Part shown: piece by piece, positions 1 to 64,000 of the stretch
Position numbering within the stretch: the stretch's first letter is position 1
Layout: each line of letters opens with the position of its first letter
DNA from: Prototheca cutis
Lineage: Eukaryota > Chlorophyta > Trebouxiophyceae > Chlorellales > Chlorellaceae
NCBI GenBank assembly: GCA_002897115.2
Contig: BCIH01000006.1
Location: 71,250-135,249, forward strand
DNA: 64,000 nucleotides
Direction of reading: 5' to 3'
Program-made: the position numbers and the translations under genes
Notes under the pieces: generated by a model
Database searches by the model: none
Told to the model about the DNA's origin: nothing
Seen by the model: only the letters and a program-made list of their open reading frames with translations

Positions 1-151
1 GGGGCTGCCCGCAACCCAGCTAGCCAAAGCAATGCGGGAACTGCCGCCGGCTGTTGTGGCTCAGCTTGTGACTCACGCCCAGAGCCAGCCCGTGCCGGCC
101 GATATCGGGGCGGTGATCCGCGCCCACGAGGCAACGAGGACAGGGACATAG
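1..151 (+). CDS. C-terminal fragment of an unknown protein (truncated at window edge)
   Basis: An open frame runs from base 2 to a TAG at 149-151 and gives 49 residues, ending ...AVIRAHEATRTGT. It looks like real coding sequence: an amphipathic helical stretch (LAKAMRELPPAVVAQLVTHA) with high third-position GC. A TGTAA element at 285-289, the typical green-algal poly(A) signal, follows at a sensible distance. I do not recognise the family, and the rest of the gene lies to the left of the window. Confidence 0.45.
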   Translation, partial: GLPATQLAKAMRELPPAVVAQLVTHAQSQPVPADIGAVIRAHEATRTGT

Positions 152-516
152 ATGACTCGTCGCGTGCTTTCCCTCGTAGATGGGATGACTACATGGTGCC
201 GCCCAGACTCTTGACAAGAGGCGCCCATCAGATGCTCCTGGGGCTCAACGAAAATTGCCCTTGCCCCAAAAGAAATATAAGCCTTGTAACTCCCGGGTCT
301 TTCTTCCCATGAAAGGATGAATTACTTGCACATCTACACGATGTGAGACACGAACAACCCCTCCCCCACACACAGGACCACAACCGGCAACAGCAGAGAC
401 CACTGCGCCCATCGGAAAAAATTGTGCCTATTGCCGAAAAGGCTTACAGAATGGTCGCAGGGGTCGCCACGCCCGCACTCGCACGGGCACCAGCACGCGC
501 AGAACACATGCAATCA
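152..516. other. Intergenic, convergent 3' ends
   Basis: No gene recognised. The 3' ends of the left-edge fragment (+) and PSMA4 (-) meet here. There is a TGTAA on the + strand at 285-289 and one on the - strand at 447-443, each placed as expected for the two poly(A) signals. Confidence 0.5.
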
Positions 517-1841
517 TCATTGTGTCGCCTCCTTCTCCCGAGCCTGGTCAGCATTGACTGCATCGAGAACGGGCTGGAGGTCGGCCGGCGTGTACACGCG
601 ATAGGAGGGGCGCCCCTTTTCGTCCCTGGACAGCGTCGCCAGCTCCACCTTGTCCGGTGTCAGGTTTGTGCTGTCCATCGTCTTGCTCATCACCTTGATC
701 ACAAGCTTGACCGCCTGGGTTATATTCATTATTTTTTTGGTGGTGGTGTGGTGAGGCAATAAATGTGTTTGAGTGGGTTATAAAAGGATCAAGCGGAGAT
801 CAGAACAGGAAGCAAACTGCCATCGTGCAGGGCCCCTCAGGAAAGGAGGGCCAGCCCCCCCCATTCTATCCACCCACAACAAAAACCACCCAGAGCCACC
901 TGCTCCAGATCCAGATCCTCCTCGTAATCGCCCTGCAGCACATTGGTAGCGGCTTGGTGGTTGGCGCCGATGCACGCCGCCTTCCAGCCGCCATAGTTCC
1001 CGCTGGGATCCGACTGGTACAGCTGGAACCCCCGGTGCTCGTCCCTGGTGATTGGGTGAGAAGACAGGTGGGGACATGACCATGCTGGCAGGTGATGTCA
1101 TGGAATCGCTGCATGTGTTTCTTTTCCCAATTGCATGCATTTGCTGTAAGCCCATTCACTAAAACACACCATCCGGCATAGAGCAGAGAGACGCCAAAGG
1201 GCCTGAGCCCGCCATACTGCGTGTAGCCCTGCTTGGTGTCACAGAGCGCGCGGACCAGCTGGTCCACAGGGATGGGCTCCTGGTACTGCAGCGTGTACCG
1301 CTGCGCGTTGAGCCGGCACGTATTGACCAGGATGTTGGCATCTGCTGTGATGCCAGCCACGGCGCAGGCAAGGTGGTCGTCCAGCCTGTACAGCTTCTCC
1401 AGCTTCACGCCAGCCGCATTGGTGTCCAGAAGCTGTTGAATGCGAGGTCGAAAAAGTGTTTGAATGTATGTGGTGGTGTGTGTGTGTGGGGGGGCCAAGG
1501 GGCCAAGGGGCCCACTGCAAGAGTCGCCTGCCAATCGCAGCATCCAACTCCGCACCCCACAAGCTCTACCTTGGATGTGATCTTCTTCTCTGCTGCCAGC
1601 ACCACGCCGTCCGTGGCCAGGATGCCCACGCAGGACCCGGCATTGGAGATGGCCTCCATGGCATACCTGGAAGCCGGGCACAGGGAGGGGCGATCGGCGG
1701 GCTGCCCAGCAGTATGGGCCCTCCAGTCCCCACCACCACCCTGATGAACACAATCACCCCTCCGTGCACCACTCACTCTACTTGGTACAGGCGCCCCTCG
1801 GGGCTGAATATAGTTGTGCGGCTATCATACCGTCTGGACAT
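517..1841 (-). CDS. PSMA4: 20S proteasome subunit alpha type-4 (alpha3/PAC1)
   Basis: Structural alpha-ring subunit of the 20S proteasome core. Five exons: 1841-1777, 1666-1570, 1432-1170, 1044-900 and 714-517. They join in phase to 255 residues, the normal length for the family. The start [20 protein letters not shown] is the conserved proteasome alpha N-terminal signature that helps form the gate. It is followed by [10 protein letters not shown], then [20 protein letters not shown] and [15 protein letters not shown], and the C-terminal helix [18 protein letters not shown] that identifies alpha-4 (plant PAC1) rather than another alpha subunit. All introns are GT-AG and 90-270 nt. The gene is convergent with the fragment at the left edge. 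A - strand TGTAA lies about 70 nt past the stop. Identification is secure. Confidence 0.95.
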
Positions 1842-2696
1842 GGCGCCAGATCAGCCCTCGCCGGGGCCCCGACCTTCACCGGCGGGGAGAGTGATCACTC
1901 GCAGGCGCGAAGGGGAACAGAGTGAGCAGGCCACCGCTATGACCGTCAAACTATAGCGAGCGTGTTGAATACCAATGTGGCATTGTACACAGGGGTGATG
2001 GTCGCGTGGGCCGGTCTGGGCACGCTCATCATGCTGCAGATGTCTCCATTCTCCTGGTCGGGTGCGAAAATCCGGCGATCCAGTCGGCCCCGTGGAATCC
2101 TGCTGAAATATCGCCTTGGCTTTCCCACGATCTGGCCCCGCATGTGTCTAATGTGACAAGCATGCTTATCCTAAAATACACAGTGCAAGAGATGGACAAA
2201 ACGGCTGGTTTTGAGGGTGCACATGCTTTTGCAGCCCACCTGGAGACCATCAAGGCAGCCCTGGCACAGGCAATCAGCAGTGTGAGCAGACTCGTTGAGG
2301 GTTTGTTTGCTTTGAAACAGAGCATTTCAATGCTGTTGGGCCAATAAGGATATCTCAGAGCTGCTTGTGGTGTTGTGCGAGGGGTCCGTGGCATGCAGCC
2401 GTACCAAGTACCGGGAAGCGAGCTGGAATGAAGCCACAGCCATGCAGCAGACGACTCCACACGAACCAGAATTACTTGGAAGGAAGGTGCTCGATGCACG
2501 CGGCAGCACCCATAGGGAAACTATCGTCCAATCCCCTACCCAATGCCTGCTTTGAGAGCATGAGCCTCGTCCAACATTGCTCAGGGGCTCTGGTGCATGG
2601 CTGTCACACACGAGGGCACACATGCATCTGATGCCATCCTCACAGGCGGCCCAGCAAGCATTGTCCGGTTTTAAAGCCGTTGGGACAAGGAGCTTT
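1842..2696. other. Intergenic (PSMA4 promoter side and 3' side of the RGG-repeat gene)
   Basis: About 0.85 kb with only short unconvincing reading frames on both strands. It should hold the PSMA4 promoter (5' end at 1841, reading left) and the terminator of the downstream-lying minus gene that stops at 2697. I see no RNA gene or repeat here. Confidence 0.4.
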
Positions 2697-3473
2697 TCAG
2701 TCCTCGTCGTCTCCCCTCCGGCGGCGCTTGTCCAGCACATGCTCCACGTGGTCGTGACCCCCGGGGGAGCGGGCCCGGGACCGCTCCCAGGACCGCTCCC
2801 TCCGGGACCTGGCACCCCCATGGGCATCACCCCGGTGGTGGGCCTCAACGCGACGGTGGCCCTCGCCACGCCGCTCATCGCCACGCCGCTCATCGCCACG
2901 TCGCTCATCGCGCGGCCCGCGCTCGTCCCTCGGGCCACGCTCGTCCCTCGGGCCACGCTCGTCCCTCGGGCCACGCTCGTCCCTCGGGCCACGCTCGTCC
3001 CTCGGGCCCCGGTCATTCCGCGTCTCACGATCGTTCCGGGGGCCACGGTCGTTCTGGGGACCACGGTTGTCGCGCATTGGCACACGGTCACCGCGCATTC
3101 CACCACGGTCCTCCCATCGTCCACGGTCGTTCTGCGGTCCTCGGCGATTGCGGTTGACCCGACGGGGCGGCCGCTCGGTCCTCTCCGACCCAGTCTCACG
3201 CGCCGGCTCGGCTTCGGACTGCGGACAGTACTTGGAGCTCACGATCTGGAAGGTGTCCTTGGCAAACGCCATGGTCAGCAAGCCCCGCTTCTCCAGCTCC
3301 TGCAGGTCATTACAGGATCAGGAAGGTGCTTGGAAGGGGGAAGCGCAAAAAATGCACATGAATATGCATATATATATATGTGTGTGTGTATATGCATGTT
3401 CGGAACATATGATATCATCACAGAATGCGCCACGGGGGATGGAAATTTAATGGACCCAGTCGAACACCCCCCC

Positions 3474-3534
<61 letters not shown>

Positions 3535-3994
3535 CCGTCAACCACGACTCACCCTACAGAGGTCTGAGAAGCTGCAGCCCACGCTGCGCTGGGCATTCCA
3601 GCGTGGCCTCGAGGTCCGGATGCGGTCGTTGATAAGACTGATGTTCATCGGCAGACGCCTGACTGCAAGCAGCTCTTTCAGCGTCTCAATCACCAGTTCA
3701 CCAGCCTCCCTGCATGCGGATGTTTTTGTCTATGTGAGCGCACGCCGATTGGAGGCCGCGTGGGCAATGTGGGGTTCTGGATGGCCACAAAAACACAGGC
3801 AAGGAATGCTACAAGAAAGCACGCCAAGACCAAGGAAAAAGAATGCTGCTGCACTCCAGTAGCACAAGCCGCGGCTCAGCGAATCCAGTCTAATCATGCA
3901 CCAGCGCCGGCGAAAGGGGGGCTATGGGAGCCCTCCCTCCCCAAGCGCACGGTGGGATCAGGCAATACGTGCGCTTGAATTCAAAACGCATCAT
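2697..3994 (-). CDS. RGG/RD-repeat protein with helical N-terminal domain, family unknown
   Basis: Proposed exons 3994-3969, 3709-3553 and 3299-2697 are in phase and give 261 residues starting MMRFEFKRT. The first ~90 residues look like a compact helical, possibly winged-helix domain (EAGELVIETLKELLAVRRLP ... ELEKRGLLTMAFAKDTFQIV). The rest is a low-complexity basic/acidic tail: about five or six copies of GPRDER, then RRGDE repeats, then an RS/RD-rich stretch ending RRRRGDDED. Such tails are typical of nuclear RNA-binding proteins, but I do not recognise the family. The start is uncertain. It was chosen because the ATG-bearing exon has a usable donor in the right phase and lies past the stop of the upstream minus gene. 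An alternative is that this and the next gene are one transcript. Confidence 0.55.
2921..3010 (-). repeat. In-frame 18-bp coding minisatellite (GPRDER repeat)
   Basis: Five near-identical 18-bp units (plus strand: gctcgtccctcgggccac) occur head to tail inside the last exon of the RGG/RD-repeat gene. Being a multiple of three, copy-number change would not break the frame. A degenerate 12-15-bp run (RRGDE codons) continues to about 2870. Confidence 0.85.
3474..3531. repeat. (AC)n microsatellite in an intron
   Basis: A nearly pure AC tract of about 27 units lies in the intron between the last two exons of the RGG/RD-repeat gene. On the sense strand it is a (GT)n run just downstream of the 5' splice site. 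Confidence 0.9.
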
Positions 3995-4078
3995 CGCCGC
4001 GGTCGATGGGTTGATCGTGCATGCTGTGAGTACTATCTCCATACCAGCACACTCACACCACGACGCTTGTCCCCGGCT

Positions 4079-5341
4079 TCACCTGACGGACATCAGCTCC
4101 TGCGGTGAGGCCGACCTTGCCTTCTTCTTCCCCTCGGCGGGGCTGCTGCGGCCGCCCTCGCCGCGGCTATCGGCGCGGCGACCGGCGTCCCGACGCACCC
4201 GGTCACCGGCACGGTCCGTGGAGCGGCCGCGCTCGCGGGGCGACGGCGAACGACGACGCTTGTCACCCCGCCCTGCACGCGGCGAGACCGGCTGCGGCGA
4301 GGGCGATCCCTCGTAATCCACCTCCTCGACAGGCGCCTCCTCATCGTCGCGGTCCCCGCGCCGGTGGCTGCCGTTGGCAACGGCAGCCCGGTCCTCGGGG
4401 CCAGATAGGTCCAGGCCTTCGTCGTGGTCCATAACCTGCGGGAAAAAAAGAAAGGAAAAAAGGGTTCCCAGTCGACGATAGACAGGTGTGTGTGGTCAGG
4501 GACCGAGGACGGCGCTGCTTCTAGTCAACCGTTCCTTTCAATACCACGTAACCCTCGGCATCCACTGCCCGTCCCCGAGGACACAGACAACTCCCACCGT
4601 TTCGCCGCTCCCTCAACCCAACTCGCCTCCGTCTCGGCGGGGGACGGCTCTCTGGCGACCGCCTGGGCGGCCGCCTGCTTGGCGCCATCCAGCTTGTCCT
4701 GAGCCCGTCGCAGCGCGCGCCTCGCGTCCTCCACGCGAGCCTGTACAGGGTGGGAGCGCCGGGAGCGGGCGTGGGGCCCGGGGGCCTGGAGGTCGTGAGC
4801 CAGGGAACGACCAGAGGAGAAACCTGGAATCTAGGTCAGTCCCGGGCCAGCAGGCATTCCTGCCGGTGCCGCAGGTGCACGGATGAATCCATCATTACAC
4901 GCCCGCCGCGCGGCGGGCCAGCGCCTGCTGCGGCCCCCGCCGGCGGCAGACCCGCGCCTCGCACGCCGTGACGCCCGCCCGTGGGCCGCACATTGCGCGC
5001 CCACCCCAGAACTGCACCTCTGCGTCTCTGCTGCGCCGCTCCGCGCCCGCCAGCTGTCTCCTGCGCGCCTCCTTGCGCGAGCCAAAGTGGTGCTCCATCA
5101 GCCGGGCCGTCTGGAACAGGTCGTCCAGTTCGGCAACCTCGGTACGCGCGCGGTCGGCATCCTTGCGCGCCACGTCGAGATCTGCGGAGGCACGGTCCCG
5201 CCTGCGACGGGCATCCTCCGTGACCCGGTCCGCTCCCTGCGAGCGAGCCAGGTGTGTGGGGATGGGCTCCACCTGAGGCCAGGCATCCCGACCATGTGCA
5301 GGTCCCGGGGGTCCCAGCGCGACATGCCGTCAACCGCATTC
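4079..5341 (-). CDS. Coiled-coil protein with RS-rich C-terminus, family unknown
   Basis: Exons supported in phase: 5272-5018, 4740-4618 and 4435-4079 (TGA). The first two give a charged coiled coil (for example DRASADLDVARKDADRARTE and ARVEDARRALRRAQDKLDGA). The last begins VMDHDEGLDLSGPEDR and becomes an RS/RD-rich tail (DKRRRSPSPRERGRSTDR), suggesting a nuclear RNA-processing protein. Just upstream, in a frame offset by one base, lies MSRWDPRDLHMVGMPGL, which reads like the true N-terminus. The shift falls at about 5273 and may be an assembly error or a misplaced splice site. No family recognised. The 3' end is also unsure, because a second frame stays open past the stop. Confidence 0.5.
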
Positions 5342-5344
5342 AGA

Positions 5345-5841
5345 TCTATTCGCACCTCATCATGCCTTGGAGACCGTGCGGGGCTCTCCGCAGCAACCCC
5401 TGCCATTCTCTTTGTCGGGGATGGTCCTTGCCAACCTGGCCGTGCGATTCGAGGGACCCACACCCCAAAGCTAGGCTTTCATTGCAGAATAGATAAACCA
5501 AACACTGATGAGCTGCGTCTGGACCACCGCCGTGGGTAATGTGCAGGGGAAGCGGCTCTGAGAAGGACTGAGGACGAGTGTGTCGCGCCCGGGAGCCCTC
5601 CCCAAACCAGCGGGGTGACATTATCGCGCTGTGCCGACAGCTTAACGGAACTTCCGCACCGACGTGGGCCTCGCAAGCGCATGCCGCGGAGGTTTGGAAT
5701 TTCAAAATAATTAGCGTGGAAGAGCTTGTCCCCAAATACGCTTTCGTGGCTCGGGGTTTCGCAGCTTTGGTATCAGCGAGGCTCCCTGACGTCCGGAGTG
5801 CCCGTCCTGTCGCATCCTGCAGCTGACAATTCGCTGCTGCC
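5345..5841. other. Intergenic, divergent promoter region
   Basis: About 500 bp between the 5' ends of the coiled-coil/RS gene (-) and the acyltransferase gene (+). No convincing coding potential or repeat is seen. Confidence 0.4.
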
Positions 5842-7733
5842 ATGGCCCTGCTCGAGATCAGCAAACGGGCGGACAGCAAAGCGCAACTTGCGTTTGAGGC
5901 TGCGCCAAAGAAGGCTGATGTGTGGGACAGACTATACGAGGACGTGTCCGAGGTTTTCCGGGGCAAGATAGACGGCATCACCGGCCTCTTCTCGTGAGTG
6001 CCCCGCCCCGTCCGGGGTCCGTGAGCGACACTTGAAAGGATGCCTGGGCCATGGATCTTGCCTGCGATCGGCTGTTGCTGCGCACGGGCCTGGCGGGCCG
6101 CGCACGCGTAACTCCCATACACGGCCGTGCGGTTTTCCTGACAGTGCCCTTGATCCGGCGAGGTCGTTCCTCCACCACCAGACCGGGGCATGGCACCGCT
6201 GGCCCCAGGCCCGCCTCTGGAACCCACTTCACCCTTCCACGTCGTTTCTGTGCAGATCTCTGGTGGGATCCTCCGCTCCAGAGAGTTCCCTGAGCTCTGG
6301 GACGGTGATCAAGCCGCCCCCCGTGGGCATTTATGGCGTGACGTACCAGCGGTACCCCATAGCCAATTACATACAGCTGCCTGGCGTGCTCTCGCCGTTT
6401 GTGCAGCTGCCGGGACTGGACCACATCCTCATGATCGGCCGGCCCACCGCCGACCCCAGCGGCGGCCTGCGGCACTACCGCGAGGTCTGTCCAAAGTCCA
6501 TCCGCTCTGCCGCGCCCTTCATCATCGTGCTTGATAGGCCCAACGCCGATTACAAGGACCCCAAGTATCGCTGGTGAGAGTGTGTGTGTTTGGAGGGGGG
6601 GAGTTTGTGAATTGAGGAGATTGTTGTCTTTGCGGCGTGTGCAATCGCCATGACTGTTGCTGTGAGCCTGGGGCTGCCGCGCGTATTGATGACCATCCCC
6701 ATGACCATCCCCGCTCTCTTTCTCCCAAACAGGGTGAGCTTCCCGTTGGCAGAGGTGTTCAAGCTGGATGTGAGCGAGTTCAAGTCCATGGATGACTACG
6801 TCAAGACGCTCTCCAAAAAGGGCCGCTGGAACTTCAAGGACCGCCAGAAGAAGTGCGCGAGCGGTTGTTTGGGATCGGCGGGATCTTTCCCCCAGAGGTG
6901 GCGATTTGGCCTGGCTTGGCCGCTGGGAACTGGGGAACCCCTGGATGCATGCTGGGTCCTCTCCACAGGACCTTCAACCGTGCCGTGTGATGATAATAAT
7001 AATAACGACGACTCCTGCATTCAGGTTCAACAACAAGAATGTGATCAAGTGCGAGTACGTGGCCCTGGAGCAAGGGGATGAGGAGATGGTCAAGCAGTTG
7101 TGGCCGCTGTACAAGAGCACGGGCGACGCCAACGGTTTTTGCGTGCTGTCGGAGAGCGAGTTTGCGGATTTCCACCTCAAGACGCCGGGCCTCACGGTCA
7201 TGCTGATCCGGGACGTGGTCAACGAAGGCCGGCTCATCACGTTTTGCACGGGCGTGCAGGTGGATGACACGATCATGCCGCTGTGGTGTGGCACGGACTA
7301 CGAAAACCCCCTCGCCAAGCAGTGCTCCACCTACTTTAACATGTATGTTCCGTTGTTTGGGTGGTTGGGTGAGCTGGGACTGTGTGTGGGGGGGGGGGGA
7401 TGATGCCTGGCTTTGATGTGATTGCTTTCCAAACCTGTTTGATGCCTCCACAACCATCCCAAACAAGAAAGAAAGCACCCCAGATAGAAAAAAGCCCGTT
7501 GCCGCGCTTCAACCGCACACAGGCTGTACGAGTACGTGCGCATTGCGATCGCCGACTCCACCATGCGGTGGGTGGACCTGGGCGCATCGCGGCGGCAAGC
7601 CAAGACGAGCATCGGGTTCAAGGGTTACGCCGTCAGCGCCTACATCCGCTGCAAGAATGCCATCATGGAGTCCATTGTCGAAACCATGGCGGCCGACTAC
7701 TTCAAGCCCGAGGAGCTCATCGCCGACCCCTGA
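5842..7733 (+). CDS. GNAT-fold / FemAB-like N-acyltransferase family protein
   Basis: Exons 5842-5993, 6256-6573, 6733-6852, 7025-7342 and 7523-7733 join in phase to 372 residues. The C-terminal third resembles the acyl-CoA N-acyltransferase fold of the FemAB-like ('peptidoglycan biosynthesis/recognition') families. It has a strand LTVMLIRDVVNEGRLITFCT, then the block LYEYVRIAIADSTMRWVDLG followed by ASRRQAKTSIGFKGY, which matches the 'LY ... W.DLG....AK..LGF' pattern seen around the acyl-donor site. No signal peptide is obvious. The substrate cannot be inferred. Relatives occur as uncharacterised proteins in algae and bacteria. The start ATG opens the first exon with an acidic, helical leader. 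Fairly sure of the fold class, not of the reaction. Confidence 0.72.
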
Positions 7734-8313
7734 AGGCTGCTTTCCTTGGTGCATGGTAATGCTGGTACGTGTGCCGCTGGTATATATGGGTAGTATGGTC
7801 GTGGGCAGGTAACCCCCCCCCCCCCCCCGGGTTTCCGCTCTTCCCTGCAGCAACCACCACCCATACGACCCAAAGGCTCGAGGGCCGATTCTTGACACAC
7901 CTCACTTCTCACCTTGACGAACTGCATTCGTGTCCCCATTTCTTGTCGCTTGCCTGCAGCCCACCGTGGAAAACTGCAGAGCTCTCCCCTTCGCCCAGGC
8001 TCCGCTGCTTGTTTGTCCCAAATACCACTGACTAGGACTTGTGTGATCCTCTCATCCTCTGGATAGATCCCAGCACCATGGCAGAGCTCAGGGGAATGCG
8101 ATGGCAGGGACGAAGACTGGGGACTAACCTGAGGGGGGAGAGGAGTCGCCCCCGGAAATCCAGCCCAGCCCGTCCGCCCCGCGATGATTGATGGCGGAAG
8201 TCAGGGGTCTGCAGCAGATCCGCCGGGCACAATGTGAAGCTCCCAAGACAGACAGTACGAGGCAACATTGTTTTATTTTGTCGAACATCGCATCCTGTCC
8301 CATCTGCATTGCC
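7734..8313. other. Intergenic between acyltransferase and BUD31 genes
   Basis: About 580 bp. It contains a run of about 16 C at 7813-7828 and is otherwise without coding signal. It should hold the 3' UTR of the acyltransferase gene and the BUD31 promoter. Confidence 0.4.
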
Positions 8314-9470
8314 ATGGCGCTCCGACGCCGGCTCAAGAGCAGCAGGCCACCTGCGGGATGGGACAAGATAGAGGAGGTGCGGGGAGGCTGCGGTCTCGGC
8401 ATGCATTCCTGTGGAAAGAAAAGTGCATGAGTGTAGTACACGGTAGCGATGCATCACACATCGTGCAGGTGATCGAGGACTTTGAGCAGCAGATGAAGGA
8501 GGCCGTGAACGAGGAGCATGAGGGCAAGCGCAAGAATGAGACGCAGTGGAAGATCCACCGGATACACTGGGAGAAGAACAGGTTCATCTACGACCTCATG
8601 TATGTCCGCAAGGTCATGTCCAGAGAACTGGTACGCCGAAGAGTGTGCGTGTTTCTGTTCCTGGAGGGGAAGAGGCTGTGACTGGGAAGGAAGAGCGCTG
8701 TGTTGGCATCGTCGGTTTGGGCCACCTGGCAAGCGCTTCTCTGCCTGGCTCCTGCATGTCTGCTTGTCATGGATTCACTAAAAAGGGCAGTTCATCTCTT
8801 GCACACACAAAAACAAACAATCTATGGGCAGTTTGACTGGCTGGTGCGGGAAAAGGTGGCCGACGGCGCTCTGATCGCCAAGTGGCGCAAGCCCGGGTAC
8901 GAGATCCTGTGCTCCATGCTGGCCATCCAGCGCAACAATCACAACTTTGGCACCACGAGCCACTGCCGCGTGCCCATGCGTCAGCGTGCCGCGCAGCAAC
9001 GCATCACACCTGACGTGCAGACGGGGTGCATCTGCTGCGCCTCGGGCGATGGCCGGTTCGGCGGGCCCATCTGGTGGAACACGCCCCTAGAGGACGACAG
9101 CGCCGAAATTGCCGCTCAAAATCGCGCCACCTGGGGCCAGGAAGGCGTTGAAAATGATGATGAGGAGCAGGCGACAGGGCCGGCGCCGCCCNCAGCGGGG
9201 CCAGCCACGGCGGGAGTGCAGGCAAACACACCAGGTGCGGCCTCCGCCAGTTGTGCCATGTTTCTGGGGTTTCGAAAGCTTGAGCCAAATGCGAGCACTG
9301 CCCACGTAACAGTTCCTTCCCTACCCTCTCCCCCGATGCCGCGTGGCATGAATGCAGAGGTCGGGCACAAGCGGCCAGCACCGGGTCCACCGGCAATTGA
9401 CGACGACGATGAAGATGAGCTGGACGATGCAGTGAAGCAGCGGCTTGCAGCCCTGCGGGGACAAGCCTGA
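8314..9470 (+). CDS. BUD31: BUD31/G10 pre-mRNA splicing factor with C-terminal extension
   Basis: BUD31 is a component of the activated spliceosome. Exons 8314-8376, 8469-8630 and 8832-9470 give 287 residues; typical BUD31 is about 144-157. The match is clear: MALRRRLKSSRPPAGWDKIE, NEEHEGKRKNETQWKIHRIH, WEKNRFIYDLMYVRKVMSRE, then LIAKWRKPGYE and HNFGTTSHCRVP. The family's cysteine-rich C-terminal zinc module is altered here. The usual LC-CLRC-IQ stretch reads LCSMLAIQ, and the terminal Cys cluster reads GCICCASG. An acidic extension of about 130 residues (ending DDDDEDELDDAVKQRLAALR) follows. Part of it (9236-9357) could be an in-frame intron. One N at 9192 lies in the coding sequence. The core identification is secure. 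Confidence 0.9.
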
Positions 9471-9704
9471 CACTCTGATTCTTTGGATGTGCATTCCGCT
9501 GTTCTTAAACAAGGTCGTCCCCCCCTGTTATAGAGCGTCCAGACATCATCAGGGACTCGGTTATTTTCATGCAGTCAAGCGGCGAGGGTTGTGTCCTGCC
9601 TTGAAGATGGCCTGCAATTGTGACCGCATCGTTCAGGATCAGCACTGCAACCAGCAAGCCATATTGATGGGAGCGGGGGCCTCACACCGACAGCATCATC
9701 GACA

Positions 9705-12700
9705 CTACCCGGCAATGTCGGGGGCCCCAAAGGACACGCGGGGCCTCCCCCCTTTCGGCCGAGCGTGCCAGTGCAGTTCGGCGGCCTCTGCGTCTTGCGC
9801 GTCCCGGCGCTCGGCNGCAAGCACCAGGCGTTTGAGCTCGGCGCGCTCCGACGCCTCGGCCGCCTCGCGCGCGAGGATGCCGTCCGCGACCGCCGGCGCG
9901 ACGGGGATGCTCAGCGTGCGCAGCGTGCGCGCGTCGCGCGCCCCGCGCTTGAGCATGACGTTGAATCCCAGGCGCACGCGCGGCTCGGGAGGGGTCGGTG
10001 CTGTCGTTATGGGAGTTGTGCTGCCGCTGGAAACAGCAACAGTGACTGTGGGCGGCAGCCCACCGCCGCCGGCCTCGGGGTGCCGGCCTTCCAGCATCAG
10101 CGCCGCCAGTTCCCTCTCAAACTCCTCATCCACCTCCTCCGGCACCACATGTGGCACGGGCAGAACGATGTTATCGTCATCGTCATCGTCGTCCTCGTCC
10201 ATATCGCTGCTGGAGCCCGTGCTCTCGGCGTCAGAATCTGACGATGAGGAGCTTGTGGAACTGCCGCCAGAGTCACCAGTTGCAGCCAACGGACCTTCGT
10301 GACCATCATCTTCATCGTTGTCTGAAGCACCACCAGCATCCTCGTCATCGCTGGCAGCGCCTTCCTCCTCTTCTTCGTCATTGGCACTGCCCGGCCCTGC
10401 TCCCTGGCCGCGAGCGGTCCCCATCCCCGCACCATCCAATTCAGCGACTGCATCGCGGGCCGCGGCGGCATCGGCAAAGTTCCGCCGCGGCACACCCGAC
10501 CTTGCAAACACCTCTGCCACCTCGGCCTCGACGTGCACCGGCAGCGGCGGGTCCTTGTGCGCTGCGTATGCCTCCAGCCGCGTCAGCGCAGCCACCAGGC
10601 GCTGCCTGGTGACTCCCTTTGTGAAAAATCCACCACACACGTCCAGCAGCGCCACCGCCAGTCGCAGCCGGAANCAGTCGGACGGCGGGTCGTGGGGTGA
10701 GGGGGTGCTGCTTTTGAATGGGTTGGGTGGGGCACCCATGCCAGTTGTTGTGGCAGGATCGGAAGCAAGCCTTGCGCTGTCAGCGGCTTGCACGTGCGCT
10801 GCTGTACCGCCGCCACCGCCGCTCGGACCACCGACACCAACCGCGCCAGGTGGCAGCGCACAGAGCAGCTCAAGTGTTTGGAAGATGACGGGTGAGGCGA
10901 CGACTTTGAAAGCGTACAGTTCACCCAGCAGGCGGATGCCCGCGAGGCGACGTTGACGTGACAGGGCCACCGGGTCCTCCAGCCNCGCGGAAATTTCTTC
11001 CAGCACACAGTCAACAAGTCCTATTGCCAGTTCAGGGTGCCAGCGCCGCAGGGCAGCTACGAGAGAAGCCAATGCCGGCAGAGTCTCGGCCGAGCCCTTG
11101 ACCGCAGCGCGGAGGAGCGTGGCCCGGACGTACGATCCGTGATCGCGCCAGTCCAGTCGCCGCAGCCGTCGCAGCGCGGCCGAAGGGCCCTGGGAGGGCA
11201 GGACCTCGTAGACGCACCATCGCACATATTCGTGCTCCGGCGGCCGCGACTTTTTCGACAAAGCAGCAGTGCTGCCCCCGCCGGCGGCCACTTCAGCGCG
11301 GATCTGTGCGGCGACCGAGTCGACGAGCGCGGCCTGGCGGGCGTCCAGGCGCCTCGCCCCCCGCAGCCGGAGCATGACGCCAAGCATCGCCTCCATGCGC
11401 GCCACCGTCGGCCCCCATCGCCACAGAAACCGCCCCGCGCAATCAAGCAGCGCACATGCCGCGTCAACGTTTGACCCTGAGAAGTCGTCGAGCAGCGCTC
11501 GCAGGAGCCGGAAGGCCGTGCCGGCCTTGAAGGCCCTGGCCTTGACCAGCTCGCCCACGTAGCGCATGGTCCGGATGCGTGCATCCAGCCCTCTCGCCCC
11601 AGCAGCTGTCCGGTGCGCGGCCTGGCCCCGGGCCGTAGCCACCAGCGCCGACTCCAGCGCCTGNGGGATGTCAGGCCAGACCGAGCCCAGCGTCGCCGCG
11701 AGGCGTGCCCTCGGTGGCAGCGCTGCCAGCGCGCCCCAGGGGACATCCAGCATCGCGGAGACCAGCCGCCGTCGCGCCGGGGGCCTTGGTGCCGTGGCGC
11801 AAAACGCCAGCGCTGCTGCATCGGCATCCTCCTTGCTCAGGCACGTGCCCAGCTGGTCCAGCACTGCCTGCAGCGCCGAGCTGGCGCGCGATTGGCTGGC
11901 GGTTGGATCGTTCATGTTGGCGCTGCGCTCCTCGGGAGTTGTCGCCTCCCCGGCGGTGGATGCTGCGGGTGTATCAGACACCGCTGTCATCCCAGCATCG
12001 TCAATGTCCATGACGTCATCGCCAATGTCGCTGGTGCCGTCGGTAGCAGCAGCTCCTTCAATGGCCTCCGGGCCCTCCTCGGTGTCATCACCCCCATCGT
12101 CATCGACCTCCTGCCCTGCGCTAGAACGAGCTGCAGGTCCGCCGAGCAGCACAGCAGGGACAAGGGCCCGGAGATCAAGCAGGTTCTCGTAAAACTCTCG
12201 TGTCTCCTCATCATCATACGGGTTGATTGCCGCTGCTGTTGCTGGCTTCACATCGCTGTCGGGTTCGCCCGGTGCCCCACCGCCAGCAACTGCCGCATCG
12301 TCGTTCTCTTCATCGTCATCTTCCAGCCCCAGTGCCGGCGGCGGCGCCTCCCCGAGGGCCTCTGCCAGGCTCGTCACTGCCTTGACCAGGGCATCATGCG
12401 CCGCAGACTTGCCCTCCGTACGGGCCACCGCAGCGTCGGTCAAGTCGCCTCGCTGCAGCAGCGCCCGCGCGTCCCGGGCGCGAGCCCGCCGCAGCGCCCC
12501 CCGCACCGCCCGCAGCTCCGCCAGCCCAGAGGTCAGCGCCTCCCGCGCCGTCGCTGAAAAACTTTCGCGCAACTCACGCGGAGCACGCCAACGCTGCACG
12601 TACGCGGTTTGGTACTGAAACTCTATCGATGCCTCGGTGCTTCCAGTGGCGGCGGAAGTAGTACCATCATCACTGCGCGCCGCCGCTGCCGTTGCCTCTG

Positions 12701-13567
12701 CATTCAAACCTGCTGCATCCCCCGCCCGCAGCTCCGGGACTCGGTCGGCATCACCGTCCCCCTTGCCCACGATGAAAAACTCATCGCGGCCGTACTTGAC
12801 AAACGACGCAAGCAACGGCAGTGTCGCAGCCGCAGTAGCACCGTCATCGGCGCCTGTCCCCGGCCGCGTCGCTGCGACCAGGGCCCTGAGCTCGGCGGTG
12901 AGTGGAGCAGGGGATCGGTTCACCCCGGCAATCGTGAGCTCGAGCAGCAACCGGCCCAATGCACGTCGCCGCAGCGTGCCTGCCCGGTCATCGTCCAAAG
13001 GCGGCGGTGCCTCGAGTTCCTGCGCCAAACTTGCCAGCAGCGCGGGGGCAAATTCCGCGTATCGACGATGTAAAGTCCCCGCCACCTCGGCGGCGGCCGG
13101 AACGTCCCGGGGTCGCTGCGGCGCGGCCAGCAATGCGGCCGCGGCCTCGCCCACGTATCGTGCCTGGTTCACGCGCTCGATGTCTGCAACCACACCTGCG
13201 CGGGACTCCTCCGTCAGCGACCTCAGTTTCCGCGTCAGCGCCGTGTTGCGCTTCATGCTGCTGTCCAGCCGCGAAAGTTCGGCTTCGTCTGTTTTTGGGG
13301 GGGCTGGGTATGTTGGGGTTAATGTGTCTTTTTTTGCTATGTTGATTAGCACGGAGCATTGATGAAGAAGCACGTGGGGCCCCCTCCTTTGTGGGGGAAG
13401 GGCCGACAGAAGGGCCGATAGAACTGCAAGGAACATCGCCTCCACCCTCTCCACCACAATTTCGACAACCATTCAATACCTGGGCGTTGGGGGAACAAGT
13501 TTGCTTCCCGCATGGCCTTGCGGTGAAGCAGCTGGGCCAGGGCCTCCGCCATCTGCCCAGACTCCAT
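9705..13567 (-). CDS. UPF2: UPF2, regulator of nonsense-mediated mRNA decay
   Basis: Cytoplasmic NMD scaffold that bridges UPF3/exon-junction complexes to UPF1. Exon 13567-13480 (ending ...NLFPQRP) splices to the very long exon 13288-9705, giving about 1,223 residues. Diagnostic segments in order: DSSMKRNTALTRKLRSLTEE of the first MIF4G; an acidic linker; the second MIF4G region; in the third MIF4G, RRLAGIRLLGELYAFKVVAS, then FRLRLAVALLDVCGGFF. Next is an Asp/Glu/Ser-rich acidic region, then the UPF1-binding tail VRLGFNVMLKRGARDARTLR. Four single Ns fall inside the CDS. A longer start at about 13629 is possible if the N at 13612 hides an indel. Divergent from the BEACH gene. Confidence 0.92.
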
Positions 13568-14191
13568 CTGCGCACGCAGCGGGGAGGGGCTGGAGGCCTG
13601 TTGGCCAAAAGCNGCACAACACTACCCATGCGCGGACCCCAGCAGCAGCTATGTCATCAATGCACTTGGTACATCAATTCACAATATAACGATGAAATCG
13701 CGCAATGGGCACCTTGGCGCGTTAGTCGAGGAGCCGTGCCAGTGGGCTCACCGGTTCTCGGTTGCCGTCCTCTGGCCAAACACCCTCAGTGATGCCCGTC
13801 CGCCGCACACATGCCGCCAGTCACGTCAATCCATGGAGCACTCATGACAATACCATAGTTCAAAGCATGCATACGACTTTGTCACTGGCCGGTCTTTGAT
13901 CGAGTTCCCATCAGAGCCGTCCATTCATTCCGGGGGGGCCTCAGACCGGGGAACAAGATCACGATCACAAACCCAGACGACGGGACGGCCAGCGGTTGTT
14001 GGGACCACCACCCCCAGCTTTCCATTCAGGCCAACTCGTCATTCGCCCCAATAAGACCGTATTATTCGTGTTATTGGATTCCTGGTGGAGAGCGGTTGTC
14101 GGCACGTCGTGGGATGCCACGGTCAACATTGGATGGGACCGGGCTGGGCCCTCCGTAAAGCCCGGCCCAGGAGCGGGCCCCTCCTCCCGAC
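13568..14191. other. Intergenic, divergent promoter region
   Basis: About 620 bp between the 5' ends of UPF2 (-) and the PH-BEACH gene (+). Nothing else recognised. Confidence 0.4.
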
Positions 14192-19440
<5,249 letters not shown>

Positions 19441-21840
19441 TTGTGTGCCGCAAGATGGAGCAGCATCTCCTTGCTCCCATGCGGAATGGACCCAGAGGAC
19501 AAACACATCGGGACTGTGCTGCTGCGGCGTTGGGTGTTGTTCTTTGGTCAGGCGTCCACAGTCTGCTTGTACGCCTGCCTTGCCAGCCACCCCCCCCCCC
19601 CCTTACCCACCACCACCACCACCACCACCACCACCTACCCACCCACTCCCCCATTTGCTCATAAAGGTGATGGAAACGCAATAGAACCATGCCCCCACCC
19701 ATGTGCTGAATTCGGCTGGTGGGGTCTCTGCTGTTTCAACCTCCATATTCTTCTTCCATGGCCCGACTTTGAGGGGGCGGAAAATTCAACGTCAGTGCAG
19801 CATGTGTGTATCAACGGTATTTTGAGACTCACTGTTGCTGCTGACAACAAAATGCATGCATCCACCTTGGCGAGGGCGACGCGGTGCCAGGGAATGTGCA
19901 TGCTTTGGGAATCTGGGACCTGGCAGCGCAAGGCGCGCTGCCCAGGTTCTGAGCAGGTCCACGTTTTTGGGCGCGGCACCAGCGCACATGGGTGTTCGGC
20001 GCCGGTGACACCACCACAGGATATCCACGTGGCTGCTCGTTCGGACGAGATGGCATGTCTCGAAATAGACTGATACACGCTCGAACCATGATTCCAATCA
20101 TCGTACACACAAGCATGCAGGCGCGGGTTTTTCGTGCTGTGCCTCGCCTCGCTCGGGCAGTCGGGCGTCCCGATGTGTCTCATAAACCCCCTCGCGACGG
20201 CGCGCCATCNCTGGCGGCACCCCGGCTGGACACTGGAATGACAATCCTGGGAACATTCGAGGATAGGAATTCGATCGCCGGTACGCATTTCAAATGTTTA
20301 CACACCTGTTTGCACGACCTGAGATCCTTGTCGACCTGAGGCCAGGCCGAGGTCTGCGTGACCTTGTTTACCTCGTCCTGTCACCGTCCAAGAGGCGTGC
20401 GAGATTCTCTCGGCTGGGCCAACAAGCCCGTGCCTCTGGACCGGGGGACGCCGGCATTCGAAGCCATGCGTGGAATGCGCATCTCAGTGAATCCCTTGCA
20501 CGACAGTCTCGTTGTGGCAATCGCTCTTTGTCAGGACAGTACGAGGACTGGCTGGCGTTATTGGTGCGCCGATGGCGGTGGCGCACGGAGAAAGCTCGTC
20601 GGGGCAGGTCTTCGCCGGATCCTCCAGATGATATTTATGGGACAAAGGCGTGCTGGCAGTGACAGCAGGGCTTCAGTTTTGAGCTGGGTCCACATCTGGG
20701 CAGTGCCACCGATGCGCCTGAGATCCGATCAGGCTGCGTGCGGGGCCTCATCCCCTGGGCTCCAAAATCCCGCAGCGTGCACACCCAACGCTGCTGCGTC
20801 CGGAGATTTTGGGAATTTGAAGCACGACAAGGTGCAGNTGTTTGGGTTTCCGTCGCCTGGCGCCATTTTGCGAGGGCGGCTGGGGTGCCGCAGTCAATCC
20901 TGGCACACCAAATTTAACCCACTGCCTGATGTGTGCACACTCAGCAGCTCGGGGTCCTGAGCGGGCCCAGGTGCACACAGCAGCCCGAATTGCGGCCAGT
21001 CAGTACTATATATGCCAGATTTATCTCAGCATACGGTTGCACATGCGGTTTGTCACTGCATCAGTAGAAACACTGCGCAATGCTGTGTGTCAGCATGACG
21101 ACGCGCCGGGCAGGCTGGGAAAGCCACCACATAGGCAAATGTAAACCCAGCTGGATGGGAGCTAGCAGCACGAATAGGATGTGTCCAGTTTTTCAGGACC
21201 CGGTTTATAGCAGCGACCTTCCGGATTCGGGGGCATTGCAGACGTTGGAAGCTAGGTGTATGTGGACCCCCACCCAATTTGGGGCGGTCCCGCCGTCACC
21301 GCCGTCGCCCTCTCGGCCTAGTCTGCTGCTACACCCCCGATCTCGGGATCGCACGAATCATACGACGAAGTAGTTTATGCAACCAGAATGGCGGCGTGGT
21401 GCACTGCGTTGCGCCCCCCCCCCCCCCCCATCACAACCATCGGCTAGTGCAGCAGGGGCCATCTCGTGCACTGCAACGGTCTTCGCATTGCCCACACCCT
21501 GCAATCCGTGCGATAGCCAGGCCCATTATTTTGTAAGGTGGATGGATCTTCAGTTCAGCTGGCGTGCAGGCGAGAATGCCGGAGGGATCATCTTGCCCGT
21601 GAGGACGGTTGGCAGCTGCTGGCTGAGCTGGAGCAAGCTCGGGTCGAGAAACGACCCGCACGGCTGGAAACAAGGAAACTGTTGATGAGTCTTGGAGAGT
21701 TCAATCATGGGATTGTACATGGCGATCGACCTGACTTGTTCCCTGTTTATTACATTGAACGAAGTATTCATTCGTTGACCCTGCGGTGGTAATAGCCTTG
21801 AGTGTCCTTGCGGGGGGCCGGCCTCGGCAGGATCTGCTGG
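19441..21840. other. Gene-poor 2.4 kb
   Basis: No recognisable coding domain, tRNA or mobile element. It includes a CCA/CAC tract at about 19605-19640, a C run at 21414-21429 and scattered short frames. The base composition is less GC-biased than the surrounding exons. I looked for tRNA T-loop motifs and transposon-like frames and found none I can support. Confidence 0.45.
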
Positions 21841-22296
21841 CTAACCGCGGGCCTCGGCCAACAGCTTCGTGCAGAGACCCTCAATAGTCAGCCCGATAGG
21901 CCTTCGTAGGGCAGTATATGTGCTTGAGACGGCCTCGGCGTGAAGCTGCCGCATCGACGCCGGCCCATCAGGAGTCGCGGGTCGTTTGGTGAGCTCCTCG
22001 GACGTTGATACCCCAGCCTGACACTCCTGCGCCGACCCGCCGCGGTGCACGAGGCCCCCCTGAGGGCCTCTCACCTTTCTTAGGACAGTCTTGGTAGGTT
22101 GGATTCGTGGTAGGAGAGGTGGGTCTGGCATGCGGAAGTTGACCCGTGGGCCCTCGGGCTGGGAGGGTGCGTACGGCCGAAGGAGGCTCGAGGGGTGTGG
22201 CGGGGCCAACGTAAGCCTCCCGAGCCCCGAACGCGGGCGATGCACGCTGTCGATCCCGTTTCTCCTGCTTATGTGTATGTCGATGACGCAGCTCAT
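21841..22296 (-). CDS. Small hypothetical protein, divergent to the cellulose synthase fusion
   Basis: A continuous frame of 151 codons contains a well-formed phase-0 intron (donor after 22075, AAG/GTGAGA; acceptor CAG before 22017). Spliced, exons 22296-22075 and 22017-21841 give 132 residues. The C-terminus ASMRQLHAEAVSSTYTALRR ... IEGLCTKLLAEARG reads like an amphipathic helical domain, and the N-terminal half is Pro/Arg-rich. No family recognised. Its start lies about 105 bp from the start of the cellulose synthase gene, so the two would share a promoter. The evidence is coding style plus canonical splice sites only. Confidence 0.35.
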   Translation of the reverse strand: MSCVIDIHISRRNGIDSVHRPRSGLGRLTLAPPHPSSLLRPYAPSQPEGPRVNFRMPDPPLLPRIQPTKTVLRKVRGPQGGLVHRGGSAQECQAGVSTSEELTKRPATPDGPASMRQLHAEAVSSTYTALRRPIGLTIEGLCTKLLAEARG

Positions 22297-22400
22297 TCCG
22301 AACGTTCACGCCGGTTCCCCCTTGTCACCCCCCTCATGCAGCGGCAGGAGGGCCAGGGGGCAGGCCCGTCCCAGGTCCCGCACCCCAACCACCTCCCAGC

Positions 22401-25400
22401 ATGGGCGGCACAGAGACGCCCCCCTCGCCCGACGGCGGCAGGGAGGGCCGCTACTCCTCGCCAGACCGCCGGGCGGCCACGCCCGGCTCCGGCCTTGCGC
22501 CAGACACACCTTACGCACTCCGCACGCCGGCGCGGGCTGAAGCCAGCGCGGGCGCCTCCCCAGCCGTCCGCGGCCTTGCCAGCAGTGGCAGCCTGGCTGC
22601 GGGGCAGCAGCAAGGCGAGTTCACTGGCAACCTGCGTCGGATGACAAACAACCTGATGGAAATTTTCGACCAGATGTCCAACAGAGGTGCGTGTGTGTTT
22701 GTCGGTCGAGTGTGGGGCGCAGGCTGGGCCATGCCGTCAACATGGCCGTGTGTGAGATTAAATGAAAGTCTCTTTGCATGTACTTTTTGGAGGTGATGGC
22801 TGTGCGTCGCCCCTGATGGACCGTCTCCTTCCCACCCCAACCCCCAATCCCATTCCAACGTCCCCACCGAATCCGATGCAGCTGCGGCAGCGAGCACGCC
22901 GGCGCCGGGTGCGCCCGCGCTTGCGGTTCGCGGCGACAGCGTGGCTGACCTCGAAGGTGGCCACGGCGATGCGGGCAAGGCGAGCGGCACGCTGGCGGGC
23001 GTCGCCGCGACTGCCCCCGGCACCGGCGACGCCGACTCGATGAACCCGGCGCAGGTGCGCCGCCTGACCACGAGCATCCTGGACGTGCTGCGCCATTTGC
23101 AGACTGGCTCTGGCAGCGACAAGGGTTCTTCCAGCGGCGTGGGCGCCGAGGACCCCGAGATTGTGGTTGCGCGGCACCTGCACGCGCTGTCGCGCGACGA
23201 TGGCCTCCTGCCCGACAACGTCTCGGAGCTGAGCCTGGACGACAAGCTGAGCCTGATATCGGGCGGCACGTCTGCCAGTGGCAAGGAGTCGTACGCGAGC
23301 CTGAGCAGCGCAGGGGCCCTGCTCAAGGACTGGCCAGGCTTCAAGGGCGCCGAGGACTACAAGGGCGACGTGGTGCACCCCTGGTACGTCGACCTGGCGA
23401 CAGGGCAGCCCAGCGGACTGGGCGCACCTCGTGGCACCAGCGGCGAGGGCGGCGAGGAGGAGGAGGAGGAAGAAGAGGAGCCCGACTATGGCATCCCCAT
23501 TTGTCTGGAGAAGCAGCGCCGCGTCAACATTTGGGGCACATGTGTGTTTTTCATCTACCTCGCGGCCTTTATCTTCTACATCGTCATCCGCATCAGATAC
23601 ACCCTCGGCCTCGGCGGTCTCCTGTGGTGAGTCAATCATGGAGTTTGGGTTGCGTACAGAGTTTTTCCCCCCCGTGCATTGTTGTCGATGTGTGTGAAAC
23701 TCTGGTGCGCCTGCCAGCGCACGGCCTGTCCTCAGCAGTCTCTCGACCTTGCCCTGTCTGACCGACGAGGAACAAACCCCTTCCCCCCACCCCATCCCAC
23801 CACCACCCCCACCCCCCACCCAGGTATGGCGTCATCGTCCTGCTGGTTGAGATCATCGGTGGTCTCGCACAGATGCCCTATGCGGTGTGCCTGCTGATGC
23901 GTGTGGAGAACAGCAAGCCTCCCGCACCGGATGAAAAGGGCGTGGTGCGCACGCTGGCCCCCTACCACGTGCGTGTGCTCATCCCATGCTACAAGGAGCC
24001 GCTGGACGTCATCAGCAAGACGTTCATGGCGGCGCTGTTCGCTCCACTCCCCGCCAACTGCCAGCGCACGGTGTACCTGCTGGACGACGGCCGCGATGCC
24101 GAGAAGCGCAAGTTTGTGCACTCGCTGCGCGTCCCGCACGCGGTGTACGTCTCTGGGCGCAAGCGCGGCAAGGGCGAGATGAACGGCAAATCCGCCAACA
24201 TCAACAACTGTGCCAAGCAGCTTTATCCCGGGGACGGCACGGGCGTCCCACTGACAGAGGTGATTTGCGTCTTTGACGCGGATCAGGTGCCCAACGCCGA
24301 CTTTTACCAAAAGATGGTTCCCATGCTGGACGGTGGCTGCGACGTGGGAATGGTCCTGTCTCCCCAGACGTTTTACAACCTCAACCCTGACGGCGACATC
24401 TTCAACCACTCCAACGTGCACTTCTGGGACTACACGCAGCCCGGCTACGACGCGCTGGGCCTGATTTCGTGCACGGGTACCAACTTTTTGGTCCGTGCGC
24501 GGGCCTTTGCGGACGCGGGCTGGTTTCCCGAGTGGACGCTGACGGAGGATTTCGCGCTGGGCATCGAGCTCAAGAAACGGTTCTGGCAGTGCCGGTACGT
24601 CAAGGAGTACCTGGCGATCGGCGAAGCCCCCGAGGAGGTGCGCAACTGTTTCCAGCAGCGTTCGCGTTGGTCCAAGGGTCACTTCCAGACGTTTTTCAGC
24701 AAGCACAACCCGATCATTCAGCGCGGCCTGTCGCCGCTCATGCGGTGGATGTACGGTTCCGTCATCCTGGCCTACTTCTCGGCGTTCCTGGGCACCCCGC
24801 TGCTGATGCTGGTGCCCATGATCACCGTGTGGTTTGGGTCCTTCCCCATCGTCATCAACTTTTGGGCGGCTGTGTGCATCACGGTCTACTACGGGGCGAC
24901 GCTGCTGCTCAATTTCTACACGCACTCGCTGGCGCACCTCAAGTCGATGTGGTTCACCTCGGTGTCCAACTCCATCCTGTGGTTTGCCTTTTTGAAGGCG
25001 ATGTACCGCGCGACGATCGGCCGCTACATCGACGGCTCCATCGTGTTCAAGGTCACGGCCAAGGGTCTGCAGCGCATGAACGCGCTGCCCCTGCGCGACG
25101 TGTGGATGGCCCTCCTCTTCTTCGCCACCATGCTCACCACGCTCATCTTTGGACTGGTCCACTTTTCGCGCGGGCCAGCGTCCACCCCGCTGGTCATCTC
25201 CCTCATCTTCATGGCCCTCAACCTGATTCCCAACTACCTGTTGCTCCAGGTCGGTTTTTTTAGAAAGAGGGGGGGATTTTTTATTTTTTTATTTTATTTT
25301 TTTTTGGGGGGGGGGCCATCTTGCAGGGAGCGGATGTTGTTGGTCGTCAACCCCAAGCCTGTTCCCTACGAGCAGCGACCAACTCCAGGCGCCCATGTCC

Positions 25401-27629
25401 ACACTTTCTGCAGTATGCACTGTTCCGGCGGCCGATCGTCTTCAACCCGATTTGCAAGATTTGCATGCTTCTGACGACGTTCTTCACCATCTTTGGCATC
25501 GTGCTGGTGTGGGTGCTCTACCCGCGGTCGTACTCATTCACCGGTGCCATGTCGAGCAGCCTCACCTTTTTCGACACCCAGCGCATCGGGTCGCTGCCCA
25601 GCGACTACCCAATCTCCTGGCGCTCGTCGGCCTTCACGCAGCAGGCCTCCAACGTCATGTGGCTGTCGTACAACTCCACCGTCGACGAGGCAAACGGCGA
25701 CAGCACCACGGGTCCTGCCGCGGCGCCGATGCCTGCGTCTGCGCTGGTCCCCACGCCCGGCTCCCTGTCTCCGGGTGCGTCGTCCCCGTCGGTGCTGTCC
25801 CCCAGCCCCTCGACGCTGTCTCCAGCCTCGGCCAGCCCGTCGACCGACGCGTTCCAGAACTTGGTCAACGGCCTGACCGCATCGCCCAGCCCCTCTGCTG
25901 CCGCCGCATCCCCCAGCCCTGGGTCGCCGTCCAGCGATCCCTTCTCCAGCCTGGCGGGCCGGCGGCTGATGCAGAGCAACCCCTTTGCCAACTTGTCCCC
26001 CACCACGGGCAGCTCCCCCTCGAACAACTTGTACAAGTACCCGCCGCCGCCGCCGCCGCCGCCCCCCCCCGGTGACTCCTTCCCCACGCCCGAGGCCGTC
26101 AAGCTCACCGGCTCCCCCTGGGACCTGGAGGGCGGGTTCATCACGGGCATGGACACGGGCAACATGCAGGCGACGCTGCCGCAGGCCTTTTCGACCGCGG
26201 TTCTGGCCTGGTCGTACCTGACGTACGGCGGCGCCTTTGACGCGGCCGGCGACGCGACGTCGACGCTGCTGGATAATTTGCGCTGGGGCACGGACTACCT
26301 GCTCAAGACGGTCCAGTCTGTCGGCACCAAGACGTACATTCTTTCGCGCGTCGGCGTCATCACGGACGAGGAGCTCGACTGGTATCGGCTGGAGGACGCG
26401 ACGTGGGCGCGGCCGGCCTACGTCGTGGACATGGGCAAGGGCGCGAGCGACTTGGGCGGCCAGGTGGCCGGTGCGCTCGCGGCGTCGAGCATCGTCTTCA
26501 ACGCCGCGGGCGACGCGTCCTACGCCTCGACCCTGCTGACCAAGGCGCAGTCTGTGTACGCCGCCGCGACGGCCGACCTGGGCTACTACTCTGTCCAGGA
26601 CTGGAACATGTCTACGGTGTACAACTCGTCGACGTACTATGACGATCTCGCTTGGGCGGCCGGCTGGCTCTACCGTGCCACGTCGGACAGCAGCTACATG
26701 TCGGACGTGTACTCGTGGTACATCAAGCACCTTGAATTTGAATCCGACGTCTCGGATTTCAAGTACGCCTTTGACTGGGACAATGTCTTCTGGCCGACCA
26801 ACGTGCTCATGTCCCAGACGACGTCGCTGGCGACCTTTGGCACGCAGTCCGAGACCTACCTCAAGTCGTGGGTGTGCGCCAACATGGCGGCCAACTACAC
26901 CCTGCGCGGCCGCGCGTACAACCCGTACTCGGCGGCGCTGGGCTCCACGCAGAACACGGCCTTTGCTGCGCTGGCATATTCGGACGTGCTCGAATCCAAC
27001 GGCGAATCCTCGGAAAAGGTGTTTGTCTACCGCTGCTGGGCGCTGGGCCAGATCCGCTACGTCCTCGGCGACTCGGGCCGCAGCCTGACCGTGGGAGTCG
27101 GCAAGAACCCGCCGACACGCACGCAGGACCGGGACGCGGCGTGCCCCGAGAGCCCCGCCGTCTGCAACCGCGTGACGGGGCTGCTGTCCCCCGAAGAGGA
27201 CACGCACGTGCTCGAGGGTGCGCTTGTCTATGGCACGGCCAACTCGGACGATTACCTGGACATCCGCGATTCCCCGTCCTCGCGCGTGGGCATCGAGAAC
27301 AATGCCGGCTACACCGGTGAGTAGTAGTAGATTTTTTTTGGTGGTGGGGGTGGTGTTAGTGTGTGTGTGTTAATGTGTGTTAGAGTGTGTGTGTGTGTTA
27401 ATGTGTGTTAGAGTGTGTGTGTGTGTTGGAATATGCATGCCTCGTGAGCATGTGGTTTGAACAGAAACATTTCACAAGCACTTTTAGTGAAACAGCAATT
27501 CTGCCCAACGCTCTCACAGGTGCGCTGGCTGGCGCGTCGCTGTTGAACGACGGCATGTGGGAGCAGTGCCTGCAAAAGTACGGAATCTACAGGCAGAGCC
27601 CCATTTGCGGGTCATACATCAACATCTAG
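22401..27629 (+). CDS. Cellulose synthase-type GT2 fused to a GH9 endoglucanase-like domain
   Basis: Exons 22401-22686, 22882-23626, 23824-25249, 25414-27316 and 27520-27629 join in phase to 1,489 residues. The N-terminus (1-310) is cytosolic and low-complexity with an acidic run. TM1-TM2 lie at about 311-365. The GT2 catalytic domain carries LLDDG (D431/D432), FDADQ (D495, D497), TED (D586) and QQRSRW (Q622-W626). TM3-TM7 lie at about 655-856. The 2+5 TM layout, as in plant CesA, places the C-terminus outside the cell. A Ser/Pro linker (857-1045, with a Pro10 run) leads to a GH9-like (alpha/alpha)6 domain: WDLEGGFITGMDTGN, LDNLRWGTDYLLK and ENNAGYTGALAG. Predicted role: beta-glucan synthesis at the plasma membrane. 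The GH9 active site looks degenerate (see findings). The exact glucan product is inference. Confidence 0.93.
27355..27426. repeat. Imperfect GT-rich tandem repeat in the last intron of the cellulose synthase fusion
   Basis: Two copies of a unit of roughly 36 bp built from GTGTGTGTGT and TTAATGTGTGTTAGA lie in the intron 27317-27519. Confidence 0.7.
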
Positions 27630-29413
27630 AGGAGGTGCAGATGCGCCCCGATGGCCGCGAGGCGCGGCCGCCCTCCCGAAACGGTCGAGGGCGGCCCCCA
27701 CACCCTCTTGCCCTCCGGCGAGCGTGCTGGGTTGGCGAGTGGAGGGGGGGCTAATCATCACCCCCCCTCTTCTCCCCACACGTGCACACGCGCTGGGACG
27801 CGCCGGCGGATTCCTGGGGCCCCGAAACGGGCTCTGGGCTGCCGGCGTGGCGTGGCGAGGACGGCCAAGAAAGAAAGGCCAACCGACCGGCCTCCCGGCT
27901 TTTCGGTTTTGGTGGATCTCTGTTGATGTGGAGGTTGGAGAGCACAGGCGTGTTTGGTTTATTGACCGGGCATCGCTAAACTCTTTTCCCTTGCTCATCT
28001 ATGCACCGAGCCGCAGTCCGACTTGCTCATCGGATGGGAGGCACGGAAGGCGTATCGAAGTGGGGCGGACGGACGGGGCCCAGTCAGTCGCTTTCCCTTT
28101 TGTGAGGGCGATGGCCTGGTCTGGTCCCTTCGCCACGATCAACGACTGCCGTGACGACGTTGGTTCTTTCGTGCCTCTTCCTTTCCTCATTCTTCTCGCA
28201 CACACCCGGCAAACGCGGCGACGCTGCGGGCGTGCGACCTTGCCTCTCTGTCCGTCCCCATCGCATTCACAGGGGGAGAGGGAGGGTTCTCCGCCAAGGG
28301 CCTTGCCCGTCGTGCACCCGAGCCTTTAGAAGGTGGCGACGGCATGCCCGTGTTCCGCGTGTTCCCATTGCCGTCTCCAGCGCATCTGCCCCGTTTGCGC
28401 GTGGAGACGGCTCGGACCGTGGACCCTGTGCTCGTGTGTGTGGAAGGTGGGAAAAGAAGTGGGGTGTCCAACGACACCCCTTCTTCCCTCTCCCAGTCGC
28501 TTCTCCCGTTCCCCGTCACTTGCTTGCTCAGGTCGTTGCTACCTTTCGTTCCCTTGTCATCGACAACCTTTGCTTGTCCATTTTCGTGCGAGTCTTCGGC
28601 CTCCCCCCAATCTCTGTGCCCAGTCCCCCCTCCATCGTTGTCTGTCCATAGGAGCAGAACATGCTTGGTGGAGTGGGAGGAGAGGGTTTGAGGGGGCACC
28701 CGCTGCCTGACGTGTCGCAACACGCATGGGAGGCGTGCGCTAGCCACGCCGCTCGCAAGGCCCTCGCCCCCCCCCCCCCCCCCCGGTGCCAAAGAGAGAC
28801 CCCTGATTTACCTCACTCCATTGTCATCTCCGGTCTCAAGGAAACCTTTGTGCCCATTTTTCGGAATGCCCCACCCCCTGTCTGGTTTCAGTTGCTTCTT
28901 CCCTGGACTATTGCCCAGTGGATTTGACCTGCCCGACCCCGNGGTGGGGGCCCCGGCCCGAGAGCGCCACCGACACCTGGCTATGGCCTGAAAGCAGGGC
29001 GCCACGCTGGTGCCCTTGGGGCGGGCGACGTGATAGGCTGCCCATCCATCTCTTTTGTTATTTTGTCATTAGTGGGCCGGGGTTTCCGATTTCCTCCTCC
29101 TTTGGATCGGTGAGGTACCTTGCGAGTGTTTGTGTGTCTCCCAAACAATGAGTGGTAGAGGGGTGGTGTGGAGGTTCCAGTCACCGTCGGTGCCCCAGGA
29201 CCCCCTGGGGACTTTCTCCCCCCCCTCCCTGCCGCTTCCCCATGCGCATTCCCCTTGGGCTGAGTGCCCCCGAGCGCCCCTTTGCTCGCACTCCCACACA
29301 TGAGCTAGAACTAGACACTATGATCAGAAAAAACATACACGGTAGCCGCGCCGGACAAAAACTCATTTCCTATGTAAGTACCCCAACACAGCAGTCGATG
29401 AGTCATGTCGTTC
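27630..29413. other. Gene-poor 1.8 kb, pyrimidine-rich
   Basis: The region between the cellulose synthase fusion (+) and the universal stress protein (-) is unusually rich in C/T, with many TCCC-type stretches. It carries a run of 18 C at 28767-28784. Overlapping frames exist on both strands (for example 28187-28792 on the minus strand) but none shows a recognisable domain. The start of this region is probably the fusion gene's 3' UTR. Confidence 0.4.
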
Positions 29414-29862
29414 TCAGGGCAGAAACAGCAGCGGGCAAGGAACGAATTCGGCCAGAAGGTTTGCATCCACTCGTTTGGCATGGACATCGGCGCTTGCCAG
29501 AACAAGCAGGTCTGCAGCCACAGCGTCAGCTACCTCTCCCAGTGCCACGCACGGTTTTCCCTCTTCATACGCCACCGTCTCCTCAGCGAAATCCAGTTCA
29601 GGCACCGCCCGTGACGCCAGTTCGCTGTGTGATGAGTGGTGGTTGGGGAGGGGGGGGGGGATGCTCACGTCTTGGAGTCCTCGTACTCATGGCAAGCAAG
29701 CACATGGGAGGCATCTTTGCTGTTCATCCCTTCACCAAAAGCCATTACATACCTCTTGACCTTGTTCACTTTGCTCTCCAAAAGGGTATCGCCTGGGGAC
29801 TCGTCAATGAAGATAACTGTCAGCTTGGCCCTGCGCATGGATGCGAGATCAACAATGGCGCT

Positions 29863-29919
<57 letters not shown>

Positions 29920-30214
29920 GGGCCGGGCGGCCGGTGTGTCGCCTGTGATCCCGGACGCATGGCAGGTGAGAGCAGTGCTGTTCCAAACTCGCATGTTTCC
30001 GCGGTTGCTCCGGGATTCCCAGTGCATGCGAAATCTGCACTGTCAGGGAACTACCCTGGGCCCAGCGATGGCAAACAAGCGGCCCCGTGGTCAAACTCCA
30101 CCTCTGCAACCGTGCCACAACTTACTTGTGGTGCTCTGCCAAGTCGCCGGCCGCTTGCATGGCCTGCAGGGACGCCGAGTCAAAACCCTTGTTGCTGTCC
30201 ATGATCGCCAGCAT
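29414..30214 (-). CDS. Universal stress protein (UspA family)
   Basis: Single-domain USP of 153 residues from exons 30214-30126, 29830-29669 and 29624-29414, all in phase. Family landmarks: an N-terminal beta strand, MLAIMDSNKGFDSASLQAMQ; a second strand, AKLTVIFIDES; the 'A..A.DLLVL' segment, here ADAVAADLLVLASADVH; and the C-terminal strand FVPCPLLFLP, equivalent to the usual CPVLVVP. The canonical ATP-binding G-x2-G-x9-G-S motif is not evident (ASADVHAKR in its place), so ATP binding is doubtful. The first intron contains a run of 54 C on the sense strand. The start ATG sits right at the first beta strand, so a few upstream residues may be missing. Cytosolic; role in stress inferred from family only. 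Confidence 0.8.
29864..29917. repeat. Uninterrupted poly(G) tract of 54 bases (poly(C) on the sense strand)
   Basis: This is the longest homopolymer in the window, lying in the first intron of the universal stress protein gene, about 35 nt upstream of its 3' splice site. On the sense strand it would act as, or extend, the polypyrimidine tract. Its true length is doubtful, because such runs are hard to sequence. Confidence 0.9.
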
Positions 30215-31193
30215 GATGTGCGCCCAAGCAGAAGCAGGCGGTGGGTCCTTCACGGGGGGAAATGGGTATTGCAGGCCGCGACATCTCAATGGCCACGCCG
30301 GCACTGTTGTGCACGCTCCCCCAAATCTGCCGCAGATGATTGCACCCCCGACGCAAATCCCAATCCCATCAATATAGTAAGGTGGCAATGCGAGAATCGC
30401 CAATGAAGGGTTCCAAGACGGACCTGCGCGCCAGTCTCCGAAACCTGAGCCCGCACAGGCCTCGCATGGACAGTGCGTCGCTGGGATCTCAAACGCCGAC
30501 GGGCGTCGTGCCTGAGATCCATGCTCCTCGATGCCGCACAGAATGGTGCGCACCGTCCCAGCTTGGGCTGTGCTGCCGAGGGGAAGGGTGCCGCTCTCTC
30601 CAACAGGCACCCACTCCCCAATGACTGGTGCCTCGCGGCGCAGCATACGGCAGCCATCCGACCCCTCTGACCCGGTTACCGAATCCAACAATCCAGCGGG
30701 ATTGTGAAAATGTGTCCTGGAAATCGCTCGGGACATGGCTGGTCTTGAAGCCGATCTGGGGGATTCGCGATCTCTCCGAAATGCCAACGGGTGACCCACG
30801 TGCCATGGCGGGTCACCGGGGCGCTCGAACGACCCATGAGGAGCGACGCAGCAAGTGGTTTTGCTGGGATGGATCCATTCTTGCTGCCTGTTCCCGCCCT
30901 GCTTGCTGGCCACAGTAAAACTGCTGTACGTTGCAGCGTGGTTGCATGAAATGGAATTGCAAGTACTAGGTGGGCCGGACGCGCATTTGGCCTAGACCGA
31001 CCAGGGCCATTCGAGTGGGAGGCCAGAGGGGGACCGTTCGAGCGGGCCCGACCAAGACGAGGAGTGATCAAGATCTCCGTCACCGCTCCTGGCTTGTATA
31101 CTTCATTACAACGTCAGTTGGACCTGGGCGGGCCCTATTTCACAGTAGGGCTGTGCCCTCCGTTGGACGTTGGAGGCCCGCCGCTGTCCGAGC
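30215..31193. other. Intergenic, divergent promoter region
   Basis: About 1 kb between the universal stress protein (-) and the GT90 gene (+). A 264-codon minus-strand frame (30122-30913) is contiguous with the first USP exon, but its upstream part has no recognisable domain. I treat it as non-coding, or at most an extended N-terminus. Confidence 0.4.
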
Positions 31194-33818
31194 ATGCTGC
31201 GCCGGACAATGCGCACGGCCAGGCCCGGCACACCTCGCTACCGGGTGGCCTTCATCCTATGCTCACTACTCGCGGTGTTGGTTCTGACCTTACGCTTGTG
31301 GGCGAGCCCGCTGGGAGGTCAGGTGCGGACCCTGTCTGACAAGTGGCGCCAGGGCCGGGATCCGCACGACTATGTGGAGCCCGCGCCTGGGGCCCACGAT
31401 CACCTCAAAGGGGCTGTGGTCCTGCCTCAGATCCCTGGAGAGTACCACTCGAACCTCACATACCAATCAGAGGTGCGTCATGGGAGCCGGCAGTGACCTG
31501 GGAGTTTGGGTGGGCTTTGGGCTTGGCAATGGTGGTTGGCGCACTTGGACCGCCCCAGCTGGCGGAGTCGGGATTTGATCTGGGGACCGCATGCACGTGC
31601 TCCAAATAACCAGCACATCCCATGAACCCCGGCCCTTTGNCCCACTGCTGCAGCTCGCGTCGCGGCCGTCGCAGTATGCCCGGTTCATCGAAGCCGACCT
31701 GGCGCCGTGGAAGCAGTCTGGCATCACGGAGGAACTGCTGGGGTACTCGGAGGCCCTTCCTCCGCTGTGCGAGGGCCCCTACGCCCGCATCCAAATCTCC
31801 CGGGGTAGCCTCTGGGTCAAGTATGGCGAGGTGGCCAGCAGCGGTTCAGCCTCCTCCGCGCAGCGTGAGAAAGAGAGGGGGAGGGGGGGGGATGTGGGGT
31901 GCAGCACGGCCGCCTCAGGGATGTGACAAGCGATGTGAATAGGAGAGCAGCACAGTGCCGGATGATCTGTCCAGTGGGTCATCACGCCTTGCATGCGACC
32001 TTCCTCAACAGAATACCCCCCCCCCCTTGCAGAGGTTGCGGCAGCGGCGCGGGCGCAGCAGAAGCTTGATTTGATGCTGCTGGGCATTCTGGATGCGCTG
32101 AGTGTGTTTGGGTCCAAGATCCCCGACGTCGACGCGGTCCTCCATGCTGCAGATGTGCCCTGCATGCGGAAGAAATGGCAGCACGGAGGTCCCGCTCAGG
32201 TCCTGTTGGGCATGCAGGGCTCCAAGCGCCACTTTGACATTCCCCTCCCGCACCCCGCGATGTGGATGGATCTGGATGCTCCACTCCAGGTTTGTCCTGT
32301 TTCTTTTTGTGATTGGGATGCAGCTGAAGCATGTGCCGGATGATGCAGCCTGAAAGTGTCCTGTTATTACTTGGGGGGATTTGTTGTTATGCCTCTGGCC
32401 ATGCCAGTTGTTTTTGTTCAGGGACGGTGGCCAGGCAATGCAAGCTGGCTTGCTCCATGACCGCATGGCATCCCTCCTAGCGCGCAATCCGTCGCCACTC
32501 CCGCTATTGCAGGGTCCGGACGGGCAGCCGGTGTACAGTTGGGACCAGGCGGCGGGTCTGCTGCAGCAGGAGTATGCCAACACGTCCTTGTTGGTTCGGA
32601 TCCCGCAGGCCATGTGGCGCGGCCCGCCGCCTTCCGAGTCGCACCCGGAGCGCAGCGTGTTGCGCCAGGTGTTCACGCGCTGCGGCCGGGCCATGCTGGC
32701 CGAGGAGCGGCCGCAGGAGGCCGCGCTGTTCAACGTGCAGCACACGCCCGTGGCGCTGCAGGACGTGTGCGATTTCAGGTATGCCGTGCACATCGAAGCC
32801 CTGGGGATCAGCCCCGACCTGAAGCACAAGCTGGCCTGTGGCTCCGTAGTCGTTGCATTTGACCCCGAGTACTGGGAGTTTTGGTCGCGCGCGCTGCGGC
32901 CGGGGCGGGACTACGTGGCCCTGACCAACGAGGAGGACCACATATGCAACGAGACGGCGCGCGCAGCGGCAGACATGAACGCCATCTTCTCCGTCGTGGG
33001 CAGGTCGGCGCTGACGGGGCCAAAGGCGCAGACGCCCACGCTGGCCGCGGCCGTGGAGGATATCCGCCGCAACCCGGCCATGGAATCGGTGCTTGCACAG
33101 GTGTCGGAGGACGACGTCCCCGCCCCGGGACAAGGCGAGGATTTGGACTTTGTTTGCTTCTTCTTTGTTGCGCGCGGGATGAAATTCACGTGCTGCATTC
33201 GTTCGAGGGAAAAGAAAGGCCCAAAGCCGCAGCGTGCAGAATGCCTGATGCTCCCCGTTTGCAAACCCGTCACAGATGGTGCCTACTCCTGGGGCAGCAA
33301 GGTCACCCCCTGGGAAATCGCGTGGGCTGGCTACGACTTTGTCCATCAGAATGTCCGACTGGAAGACGCCGTCATCTACATCAGGTTGATGGCTGAATGG
33401 ATGATTGGGCCGTTGCCTTTCTTCGTTTCTTGTTGCTCTCGTCGGTGCTCATGTCTGAAGGAGTGAGAGGAGATTCCAGGGCGCGGTCGGCTCGCAGGGA
33501 GCAGCAGCACTGTCCCTCCATGAACACACCTCTCATCGTACCATCCAAGGAACCCAACCGAGCTCAACATCCCCGCCCCACCCACACCCACGCCCTCTTC
33601 ATCACCCCAGGGACTTGTTCAAGGCGTATGCCAAGCTGCAGGATTTCCAGGTCGTGCCCAAGGCCGGGTCTTCGTGCCTGAATGGCCAGCGACTGCTGCA
33701 ACGTTTTGGCGGTCCCCGGAGCACGCTGGGCGCGGCCCTCCTTCGGGAACACCCCTGGATCGCCGACTTTGAGGGCAACTGCCGGGTTGCAGAAAAGTAC
33801 TGGGATGACGTGCACTAA
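31194..33818 (+). CDS. GT90/CAP10-domain glycosyltransferase, type II membrane protein
   Basis: Exons 31194-31472, 31654-31830, 32035-32289, 32513-33384 and 33611-33818 give 596 residues in phase. A short basic N-terminus plus one membrane segment (RYRVAFILCSLLAVLVLTLR, about 15-35) indicates a Golgi/ER lumenal enzyme. The C-terminal half has the CAP10/GT90 signature: IPQAMWRGPP, then YAVHIEALGISPDLKHKLAC, GSVVVAFDPEYWEFWSRALR, PGRDYVAL and the terminal helix DAVIYIRDLFKAYAKL. GT90 members include POGLUT O-glucosyl/xylosyltransferases and fungal CAP10 xylosyltransferases. Donor and acceptor here are unknown. The fourth exon may contain an extra in-frame intron (about 33148-33274). Its start is a choice among several AG sites. 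An N lies in an intron. Confidence 0.85.
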
Positions 33819-34265
33819 CACACGAGTGGTGTGCAAATGTTGTGAATCCGTGTGCGATCGACAAGTACGTTGCCAGTCACATGTGCACACAGGGCGATGT
33901 GCCAGTGGCGCAAGGCCACCCGTGCATTGATCAAAACCAACTTCCTGTGCCAAAGCACCCCCAACCCCTCGGTCATGTGAACTCTGCAAAAGCACATTCA
34001 TCCCTTTTCAGCCACTGATCTAGCATGCAGCAGAGCAGGAGCTGGTGGTGGTGGTTGGGGGGAGGGGGGGTTCTTGGATAGCATGCATGTGTACATGATG
34101 GGAAACAGGAACGGTCAGCTTGTCCCGCAGCAGAGAATAAACCAGGGCAGGAAACGGGACCTGTTGCCCTGCTGCGGTAAGATCATGCACTGCCACAGAA
34201 AAGTCCAGAGTGGGGTGTCCATACATGCACGCTAACTCCGTGTGGGCGAGGGGTACCGCCACCAA
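33819..34265. other. Intergenic, convergent 3' ends
   Basis: About 450 bp between the stops of the GT90 gene (+) and the long coiled-coil gene (-). Nothing recognised. Confidence 0.4.
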
Positions 34266-37200
34266 TTAGGTTCTGCTGCTGCGGCGCAGTTGGCTGGGCG
34301 AACCAAGGGGCAATCGACCACCGGTATGCGGGGTTGTTACCGCCGAGTCAGCCCCCACAGCAGCCGTGCGCTGGGCGTGCTGCACCGCCGCAGCGGCCTC
34401 GAGCTGCGCTGCTTCAACCGCGGCAACCAACTCGGCGATGTCCCGTCGGACGACGGCCCAGTCCTCTGCCGCACGTCCGCGCTCGGCTTCCAGCTCAGCT
34501 TCCAGCTGCGCACACCGCTGCTGCAGCTCCTTGTTTTCGGCACGCAGCACGTCATCGTCGCCGGCGCTGTCGACGCCGTTGTGGAGGTCATCGTCGCCGT
34601 CGGTACCAACAGGTCCCTCCGTCAACGGGACATCCCGGGCCAGGGTGCCTAGGAGCGCATTGCGTTCGTCCCCGGCGCACAGCAACGCCGAGCGCAGGGC
34701 TTCGCGCTCGGCCTGCAGCGATTCCAGTGCCGCCAATACGTCTGACCAAAGTTGCTGCAGCCGTCGCGTCAAGGGCGGCTGCCTTGAAGTGGCTAGAGTA
34801 GCTGCTGCTGCTGCTGCTGTGCCGTTCAGATCCATGACATTCGCACCCTGCCTGCTGATAGCCGTCGGCGGTCTCTGCCCATCGGCGCCACCCATCGCGG
34901 AGGCCACGGCGCGACCGATGCCGTCCAGCAGCGCCGCGGCCCGCTGCGCGTCACGCCAGGCGGCCACCATCTCTGCCGCCAGGGCGCATGCGGCCTCGCA
35001 ACCGGCCCGGGCGGCAGCGAGCCGAGGCGCGGAGGGCGTTGGATCGACTGCAGCGCGCTCCAGAATGCCCGCGGCATGGGCAAGGCCGGCACGCGCCTGG
35101 GGGAGGAGGGCATCAGAGTCCCGTTGCCGGAAGGCAGGTGGCGTGGGCGGTGGCGGAGAGGCGTGACTGTGACCGCAGTTGGACTTGGTGCTTGGAGTAG
35201 TGTGGGCACTAGCATCTTGCCCATTGGAATCTTTAGCGCGGGCATGCACCCCTGATGGTCGCCCAGGCAAGCGTGGAACAGGGCTACAATCATCCAGCTC
35301 CCCCAGCGTGCCAGACAGCCCACGGAGCAGCGTGCCCAGAGTGGCACACAGGGTTCGCTCCTCGTCGACCTGAGCCTCGATCCGTTTGTCCGCCGCCTGC
35401 TGGCTCTCGGCGGCAGCTTCCGCTGCCTGCACCAGCGCCCGCCTGTGTGTATCATGGTGGCGGCTGCCGTTGGTGATGATTGGGAAGGGGTGGAGAGGGG
35501 AGCCTGGGCCTGGGTCGATGCAGTCCATATAAACATCCATGGCCTTTGGCCCCAGGCCTTCACCCTTTTTCTTTAGAACCAAAACAATCACCCCCCAGTG
35601 ACCAAGCACGACCGCATAGACAACACCTGGCCCCCTCCCTCAAAATACAACCAAATCACACAGACCTCATCTCGCGGATGCGGGCATCCCGAGCAGCGAG
35701 AGTCTCGGCGGTGGTCGCCGCAGCTTCCTCGGCAGCACGCCGGGCATCGACTGCAGCATCCCGTTCTTGGATTGCAGCATCCCGGGTGTTCCCGGCTTGG
35801 TCACGGGCAGCAAGAGCTTCAGCCATAGCATCTCGTGCAGCATCCAGTGCGGCTGCCACTTCATCGCCCTGCCGTCGTGCGTCGGCGAGTTCAGAAGCTG
35901 CGGTGGCTGCACGGCCCTCGGCCTCAGCTGCCCTTGCCCGCAGCCCAGCCATCTCCTCGCCCAGCTCGGCCACCCTCGACTCGCGATCCGAGGCCGATGC
36001 ACGCGCATCGCGCACCGCGCGCTGCAGCGCTTCTGCTTTTCGCGTCGCGCCCTCCAGCGCGTGCTGCGCCGCAGCCCGCATCACGTCAGCCGCCGACAAA
36101 GAGGGGCTTGAACAGTCGCCATTGTTCCCAGCGTGCGACCCTTGCTCGTCACCAGTGGCCATATTACCACTGCCAGTTCCATCCACGCCGAGCGACCGAC
36201 AGTGGGCGTGGACGTGGTCGCACAGCGTGCACAGCGTGCGCAGCGTGGCGTCAGCCCTTCCCCGTGCACGTGCGGCCTCGTCCCGCAGCGAGGCCTGAGC
36301 CTCGCTCTCTTTTCCGGCCAGTGCGTCGCGCAGGTCGGCCAGCGCCGTCTGCACGGCCGCCACCTCGCCGGCCGCCGCGTCCAGCTCGCGCTCGCGCTCC
36401 ACAAGGACAGCCTCGAGCTCTGCGACGCGTGCTTGTGCGTGTGCCCCCTCGTCCACGGCTTCCCGCAGTCGCTCCATCTCTTTGCTGTGCCGCTCCTCTG
36501 CCTCCTGTGACAGTCCCGATGGGGTTCGGAGCGTGCGTGAGTGAGCCAGGCGGGGGTTGAAGGTGCTGTTTTTGACCGATGTAGCCTCTGTCTTCCTTCA
36601 TTTTCGGCCACCTTTTCCGTTCCCGCTGCTCATTCGTCGCGCAGTGCCTGCACCAGCGGTACTCGGGCCACACACTCAAGGAAACCACCAGCAGCAACCG
36701 TCGCACAACCACCAGCCCAACCTTGCGTGTGGCCTCAGCTTCCCGGCGTTCCTGAGCTATCAACGCATCGGTTTTGTCGGCCGCGGCCGCAGCACGCTTT
36801 CTTTCTGCGGTCAGCGCCCGTTGCGCACGCGTGGCAGCCGCCTGGCAGTCGGCGGCGTGCCGGGCGAGGTCGCGCATGGCACCTGTGCCCCGTTCCGCGG
36901 CCGCTAGTTGGGCTTCAAGTTCGCAGGCCCGAGCGCGGCATGAGCTCTCGCGCTCCCGGGACTCCCGCAACGCCATTTCCAGCTCCGACACCCGCGTCCC
37001 GACAGTTTTGACCTCCTCGGCGAGCTCGTGCTGCCGTGTCGCGGCCTCGGTGCGAAGCTGCGAGGCAGCCGCCTGTGCCTCCGCCAGTTCCAGTTCCAGC
37101 TGGGACAGCCGGCGCACCAGAACCTCCTGCATTCGACGGGAGAGGTGTCACTTGTGTGTGGCAGGGTTGGGCGTTGCCAAGGGGAAAAACACCCACGCAC

Positions 37201-37768
37201 ATATGGGAACCTTCCTGGGAAACAAAACCAACAGGGAACCTCCGTGACCCTGCCACATTTCCTGGATACAAATGGCCAAACAAAGACATCGATCCCACCT
37301 GTGGGATGTCGAGGTGGTGGGCAGCAAGCTCCTGCTTGACCGTGCTGGGGATGAGCGCAACCTGTGCCATGTGTCATGGACAACCTTGAAAACCAATCTT
37401 TCCCAACGAACTGATGGAAAATTCTGGTGTGCAGGCATCGTGTCCCAACGCGAGGCATGCAGTTCAGGAGCCCATGCAACCCAGGCAGGTAAATCTCTTG
37501 CCTTGGTACTGGGCTGGACGTGGGGTGTCCCCGCCAGGCTGCTCCGGACTGTCAAGGGACTGAGCGAGCCCGGAACGGCATGATCGTCATCATCTGATTC
37601 GAACAGCCATTCAGACGGTTCAGGGGATTTAGATGACAAGCCGCGGAGCCCTGGCGTGGCCAGCTCGGGAGCGACATGCCTGTCAAAGTCGCGAGGTCCG
37701 GGCGGGCCAGGGCTTAGCACGCTGCCCAGGCTGGTCTCGCTCGACAGCGGGCTGCACGGGGCCAGCAT
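34266..37768 (-). CDS. Long coiled-coil protein, family unknown
   Basis: Roughly 930 residues. Well-supported exons are 37126-36722, 36504-35666 and 35442-34266 (stop). The first exon starts at 37768 (MLAPCSPLSSETSLGSVL) and ends somewhere between about 37560 and 37370. The protein is almost entirely heptad-rich Ala/Glu/Arg coiled coil, for example VRRLSQLELELAEAQAAASQ, DAARDAMAEALAARDQAGNT and LQQRCAQLEAELEAERGRAA. It has a Ser/Pro/acidic N-terminus and a basic tail (LPLGSPSQLRRSSRT). No globular domain, signal peptide or membrane segment is visible. It could be a cytoskeletal, centrosomal or Golgi-type tether. Nothing in the sequence decides this. Divergent from the vacuolar processing enzyme gene, 247 bp apart. 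Confidence 0.75.
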
Positions 37769-38015
37769 TTGAGCATGTATACCCCTACAACTGTTTTATT
37801 GTCGTGTTATTTGCTGGACGTTTTGCCGGTGATGCTGGGAGCTTTTAGGAATTACCGTCGCGGCAGCTGGGGGGTTGTTTTGCGAGGATTCAAAAGACGT
37901 CTCCATCTCCGCAGTGGCGAAACGGTGGACCGCGCGCGCACTGCCCAGAAAGCGGTCATGAACTGCACGCATAACTGGCAATTTTTTCCCAACCTTTTCC
38001 TTGCTACGAGCCGTC

Positions 38016-40466
38016 ATGCAGGCGGGTCATACCGCGGAGTTGCGTGTGCTGTTCACGCTTGGCTTCCTGTTGTCTTGCACGGCTCTCGTGGGTGCAGGTA
38101 GGGCTTGGCGCGGCACGGTTGTTTCGTGCCCGTTTGTGACTTGGGCTCATTTTCATGCATTGGATTGTGTGGATGGCCTCCAACGTATGGCGCCATGCGT
38201 TTCCGAGTGGTGCCCGCGGATGACGTATCCTCCTCATTTGCTGGCCCTCGCACTTCAGCGGACAACTATGCGCTTCTCATTGCTGGGTCTTCCGGCTGGG
38301 GCAACTACAGGCACCAAGCCGATGTNTCGCACGTGAGGGCGGGTTCGGAGGGGTGATAGGGTTCCCGAAAGACCCTCCGAGCTGCCTACACCGCGGCACC
38401 CGGTGGATGCCTATCCGAGGAGGCCTGCCAGGCAACTGCGTGGAATGTTCCTCTGCGGCGAGCCAAATGCGTGCTGCCACTGTGCACTCATTCTCCACAA
38501 TTCATTGTGTGCACGTCTCCACGTCGCCACCATGTTGTGCAGGCTTATCAGATTGTGCGCAAGGCCGGAATCAAGGAGGACAACATCGTCACGATGATGT
38601 TTGATGACATCGCCCGCAACCCCATGAACCCGCACCCCAACCAGATCTTCAACGCCCCAGGCGGGCCCAACGTCTACGAGGGCGTCAAGATTGTGCGTAG
38701 AGTGATGGTTGCAGTGGCGGGGGTGTATCATGATGTGCGCTCGGCGCTGTTTGCACACTACTTTTTTTCTGTACGAGAGCATTCACCGGCCCACGACGCA
38801 ATCCCATCCCGCAGGACTACAAGGGCAGCGCGGTGACGGCGGCCAACTTTTTGGCAGTGCTGGCCGGCAACCGGTCGGCCGTCACTGTTTCACCCGAGGC
38901 CAACGGTCGCGTGCTGGAAAGCGGGCCCGACGATCACGTGTTTGTGTTTTACAGCGATCATGGCGCACCGGGCATCGTGGGCATGCCATCTGGCGGCTTC
39001 CTCTTTGCCGACCAGTGGATCACTGTCCTCAAGCAGCGATCAGGCGTCGGCTTTGGTCACATGGTCATGTGAGTGGGGCAAACGGGGTGGTTGCGGGGTG
39101 GGGGTTGGTTTTTGAGGAGACTGCTGAATGTTGTGTATGTGTGTGTGTACGCTTGGGGAAAGTGAACCCCCGCTCGCCCACCCCAACGGTGGCAACATCA
39201 CTCTGCAGTTATCTGGAGGCGTGCGAGTCTGGTTCGATGTTTGACGGGCTTCTTCCCGACAACATCACTGTCTATGCCACCACGGCGGCCAACGGCCAGG
39301 AGTCGTCTTGGGGAACCTACTGCCCGGGGATGAACCCCGGCCCGCCCCCCGAGCTCCTCACCTGCCTCGGTGATCTCTACAGGTACGCATGGTGCTTGGG
39401 TTGCGGTGGGGGCACTGCGCCTGTGTGTGGTGTGCCGATGTGGGTGCAAAGGGGACCAAAAGGCCCGTGCCAGGCTGCGGAGTTTGGACGCCTCGCGGTC
39501 CAACCCTCTAGGCGGCCTCCGTGGGTGCCAACACCCCATTCCCTCTTTCTACCGCGCCGCAGCGTGTCATGGATGGAGGACGTGGAGGAACCGCCATCGG
39601 ATGAGCTGGAGACGCTGAAGAAGCAGTTCCAGCTGGTGCGCGACCGGACCAGCCAGGGAGGGTCGTACATCCAGGGGTCGCATGTCATGCGGTTTGGCAA
39701 CACAGAAATGGACAGGCACCCCGTCGTGGCATACATTGGCGACCGCGTGGATCTCGTGTCTTCTACGGATGCCAGCGCGGCGTCGGTGGGCACGGCGAGC
39801 GGCACGGCACGGCGTGTCCGGCCGTCGCTCCAGGCGGTGCCGCAGCGCGAGGCGGATCTGGTGTCGCTACGTGCCCGTGTGGCAGCAAACGTGCCCAGCG
39901 CAGAACCGGAGCAGGCAGCATGTGAACTGGCAGCCGAACTCGCGAGCCGGGCACAGGTGGACTCGCGTGTGGCACGCGCGGTGTACGGCCTGACGGCCCG
40001 TCGTGGCGGTGGCGGTGCAGCCCGGCGCCTGGCGGCACGGTGGCTGGGCCTGGGCTCGACGCTGAGGACCGGACTGCCCCCGCCAGAGCTCATTCTGACC
40101 AGCGAGTTGCCGTACCGGCAAGGCCGGCCCGTCGTCGACGACTGGGACTGCCTCCGGGTACGTGCTTTGGGGGTCAGTTGTTTGTCGAGATGCTGATGGC
40201 ATGCCCCCGGGGGGGGGGNGGGGGGGNGGGGGGGAGTCAAAGGGTACTGAAACAAGAGCAGCCGCACACAACCGAGAGCCAACAATATGACATCATTCCC
40301 CCAGGGCATGATCTCGGCATGGGAGGATGCGTGCGGCAAGCTGGACCAGTATGGCATGCGCCACAGCCGTGCATTTGTCAACCTGTGCAATGCTGGCGTG
40401 CCGCCAGAGGAGCTCACCGCCGTGGTTGCCGGGGACCGCGTCTGCGCGGCCCAGGCCGCAGAGTGA
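38016..40466 (+). CDS. VPE: Vacuolar processing enzyme / legumain (asparaginyl endopeptidase, C13)
   Basis: Secreted/vacuolar cysteine protease cleaving after Asn (and Asp). Seven exons: 38016-38097, 38259-38332, 38543-38692, 38815-39068, 39209-39382, 39563-40157 and 40305-40466. They give 496 residues in phase. A hydrophobic signal peptide ([19 protein letters not shown]) is followed by [40 protein letters not shown] and [15 protein letters not shown]. The catalytic dyad is visible as His151 in FYSDHGAPG and Cys192 in [11 protein letters not shown]. The substrate-pocket segment [18 protein letters not shown] is present. The C-terminal prodomain (death-domain-like LSAM) follows. The usual Cys in 'ADVCHAYQ' reads Ser, next to an N at 38326. 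Full family length. Confidence 0.95.
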
Positions 40467-41158
40467 TGCCTGTACTGGATGGATGGACGGATGAATCCCT
40501 TTTTTCCCCTCAGGATCTGTATCGCGTTTGTTAAGTGTCTTGGACGCGTGCAGTAGGGGAGGGTGGATGCCTGCGCTGGCGAGATGCACGGCCCCCCTTG
40601 TTTACGACCCCTTGGGCCCCCTCAGCGTCCCGTGAGCGAACCCAGGCCACGGATCAACTCGCTCCTGTATGCTATGTCTTGCTGGCCGCGCCTTGCTACA
40701 TGAATTTTCCGGGCTCATCTATGCATCCGTCAATCACTGCCTTTTCTACTCGGATGACACGCCGACACAGCGCATTGGGTGCGCCCAGGCACTCTTTCTT
40801 TTTAAACCACACAGTGACCCGCCCCCCCGGATTTAGCTCCTGCACTGGAATGCGCAATCTGCTCTTTCTGACTGCCCAAGAAGCATCTGTCGCGCAGTCT
40901 GCTGCATGAAACGCAATGCCATGTGTGTGTGTGTGTGTGTGTGTCACGAGAAGTACATGTGGTGTGAATGGACAGAGAGCTTGCTTGCTTCTTGCGGGGC
41001 CATCAACAGAGGATATCACCAATGCTAGGGAATACACTGGGTAGGGGCAGGTCGGGTGCGGTGCTGGCATGGCCTGTAGTGCAGGTTGCAATACTCCAGC
41101 TCATGACCACCACACCCCTGCTGCAAAAGTCACCATGCCATCCACAACATTCATTTCA
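40467..41158. other. Intergenic, convergent 3' ends
   Basis: About 690 bp between the stops of the VPE gene (+) and TBCB (-). It contains a (GT)n run at about 40922-40944. No gene recognised. Confidence 0.4.
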
Positions 41159-42864
41159 TCAGATCTCGTCTTCATCCGAAAACTCGAAGTCGTCGTCGTG
41201 GGGGGGGAGATCCCCAGTGGTTACCAGGGCCGGCCGCACAAACCCGCCGTAGCCTTGTGGACACGTAAAGTACCGCTGGCCCTTGATGCTCCCGTCATTC
41301 TTGCCCACTGGCTCGTCATACTGTTTGTTTGATTGGAGGGAAGCGGGTTGGACCTTGTGGGCGATGCAAAATGCCGAACAACTGGGGTTACGGTCGGCGG
41401 AAAGGGTCTCCGTCCATTGCACACGCGCACACAGGTCCAGAACCCTGCATTATGCTGGCAAAATACCAGCCAAACTTGCATCGCCATGTCTCAAGCCCAA
41501 GGGTACCTCCAAAGTCCAGCCGCCCCAGCAAACCAGCACCCCCAAAGCCCACCTTGACACCGACCCAGAAGCCGAGGGGCAGGCCCTGGCACCGGCCGAC
41601 GTACTGCACCTCGCCGCGCTTTCCACCCTGGACCTCACATCGCGCCCCGACCTCGATGTTTCTGGCCAGGTCCTCCTGGAAGCCCGCGTCCATGGTGGGC
41701 ACTGGGGCACCCGGCTCCGATGCCTGCACTGCCGAGCCCATCATCGCCTGAAACAGACGGGCATGGGGGTTCCATGTGTGTTCAGGACGATCCCATTGTG
41801 AGGTAGTCTAACAAAAATTCGCCATCAATCCATCCACCCGTGTAACCAAGCAGTGGGGTCTCTCAGCGCAGCCAGCCAACCAGGCGCCCCACTACGTCTC
41901 CCCCCGGGACAAACAGCGTACCGCCCGTCGCTGCTGCATCTCTCGCTCCAGCGTCCAGGTTGGGTCCTCACGCAGCTTGCCCTCCTTGAATTTCCTGTGA
42001 ACAGGATGTGGCAGGGGAAGCTGAAGAACAACCTCTTCGCATCAATCGGCAATCTGTTTCACGCGTGCTGCATGCAGCCCCCCCCCCCCCCCCCCCACAC
42101 ACACGCTATGCACAGTCTGGCCCTGGTTCCACGCAAAATTCACAACGGGATGCCACATGCAAGCGCCGCTCCAATCCTCCAATCCCAATCTCATCATCAC
42201 GTGGCCCTCACCTGTACGTGCCCTCCCGACTGTTGTAGTCCTCCTCGNTCATGACGTATTTCTCCACCTTGGACGTGTCCTCCAGCCAGCCATTCCGAGA
42301 GACAGATGTCACATCCATGTCCTCGATGTGCAGTGTGTCCCTGGACAAAATGTGTGTGTGGGAAGGGGGGGATGCGCTGGGGCTTATTCAGGCGATGAGT
42401 GAGTAGTGGTGGCTCCGAGAGAATGGGGTGTCCCGTACGGCACCCCAAAAATACACACCCGTCGCATGGGCTATAGTAACCCAGCATGCGGCCGTCCTGT
42501 AACAGCTGTCCCACGCCACCAGTGGCACGCCGCAGATACAGGTGCATGGCCGATGGGTTAGTGCCCGTGTGGAAACAGAGCTTGCTCTTCACCCCAGACA
42601 CCAGGGACTGCAGGGTGGGTCCGGTACGGCTTCAGAAGTTGAACGATGTATGATGCAGTGCACGCCCGCCTGCAGCCTGGTGAGAGGGACCCCATCGAAG
42701 CAGTGTCAACGCACGTGGCGGTCGAATCGGATCTCCATGAACCGGGCCTTCAGGTTGCTGTGGGTGACAGAGAGCAGCACGGTGCCATCCGACTGGTTCT
42801 GCATCTGCTCTGGAGCCGTGACATAGTCCCTGAGGGCCTTCATATCGCCAGTAAGCACCGCCAT
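41159..42864 (-). CDS. TBCB: Tubulin-folding cofactor B
   Basis: Cofactor B captures alpha-tubulin after CCT release and works with cofactor E. Exons 42864-42715, 42607-42459, 42340-42212, 41994-41922, 41747-41553 and 41320-41159 join in phase to 285 residues, against about 244 in animals and plants. An N-terminal ubiquitin-like domain ([31 protein letters not shown]) leads to [20 protein letters not shown] and [20 protein letters not shown] short coil precedes the CAP-Gly domain: [30 protein letters not shown], then [18 protein letters not shown] and [17 protein letters not shown]. The C-terminus FSDEDEI is the conserved acidic-hydrophobic tail. One N at 42247. Divergent from the GIGYF-like gene. 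Confidence 0.94.
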
Positions 42865-43494
42865 GAGGAAGAAACACCGTATCGGCCGGGGCTGAATGCC
42901 TCTGCAAAGTGATCGCCAGAGGCAGTCGTACGACAATGAGTCTGTCCTACTACCAAGATAGCTTGCTGATCAGACGTCCTACAACGCTCAATAAAACATG
43001 ACGGTCTTCGCGCATCACGCAATGTGGAGTGTCCCCTGTGAGCGGTGCCTTGCTTGGATTGCCCAGGATGGCTCGCTCCACGATCGGACAACCGGCTGGA
43101 AGCATCGGCTCGGTGAGGGACTGGGCNGGCGAGCGCATTCGGGGGTCACCAGCGTAGAGGTCCAAACATGACGCAATTGGTCGCATATTTTTCCGTACAT
43201 ACACACATTTTGGAGGACCGTACTTATCCTGGATAGCGATGAACTCGTCTGCGCAGCCGGCCGGTGATGGTGCGGTGCTTGGCCCACGTGCGCGGAACGC
43301 ATGTCGAGGGCCCGCAGAGTGCATTGAGCCCATGAAAATCTTGTACCATGCCCTCACAGATGCACCTCATGGGAATGAGGCCGGACAGAGTGCCACCAAG
43401 CTCAGCCCCGAGTGGTTGGTGGAAAGCAAGGCCCCCGGCCTCGGCGGGGTGAGCCGGGAGCCGTGCTCAGTGCGACAGGGCCTGTGATGCAATC
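42865..43494. other. Intergenic, divergent promoter region
   Basis: About 630 bp between TBCB (-) and the GIGYF-like gene (+). No coding or RNA signal recognised. Confidence 0.4.
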
Positions 43495-46400
43495 ATGAAG
43501 CTGCATGAACTTGTAAAAAATGGTCTTGGCCAGCCTCACAGCGTGATTTCTGAGCCAGGACCGGGCAAGATCACCCTGGACCACCCTCCCAACCCCACTG
43601 CGCAGGAGGCGGGTGTGCGGCCGAGCCCGGCGCCCTGGCGACCCCGGCCCGCCGGCCGGCCCGCTGCCGCCGCGGAGGCCGGCGGCACCCCCGAACCCCC
43701 CAGCTGGGGCAGGGACCACGGCGGCGCAGCGGCCCGGTGGGGGGACGACCACGCCGCGTGGCGAGCGGAACAGCGCGCCGCCTGGGGCCGCGCAGCCGAT
43801 GCCGCCCCGGACTGGCGCACGCCAGCCGAGCCCGAGTGGCGCCTGGACCGTTGGAAGCACGCCGCTGCTGCTGATGGTGCGTCTTCCGGGTTCCCGGTGA
43901 CGAGGGAGGGGGAGTTGGACGAGCGCGTGTTGTCGTGTAGTGGGATACCGGCGAAAGCATTAGGGCCTGGCTCGAGTCGATGCAACCAGTGGTCGTCGGG
44001 GAGGCATGCATTACTGCTGTTTCATGAGCCAGCCGCCGCATTCTGGCGATGGCATGTGTTGTGCTGGAAATGCGGGCCTAACNTGCACCTGCCGGTTTGG
44101 GCACGCTGGTGCCGCGAGATGGAGACCTCGATGCCCCCCCCCCCCCCCCCCCCNNCACACAAACAACTTAACACCCATGCACTACTTTGTTTGTGGTCCC
44201 TTTCTTCCAAGCGCAGATGACAACCAGCAGGGCACGCGGGCTCATGGCGGCGCCCATGGCCACGCGGCCCATGGCCACGCGGCCCGTGGCAGCGACACCT
44301 GGCGCAACCACGGCGGCGCGGGCTTTGGCGGCACCCCCGCTGGGGACCGGCCGCACCACCAGCACCACCACCACGCTGCCGGCGGCGGCGGTGGCGGGTA
44401 TGGACGCCGGTTCAACACCGGTTTTGCCGCCGAGCCCATCGCCGCAAGCGGACCAGGCGTGCCAGGCGCCGCAGGCGGCCGGGCACTGCGGCCATTTGGC
44501 CCCGGCGGCGGGTCGCGTGGCCGCATGGCCATGGGTGCCTCGCGTGCCGCACACCGCTATGCGACGGAGGAGCTGTCCCGCATCTACCGCCACCTGATGT
44601 ACCGCCAGCAGCTGCGCCTGCCGGGCGGCGTGCGGCGCGACGAGTCCTCGCTGTTCATGCCTGCCGGCGAGTACGTCGACGTCGTGGAGCAGCTGGAGGG
44701 CATGGAGCCGGCCACCGCACAGCGCATCATCGACGAGATGCTCGCAGAATACGCCCCGTTTGCGGCGCGCCTTGGCGCCGGCGGCGCACCGCCGGGAGCC
44801 CCGCAGCCGGGTGCGGAGCCTGCGGGTGTGGCGGACGAGGCCGCAGCAGGTGCTGCGCCCTCGGCTACAGTGCTGCCAAAACCTATCGCGCTCGCGGCTG
44901 CCCCGCCGGCGGCACCTGCGGCGCCAGAGGCTGGGCACCCGGGGTGGGAGTACCTGGACCCCAAGGGCACCATTCAGGGACCCTTTAGCAAGCAGGAGAT
45001 GTTGGAGTGGTGCGCCGGCTGGATGGCTGGCTGTGCTGCGCTGGGGGATGTGTGCATGTGGGAGGATGGACGGGGGGAGAGCCCGGTGGGGGAAGTGGGA
45101 GCTGACATCCATGTACAATTTTTGGTTCGCACCGTTCCCCTGCATTGGCAATCAGGACCAAAGGCCACGCCTGCACCAACACACACCCCTTCTTCTGCAT
45201 GCACAGGATGGAGGCGGGTTTCTTTCCCATAGACCTGCAGGTGCGGCAGGCCGGCACGGGCGGCGCGTTCAGAAACCTGCGTGATCAGGCAATCATGTGG
45301 GCGGCCAGCGCCGGGCCGCCTGGGTTTGCCGTGGCCGGGCCCGCCGTGGCGCAAGGCCCCGCCCCAAGGCCGCTGGCCCAGCAGCTGGCCGAGGTGCAGG
45401 CGCGGCCGGATCCCGTGTACGGGCGCCCTGCACAGCTCGGGGTGGGCGAGCAGCGCCAGCCCGATGCCTGGGACGCACTGACTGCCATGCGTGNGCAGCA
45501 CATGCACCAGATGCAGGCGGCGGCGGGCTGGCCGGCGGCTGGCGGGTTTTTCGGCGGGGCCCAGGTCCCGCCTGCGTCCGCGCCGTTTGGCGGGCCGATA
45601 GGTTTGGCGGCGCGGCCCGGGCCTGTGGCCTGGATCGCGCCGCCGGCCGGGCCTGGTGCCCTCGTCTTGCCTGGTACTGGTGCGGGTGCCGCGCAGGTGG
45701 GGGAGCCCGGGGCGGCCAAGGCCCCGGAGGGCGTCGTGCCACAGCCCGATGGCGCCCCCCGGCCCGCGGGCTGGACGGCTGCGGGCGGCATCGAGGCACT
45801 ACGAAACGGCCGCGGCGCAGACGCTGGCCTCGACGCCGAGACCACTCGGGTCGGAGACGAAGAACCGAAAGAGCTTCTAGATAATTTTGGGGGGCAGCCC
45901 ATCAGGAAGGTTNGGGAGGGGGCCGTCGCTGCGGCAATGCTCGAGCAAGCCATCGCGGAGAGAAAGAATCGTCCGGCCATCGGAGAAATGGCTGCGGATG
46001 TCGAGGGGAACACGATCGCAGAGCGCGAAGCCAAGAACAAAAAGGAGATGGAGGATCGTTTAGCCGAGTGGAAGAGCAAGCGGGACGCGCTGCGCCTTAC
46101 TGAACAGTTGATAGCGCCTGCCGCCAAACCCGCTGCAGAGCCCTTGGGGAAGCCAGCAGACAAGGCACCTGCCCCGCCCACGGCACCTGCTGGGCGCAGT
46201 GCCGCCCCTGGCGCAGAGGAGGAGCCAGCAGCGGAACCGCCCATGGCCACTGAGGCAGCGGCCGAGGAGCCTGCGGCGCCCACGCCGCTGCCCCGCGCGG
46301 CCTGGAAGACGACCGCGGCCGTGGCGGGCAAGGCCACCCCGCTGTTGGAGATCCTGCGTGAGGAGCAGGAGCGTGCGGTCGCGCAGCGGCAGGAGGAGGC

Positions 46401-48257
46401 GGCAAAGATTGCGGCCACGGCGGCCGCGACGACTGCTGCCACGCCGGGCGCGGGGCGTGGCTGGGCCGCGGCGCGGGGCGTGCCGGCCCGCCCGCCCAGC
46501 CTGCGCGAGGTGATGCAGGAGGAGGAGCAGGAACNGGCCGCAGACCTGGAAGGCGGGGCCGACCCAGACTTGGACGGCACGGGAACGGCCGGGCTGGCAG
46601 AGGGCGTCGCGCCCCCTGTGGCCCGCGCAGCTCCGCCCCCGCCAACCCCACCGCCGGCAGCAGTGGATGCCAACGACGACGATGATGACGACATGTTCTG
46701 GGACTATGAGAACCGTCCACGGCGGCCAGCCGGGGTCGCTGCGGCGACGACGACGCTCATGCGGGAATCTGCGGCACCCCCGGCCAAGCCCGCTCCACCG
46801 GCACCCCCGGCCAAGCCCGCTGCCTTGCCCATGGCTGCACGGCCTCAGCCGGTCAACCCCTGGGCCATGACCAAGGGCAAGGGCGGCGTCCCGGCCGCGG
46901 CCGTGGCCGCCGCTGCGCCGCAGCCCGGCATGGCCAAGCCTCCGGGCCGCGCCGCCGCGGTACTGGTGCCGCCCCCAGGTCCCTGGGCACGGCTGGCGGC
47001 CCCGGTGGGCAACGCCTGGGCGAACCGCGGGCCGATGGTCAGCACCGCAACCGCCATGAACACCGGTGCTGGCGTGGAGGGCAAGCAGGCGGCGGCCAAA
47101 GCCCAGGGCGCGGCGGCCGCCGCAGTGCAGCGCAAGCAGCCAGTCAAGGTCGTGCCGGCCGTGCCGGCGGCGGCCAATGGTGTGCCCGCACCGGCTGCGC
47201 CGCCTGCCGCTGCTCCGGCATTTTCTCCGCCCGCGCTGCCCCAGCGGCCTGACGGCGATACCTCAAGCTCCGTGCTCCTCACAGGTATGTTGCTTTTGGC
47301 GAATGTGTTGCGTGCGATGTTGGGGCATGGAGGGCATGGTCCTGGTGGGTGTTGCATGCACCATTTTCTTTGCCAGGCCGGGTCTTGTTGTGAATAGTGG
47401 ACGCCAGAGCCTGCATGCATGCTGATGGGGTCCATTGTTCACACAGAATAATGAGTCCTCTGCTTAACGTAGCAAACCCCACTCACCCTCTTCCCCCCCA
47501 ACACGCACACACGTAGAACCTTTCCGGAGCTGGTGCGCGGACCAGATGCTGGCGCTGACTGGGAGCCGCGAGGTAACGCTGTGTGAGTTTCTCATGTCCA
47601 TCGACTCCAACTCTGAAGTCGCCGAGTACATCACGCTCTACCTAGGAAAGACACCCGCGGTGAGTGGTAGGAGGGTTCCTGTTGTGTGCTTCTGACTGCC
47701 CGTTGTGAGTGAGTGGGGATTGGTGGATACGGGGGAATGCGGTGTGGCCGGGACGGATGGCCGCCAACCTTGGCCGTGCACCAACCTTGGCTGCCGGCCT
47801 TTTCCACATGAACAGTCATAGCTTCGACCCACCTTCCTACGCGCGCGCCCCCCCCCCCCCCACCCCACACACACACACACAGGCGGCGAGGTTTGCAGCC
47901 GAGTTTATGAACCTCAAGCTGATGGATATCGCAGCCAAGGGGGGGAAGAAATCGCGCAAGGCCCGCGCCAAGGCCGCCGCGGCGCTGGCTGCTGCCACGG
48001 GCACAAAGGGCGGNGGCATTGCTGGTACTGCGGTGGCCGGGCCGTCGGCGGTGGGCGCGAGCGAGGCCGCGGCCGCTGCCCCCGTGGCGGCGGCGGCCGA
48101 GGCCTTGGGACGGGGCTGGGAGCAGGTTGCCAAGCCCGGCGGCGGTGCCGCGCCGGCGGGAAAGAAGAAAAAGGGCAAAGGTGCCCCCGTCACGCCGGCC
48201 GTGCTGGGATTTACGGGCACCAACTATGCTGCTCTGGCCTCGCTGGACACCAACTGA
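43495..48257 (+). CDS. GYF-domain protein, GIGYF/EXA1-like translation repressor
   Basis: Exons 43495-43876, 44217-45009, 45207-47284, 47517-47659 and 47883-48257 join in phase to 1,256 residues. The GYF domain, which binds proline-rich ligands, starts near residue 368 as WEYLDPKGTIQGPFSKQEML and continues across an intron as EWMEAGFFPIDLQVRQAG. Before it, RYATEELSRIYRHLMYRQQL sits where GIGYF/EXA1 proteins carry their Y-x4-L eIF4E/4EHP-binding element. After it come charged helices and very long Ala/Pro-rich linkers. The C-terminus (FRSWCADQMLALTG, SIDSNSEVAEYITLYLGK, AARFAAEFMNLKLMDIA) matches the conserved GIGYF C-terminal helical region and ends in a Lys-rich tail. Likely cytoplasmic, linking proline-rich partners to cap-binding proteins. 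Several Ns lie in coding sequence. Confidence 0.88.
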
Positions 48258-48840
48258 GCTTTTTTGGGGGAGGGGGATGTGGAACAGCTTGGCGGCATTG
48301 TTACATGGCCTTCTTCCTTGAACTGGAGCCTGGAGACATGCTGCTGCTGCTCTCACGACTCTGAGCCTGCTTTCCTTACAAAAAAAGCCCGGATGGCCTG
48401 GGCCCATGCTTCGCGTGCTGGCAGCCAAACGCCGATGCGAATGGATAGATGCGTGCGTGCGCTGTGGATGACACACACTGCAGTGCCGGACAGAGTGCAG
48501 GGGTTGGTCCGGGACGGGGCAAGTCCTGACCGCAAGCAGGCATCGTGTAGCAGCAGAGCCCAGAGATGAGGGGTTGAGTGAGTCTGTCCTTTGGGGCCAA
48601 TGGAGTGAATGTGTGCTTGCTCAACAGTCCATCATTAGCATTCATCAGCAAAGTCCTTGCGTGACTAGGGCACGCATTCGTTTCCAGACAGGTTCCGTTG
48701 GACGCCCCATGCATGGCGTTGGCCTCCTCCGAGACTGTTCGTCCACTGGGCAGTTTGCACTGCTTTAAGCGTGGGGCATGTCGCCGCCGGTTGCGTATTG
48801 GATACAGTGACACAAGCCCCCAGCCCATACCCCGCTGCCT
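48258..48840. other. Intergenic, convergent 3' ends
   Basis: About 580 bp between the stops of the GIGYF-like gene (+) and the Toc64-like gene (-). Nothing recognised. Confidence 0.4.
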
Positions 48841-51800
48841 CTACGGCTGGGTGGACAGGAACCGCTGGATGGCCCGGAGCTCGTCCCGCGCCTGCCGGTT
48901 GTTCGGCTCCAGCAGCAGCACCTGCTCAAAGTCCGCAGCTGCAGCCTCGGCCTGACCCTGCGCAAGAGCAGACGGGGCAGGGTTTGTTTGTCCCGGGAGA
49001 TGACCGGTGGACATGTCAAAGTGTCTGTAGGGCGCCGGAGCTTCTGCAGCCCATTGAAAAGCCTGCAATCCATCACACCCCTATGCTATAGCTGTTTCTC
49101 ATGTGCAACTTAAAAAAGGAGGCCGGTCTCCCGCCGAGCACACATGCTCAACAATAGAAAAACACACTCTCTCAGCACCGCCTTCCTCTGTTCCTACATA
49201 CCTGTGCCATGCGGGCTGAACCGCGGCGGAGGTATGCCTTGGCCGAGGGTGAGATCCGGAGCGACGCCTCGGCATCGGCCTCGGCGGCCGCGTACCGCTG
49301 CAGCTTCAAGTATACCAGTGCACGATTGTTGTGGTAGACGGAGCTGTTGGGATCGAATGCCAGCGCCTGCGAGTACTGCGCCACGGCTTCCTCGTACCGC
49401 CCCTCCTTGAAGGCGGCGTTCCCAGCCTCCTTGCAGTCCTCGGCCCGCGCAGTGGGCGGCAGCTCCTCGCCGCCGCCGCCGCTGCGGCCGCCCAGCCACC
49501 GACCGCCAAAGGGAAGCCAGTCCCACCAGCTCGTGGTCATGGACGCAGCCGGCTGTCCCTTGGCATCCGCACCGTTGCCGGCGGTCTGCGTGGGTGCTGC
49601 CGCAGGAGTACTCGCGTGCCCAGTTGCCGAGCCTGGCAACAAACTGCCTACCGCTGCACCCGGCTCCAGCTTGGCCGCTTCGCGGTCCAGCAAGGGGCCC
49701 AGCTTCGCAGCAGCTGCCAGGAGCACTGCGTCCTTGCGGTGGAGTGTGACGAGAGCCACGGCCTGGGTTTCGCCACCCGGGCCCGTGAACGGCACCACCA
49801 TCTGGTTTTAAGAGTAGGTGCAGAAAGGTCTTAGTACTGTGCACGCAGGAGAAAAACAGCCTGAATTCCATAACGCACCCACTCCATTGCAACTGGTCGC
49901 CACACCTGGGGCACGCCTGCTAGAGCGGCAAGGGCGGCAAATGCTTCACACTTGCTGGCAAACTCCTGGTGGTCCTGCCCCGCCATGGGTGGCGGCCCTG
50001 GCGTCGCTGGAACCACAAAGACAAAGCCGTCTTGTAATGCCCCCATCACCGACGCGGCGGCTTCCTCGGCCACCGCAGCCGCCGCAGCCGCAGCCTCACC
50101 GCGGGGCTCTTGCAGGGCTTGCGCCGCCGCGCGCAGCGCACGCAGCACGTCCGGCGCATGCGCCTCGGCCGCCCTTTCTTCACCAACGCGCTTTGTTTCC
50201 GCGTCGGAGCCAAAGCCCCGGAGGGATGTGATGCGGTGGTAGGTCCACTCCGCCAGGCTCAGGCTCATGGTCTGCTCGGAGCCGGCCCAGGCCTTGACTG
50301 CCCCAATGATGGCAGGCAGGCAGGCCCGCAGCTCAGGGCCACACTCCGCAAACAGATCCGCAGCAACAAGGTAACTCACCACCTCTCCCCCAGCTGTTTT
50401 TATAGTGCGGTGAGGAGTGATTGTTGAAGGACGGGAGGGGCAGGGCGGGTCGGCGCAGAGGAGTCCGGACACAAGGGAGCTTCGACACACACAGCCAACA
50501 AACACACATAGTTCCCACACCTTTGGGGAGGCCGAGGGCCTGTGCCATTCGACCCAGGAGCGAGGCGTCACGTCCCATGAGGGCCAGAGCCTCCAGCGAT
50601 CCGCGTGGAGGCCCACCACTGCCGCTGGCACCCAGCGACGTCCGCAGGCAGTAGACACCGCAGCAAGCCGCTGGGATCTGGAAAAAAGGGGCGTGGGAGG
50701 GTGTTACAATGCAGAACAAGTCATGATGAGGGTGCTAGGTGTCCGGCTCCGTGTCATCACCCGCTGGTGCACACCAAACGTCAGCGCATTCTTTCCTTAT
50801 GGCACAATCATCAGGACACTGGACTTGAGCCTGAACGGAATGTCCCTCTGCAATCTCCTACCTCACTCCCCCTCGCATCGCTCCATGCCTTCACAACGAG
50901 CGGCCCCCTCCCAACGACACCCGCCCACCCACACACCTGGCAGCTGCCGAGCGAGTCAACAGCGAGCGCGGCGTCAGCAAGGTCCGAGGCTACCGCGGCA
51001 GCAGCGGCCGCCTCGCCGCCGCCGTTCCAGAGCGCAGCGTCGCACGGGTTGTCCAGCTTGCTTGCGTTGCTCTCGCTCCACGAAACGCTGTGGTCAGCAG
51101 ATATGAACGCGGGATATGGATTGGGATACATGTGATCGCGCGGAGTGCCTACACAGCCATCACACCCTCCACGGTCTCGACAGAATGACGGCCGCCAAGC
51201 AGCGCTCCCCGCCAGCCCAAGCAACCAGATCCCTCACCCCGGGACCACAGCCTCCAGTTGCAGTCCCGTTTCCTGGAGCTCCGTGCATGCCACTGATTCG
51301 GGGTTGATGCTGCAGGGAGTCAGGAAGGTGAGGGGAGGCTGTCGTCATCGTGGCCGGAGCCAGAACGCCACCAGCACCCAACAGGGCATTCCTTCCTGGC
51401 AAGCATCACTCCTCCCGACTGGTCAACGGCGGAACTACCAAGGCGCTCATGAGCAGTACATTCCATGCTGCAGCAGAGCATCACCACCATACAACTGGCC
51501 GCAGACATCCAGCGTTGTCAGCATTCGCCGCCGCGGGCGGGTGCAGCCGTCAGCCTCACCTTTCGGAGATGACAAAGGTCCTGGTGCGCAGGGCTTGGGT
51601 TGTGTCCCTTGGGACGACGGGGAATCGTTTCGTGTACAGCTGTGCCTTGTTCAGTCGCCGCCGCCGGGACCCAGGGCCCCTGCCTCGNCGCCATCGGCGG
51701 AAGAGCCAGTATGCCCCTGCCACCCCCGCCATCCCAACGACGATGGCAGGAAAGGGAGCCCCGCATTTCGGCCCATTTCTTGATACCACCACGTCATTTC

Positions 51801-51921
51801 TCCTTGTTTTCGATGCATGGGCATCTGTGGGCTCTGCTGGGACAGCGGTCTGGGCCTGGGCCTCCCCCCCAGCGCCTGGGCCGGGCTCGGCATCGGCGAT
51901 GGGGTGGGACTCCACACCCAT
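48841..51921 (-). CDS. TOC64: Toc64/OEP64-like chloroplast outer-envelope receptor: amidase-like domain plus TPRs
   Basis: Seven exons (51921-51560, 51309-51238, 51087-50937, 50677-50521, 50393-49906, 49801-49202, 48957-48841) sum in phase to 648 residues; plant Toc64 is about 590-600. An N-terminal membrane anchor (PAIVVGMAGVAGAYWLF, about 57-74) precedes an amidase-signature domain recognised by IPAACCGVYCLRTSLGASGS and by VVPFTGPGGETQAVALVTLH. The nucleophile motif GGSSSG is replaced by NGGGEA (166-171), so the domain should be catalytically dead, as in plant Toc64. From about 531 come TPRs (AEDCKEAGNAAFKEGRYEEA, SSVYHNNRALVYLKLQRYAA, ADFEQVLLLEPNNRQARDEL), which in plants dock Hsp90/Hsp70-bound preproteins. 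The second exon is the least certain. Confidence 0.85.
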
Positions 51922-52282
51922 GTCGACGACCCTGCTCCTTTGAAGGTGTTTCTGTGATGTATTTCTATTTTGGCATATGAAGGTGTGGAATACAGGCTTC
52001 TGGGCGTTTTCGCGGCCTTTCCAGACTCTCATGGCCCCNTTCCGCCCAGATTCACTTCTTTTGATCTGACGCAGGGCGGCCTTGGGAACCATGCGTCCAT
52101 GCGGAACCAATTCAAACGCGCAGTGGCATGGCATACGNGCTTTCCATATGATACACGCCATTCTAATGTTTTGGACGAGAGAACTGGCGGCGTAATCGAG
52201 CTGGGACTGGGGATCAGCCCTGCAGCCTGGGACCGGGCTTTGGCGCCTGTGGCGGTGGGCCCTTGATCCGGGCGCCGAGGGA
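51922..52282. other. Intergenic, divergent promoter region
   Basis: About 360 bp between Toc64-like (-) and importin-9 (+). Two Ns (52039, 52139). No other signal. Confidence 0.4.
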
Positions 52283-55200
52283 ATGACAGCCTCGGGCATG
52301 GATGGCCTCCTGTCCTGCCTGGAGTGCCTGCTCTCCCCCAGCGCATCTACCAGGGAGCATGCGGAGCGCAGCCTGCAGGAGGCGGAGCGGGTCCCGGGTT
52401 TTGGGCTGGCACTGGCAGAGATTGCTCAGGCGCCACAGCTGTCCCTGGACCTGAGGCAGATGGCGGCGCTCCTCCTGCGCACCCACATCCGCAAGCACTG
52501 GACGGAGGAGTCACCCTCCTTCCAGGAACCACCCATTGCGCCTGAGGAGAAGCTGGCCCTCCGTGCGCGGCTGCCCACGGGGCTGGCCGACCCTACACGC
52601 AAGCTCCGCACCGCCGCGGGCATGGCCGTGGCGGCCGTGGCCAAATGGGACTGCCCCGAGGTCTGGCCCGAGCTCCTGCCGAGTATGCTGGCCGTTCTGG
52701 CCCAGAAACCCAGCGCCGAACACGGTAAGCACAGATTTTCTTTTTGAGGGGGGGCCAACGGGAAACCCTGGCTAGTAGAAATGTCACCCACAATATTGTG
52801 TCATAAAAATCCTTGCTTCCTCTATTCCTAAATCACAGTGGACGGCGTGATTCGGTGTTTGGACATGTTCCTGGATGAGCTTGGGGAGGACCAGGTGCTG
52901 GATCTGGCACCCGGACTCCTGGCTTCGCTGGCGCCATTGCTGGGCCCGGGGTCAAACGCCGATGCACGCCTGGCGCGCCGCGTGCTCTCCATCCTTCGGT
53001 CGGTGGTGGGGGCACTGCAGACCATGGCCGGGACTCACCGCGCTGGGGTCAAGGCCATGCTGCCCGGCATCATAGCGCAGTGGGCGCCGATTCTGCAGGC
53101 CGTCCTCGAACCCAATGACGTCAGTGGAGTGGTGTGGCTGTGGGTTGGTCGTTAAAGTTTTGCTTGCCTTTGAGATGAGGGGAGAGTTGGGGTCGATTCC
53201 TGCCGACGCCGGTCAGCATGGCCTGCCGCTTGTAGATTGGGATGGCGCAGCTGGCGACATCACTGATGCCTGGCCCCAAAGAGGGAAAGAACGAACAGAC
53301 AACCACTTCCCAATCAAAATCCAGGTGCCAGCGCTGTGGCCAGCGCAGCGTGAGGCCATGCGGGTGCTGACGGTCCTGGTTTCTTCCTTTGGCCGGCTGG
53401 CGTCCAAGACGCTGGTCCACGTGCTGGGCACGGTCTGGGCGCGGCTGGTTGCGGGATTGCCACAGTACCGGCGGCTGGTCGTACAGGGCTCCGAAGAGCG
53501 GGGCGACGTGGCGGCCGATGACGACGGTGATGACGGCGAAGGGGACAGCGACCCTGCAGCGGTGCTGGAGGCCCTCGTCAGTCAGACGCTGGAGCTGGTA
53601 CTCAGTGTGGTGTGCAGTCCGCGCCTGCGTCTGCTGGCGGGACCAAACTTGCACCAGCTGTTTGGCCTCGCCATCGAATATGCCGTCATGCCAGCCGCCG
53701 CACTCGAGCTGTGGGAAGACAGCCCAGAACAAGCCTTCCTGGACGAAGAAATCGATACTACCACTGTCCGGTGAGTGTCGGCCCTTTTTTTGTTTTTGTG
53801 TGTTTGATTAAGAGTGGGGTGGGGTTTTCTCGTAGAGAGGATACTTTGACGTGGACCGAGGCGCCGGTGCTCAAGGCCGTGGCACAGAATCCATGTATGT
53901 TCTGGTGAGGGAGTGCGTAATCACGACCAACCCACCTGCACGCACACACGCACGCCGACGTCAGCGCGGCATGCGAGATGCTGGCGGACGAGACGTTTGA
54001 GGCGTGCGAGGAGACTGCTGTCGCGTCTTTCCCTGCGGCGTTTTGGGACGCGATGACGCGGTCGGAAGCCGCCCGGGCCGGGGGAGACGGCGACTGGTGG
54101 CGGCCGCGGGAAGCGGCGCTGCTCCTGGCCGGGTGCGTGCTGGAAGGCGGGGCGGACGGCGTGCGAAGCACGACGCTGGATCTCGGTCGCCTGCTGACGG
54201 TCCTGCTGGCAGTAGATCTCGCTCCGGGGGCGCCACCGTGCCTGGCAGGCCGTGCCCTTTGGCTGGCAGCGCGGTTAGCAGGGTGGATCCCCAAAGCCCT
54301 GCGTGTGTCGCTGTTTGCCGCTGCGGTCACCGGGCTTACTGGTGCTCTGCCTGCGAGGGGTGGGGCTTGTCGGGCCGTTGCAGCCCTCGCTGGCCGTGTC
54401 GGCAGCAGCAGTAGTGGTGCTGCAGCTGCAGCAGGCGCACCCGCTCCATCCGAGGCAGCAGACGCAGAGAGCACCACAGCGATCGCCCATCTGGTGGGGC
54501 CGATGTTTGAGGGACTGGGCCGGTTGTTGGTGGAAACATCTGGCGACGGGCTGTCGCTGGTCCTGGAGACGCTGCGTGCCGCGGTGGCTGCGTTCCCGCT
54601 GCAGGCTGCAGAGTGGGAGGGCGTGCTGAGCCCCGCAGTCCTGGCGGTGTGGGAGGCGCACCCCGCCGATCCGCTGCTGGGAACCGACGCCAAGGCCGTG
54701 CTGGGCAGCCTGGCTTTGTCCCCGGCGGCGCTGCCCGCACTGCGGGGGCGCATGCTGCCGGCGCTGGCCCGCCTGCTTCGCGATCCGTGGGCCGCGCCGG
54801 CCACGCTGCTCGACGACGCCCTCGAATTTTTGATTTTGTTGGCGAGGCCGGGCGGGGCCGACGCCGCGGCAGCCATGCACGCCGCGCTTTCTTCGGCCGT
54901 CCTGGCGCTCGCGCTGCGGCACGACGACGCGGAGGTCCTGGCCACCTGCTGCGCCTACTTCCGGTGGGTTTTCCTTTCTTTCTTTCTTTTTTTNGGGGGG
55001 GTAATCTACCGGGTTGGTTAAAGGGGACGTTTGCCCTGGGTGCGTGAGACAGTGTGTTGGCTGCACACAGGGGTGCTCTGTGCTGTCCACACTGTCCAGA
55101 CCAAACATGCTGCCATGAAAAGACTGCTAAGCAACACACGAGTCTACCCCAAAATGGCAAAAAAAAGCACCTAACCCTAAAAACAGGACTATGCTCCAAG

Positions 55201-56495
55201 TAGGGGGCGCTGGCATCCTTGCAACACCTGTAGAGGGAGTGGAAGGATCGGTGGTGCCGACCCTCGTCCAGGCCCTCTCACGCCTGCTCGGCACGGACCA
55301 AATGGAAAGAGCGGCCGTCAATGTCGGCGGTGTCGTCCTGGAACTCCTGCGAATAAACGAGAACCAAATCGCGCCCTTCCTACCGGCCCTGCTGTGCACG
55401 CTGTGCGAACGGCTGAAAAGCGCTGAGACCCAGAGCGTCGTGCAGTCGCTGCTGGTCGTGCTGGCGGAGCTGATCCGCCGCCAGCCAGACGATCTCATAA
55501 CCTGCCTGGCTGGCATTCGTTTGAAAGGCATGTGTTGCTTGGTTGGGTGGGCGGGTAGTTGATTGTCCTATTTAGGGCTGTTGGAGGAGGATGGGAGGGT
55601 AGCCTCCCCCACCTCAATCTCCCAAATACAAACTAGAAAAAAAGCCATGCATCGATTCATCCACCCCACAACAGATGGCTCCAGTGCACTCTCATCAGCA
55701 CTGGATCGCTGGTCGCAGCGCCAGGCAGAGGTTTTGGATGACTACGACATGAGGCTGACTGCCAGCGCACTGGGCGTGCTGCTGCTCAGTGGGCACCCGG
55801 CGCTGCATGCCATCACCGTGCGCGGCCGGCGGCTGGAGGCGGGGGCTGCCGGCGTGCGGACGCGGTCGCGTGCAGCCAGGGCCCCCGACCGCTGGTCGGC
55901 CGTGCCGCTCAAGAGCAAGCTCCTACAGCTGCTGATCAAGGCGTACTCCTACTCCACTGCACTGGAAACGTACGACTTTGGGTCTTCCAATGCGTCTGAG
56001 GATGAAGAAGATGACGATGGCGACAATGACGGCGATGGTTCAGCAGGGGCCCGCCTGTATAACGGTGTGCGTCTGCACTGGAGNCGACAGGGATGGATGC
56101 ATGCATTAATGCATCATGAAGATAAAGGGAGGATTACCTCCTTTCATGGGCATGCAGATATCATCATCAACATGGAAACATGGGAATCTCTGCCCGGCCA
56201 CGAGCCGAGCACAGCCATCTCCACTCCGACTGCCACCCAACCACCCATCAACCACCCTCACGCAGGCATCCAGGACGTGATGGGTGCGGGGGACCTGGAG
56301 GACTCGGACAACCCGTTGGTGGACCCGCTGGAAGCGGCGAGGCGCAAGACCGATCCGCTGAGCAAGCTGGACCTTCCAGCGCACCTTCGGGAAGTGGTGG
56401 CGAGGTACAGCGCCCTGAACCCCGAGGGCTGCCGTGTGGCCTGCCAGGAACTGGGCGACATGGAACGCCAAACGTTTCAACAGATGGTNATGTAA
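52283..56495 (+). CDS. IPO9: Importin-9 (karyopherin-beta family)
   Basis: Nuclear import receptor; in animals and yeast (Kap114) the cargo includes histones and TBP. Eight exons (52283-52724, 52839-53119, 53325-53770, 53836-53904, 53965-54963, 55187-55518, 55675-56064, 56266-56495) join in phase to 1,062 residues, close to the 1,041 of human IPO9. The importin-beta N-terminal domain is clear: AERSLQEAERVPGFGLALAE, LRQMAALLLRTHIRKHW, then CPEVWPELLPSMLAVLAQKP. HEAT-repeat helices follow throughout. An acidic loop (SNASEDEEDDDGDNDGDG) and the tail DPLEAARRKTDPLSKLDLPA ... MERQTFQQM match the end of the family. Exon 4 (69 nt) has the least support. N at 56489 near the stop and others in introns. 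Confidence 0.9.
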
Positions 56496-57225
56496 TCTGG
56501 GAAAGTGTGCGCGTGTGTGAGAGAGAGAGCAAAGAGGATGCAGAGAGGAATCCTTTTTTCCAGACCCAGCCATGTCAGTCGCCCTGCAACCAGCTGATCA
56601 GAACCCCCCCATCCCCGCAGCTATACCCCCGGCCACGACCAAGTGATCCAGCCACCGCGACGACGGTGTCTAGACAACAATCTGCCAGGCAANCACTCCT
56701 CTACAAGTGAGCATTGAAANTCGTTACGTGANAAACCGATTGTTCATGATTGACGATCGGTAAGAGACATGGCGTAACGTCTTTGATCAGGAATACCCTG
56801 GCTGGGAGGCTGGCAGGCACTGTGCCCATGACCCAGCACGCGATGCCGCAGCCTGGCCACGCCGTGACCTGCGTGTCGCCCATTTCAAAGGCGTACACAC
56901 CACGATGGGTATTTTCAGAATGTCGTCCACGCCATGGAAGGAGAATCCAGAGAGCAGGCTCGCTTCAGGAAAGGGCCCTTTCTCCTGCCTCAGTCGCCTT
57001 GTCCACAGGGTTTGNGACATCAAATGCACCGCGGCTTTTCGCAGAGAACATCATTCCCACGAATCACCTTTGCAGAGAAGGTCGAACTCTGTGGCATGTG
57101 CGTCCTCTTTGACAGGTGTGCACTTTGGTGCGTGGTGCTTTGTCATCCTGATGCACTGCTGCCCACACGTGGATCGCCCGGGGAGATGTCCACAGCAACA
57201 TGCAGGGCAGCTGGTGCGACCTTCA
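56496..57225. other. Intergenic between importin-9 and PYRR genes
   Basis: About 730 bp. Four Ns cluster here (56693-56732, 57015). Short minus-strand frames exist but no complete gene. It should hold the importin-9 3' UTR and the PYRR promoter. Confidence 0.4.
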
Positions 57226-59246
57226 ATGATTCCATCCCCTCTTACCACTGCAGAGAACGACTTTTGGCATACGAGAGAGACAGCGATGTTAGCAGTGGAA
57301 GGTGAGGGCACACGCGCTCCTCACACCGCGCTGGCATGCCGGCTCGTCGTCCCTCGTCGTGGCGGCGAAAAGTCTTCCGATGTTGTTTTGGCTGAAGCAG
57401 CCGCGCCAGGACCGCAGGTGGGGCGACTTTGGTGTTTCCTGCTGGCGTTGGCGCGGCTGGGGTGGTGGCTGCTGAGAGGGCGCTTGTTGCGGAAGCCGCT
57501 CATGCCGAGGACGACTTTGTCCGTGGGTGTTGAAATGCTGCGTCACAGGGTCCATGTGCAGCGGCAGCCAGACCCAACCAAGACGATTGGAGATTGACGC
57601 AGGGACCCAGGTCTCGCTGCACTGGACACACTCCTGGGACACATGTGCATGTTCAGTCAAACGACACACCAATTCATGCACAATAGGAGGAGCAGGGAGG
57701 ACTGATCACCCCTGAAGTGACGGCTGAGGAGCTCGCAATTGCCTTGGCTCCCCCCGGCGGCTGCCGAGGCGGCACGGCCTACCTCAGCATGGAGCCCTCG
57801 GACCCCCGGGCCGTGGCAGCGCTGCTGGATTCCGGGATTTCCCGCGTGGTCATCGGCGCTCCACACTTTGAACGACACGTTTCCGGGACCGCGCTGCGTG
57901 CACTGCAGTCTGTTGGTATCGAGGTCGCCGTGGTCACAGACCTGTTGCCCCCCGGCGGCGACGCTGCAGCCGCAGCCGCCGTGTCGTCGTCTGATGCACT
58001 GCTGGAGGCGTGCCTGCATGCCGTGCTTTCTTCCAACGAGGCGTTGTTACACCGGGAAACCCTGGGCCTTCCACTGGGCGTGCTGAAATATGCGATGACG
58101 CTGGACGGGAAGATTGCGGCTCCCGGCGGGCACGCGGCTTGGGTCTCGGGCCCGGCCTCACGGGAGCGTGTGCTCCGCGAACGAGCAGCCAGCGACGTCG
58201 TGATCGTGGGCGGGGGGACCGTTCGGCGCGATGATCCACGCCTCACCGCACGCACACCAGGTCTCCGCGACCCAGCGCGCCTCGTCATGTCCCACACCCT
58301 CGACCTCCCCGAGGTGGGTGCGAGTTTTTATCAGCAAGGGGGCGTATATGCGCAGCGGTGGTAGTAGCAGTTCCGACTTGCATCTGGGCGATGAGAGTTG
58401 TTCATGGGTGCCGAGTGGCCGTTGCCAGGTTATTCACGAAAGAAGTGGGCTTGGCCCCACTTTGTTTCAGCACATTCGGGGAATCATGACCGCTGCCTGC
58501 CTGACGGCTCATTGCCGTCCCTCTCCACCCGTCTCCAACACCCCCCACATCCCCCCCACCAAAAAAAAGGAACGGAGCTTGTGGGATCTGTCGCAGGCGC
58601 CGACCATCGTGGCGACAGTCCAAGGCACACGGCCCGACTTCCAGCAACGGCTTAGGGACCGTGGCATCAAAGTGGTGGAGTTCGACCAGTTGACTCCTGC
58701 GGCCGTCGCCAAGCACTGCGCCGANCGCGGATGGCGTCGATGCTTTTGGGAGTGTGGTGGGACGCTGGCTGCGCCATTGCTGGCGCAGCGNGTCGCGCAC
58801 AAACTCCTGGCATTCGTGGCCCCTAAGATTGTGCGCAGCGTGGGGTTGCCTGGTGGTCCTGGGGATGGGGGCTCAGAACGACGGGCATTCTTCAGCCCCT
58901 GCACAGAACAGCATGCGGCTGCGTAATGACAGCGACGATGATAGCAATGCTCATGAGCCTGACAACATCTGCCGATCACCAGGCCATCTTGGATCAATAA
59001 TGGAAAGAAGGGTCCACTTTGCAATGATGCAAANTCCCNCTCCCACGTGTGCAGATTGGTGGTGTAGGCGCGCCCACGCCCGTGGGCGANCTGGGCCATT
59101 CGCNGATGACCCAGGCACTGCAGCTGTCAGAGGTGCACTGGGAACCGTCCGGTGCCGACATGCTGTGCACCGGCTACCTTCCAGCTTCGGGGGGACCCCT
59201 GGAACTCTTCCGCCGCTGGCGGGACGGCCAGGCACACGTGAACTGA
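57226..59246 (+). CDS. PYRR: RibD-type pyrimidine reductase with degenerate deaminase domain (plant PYRR-like)
   Basis: Riboflavin biosynthesis, plastid-targeted in plants: reduces the ribose of the deaminated pyrimidine intermediate. Exons 57226-57417, 57687-58313, 58597-58830 and 59055-59246 give 414 residues in phase. The N-terminal deaminase-like domain (ENDFWHTRETAMLAVEGEG, RAPHTALACRLVV) keeps the fold (GGTAYLSMEPSDP, GISRVVIGAP). The zinc ligands are gone: no HAE, and 'EPCxxxGxTPPC' is reduced to EPSDPRAVAALL. The reductase domain is intact: LKYAMTLDGKIAAPGGHAAW, SDVVIVGGGTVRRDDPRLTA, KVVEFDQLTPAAVAKH, ECGGTLAAPLLAQ, LLAFVAPKIIGGVGAPTPVG. Hence reductase only; a separate deaminase should exist elsewhere. 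No clear transit peptide at the chosen start, so an upstream exon may be missing. No COG3236 tail. Confidence 0.85.
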
Positions 59247-59564
59247 ATGATACCACGCTGCCGTTTGTATGCNCTGCAGACCTGAGGAGGCCGTTTAGCA
59301 GTGTGTGGAATGCACGAAAATCAACTGTTGCACGGGGCCATTTGGAATGCGCGCCTGCTACTCCAGTTGGACGTACAAAGGTTAGAGATCTCGGTGCCCT
59401 GCCCCTTGTCCGTTATGNAAAAAAAACGAGGCGCGCTGCTGTGTCTAGAGAGTTCGACCACGTAATACGAAGAGCTCGCACCAACTCCCTTTATTCCGTC
59501 GCATGGCTCATACCCAGAGTGACAGTGGGTTTGTCAGTACTGGGATCAAGTCCAGGAGGAGGCA
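59247..59564. other. Intergenic between PYRR and AHA1 genes
   Basis: About 320 bp with two Ns. It presumably contains the AHA1 promoter and 5' UTR. No coding signal. Confidence 0.35.
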
Positions 59565-61080
59565 ATGGTGAGGAGCTGGCGCTGGAATGCTTGCACATGC
59601 GCTATGGACGTGGCCGGAGTGTCAGCCTATGCTGATCTTCGCACGACACGCCATGCCACAGCGGTGCACCTTCGACTGCATCCTGTACGACCAGTACTGT
59701 GCTGGTATTGTTCGAATGCATTGCGAAATCGCCCTGATTCGCGGCCCGGCACCCGCAGGCCAAGTTTGGGGAGGGCGACGAGCGGTGGCTCGTGAAGGAC
59801 TTGGGGGAGGGAGGCCGCAATGTCAACAACTGGCACTGGTACGCAGACCGCGCGGGCTGTTGGTTGGTGCATTGCATGTTCTAGTTGGTCTGGAGCGCGC
59901 GACCTTGTGCTGTTGAAGATGCTCGGGGGATGCAAGGATGCAAGGCAGGCCCCAGTGGGCTGTGCCGGCTGCGTCCTCTGGCAGCCTGCCATTTGCCCGG
60001 GCCCATCATGCCCCAATCCACCCCTTGCCAAACCAAAATGCACACAAGAACAACCCTCCCCCCAGGTCTGAGACGGACGCGCTGCCCTGGTGCAAGGCGC
60101 GACTGGCAGAGCTGCTGGTCGAGAGCTCGCTGTTTGACAGCGAGACCAGCAGCGCGAGCGTGACCAAGCTGAAGAGCCTGACGGGGGAGGCCGTCGTGAA
60201 CAACCGCAAGGGCAAGACCATCGTGCTGTACGAGCTGGAGGCCGTGCTGACGTGGACAGGCGCTGCAGCCGACGGCTCCAAGGTGTCTGGCGAGCTCAAG
60301 CTGCCATATATCAGCGAGGAGAACCACGACGAGGCGGCCGAGGTGCAGGTCACCATCAAGGAGACTGGCGCTGAGGCCAACGCAGTGCGGGCGCTCATCC
60401 TCGAGCAGGGCCGACCACGTGTGCAGGAAGCTGTTGCCACATTTGTGGCCGAGCTCCGGGCAGGCGGACCCAAGCTTGCTGCTGATGGGGGTGCTGCAGC
60501 GGCAAGCTCCTCTGCGGTGGGTGCTGCTGTCGCTGGCAGCAGCGGACCCAACTCGGAGGGCNGTGGCAATGGAGCCGCAGCAGACCAGCCTGGAGCCACC
60601 GAGCCAGGAGCCAGCGCTCCTGCGGCACAAAAGCCCACGGCGCAAAAGCCAGCCTCCAGGGACCGGCGGCGGCTGGAACTGAACGAGCGTTTTTACGCCT
60701 CAGCCGCCGACATCTACGACTGTTTCACCGACACACGGCGGGTGATGGCGTACACGGGGTCCCCCGCGGAGGTGGACCCCACCCCCGGTGGCACGCTGAG
60801 CCTGTTTGGCGGAAGTGTGCAGGGGAAGTTTCTGGAGCTGGAGCGTCCGCACCGGATCGTCATGGACTGGCGGTTCAGCAACTGGGCCGACGGCGACGTC
60901 TCTCGCGTGGAGATCAGCGTGGAAGAACCCGAGCGCGGCAGTGCGCGCCTGCACCTCGTCCAAACGGGCATTCCCGACCAAGACAGGTTTGGCCAACACG
61001 ACGTTCTGGGTCTGACTCAGGCAGGCTGGGCCAATCAGATTTTCCACCGCATCCGCCAAGTATTTGGCTATGGCATCTAG
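59565..61080 (+). CDS. AHA1: AHA1, activator of Hsp90 ATPase
   Basis: Co-chaperone that binds the Hsp90 middle and N domains and stimulates its ATPase. Exons 59565-59567 (only the ATG), 59759-59838 and 60066-61080 give 365 residues in phase. The N-terminal domain starts MAKFGEGDERWLVKD and GRNVNNWHW, continues WCKARLAELLVESSLF, GEAVVNNRKGKTIVLYELEA and ELKLPYISEENHDEAAEVQV. An Ala-rich linker with one N (60562) leads to the C-terminal AHSA1/START-like domain: ELNERFYASAADIYDCFTDT, HRIVMDWRFSNWADGDVSRV, LVQTGIPDQDRFGQHD and the final helix WANQIFHRIRQVFGYGI. The three-base first coding exon was chosen because a following GTGAGG donor and the CCCGCAG acceptor restore the conserved start exactly. 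Convergent with RAD21. Confidence 0.93.
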
Positions 61081-61591
61081 GGAATGTTTGTGCCCACGCT
61101 TGACAACTGTCATCCTGGTCAGCGTTACAGGCCAACGCCAATGAAACAAGCGGGGGTCAGTGGAGGTGCCAATTGCAAGGGGCTTCAAGGTCAAGGCAGC
61201 AGCGTGCGCGTCAGGGTGTGGCTCGTCAGCAGTCAGGCCGCAAGGAAGAGCATGTGTGGTGTTCGGTGGGGTATGGGCAAAGGAGGTGGGAGGGTGGTTG
61301 TTGAGAACCGACAGAGGCACATGCGCCACGGGAGAAGGGCGAGGTGCGGAGGATGTGGGTACCAGCGCAGCATGCAACGGCAACAGGTCAGATTGGGAGG
61401 CTTGGATGGCGATGGTCAATGATAGCCATTCTCCCTCAAACAGGTCCCACGCTGCGGTACAAACCTCAGCGAATGCTGCTGCAGTCCTCAGCAATACGTC
61501 CAGCAGAAATAACAGCTGTCGCGGTGGTGCCGACCACCCGCGTCATGCATCAGCCCCCCTGAATGTAGTATGCGCACGAGAGGCCAGCACC
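61081..61591. other. Intergenic, convergent 3' ends
   Basis: About 510 bp between the stops of AHA1 (+) and RAD21 (-). Nothing recognised. Confidence 0.4.
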
Positions 61592-63952
61592 TCAGTCCCT
61601 CATCAGCATAGCGACTTCAGGCTGGAGAATGGAGATGTCGGCGTAGGGCTCTACTTGATTTAGCGCCAGCTGTCCCCGGTTTTGAAGGACCAGCAGCTCG
61701 TAAAACCAAGCCGCCGCCTCGCGCCGCGACCGGCCCGCCAGCAACGCCGCCGTGCTGACGGCCGCCGCCCGGTCGGCGCCGCCTCGCCGACGCTTGGACC
61801 CGACGTCCGGCGTCGCAAATCTGGCACGTACCGCTTCCAGCACCAGCGTTGCTCGGCCCGTGCCCGTCGCCGAGGGCCCACTGTTGTTACCGGTGCGCTC
61901 CGACGTCAGTGACAGCCGCCGTGTCTCGCTGGGAGGAAGACCGCCATTGTCATTTTCGGTGTTGCTGCACCCGGGCCAGTCAGCCGGGGTGGGATGCGAC
62001 GACGTCCCCCCGGCTGTCGCCGGTGCTGCAAACATCGGGTCGTCAAAGGTCGTGCCCCAGTCGTCATAGCCCCCGACGTCAGGTGTTGCTGCAGGCAACG
62101 CTGCTGCTGGCTGGGATGCCCATGTGTCATTAGACANAATGCCTGCTGGGCGAGCGGCAGCTGCACCAGCCTCGGCCGCGCCCCGATCCATCCTGCTGGG
62201 ACCCATAGTGACCCCGCCGTCATCCCCAGCCATGTCCCGCGCATTGTCGCCCCGGCGCACAGCAACTCCACCGCCGTCCTCGACCACGAGACCCAGGTCC
62301 GCACCCCCGAGGTCGTGCCGGGGGGCCTGGATGGACAGGGCCCGAGCAAACAGACTCTCAAACGCACCAGCTGCTGCATTGCCAACGGCGGGGGTGCTGG
62401 TGGAAGGCCAGACTGCACTCAGAGGGCCAGAAGAGCCATGGGCTGCACTGCCGTGCGCCAGATGCCGCTGTTGAGAACCGCGAGACCCAGCAGCACCGCC
62501 GCCGACCGCCCCAAAATTCGTGACGCCGCGCCGACGAACTAGACATGAGCGATCCTGGAGCAAGGCGCGCATCTCGGCGCCCGAGAGCTCCGTTTCAAGG
62601 TTGCCATCTTCGCCGACGTCCACTTGTGCGCGCTTTCTTCGCAGGCGTGCAGCACCATTGCTGCGAACGGCAGGCCGATCCCTGCTCCCCGGCGGCGTCC
62701 GTGTGCGGTCCGGCTCCACGGCACTGCTTGACCCAGGCAGGCCGGCAGACAGTGCAGCGCCGGTTGGTGTGCCCGCAACCAACCCTGGCAGGGGCGTCCC
62801 CACACCAGAGCCCGGCAGAGGCGGCAGCGACACTGCCGAGGCCAGGGGCAGCGACGGCACCGACCCCGGGAGCGCGATACCCCCAGGAGAAACAGGGGTC
62901 TTCACCGGCGTCAAGCCCGCCAAAGCATCGTCAGCACCACCATGCAGAAATGCGTCATCCCCAACGCCGTGCATGGTCCCTGCAGGATCAAACACCAGCG
63001 CGCCCTGCGCCGCGGCGGCCGCAGCTGCACGTGGGTTTTCGGCCGCTTGGGATCGCAACATCTCCAGCTCGATGCTGAAGCGGCGGTCAATCTCCTCCCC
63101 TGGGGCCGCGCCTTCAAAGACGGCGTCCGAATCGTACCAGCCGCCGCCGTCCTGGCTCCCCGAGCCCCAGCCCTGGGAAGAGAGGTTGTCGGCCAGGGTC
63201 AAAGACACGCTGCCCGACGCCGCCGAGCGACGCGAAGACCCAGATTGTGTGGGCAGGGGCAGCAGCGCCGCGCCAAACAGGCCCGTTTCAGGGTCAAACA
63301 GGTCCATTGGATCGGCCAAGGGCAGCGTGATAGCCGCTTCTGCAGCCTTGCCATCCCTCACGTCTGCCCCGGCCGGCTGACTCCCAAGCTACAGTGCAGT
63401 GTGTGCGATGATTGTGGACGACCAGCAGCTGGCATGGACATGCGACAATGTACATGAATGATGAGGTCTAGATAAACACGACTAGATCAACCCCCCAGAA
63501 TCCGCCTGACCGACTCCGCACACCTGTTGGAGCCCGGCAATGGCATCCTGGGCGTCTATTTCCAGCAGCTGGAGCTTCCTGATGTATACCCGCACGATTC
63601 CCAGCAGCAGCTGGCCCGACAGGCGGAGTGCCAGAGGGGCCTCCGGGTTGAGCACCAGCTCTGCACGGAGCAAGGAGTTGATGCACGAGTATGAACACGA
63701 ACGCAGAGTGTAGACGAGACTCGGGCACGGGACGGACGTGGGGGTTGGGCCTGTAGTCCGACACCGTCGCGATTGGTCCGCACCCACCCCATCCCAATAT
63801 AACCTGCCACCTCCCCCGCGCAGCTCACCCACGGACTGCGCGATGCTGGTCTCGAAAATTTGCGACTTTTTAAGTCGTTTCTCCAGGTGCGAGGCGATCC
63901 ATATGGTGGCCAGCGGGCCCTTGCGGCTCAGGATCTGGGTGGAGTAGAACAT
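61592..63952 (-). CDS. RAD21: Cohesin alpha-kleisin RAD21/SCC1
   Basis: Closes the cohesin ring between SMC3 and SMC1. Exons 63952-63829, 63660-63524 and 63388-61592 join in phase to 685 residues. The N-terminal SMC3-binding domain is unmistakable: MFYSTQILSRKGPLATIWIA, HLEKRLKKSQIFETSIAQSV, LNPEAPLALRLSGQLLLGIV and RVYIRKLQLLEIDAQDAIAG. The middle is long, disordered and Ala/Gly/Ser-rich, with one N at 62137. It starts with the acidic DPMDLFDPETGLF segment. The C-terminal winged helix that binds SMC1 reads SRREAAAWFYELLVLQNRGQ and LNQVEPYADISIL. Meiotic REC8 paralogs share both ends, but the strong FYS/KGPLATIWIA and PYADISI motifs favour mitotic RAD21/SYN type. Separase and phosphorylation sites were not mapped. 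Confidence 0.93.
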
Positions 63953-64000
63953 GGCAGGCCACCGGCTCGCAGGATGCCAGGTGAGACTATGTCATGGCGG

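Follow-up and report, generated by a model that had tools for sequence, protein, structure and literature searches.

One gene of five exons (Table 1) occupies the locus and encodes a protein of 1489 residues, ending in a TAG stop at 27629, in which a GT2 synthase module is followed by a GH9 domain. The window, meaning the whole 64-kb stretch of DNA analyzed, contained no tRNA (ARAGORN, bacterial code) and no Rfam match. All introns are of the GT..AG type, the exon junctions keep phase (an alternative acceptor for exon 2 lies at 22891), and a single open frame, 25264-27324, holds both TM7 and the GH9 domain; the in-phase five-exon gene proposed in the preliminary description is thus upheld. So is its 2+5 transmembrane layout, which is seen by hydropathy and agrees with the helices in the AlphaFold2 model of one full-length relative. 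The N-terminal exon had no PDB match.

Table 1. Features of the GT2-GH9 gene, with positions in the window
Feature	Positions	Strand	Remarks
Exon 1	22401..22686	+	Cytosolic N-terminal region; first copy of a ~20-aa repeated motif (aa 78)
Exon 2	22882..23626	+	Remaining N-terminal region, TM1 and start of TM2; second motif copy (aa 154)
Exon 3	23824..25249	+	TM2, GT2 catalytic loop (LLDDG, DAD, TED, QQRSRW), TM3-TM6
Exon 4	25414..27316	+	TM7, then the GH9 domain within one exon
GH9 first helix	25522..25620	+	~6 residues past the TM7 helix
Pro/Ser/Ala-rich insert inside GH9	25621..26124	+	Just ahead of the catalytic-Asp loop
Remodelled DAGD loop, FITGMDTGN	26137..26163	+	One Asp left of the pair; two-residue insertion
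QDR replacing HHR (E4 H376, H377, R378)	27124..27132	+	
Arg1443 replacing the catalytic acid Glu (E4 E424)	27283..27285	+	
Exon 5	27520..27629	+	End of GH9 and short C-terminal tail with Cys; stop TAG

The synthase module and the placement of the GH9 domain

The four GT2 catalytic signatures already recognized from the sequence are all present (LLDDG at aa 429, DAD at aa 495, TED at aa 584, QQRSRW at aa 621). Across 38 chains (the window protein, 36 fused chains and the GT2-only chain P0030), DDG was found in 32, DADQ in 34, and TED and QxxRW in all 38, some of the misses being short chains. When exon pieces were scanned against Pfam, exon 3 matched the GT2 families PF13632 (E=6e-16) and PF13641 (E=7.5e-14). 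The motifs, together with a BcsA/CesA fold with its TM channel, mark the module as a processive GT2 synthase of BcsA/CesA type. Bacterial BcsA proteins share the GT2 fold and motifs and are the nearest solved relatives by sequence, but the window protein differs from them in that no PilZ match was found among the exon pieces scanned. Exon 3 also scored 128.5 bits (E=2.2e-37) against TIGR03030, the bacterial UDP-forming cellulose synthase, which is below the curated cut-off of 699.1.

The GH9-like domain described earlier is confirmed by an above-cut-off match of exon 4 to PF00759 (E=2.5e-75, 254.9 bits) and by the fold, which is that of solved GH9s. In the model of the exon peptide the TM7 helix spans residues 7-35 and the next helix 42-55, and structural alignment to solved GH9s begins at 37-40; at the sequence level this first helix aligns weakly with 1ks8 residues 2-40 (12.5 bits). 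The Pro/Ser-rich stretch had been taken for a linker between the two domains. This can be ruled out: the first GH9 helix comes before it, and the stretch lies inside GH9, between that helix and the catalytic-Asp loop, so it does not serve to join the two domains. The insert (about aa 891-1056) is predicted to be mostly disordered, with pLDDT <50 at exon-peptide residues 94-214; when inserts were counted across 39 chains, 20 of the 39 were unmatched. The covalent joining of GT2 to GH9 holds, and the topology places GH9 on the extracytosolic side, adjoining the channel exit.

Loss of catalytic residues in the GH9 domain

GH9 residues are numbered here as in E4. The catalytic acid Glu (E424) is found in none of 53 chains of the GH9 clade to which the window copy belongs. 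The Asp pair DxxD (D55, D58) is reduced in the window to a single Asp; by HMM column D55 is kept in 2/62 clade chains, D58 in 5/53 and both together in none, the loop alignment being ambiguous. The H377 position is Asp in 45 of 57 clade chains. Because the acid and other catalytic residues are gone, a working glucanase partner is unlikely, and from its sequence the domain probably no longer hydrolyzes a glucan chain. This leaves the synthase-plus-glucanase pairing first read into the gene without support, both for the window GH9 and for its clade as far as seen; the name "cellulase" carried by several fused proteins probably misstates their activity. Excerpts of the open-licence literature, PMC3446292 included, do not describe loss of catalytic residues in a fused GH9.

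The host genome has five other GH9 genes, of which four keep the catalytic residues. The fifth (L006) lacks both DAGD and HHR and has no synthase seen beside it, so motif loss is not tied to fusion alone. The host was called an alga in the preliminary description, which is right by descent, but searches for light-harvesting and PsbO genes gave none, and this green alga is probably colourless.

Relatives and comparable systems

The GT2+GH9 architecture, for which a search of green algae had been suggested at the outset, was found in at least 37 database chains among the matches listed (33 of 63, plus four among the best 120 of 624), too many for the fusion to be an accident. Some of these cover 100% of the query, for example P0003, of 1449 aa on a 4609-base contig. 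The idea that the fusion is one alga's independent solution has to be given up, since it is present in 11 named trebouxiophytes and four GH9-cellulose synthase-like fusions have been reported in Coccomyxa subellipsoidea C-169 (Blanc et al. 2012, PMC3446292). The architecture is therefore already known from that report, and the window gene adds a member to a trebouxiophyte family in which a BcsA-like GT2 and an acid-less clade GH9 form one chain. The C. subellipsoidea fusions are alike in architecture, and the fused P0024 falls inside the clade of the present trees, but the window copy differs in the long insert within GH9; in the portion of the report available they are called cellulase domains and catalytic loss is not mentioned (PMC3446292). 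Other open-licence literature, in excerpt, does not describe a GT2-GH9 fusion (including PMC10762512, PMC4981690, PMC11126685, PMC9915684 and PMC12633428).

The family has exceptions. Twelve GT2-only chains form a clade within the fused ones (in that tree the GT2-only P0030 carried a fused label), so GH9 seems dispensable in some paralogues. Trebouxia P0083, a member of the GH9 clade, is joined to a fasciclin domain, not to GT2. That GT2-only and GH9-only chains are separate genes is partly ruled out: in four such pairs the two longest contigs are equal in length, as if one gene model had been split (P0035/P0136, 7311; P0080/P0130, 8854; P0079/P0131, 90831; P0066/P0021, 33460).

In plants CesA and KORRIGAN1 are separate proteins, the latter a membrane-anchored GH9 that works beside cellulose synthase; KORRIGAN-type GH9s have a single TM at the N-terminus and keep their catalytic residues. 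The window GH9, in contrast, is fused behind GT2, has lost those residues and does not group in the tree with the two streptophyte sequences. These (Salvia endoglucanase 16 and Closterium, whose KORRIGAN identity is not established) keep D, D, H, R and E and fall on the canonical side. Among bacterial partners, BcsB, which has carbohydrate-binding domains, handles the glucan at the exit without being catalytic, and BcsZ is a separate, active GH8. Tunicate CesA is similar in having a BcsA-like GT2 and a C-terminal glucanase fold that is missing a catalytic residue, but there the fold is GH6, which makes the origin of the hydrolase part separate, and the organisms are animals; no tunicate-type GH6 was found behind the window GT2, exon 4 giving PF00759 only. 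From the available parts of the tunicate literature, the CesA GH6 lacks a catalytic Asp that many stand-alone GH6-1 proteins keep (PMC7464555, PMC10334666), and its activity is left open in one source (PMC7464555) and given as "has cellulase activity" in another (PMC3446292). An excerpt that mentions KORRIGAN1 also reports that in Arabidopsis glucomannan synthesis depends on the catalytic residues of atypical mannanases (PMC13181414).

What the acid-less domain may do

The reading we favour, although we consider it about evenly balanced, is that one polypeptide combines a processive GT2 synthase of BcsA/CesA type with, at its extracytosolic C-terminus, a GH9 fold that does not cut but acts as a receiver, guide or clamp for the chain. 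The cytosolic GT2 loop would polymerize a beta-glucan and push it into the TM channel, with UDP-glucose as donor and beta-1,4-glucan as product being most likely. A few residues beyond TM7 the GH9 barrel would lie on the outer face, at the channel exit or close to it, as topology and the overall pTM of the model suggest. With its general acid lost and its Asp pair broken, it would not hydrolyze the chain, and the scaffold and the cleft residues W128, Y206, W260, D261 and R378 that it keeps may serve to receive, guide or clamp it. Such a role would be comparable to that of the BcsB carbohydrate-binding domains or, possibly, of the tunicate CesA GH6, for which a helper function without cutting has been suggested. 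As to walls, the inner wall of Chlorella (Auxenochlorella) protothecoides is stained by Calcofluor and digested by cellulase plus snailase, according to an excerpt of PMC4928020.

Loss of W313, R317 and Y318 (0/57 in the clade) weakens the glucan-binding reading. Together with the fasciclin-joined P0083 and 17 columns newly fixed in both subclades, it fits a purely structural or assembly module making oligomer contacts or anchoring to the cell wall without touching glucan. (Among the 17, at least a Cys-Pro and a second Cys, near aa 1396-1403, occur also in a termite GH9.) Such a module is unlikely, W128 (62/62), Y206 (62/63) and W260 (57/60) being nearly invariant.

Could the domain instead be a rewired glycosidase or transglycosylase that acts on an unusual wall polymer through other acids, such as D1066, D1391 or E1447? 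The Asp at the H377 position speaks for this, as do Glu or Asp at position 428 in 51/53 clade chains and Trebouxia P0029, which has Glu/Asp at the Asp-pair positions of that ambiguous loop. So does the base position of the Asp loop when anchored on GG: Asp in three (window, P0001, P0022) and Glu in eight of 29 fused chains, with P0017 wrongly anchored. (The pattern occurred in 7/54 canonical rows, mostly at wrong sites, hence these were left out.) But the chains differ at that position (D, E, A, Q, S, K and T among others), which is unlike a catalytic residue, and position 428 is Asp in 53/57 canonical GH9s, hence no new acid, which rules out E1447 as a displaced acid special to the clade. We regard a rewired enzyme as quite improbable.

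Still less probable is a working endoglucanase that cuts or edits the chain at the exit, in effect KORRIGAN or BcsZ in one chain with the synthase. The GH9 fold with its strong Pfam score and the mostly retained R378, D261 and W128 are consistent with it, and Blanc et al. (2012) took synthase plus cellulase domains to indicate cellulose (PMC3446292, in part), but the absence of the acid from all 53 clade chains (Glu to Arg in the window), the replacement of H376 by Q and of H377 by D, and the broken Asp pair argue against it. A pair of neighbouring genes (a synthase that stops near TM6/TM7 and a KORRIGAN-like single-pass GH9, which exon 4 alone resembles) or an assembly mis-join is all but ruled out by canonical in-phase splicing, by TM7 and GH9 sharing one exon and open frame, and by the 37 fused chains among the matches listed.

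As for origin, we propose, a little doubtfully, that the fusion arose once before trebouxiophytes diversified and that the pseudo-glucanase has since been kept as a non-catalytic handler of the nascent chain. The unfused and fasciclin-joined broken GH9s slightly lower the odds both for this single origin and for the guide role.

Why cellulose synthesis needs a glucanase (KORRIGAN, BcsZ, the tunicate GH6) is an old puzzle. An acid-less glucanase fold fixed covalently on an algal synthase separates the holding of the chain from its cutting, and makes the question testable by domain deletion in Auxenochlorella, which has efficient homologous recombination. If the guide reading is true, this would be, beside the tunicate CesA GH6, a second independent case in which a glucanase fold, once joined to a synthase, gave up its chemistry. 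That would suggest that what such synthases need from the glucanase fold is the holding of the chain and not its cutting.

Gene structure of the GT2–GH9 fusion

The fusion gene comprises five exons joined in phase through GT..AG introns (see table), as the preliminary description had it, and the spliced reading frame has 1489 codons plus a stop; using acceptor 22891 instead of 22882 would shorten the protein by three residues. The GT2 loop in exon 3 matches PF13632 (E=6e-16) and PF13641 (E=7.5e-14), and the GH9 domain in exon 4 matches PF00759 (E=2.5e-75; 254.9 bits, cut-off 27.7). All four GT2 signatures claimed earlier were located, at aa 429, 495, 584 and 621. The 2+5 transmembrane layout also holds: hydropathy places two helices ahead of the GT2 loop and a helix cluster behind it, and a full-length relative modelled by AlphaFold2 shows, going by the helix list, two long TM-like helices before the loop and five after, besides two further interface-like ones.

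Coordinates of the fusion gene exons and of neighbouring features in the window
Feature	Position	Strand	Basis or remarks
Exon 1	22401-22686	+	In-phase junction, GT..AG intron
Exon 2	22882-23626	+	In-phase junction, GT..AG intron; other acceptor 22891
Exon 3	23824-25249	+	In-phase junction, GT..AG intron; GT2 loop
Exon 4	25414-27316	+	In-phase junction, GT..AG intron; TM7 + GH9
Exon 5	27520-27629	+	In-phase junction, ends at stop
UPF2-like	9705-13472	-	Pfam
BEACH/FAN-like	14415-19440	+	Pfam
GT90 glycosyltransferase piece	32354-33466	+	Pfam
C13 peptidase	38706-40196	+	Pfam
AHA1	59917-61080	+	Pfam
Rad21/Rec8 piece	61592-63388	-	Pfam

Is this one gene or two? TM7 and GH9 share a single open frame (25264-27324). 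The preliminary description had proposed a search for the same architecture elsewhere, and GT2 and GH9 Pfam domains lie on one chain in 33 of 63 listed relatives; a second search (best 120 of 624) added P0150, P0161, P0180 and P0182, giving at least 37 fused database chains among the matches listed. Several span 100% of the query, for instance P0003 (1449 aa), whose contig, at 4609 bases, would fit a cDNA contig. Given the single frame and the fused chains elsewhere, a split gene or assembly mis-join can in practice be excluded.

The genes neighbouring the fusion are ordinary eukaryotic genes, 7 of the 10 window frames scanned having a Pfam match. In the N-terminal cytosolic region a motif of about 20 aa, possibly an assembly helix, occurs twice (aa 78 and 154, LRRMTNNLMEIFDQMS / VRRLTTSILDVLRHLQ, exons 1 and 2). 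It was matched twice in five of eight relatives (Auxenochlorella, Micractinium, Chlorella sorokiniana, C. ohadii and P0004) and once in the other three.

Catalytic residues of the GH9 domain

Residue numbers are those of the Thermobifida fusca GH9 E4, transferred through the P0050-1js4 alignment; we assume the usual catalytic roles for the E4 residues, with E424 as the acid. The window protein has Arg1443 at E424. Counts were made on 67 clade chains, 38 two-domain (window included) and 29 GH9-only. The E424 HMM column is empty in 14, which are short or gapped there, and Glu is found in none of the other 53 (two-domain 0/28, GH9-only 0/25); a second alignment, made with MAFFT, is readable at E424 in 36 of 41 rows, again never as Glu. 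Among canonical GH9s, which include three intact ones from the P. cutis genome itself, E424 is Glu in 56/57. H376 is kept in 2/57 clade chains versus 55/57 canonical, and H377 in 1/57 versus 52/57.

The clade's Asp loop has two inserted residues and reads, for example, GMDTGN or GMEGGN in place of DAGD. Scored by HMM column, D55 is present in 2/62 chains and D58 in 5/53, never both together; P0029 has Glu and Asp at this pair. More than one alignment is possible: anchored on the preceding GG, the base position is Asp in 3/29 chains (the window among them) and Glu in 8/29. The firm claim is therefore limited to this: the general acid is absent wherever readable, and an intact Asp pair was seen nowhere in the clade. 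W128 (62/62), Y206 (62/63), W260 (57/60), D261 (51/60) and R378 (51/57) are largely kept; W313, R317 and Y318 are each kept in 0/57.

Judged from these residues, the fused GH9 is probably catalytically broken, clade-wide as far as examined. The preliminary description, whose observation is confirmed, was right only in part in its interpretation: the covalent pairing of synthase and GH9 is real, but the GH9 partner lacks its acid.

The genome has five GH9 genes besides the fusion. Four keep DAGD, HHR and NE (three in tandem on contig C4, one on C8). The fifth, L006 (a divergent gene at C8:172365-173057), has YESGG where DAGD is expected, and neither HHR in it nor a synthase at its locus was seen; broken GH9s thus occur unfused as well, and L006 is possibly a second, independent case. 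Apart from the fusion, no BcsA-like GT2 was found in the genome; the other GT2 match, on contig C7, looks from its motifs to be of CslA/CslC type. Other architectures occur in green algae: P0083 (Trebouxia sp. C0010) joins a broken-clade GH9 to a fasciclin domain (PF02469), with no synthase on the chain, and P0082 (Micractinium tetrahymenae) carries a canonical GH9 with an LPMO-type domain (PF03067).

Distribution and origin

Named fused chains come from 11 organisms, all Trebouxiophyceae (Trebouxia classed as genus): Auxenochlorella protothecoides, Chlorella sorokiniana, Chlorella ohadii, Micractinium conductrix, Myrmecia bisecta, Coccomyxa subellipsoidea, Trebouxia C0004 and C0010, Elliptochloris bilobata, Symbiochloris irregularis and Apatococcus fuscideae; the full spread may be wider. 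Among the matches listed, the closest named relative is Auxenochlorella (GT2 loop identity 88%, 249/282; GH9 core 73%, 312/428); Helicosporidium comes second in the GH9 tree. The 19.9-Mb genome gave no match to light-harvesting PF00504 or PsbO PF01716, the sole positive control being a cyanobacterium; this would suit a colourless alga related to Auxenochlorella. P0006 (C. sorokiniana) and P0010 (C. ohadii) have an extra PF02782, named D-ribulose kinase in one source, probably from a run-on gene model joining two neighbours.

Separate GT2 and GH9 phylogenies, also proposed in the preliminary description, group the fused chains in both. One branch (SH-aLRT 99) of the GH9 tree splits 56 clade from 57 canonical rows, also with 60 columns round the catalytic residues removed. 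Labels were assigned by search rank and architecture except for P0083, which ranks with canonical matches and was moved to the clade once its residues were known (without it the acid count is 0/52). The trees, being quick and unrooted, are consistent with a single loss of the catalytic residues but do not prove it. In the GT2 tree GT2-only chains are interspersed in the fused group, some of which look like split gene models. A nested GT2-only clade of 12 chains (including Myrmecia, Trebouxia, Symbiochloris, Elliptochloris and Coccomyxa) appears to lack GH9, as expected if the domain was lost later.

Precedents and predicted role

The fusion was already known, having been described in Coccomyxa by Blanc et al. 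(PMC3446292); a word search of that paper turned up nothing on catalytic residues or inactivity of the fused domains. Tunicate CesA is similar: its GH6 has lost the catalytic Asp, which many stand-alone GH6-1 proteins retain (PMC10334666, PMC7464555), much as the algal fused GH9 lacks its acid. Activity of the tunicate domain is given as likely absent (PMC10334666), as still to be determined (PMC7464555) and as cellulase (PMC3446292). In Arabidopsis, glucomannan synthesis depends on the catalytic residues of atypical mannanases (PMC13181414), so a non-catalytic reading cannot be generalized. A broken glucanase across the class members examined, paralleling tunicates, appears unreported in the literature searched.

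Per 100 residues the GH9 part holds 0.95 N-glycosylation sequons and the GT2 loop 0.22 (22 chains with both parts; raw rates, uncorrected for composition), which fits GH9 outside and GT2 inside. In Chlorella (Auxenochlorella) protothecoides, Calcofluor stains the inner wall and a mixture of cellulase and snailase digests it, which the authors of that study read as cellulose or chitin (PMC4928020); this supports a cellulose-like polymer in an alga close to P. cutis, and the fused synthase may make such a polymer. The best supported mechanism is that a BcsA/CesA-type synthase would carry a built-in, non-cutting glucanase barrel, predicted to sit at the channel exit, where it may contact the newly made chain and guide or hold it.
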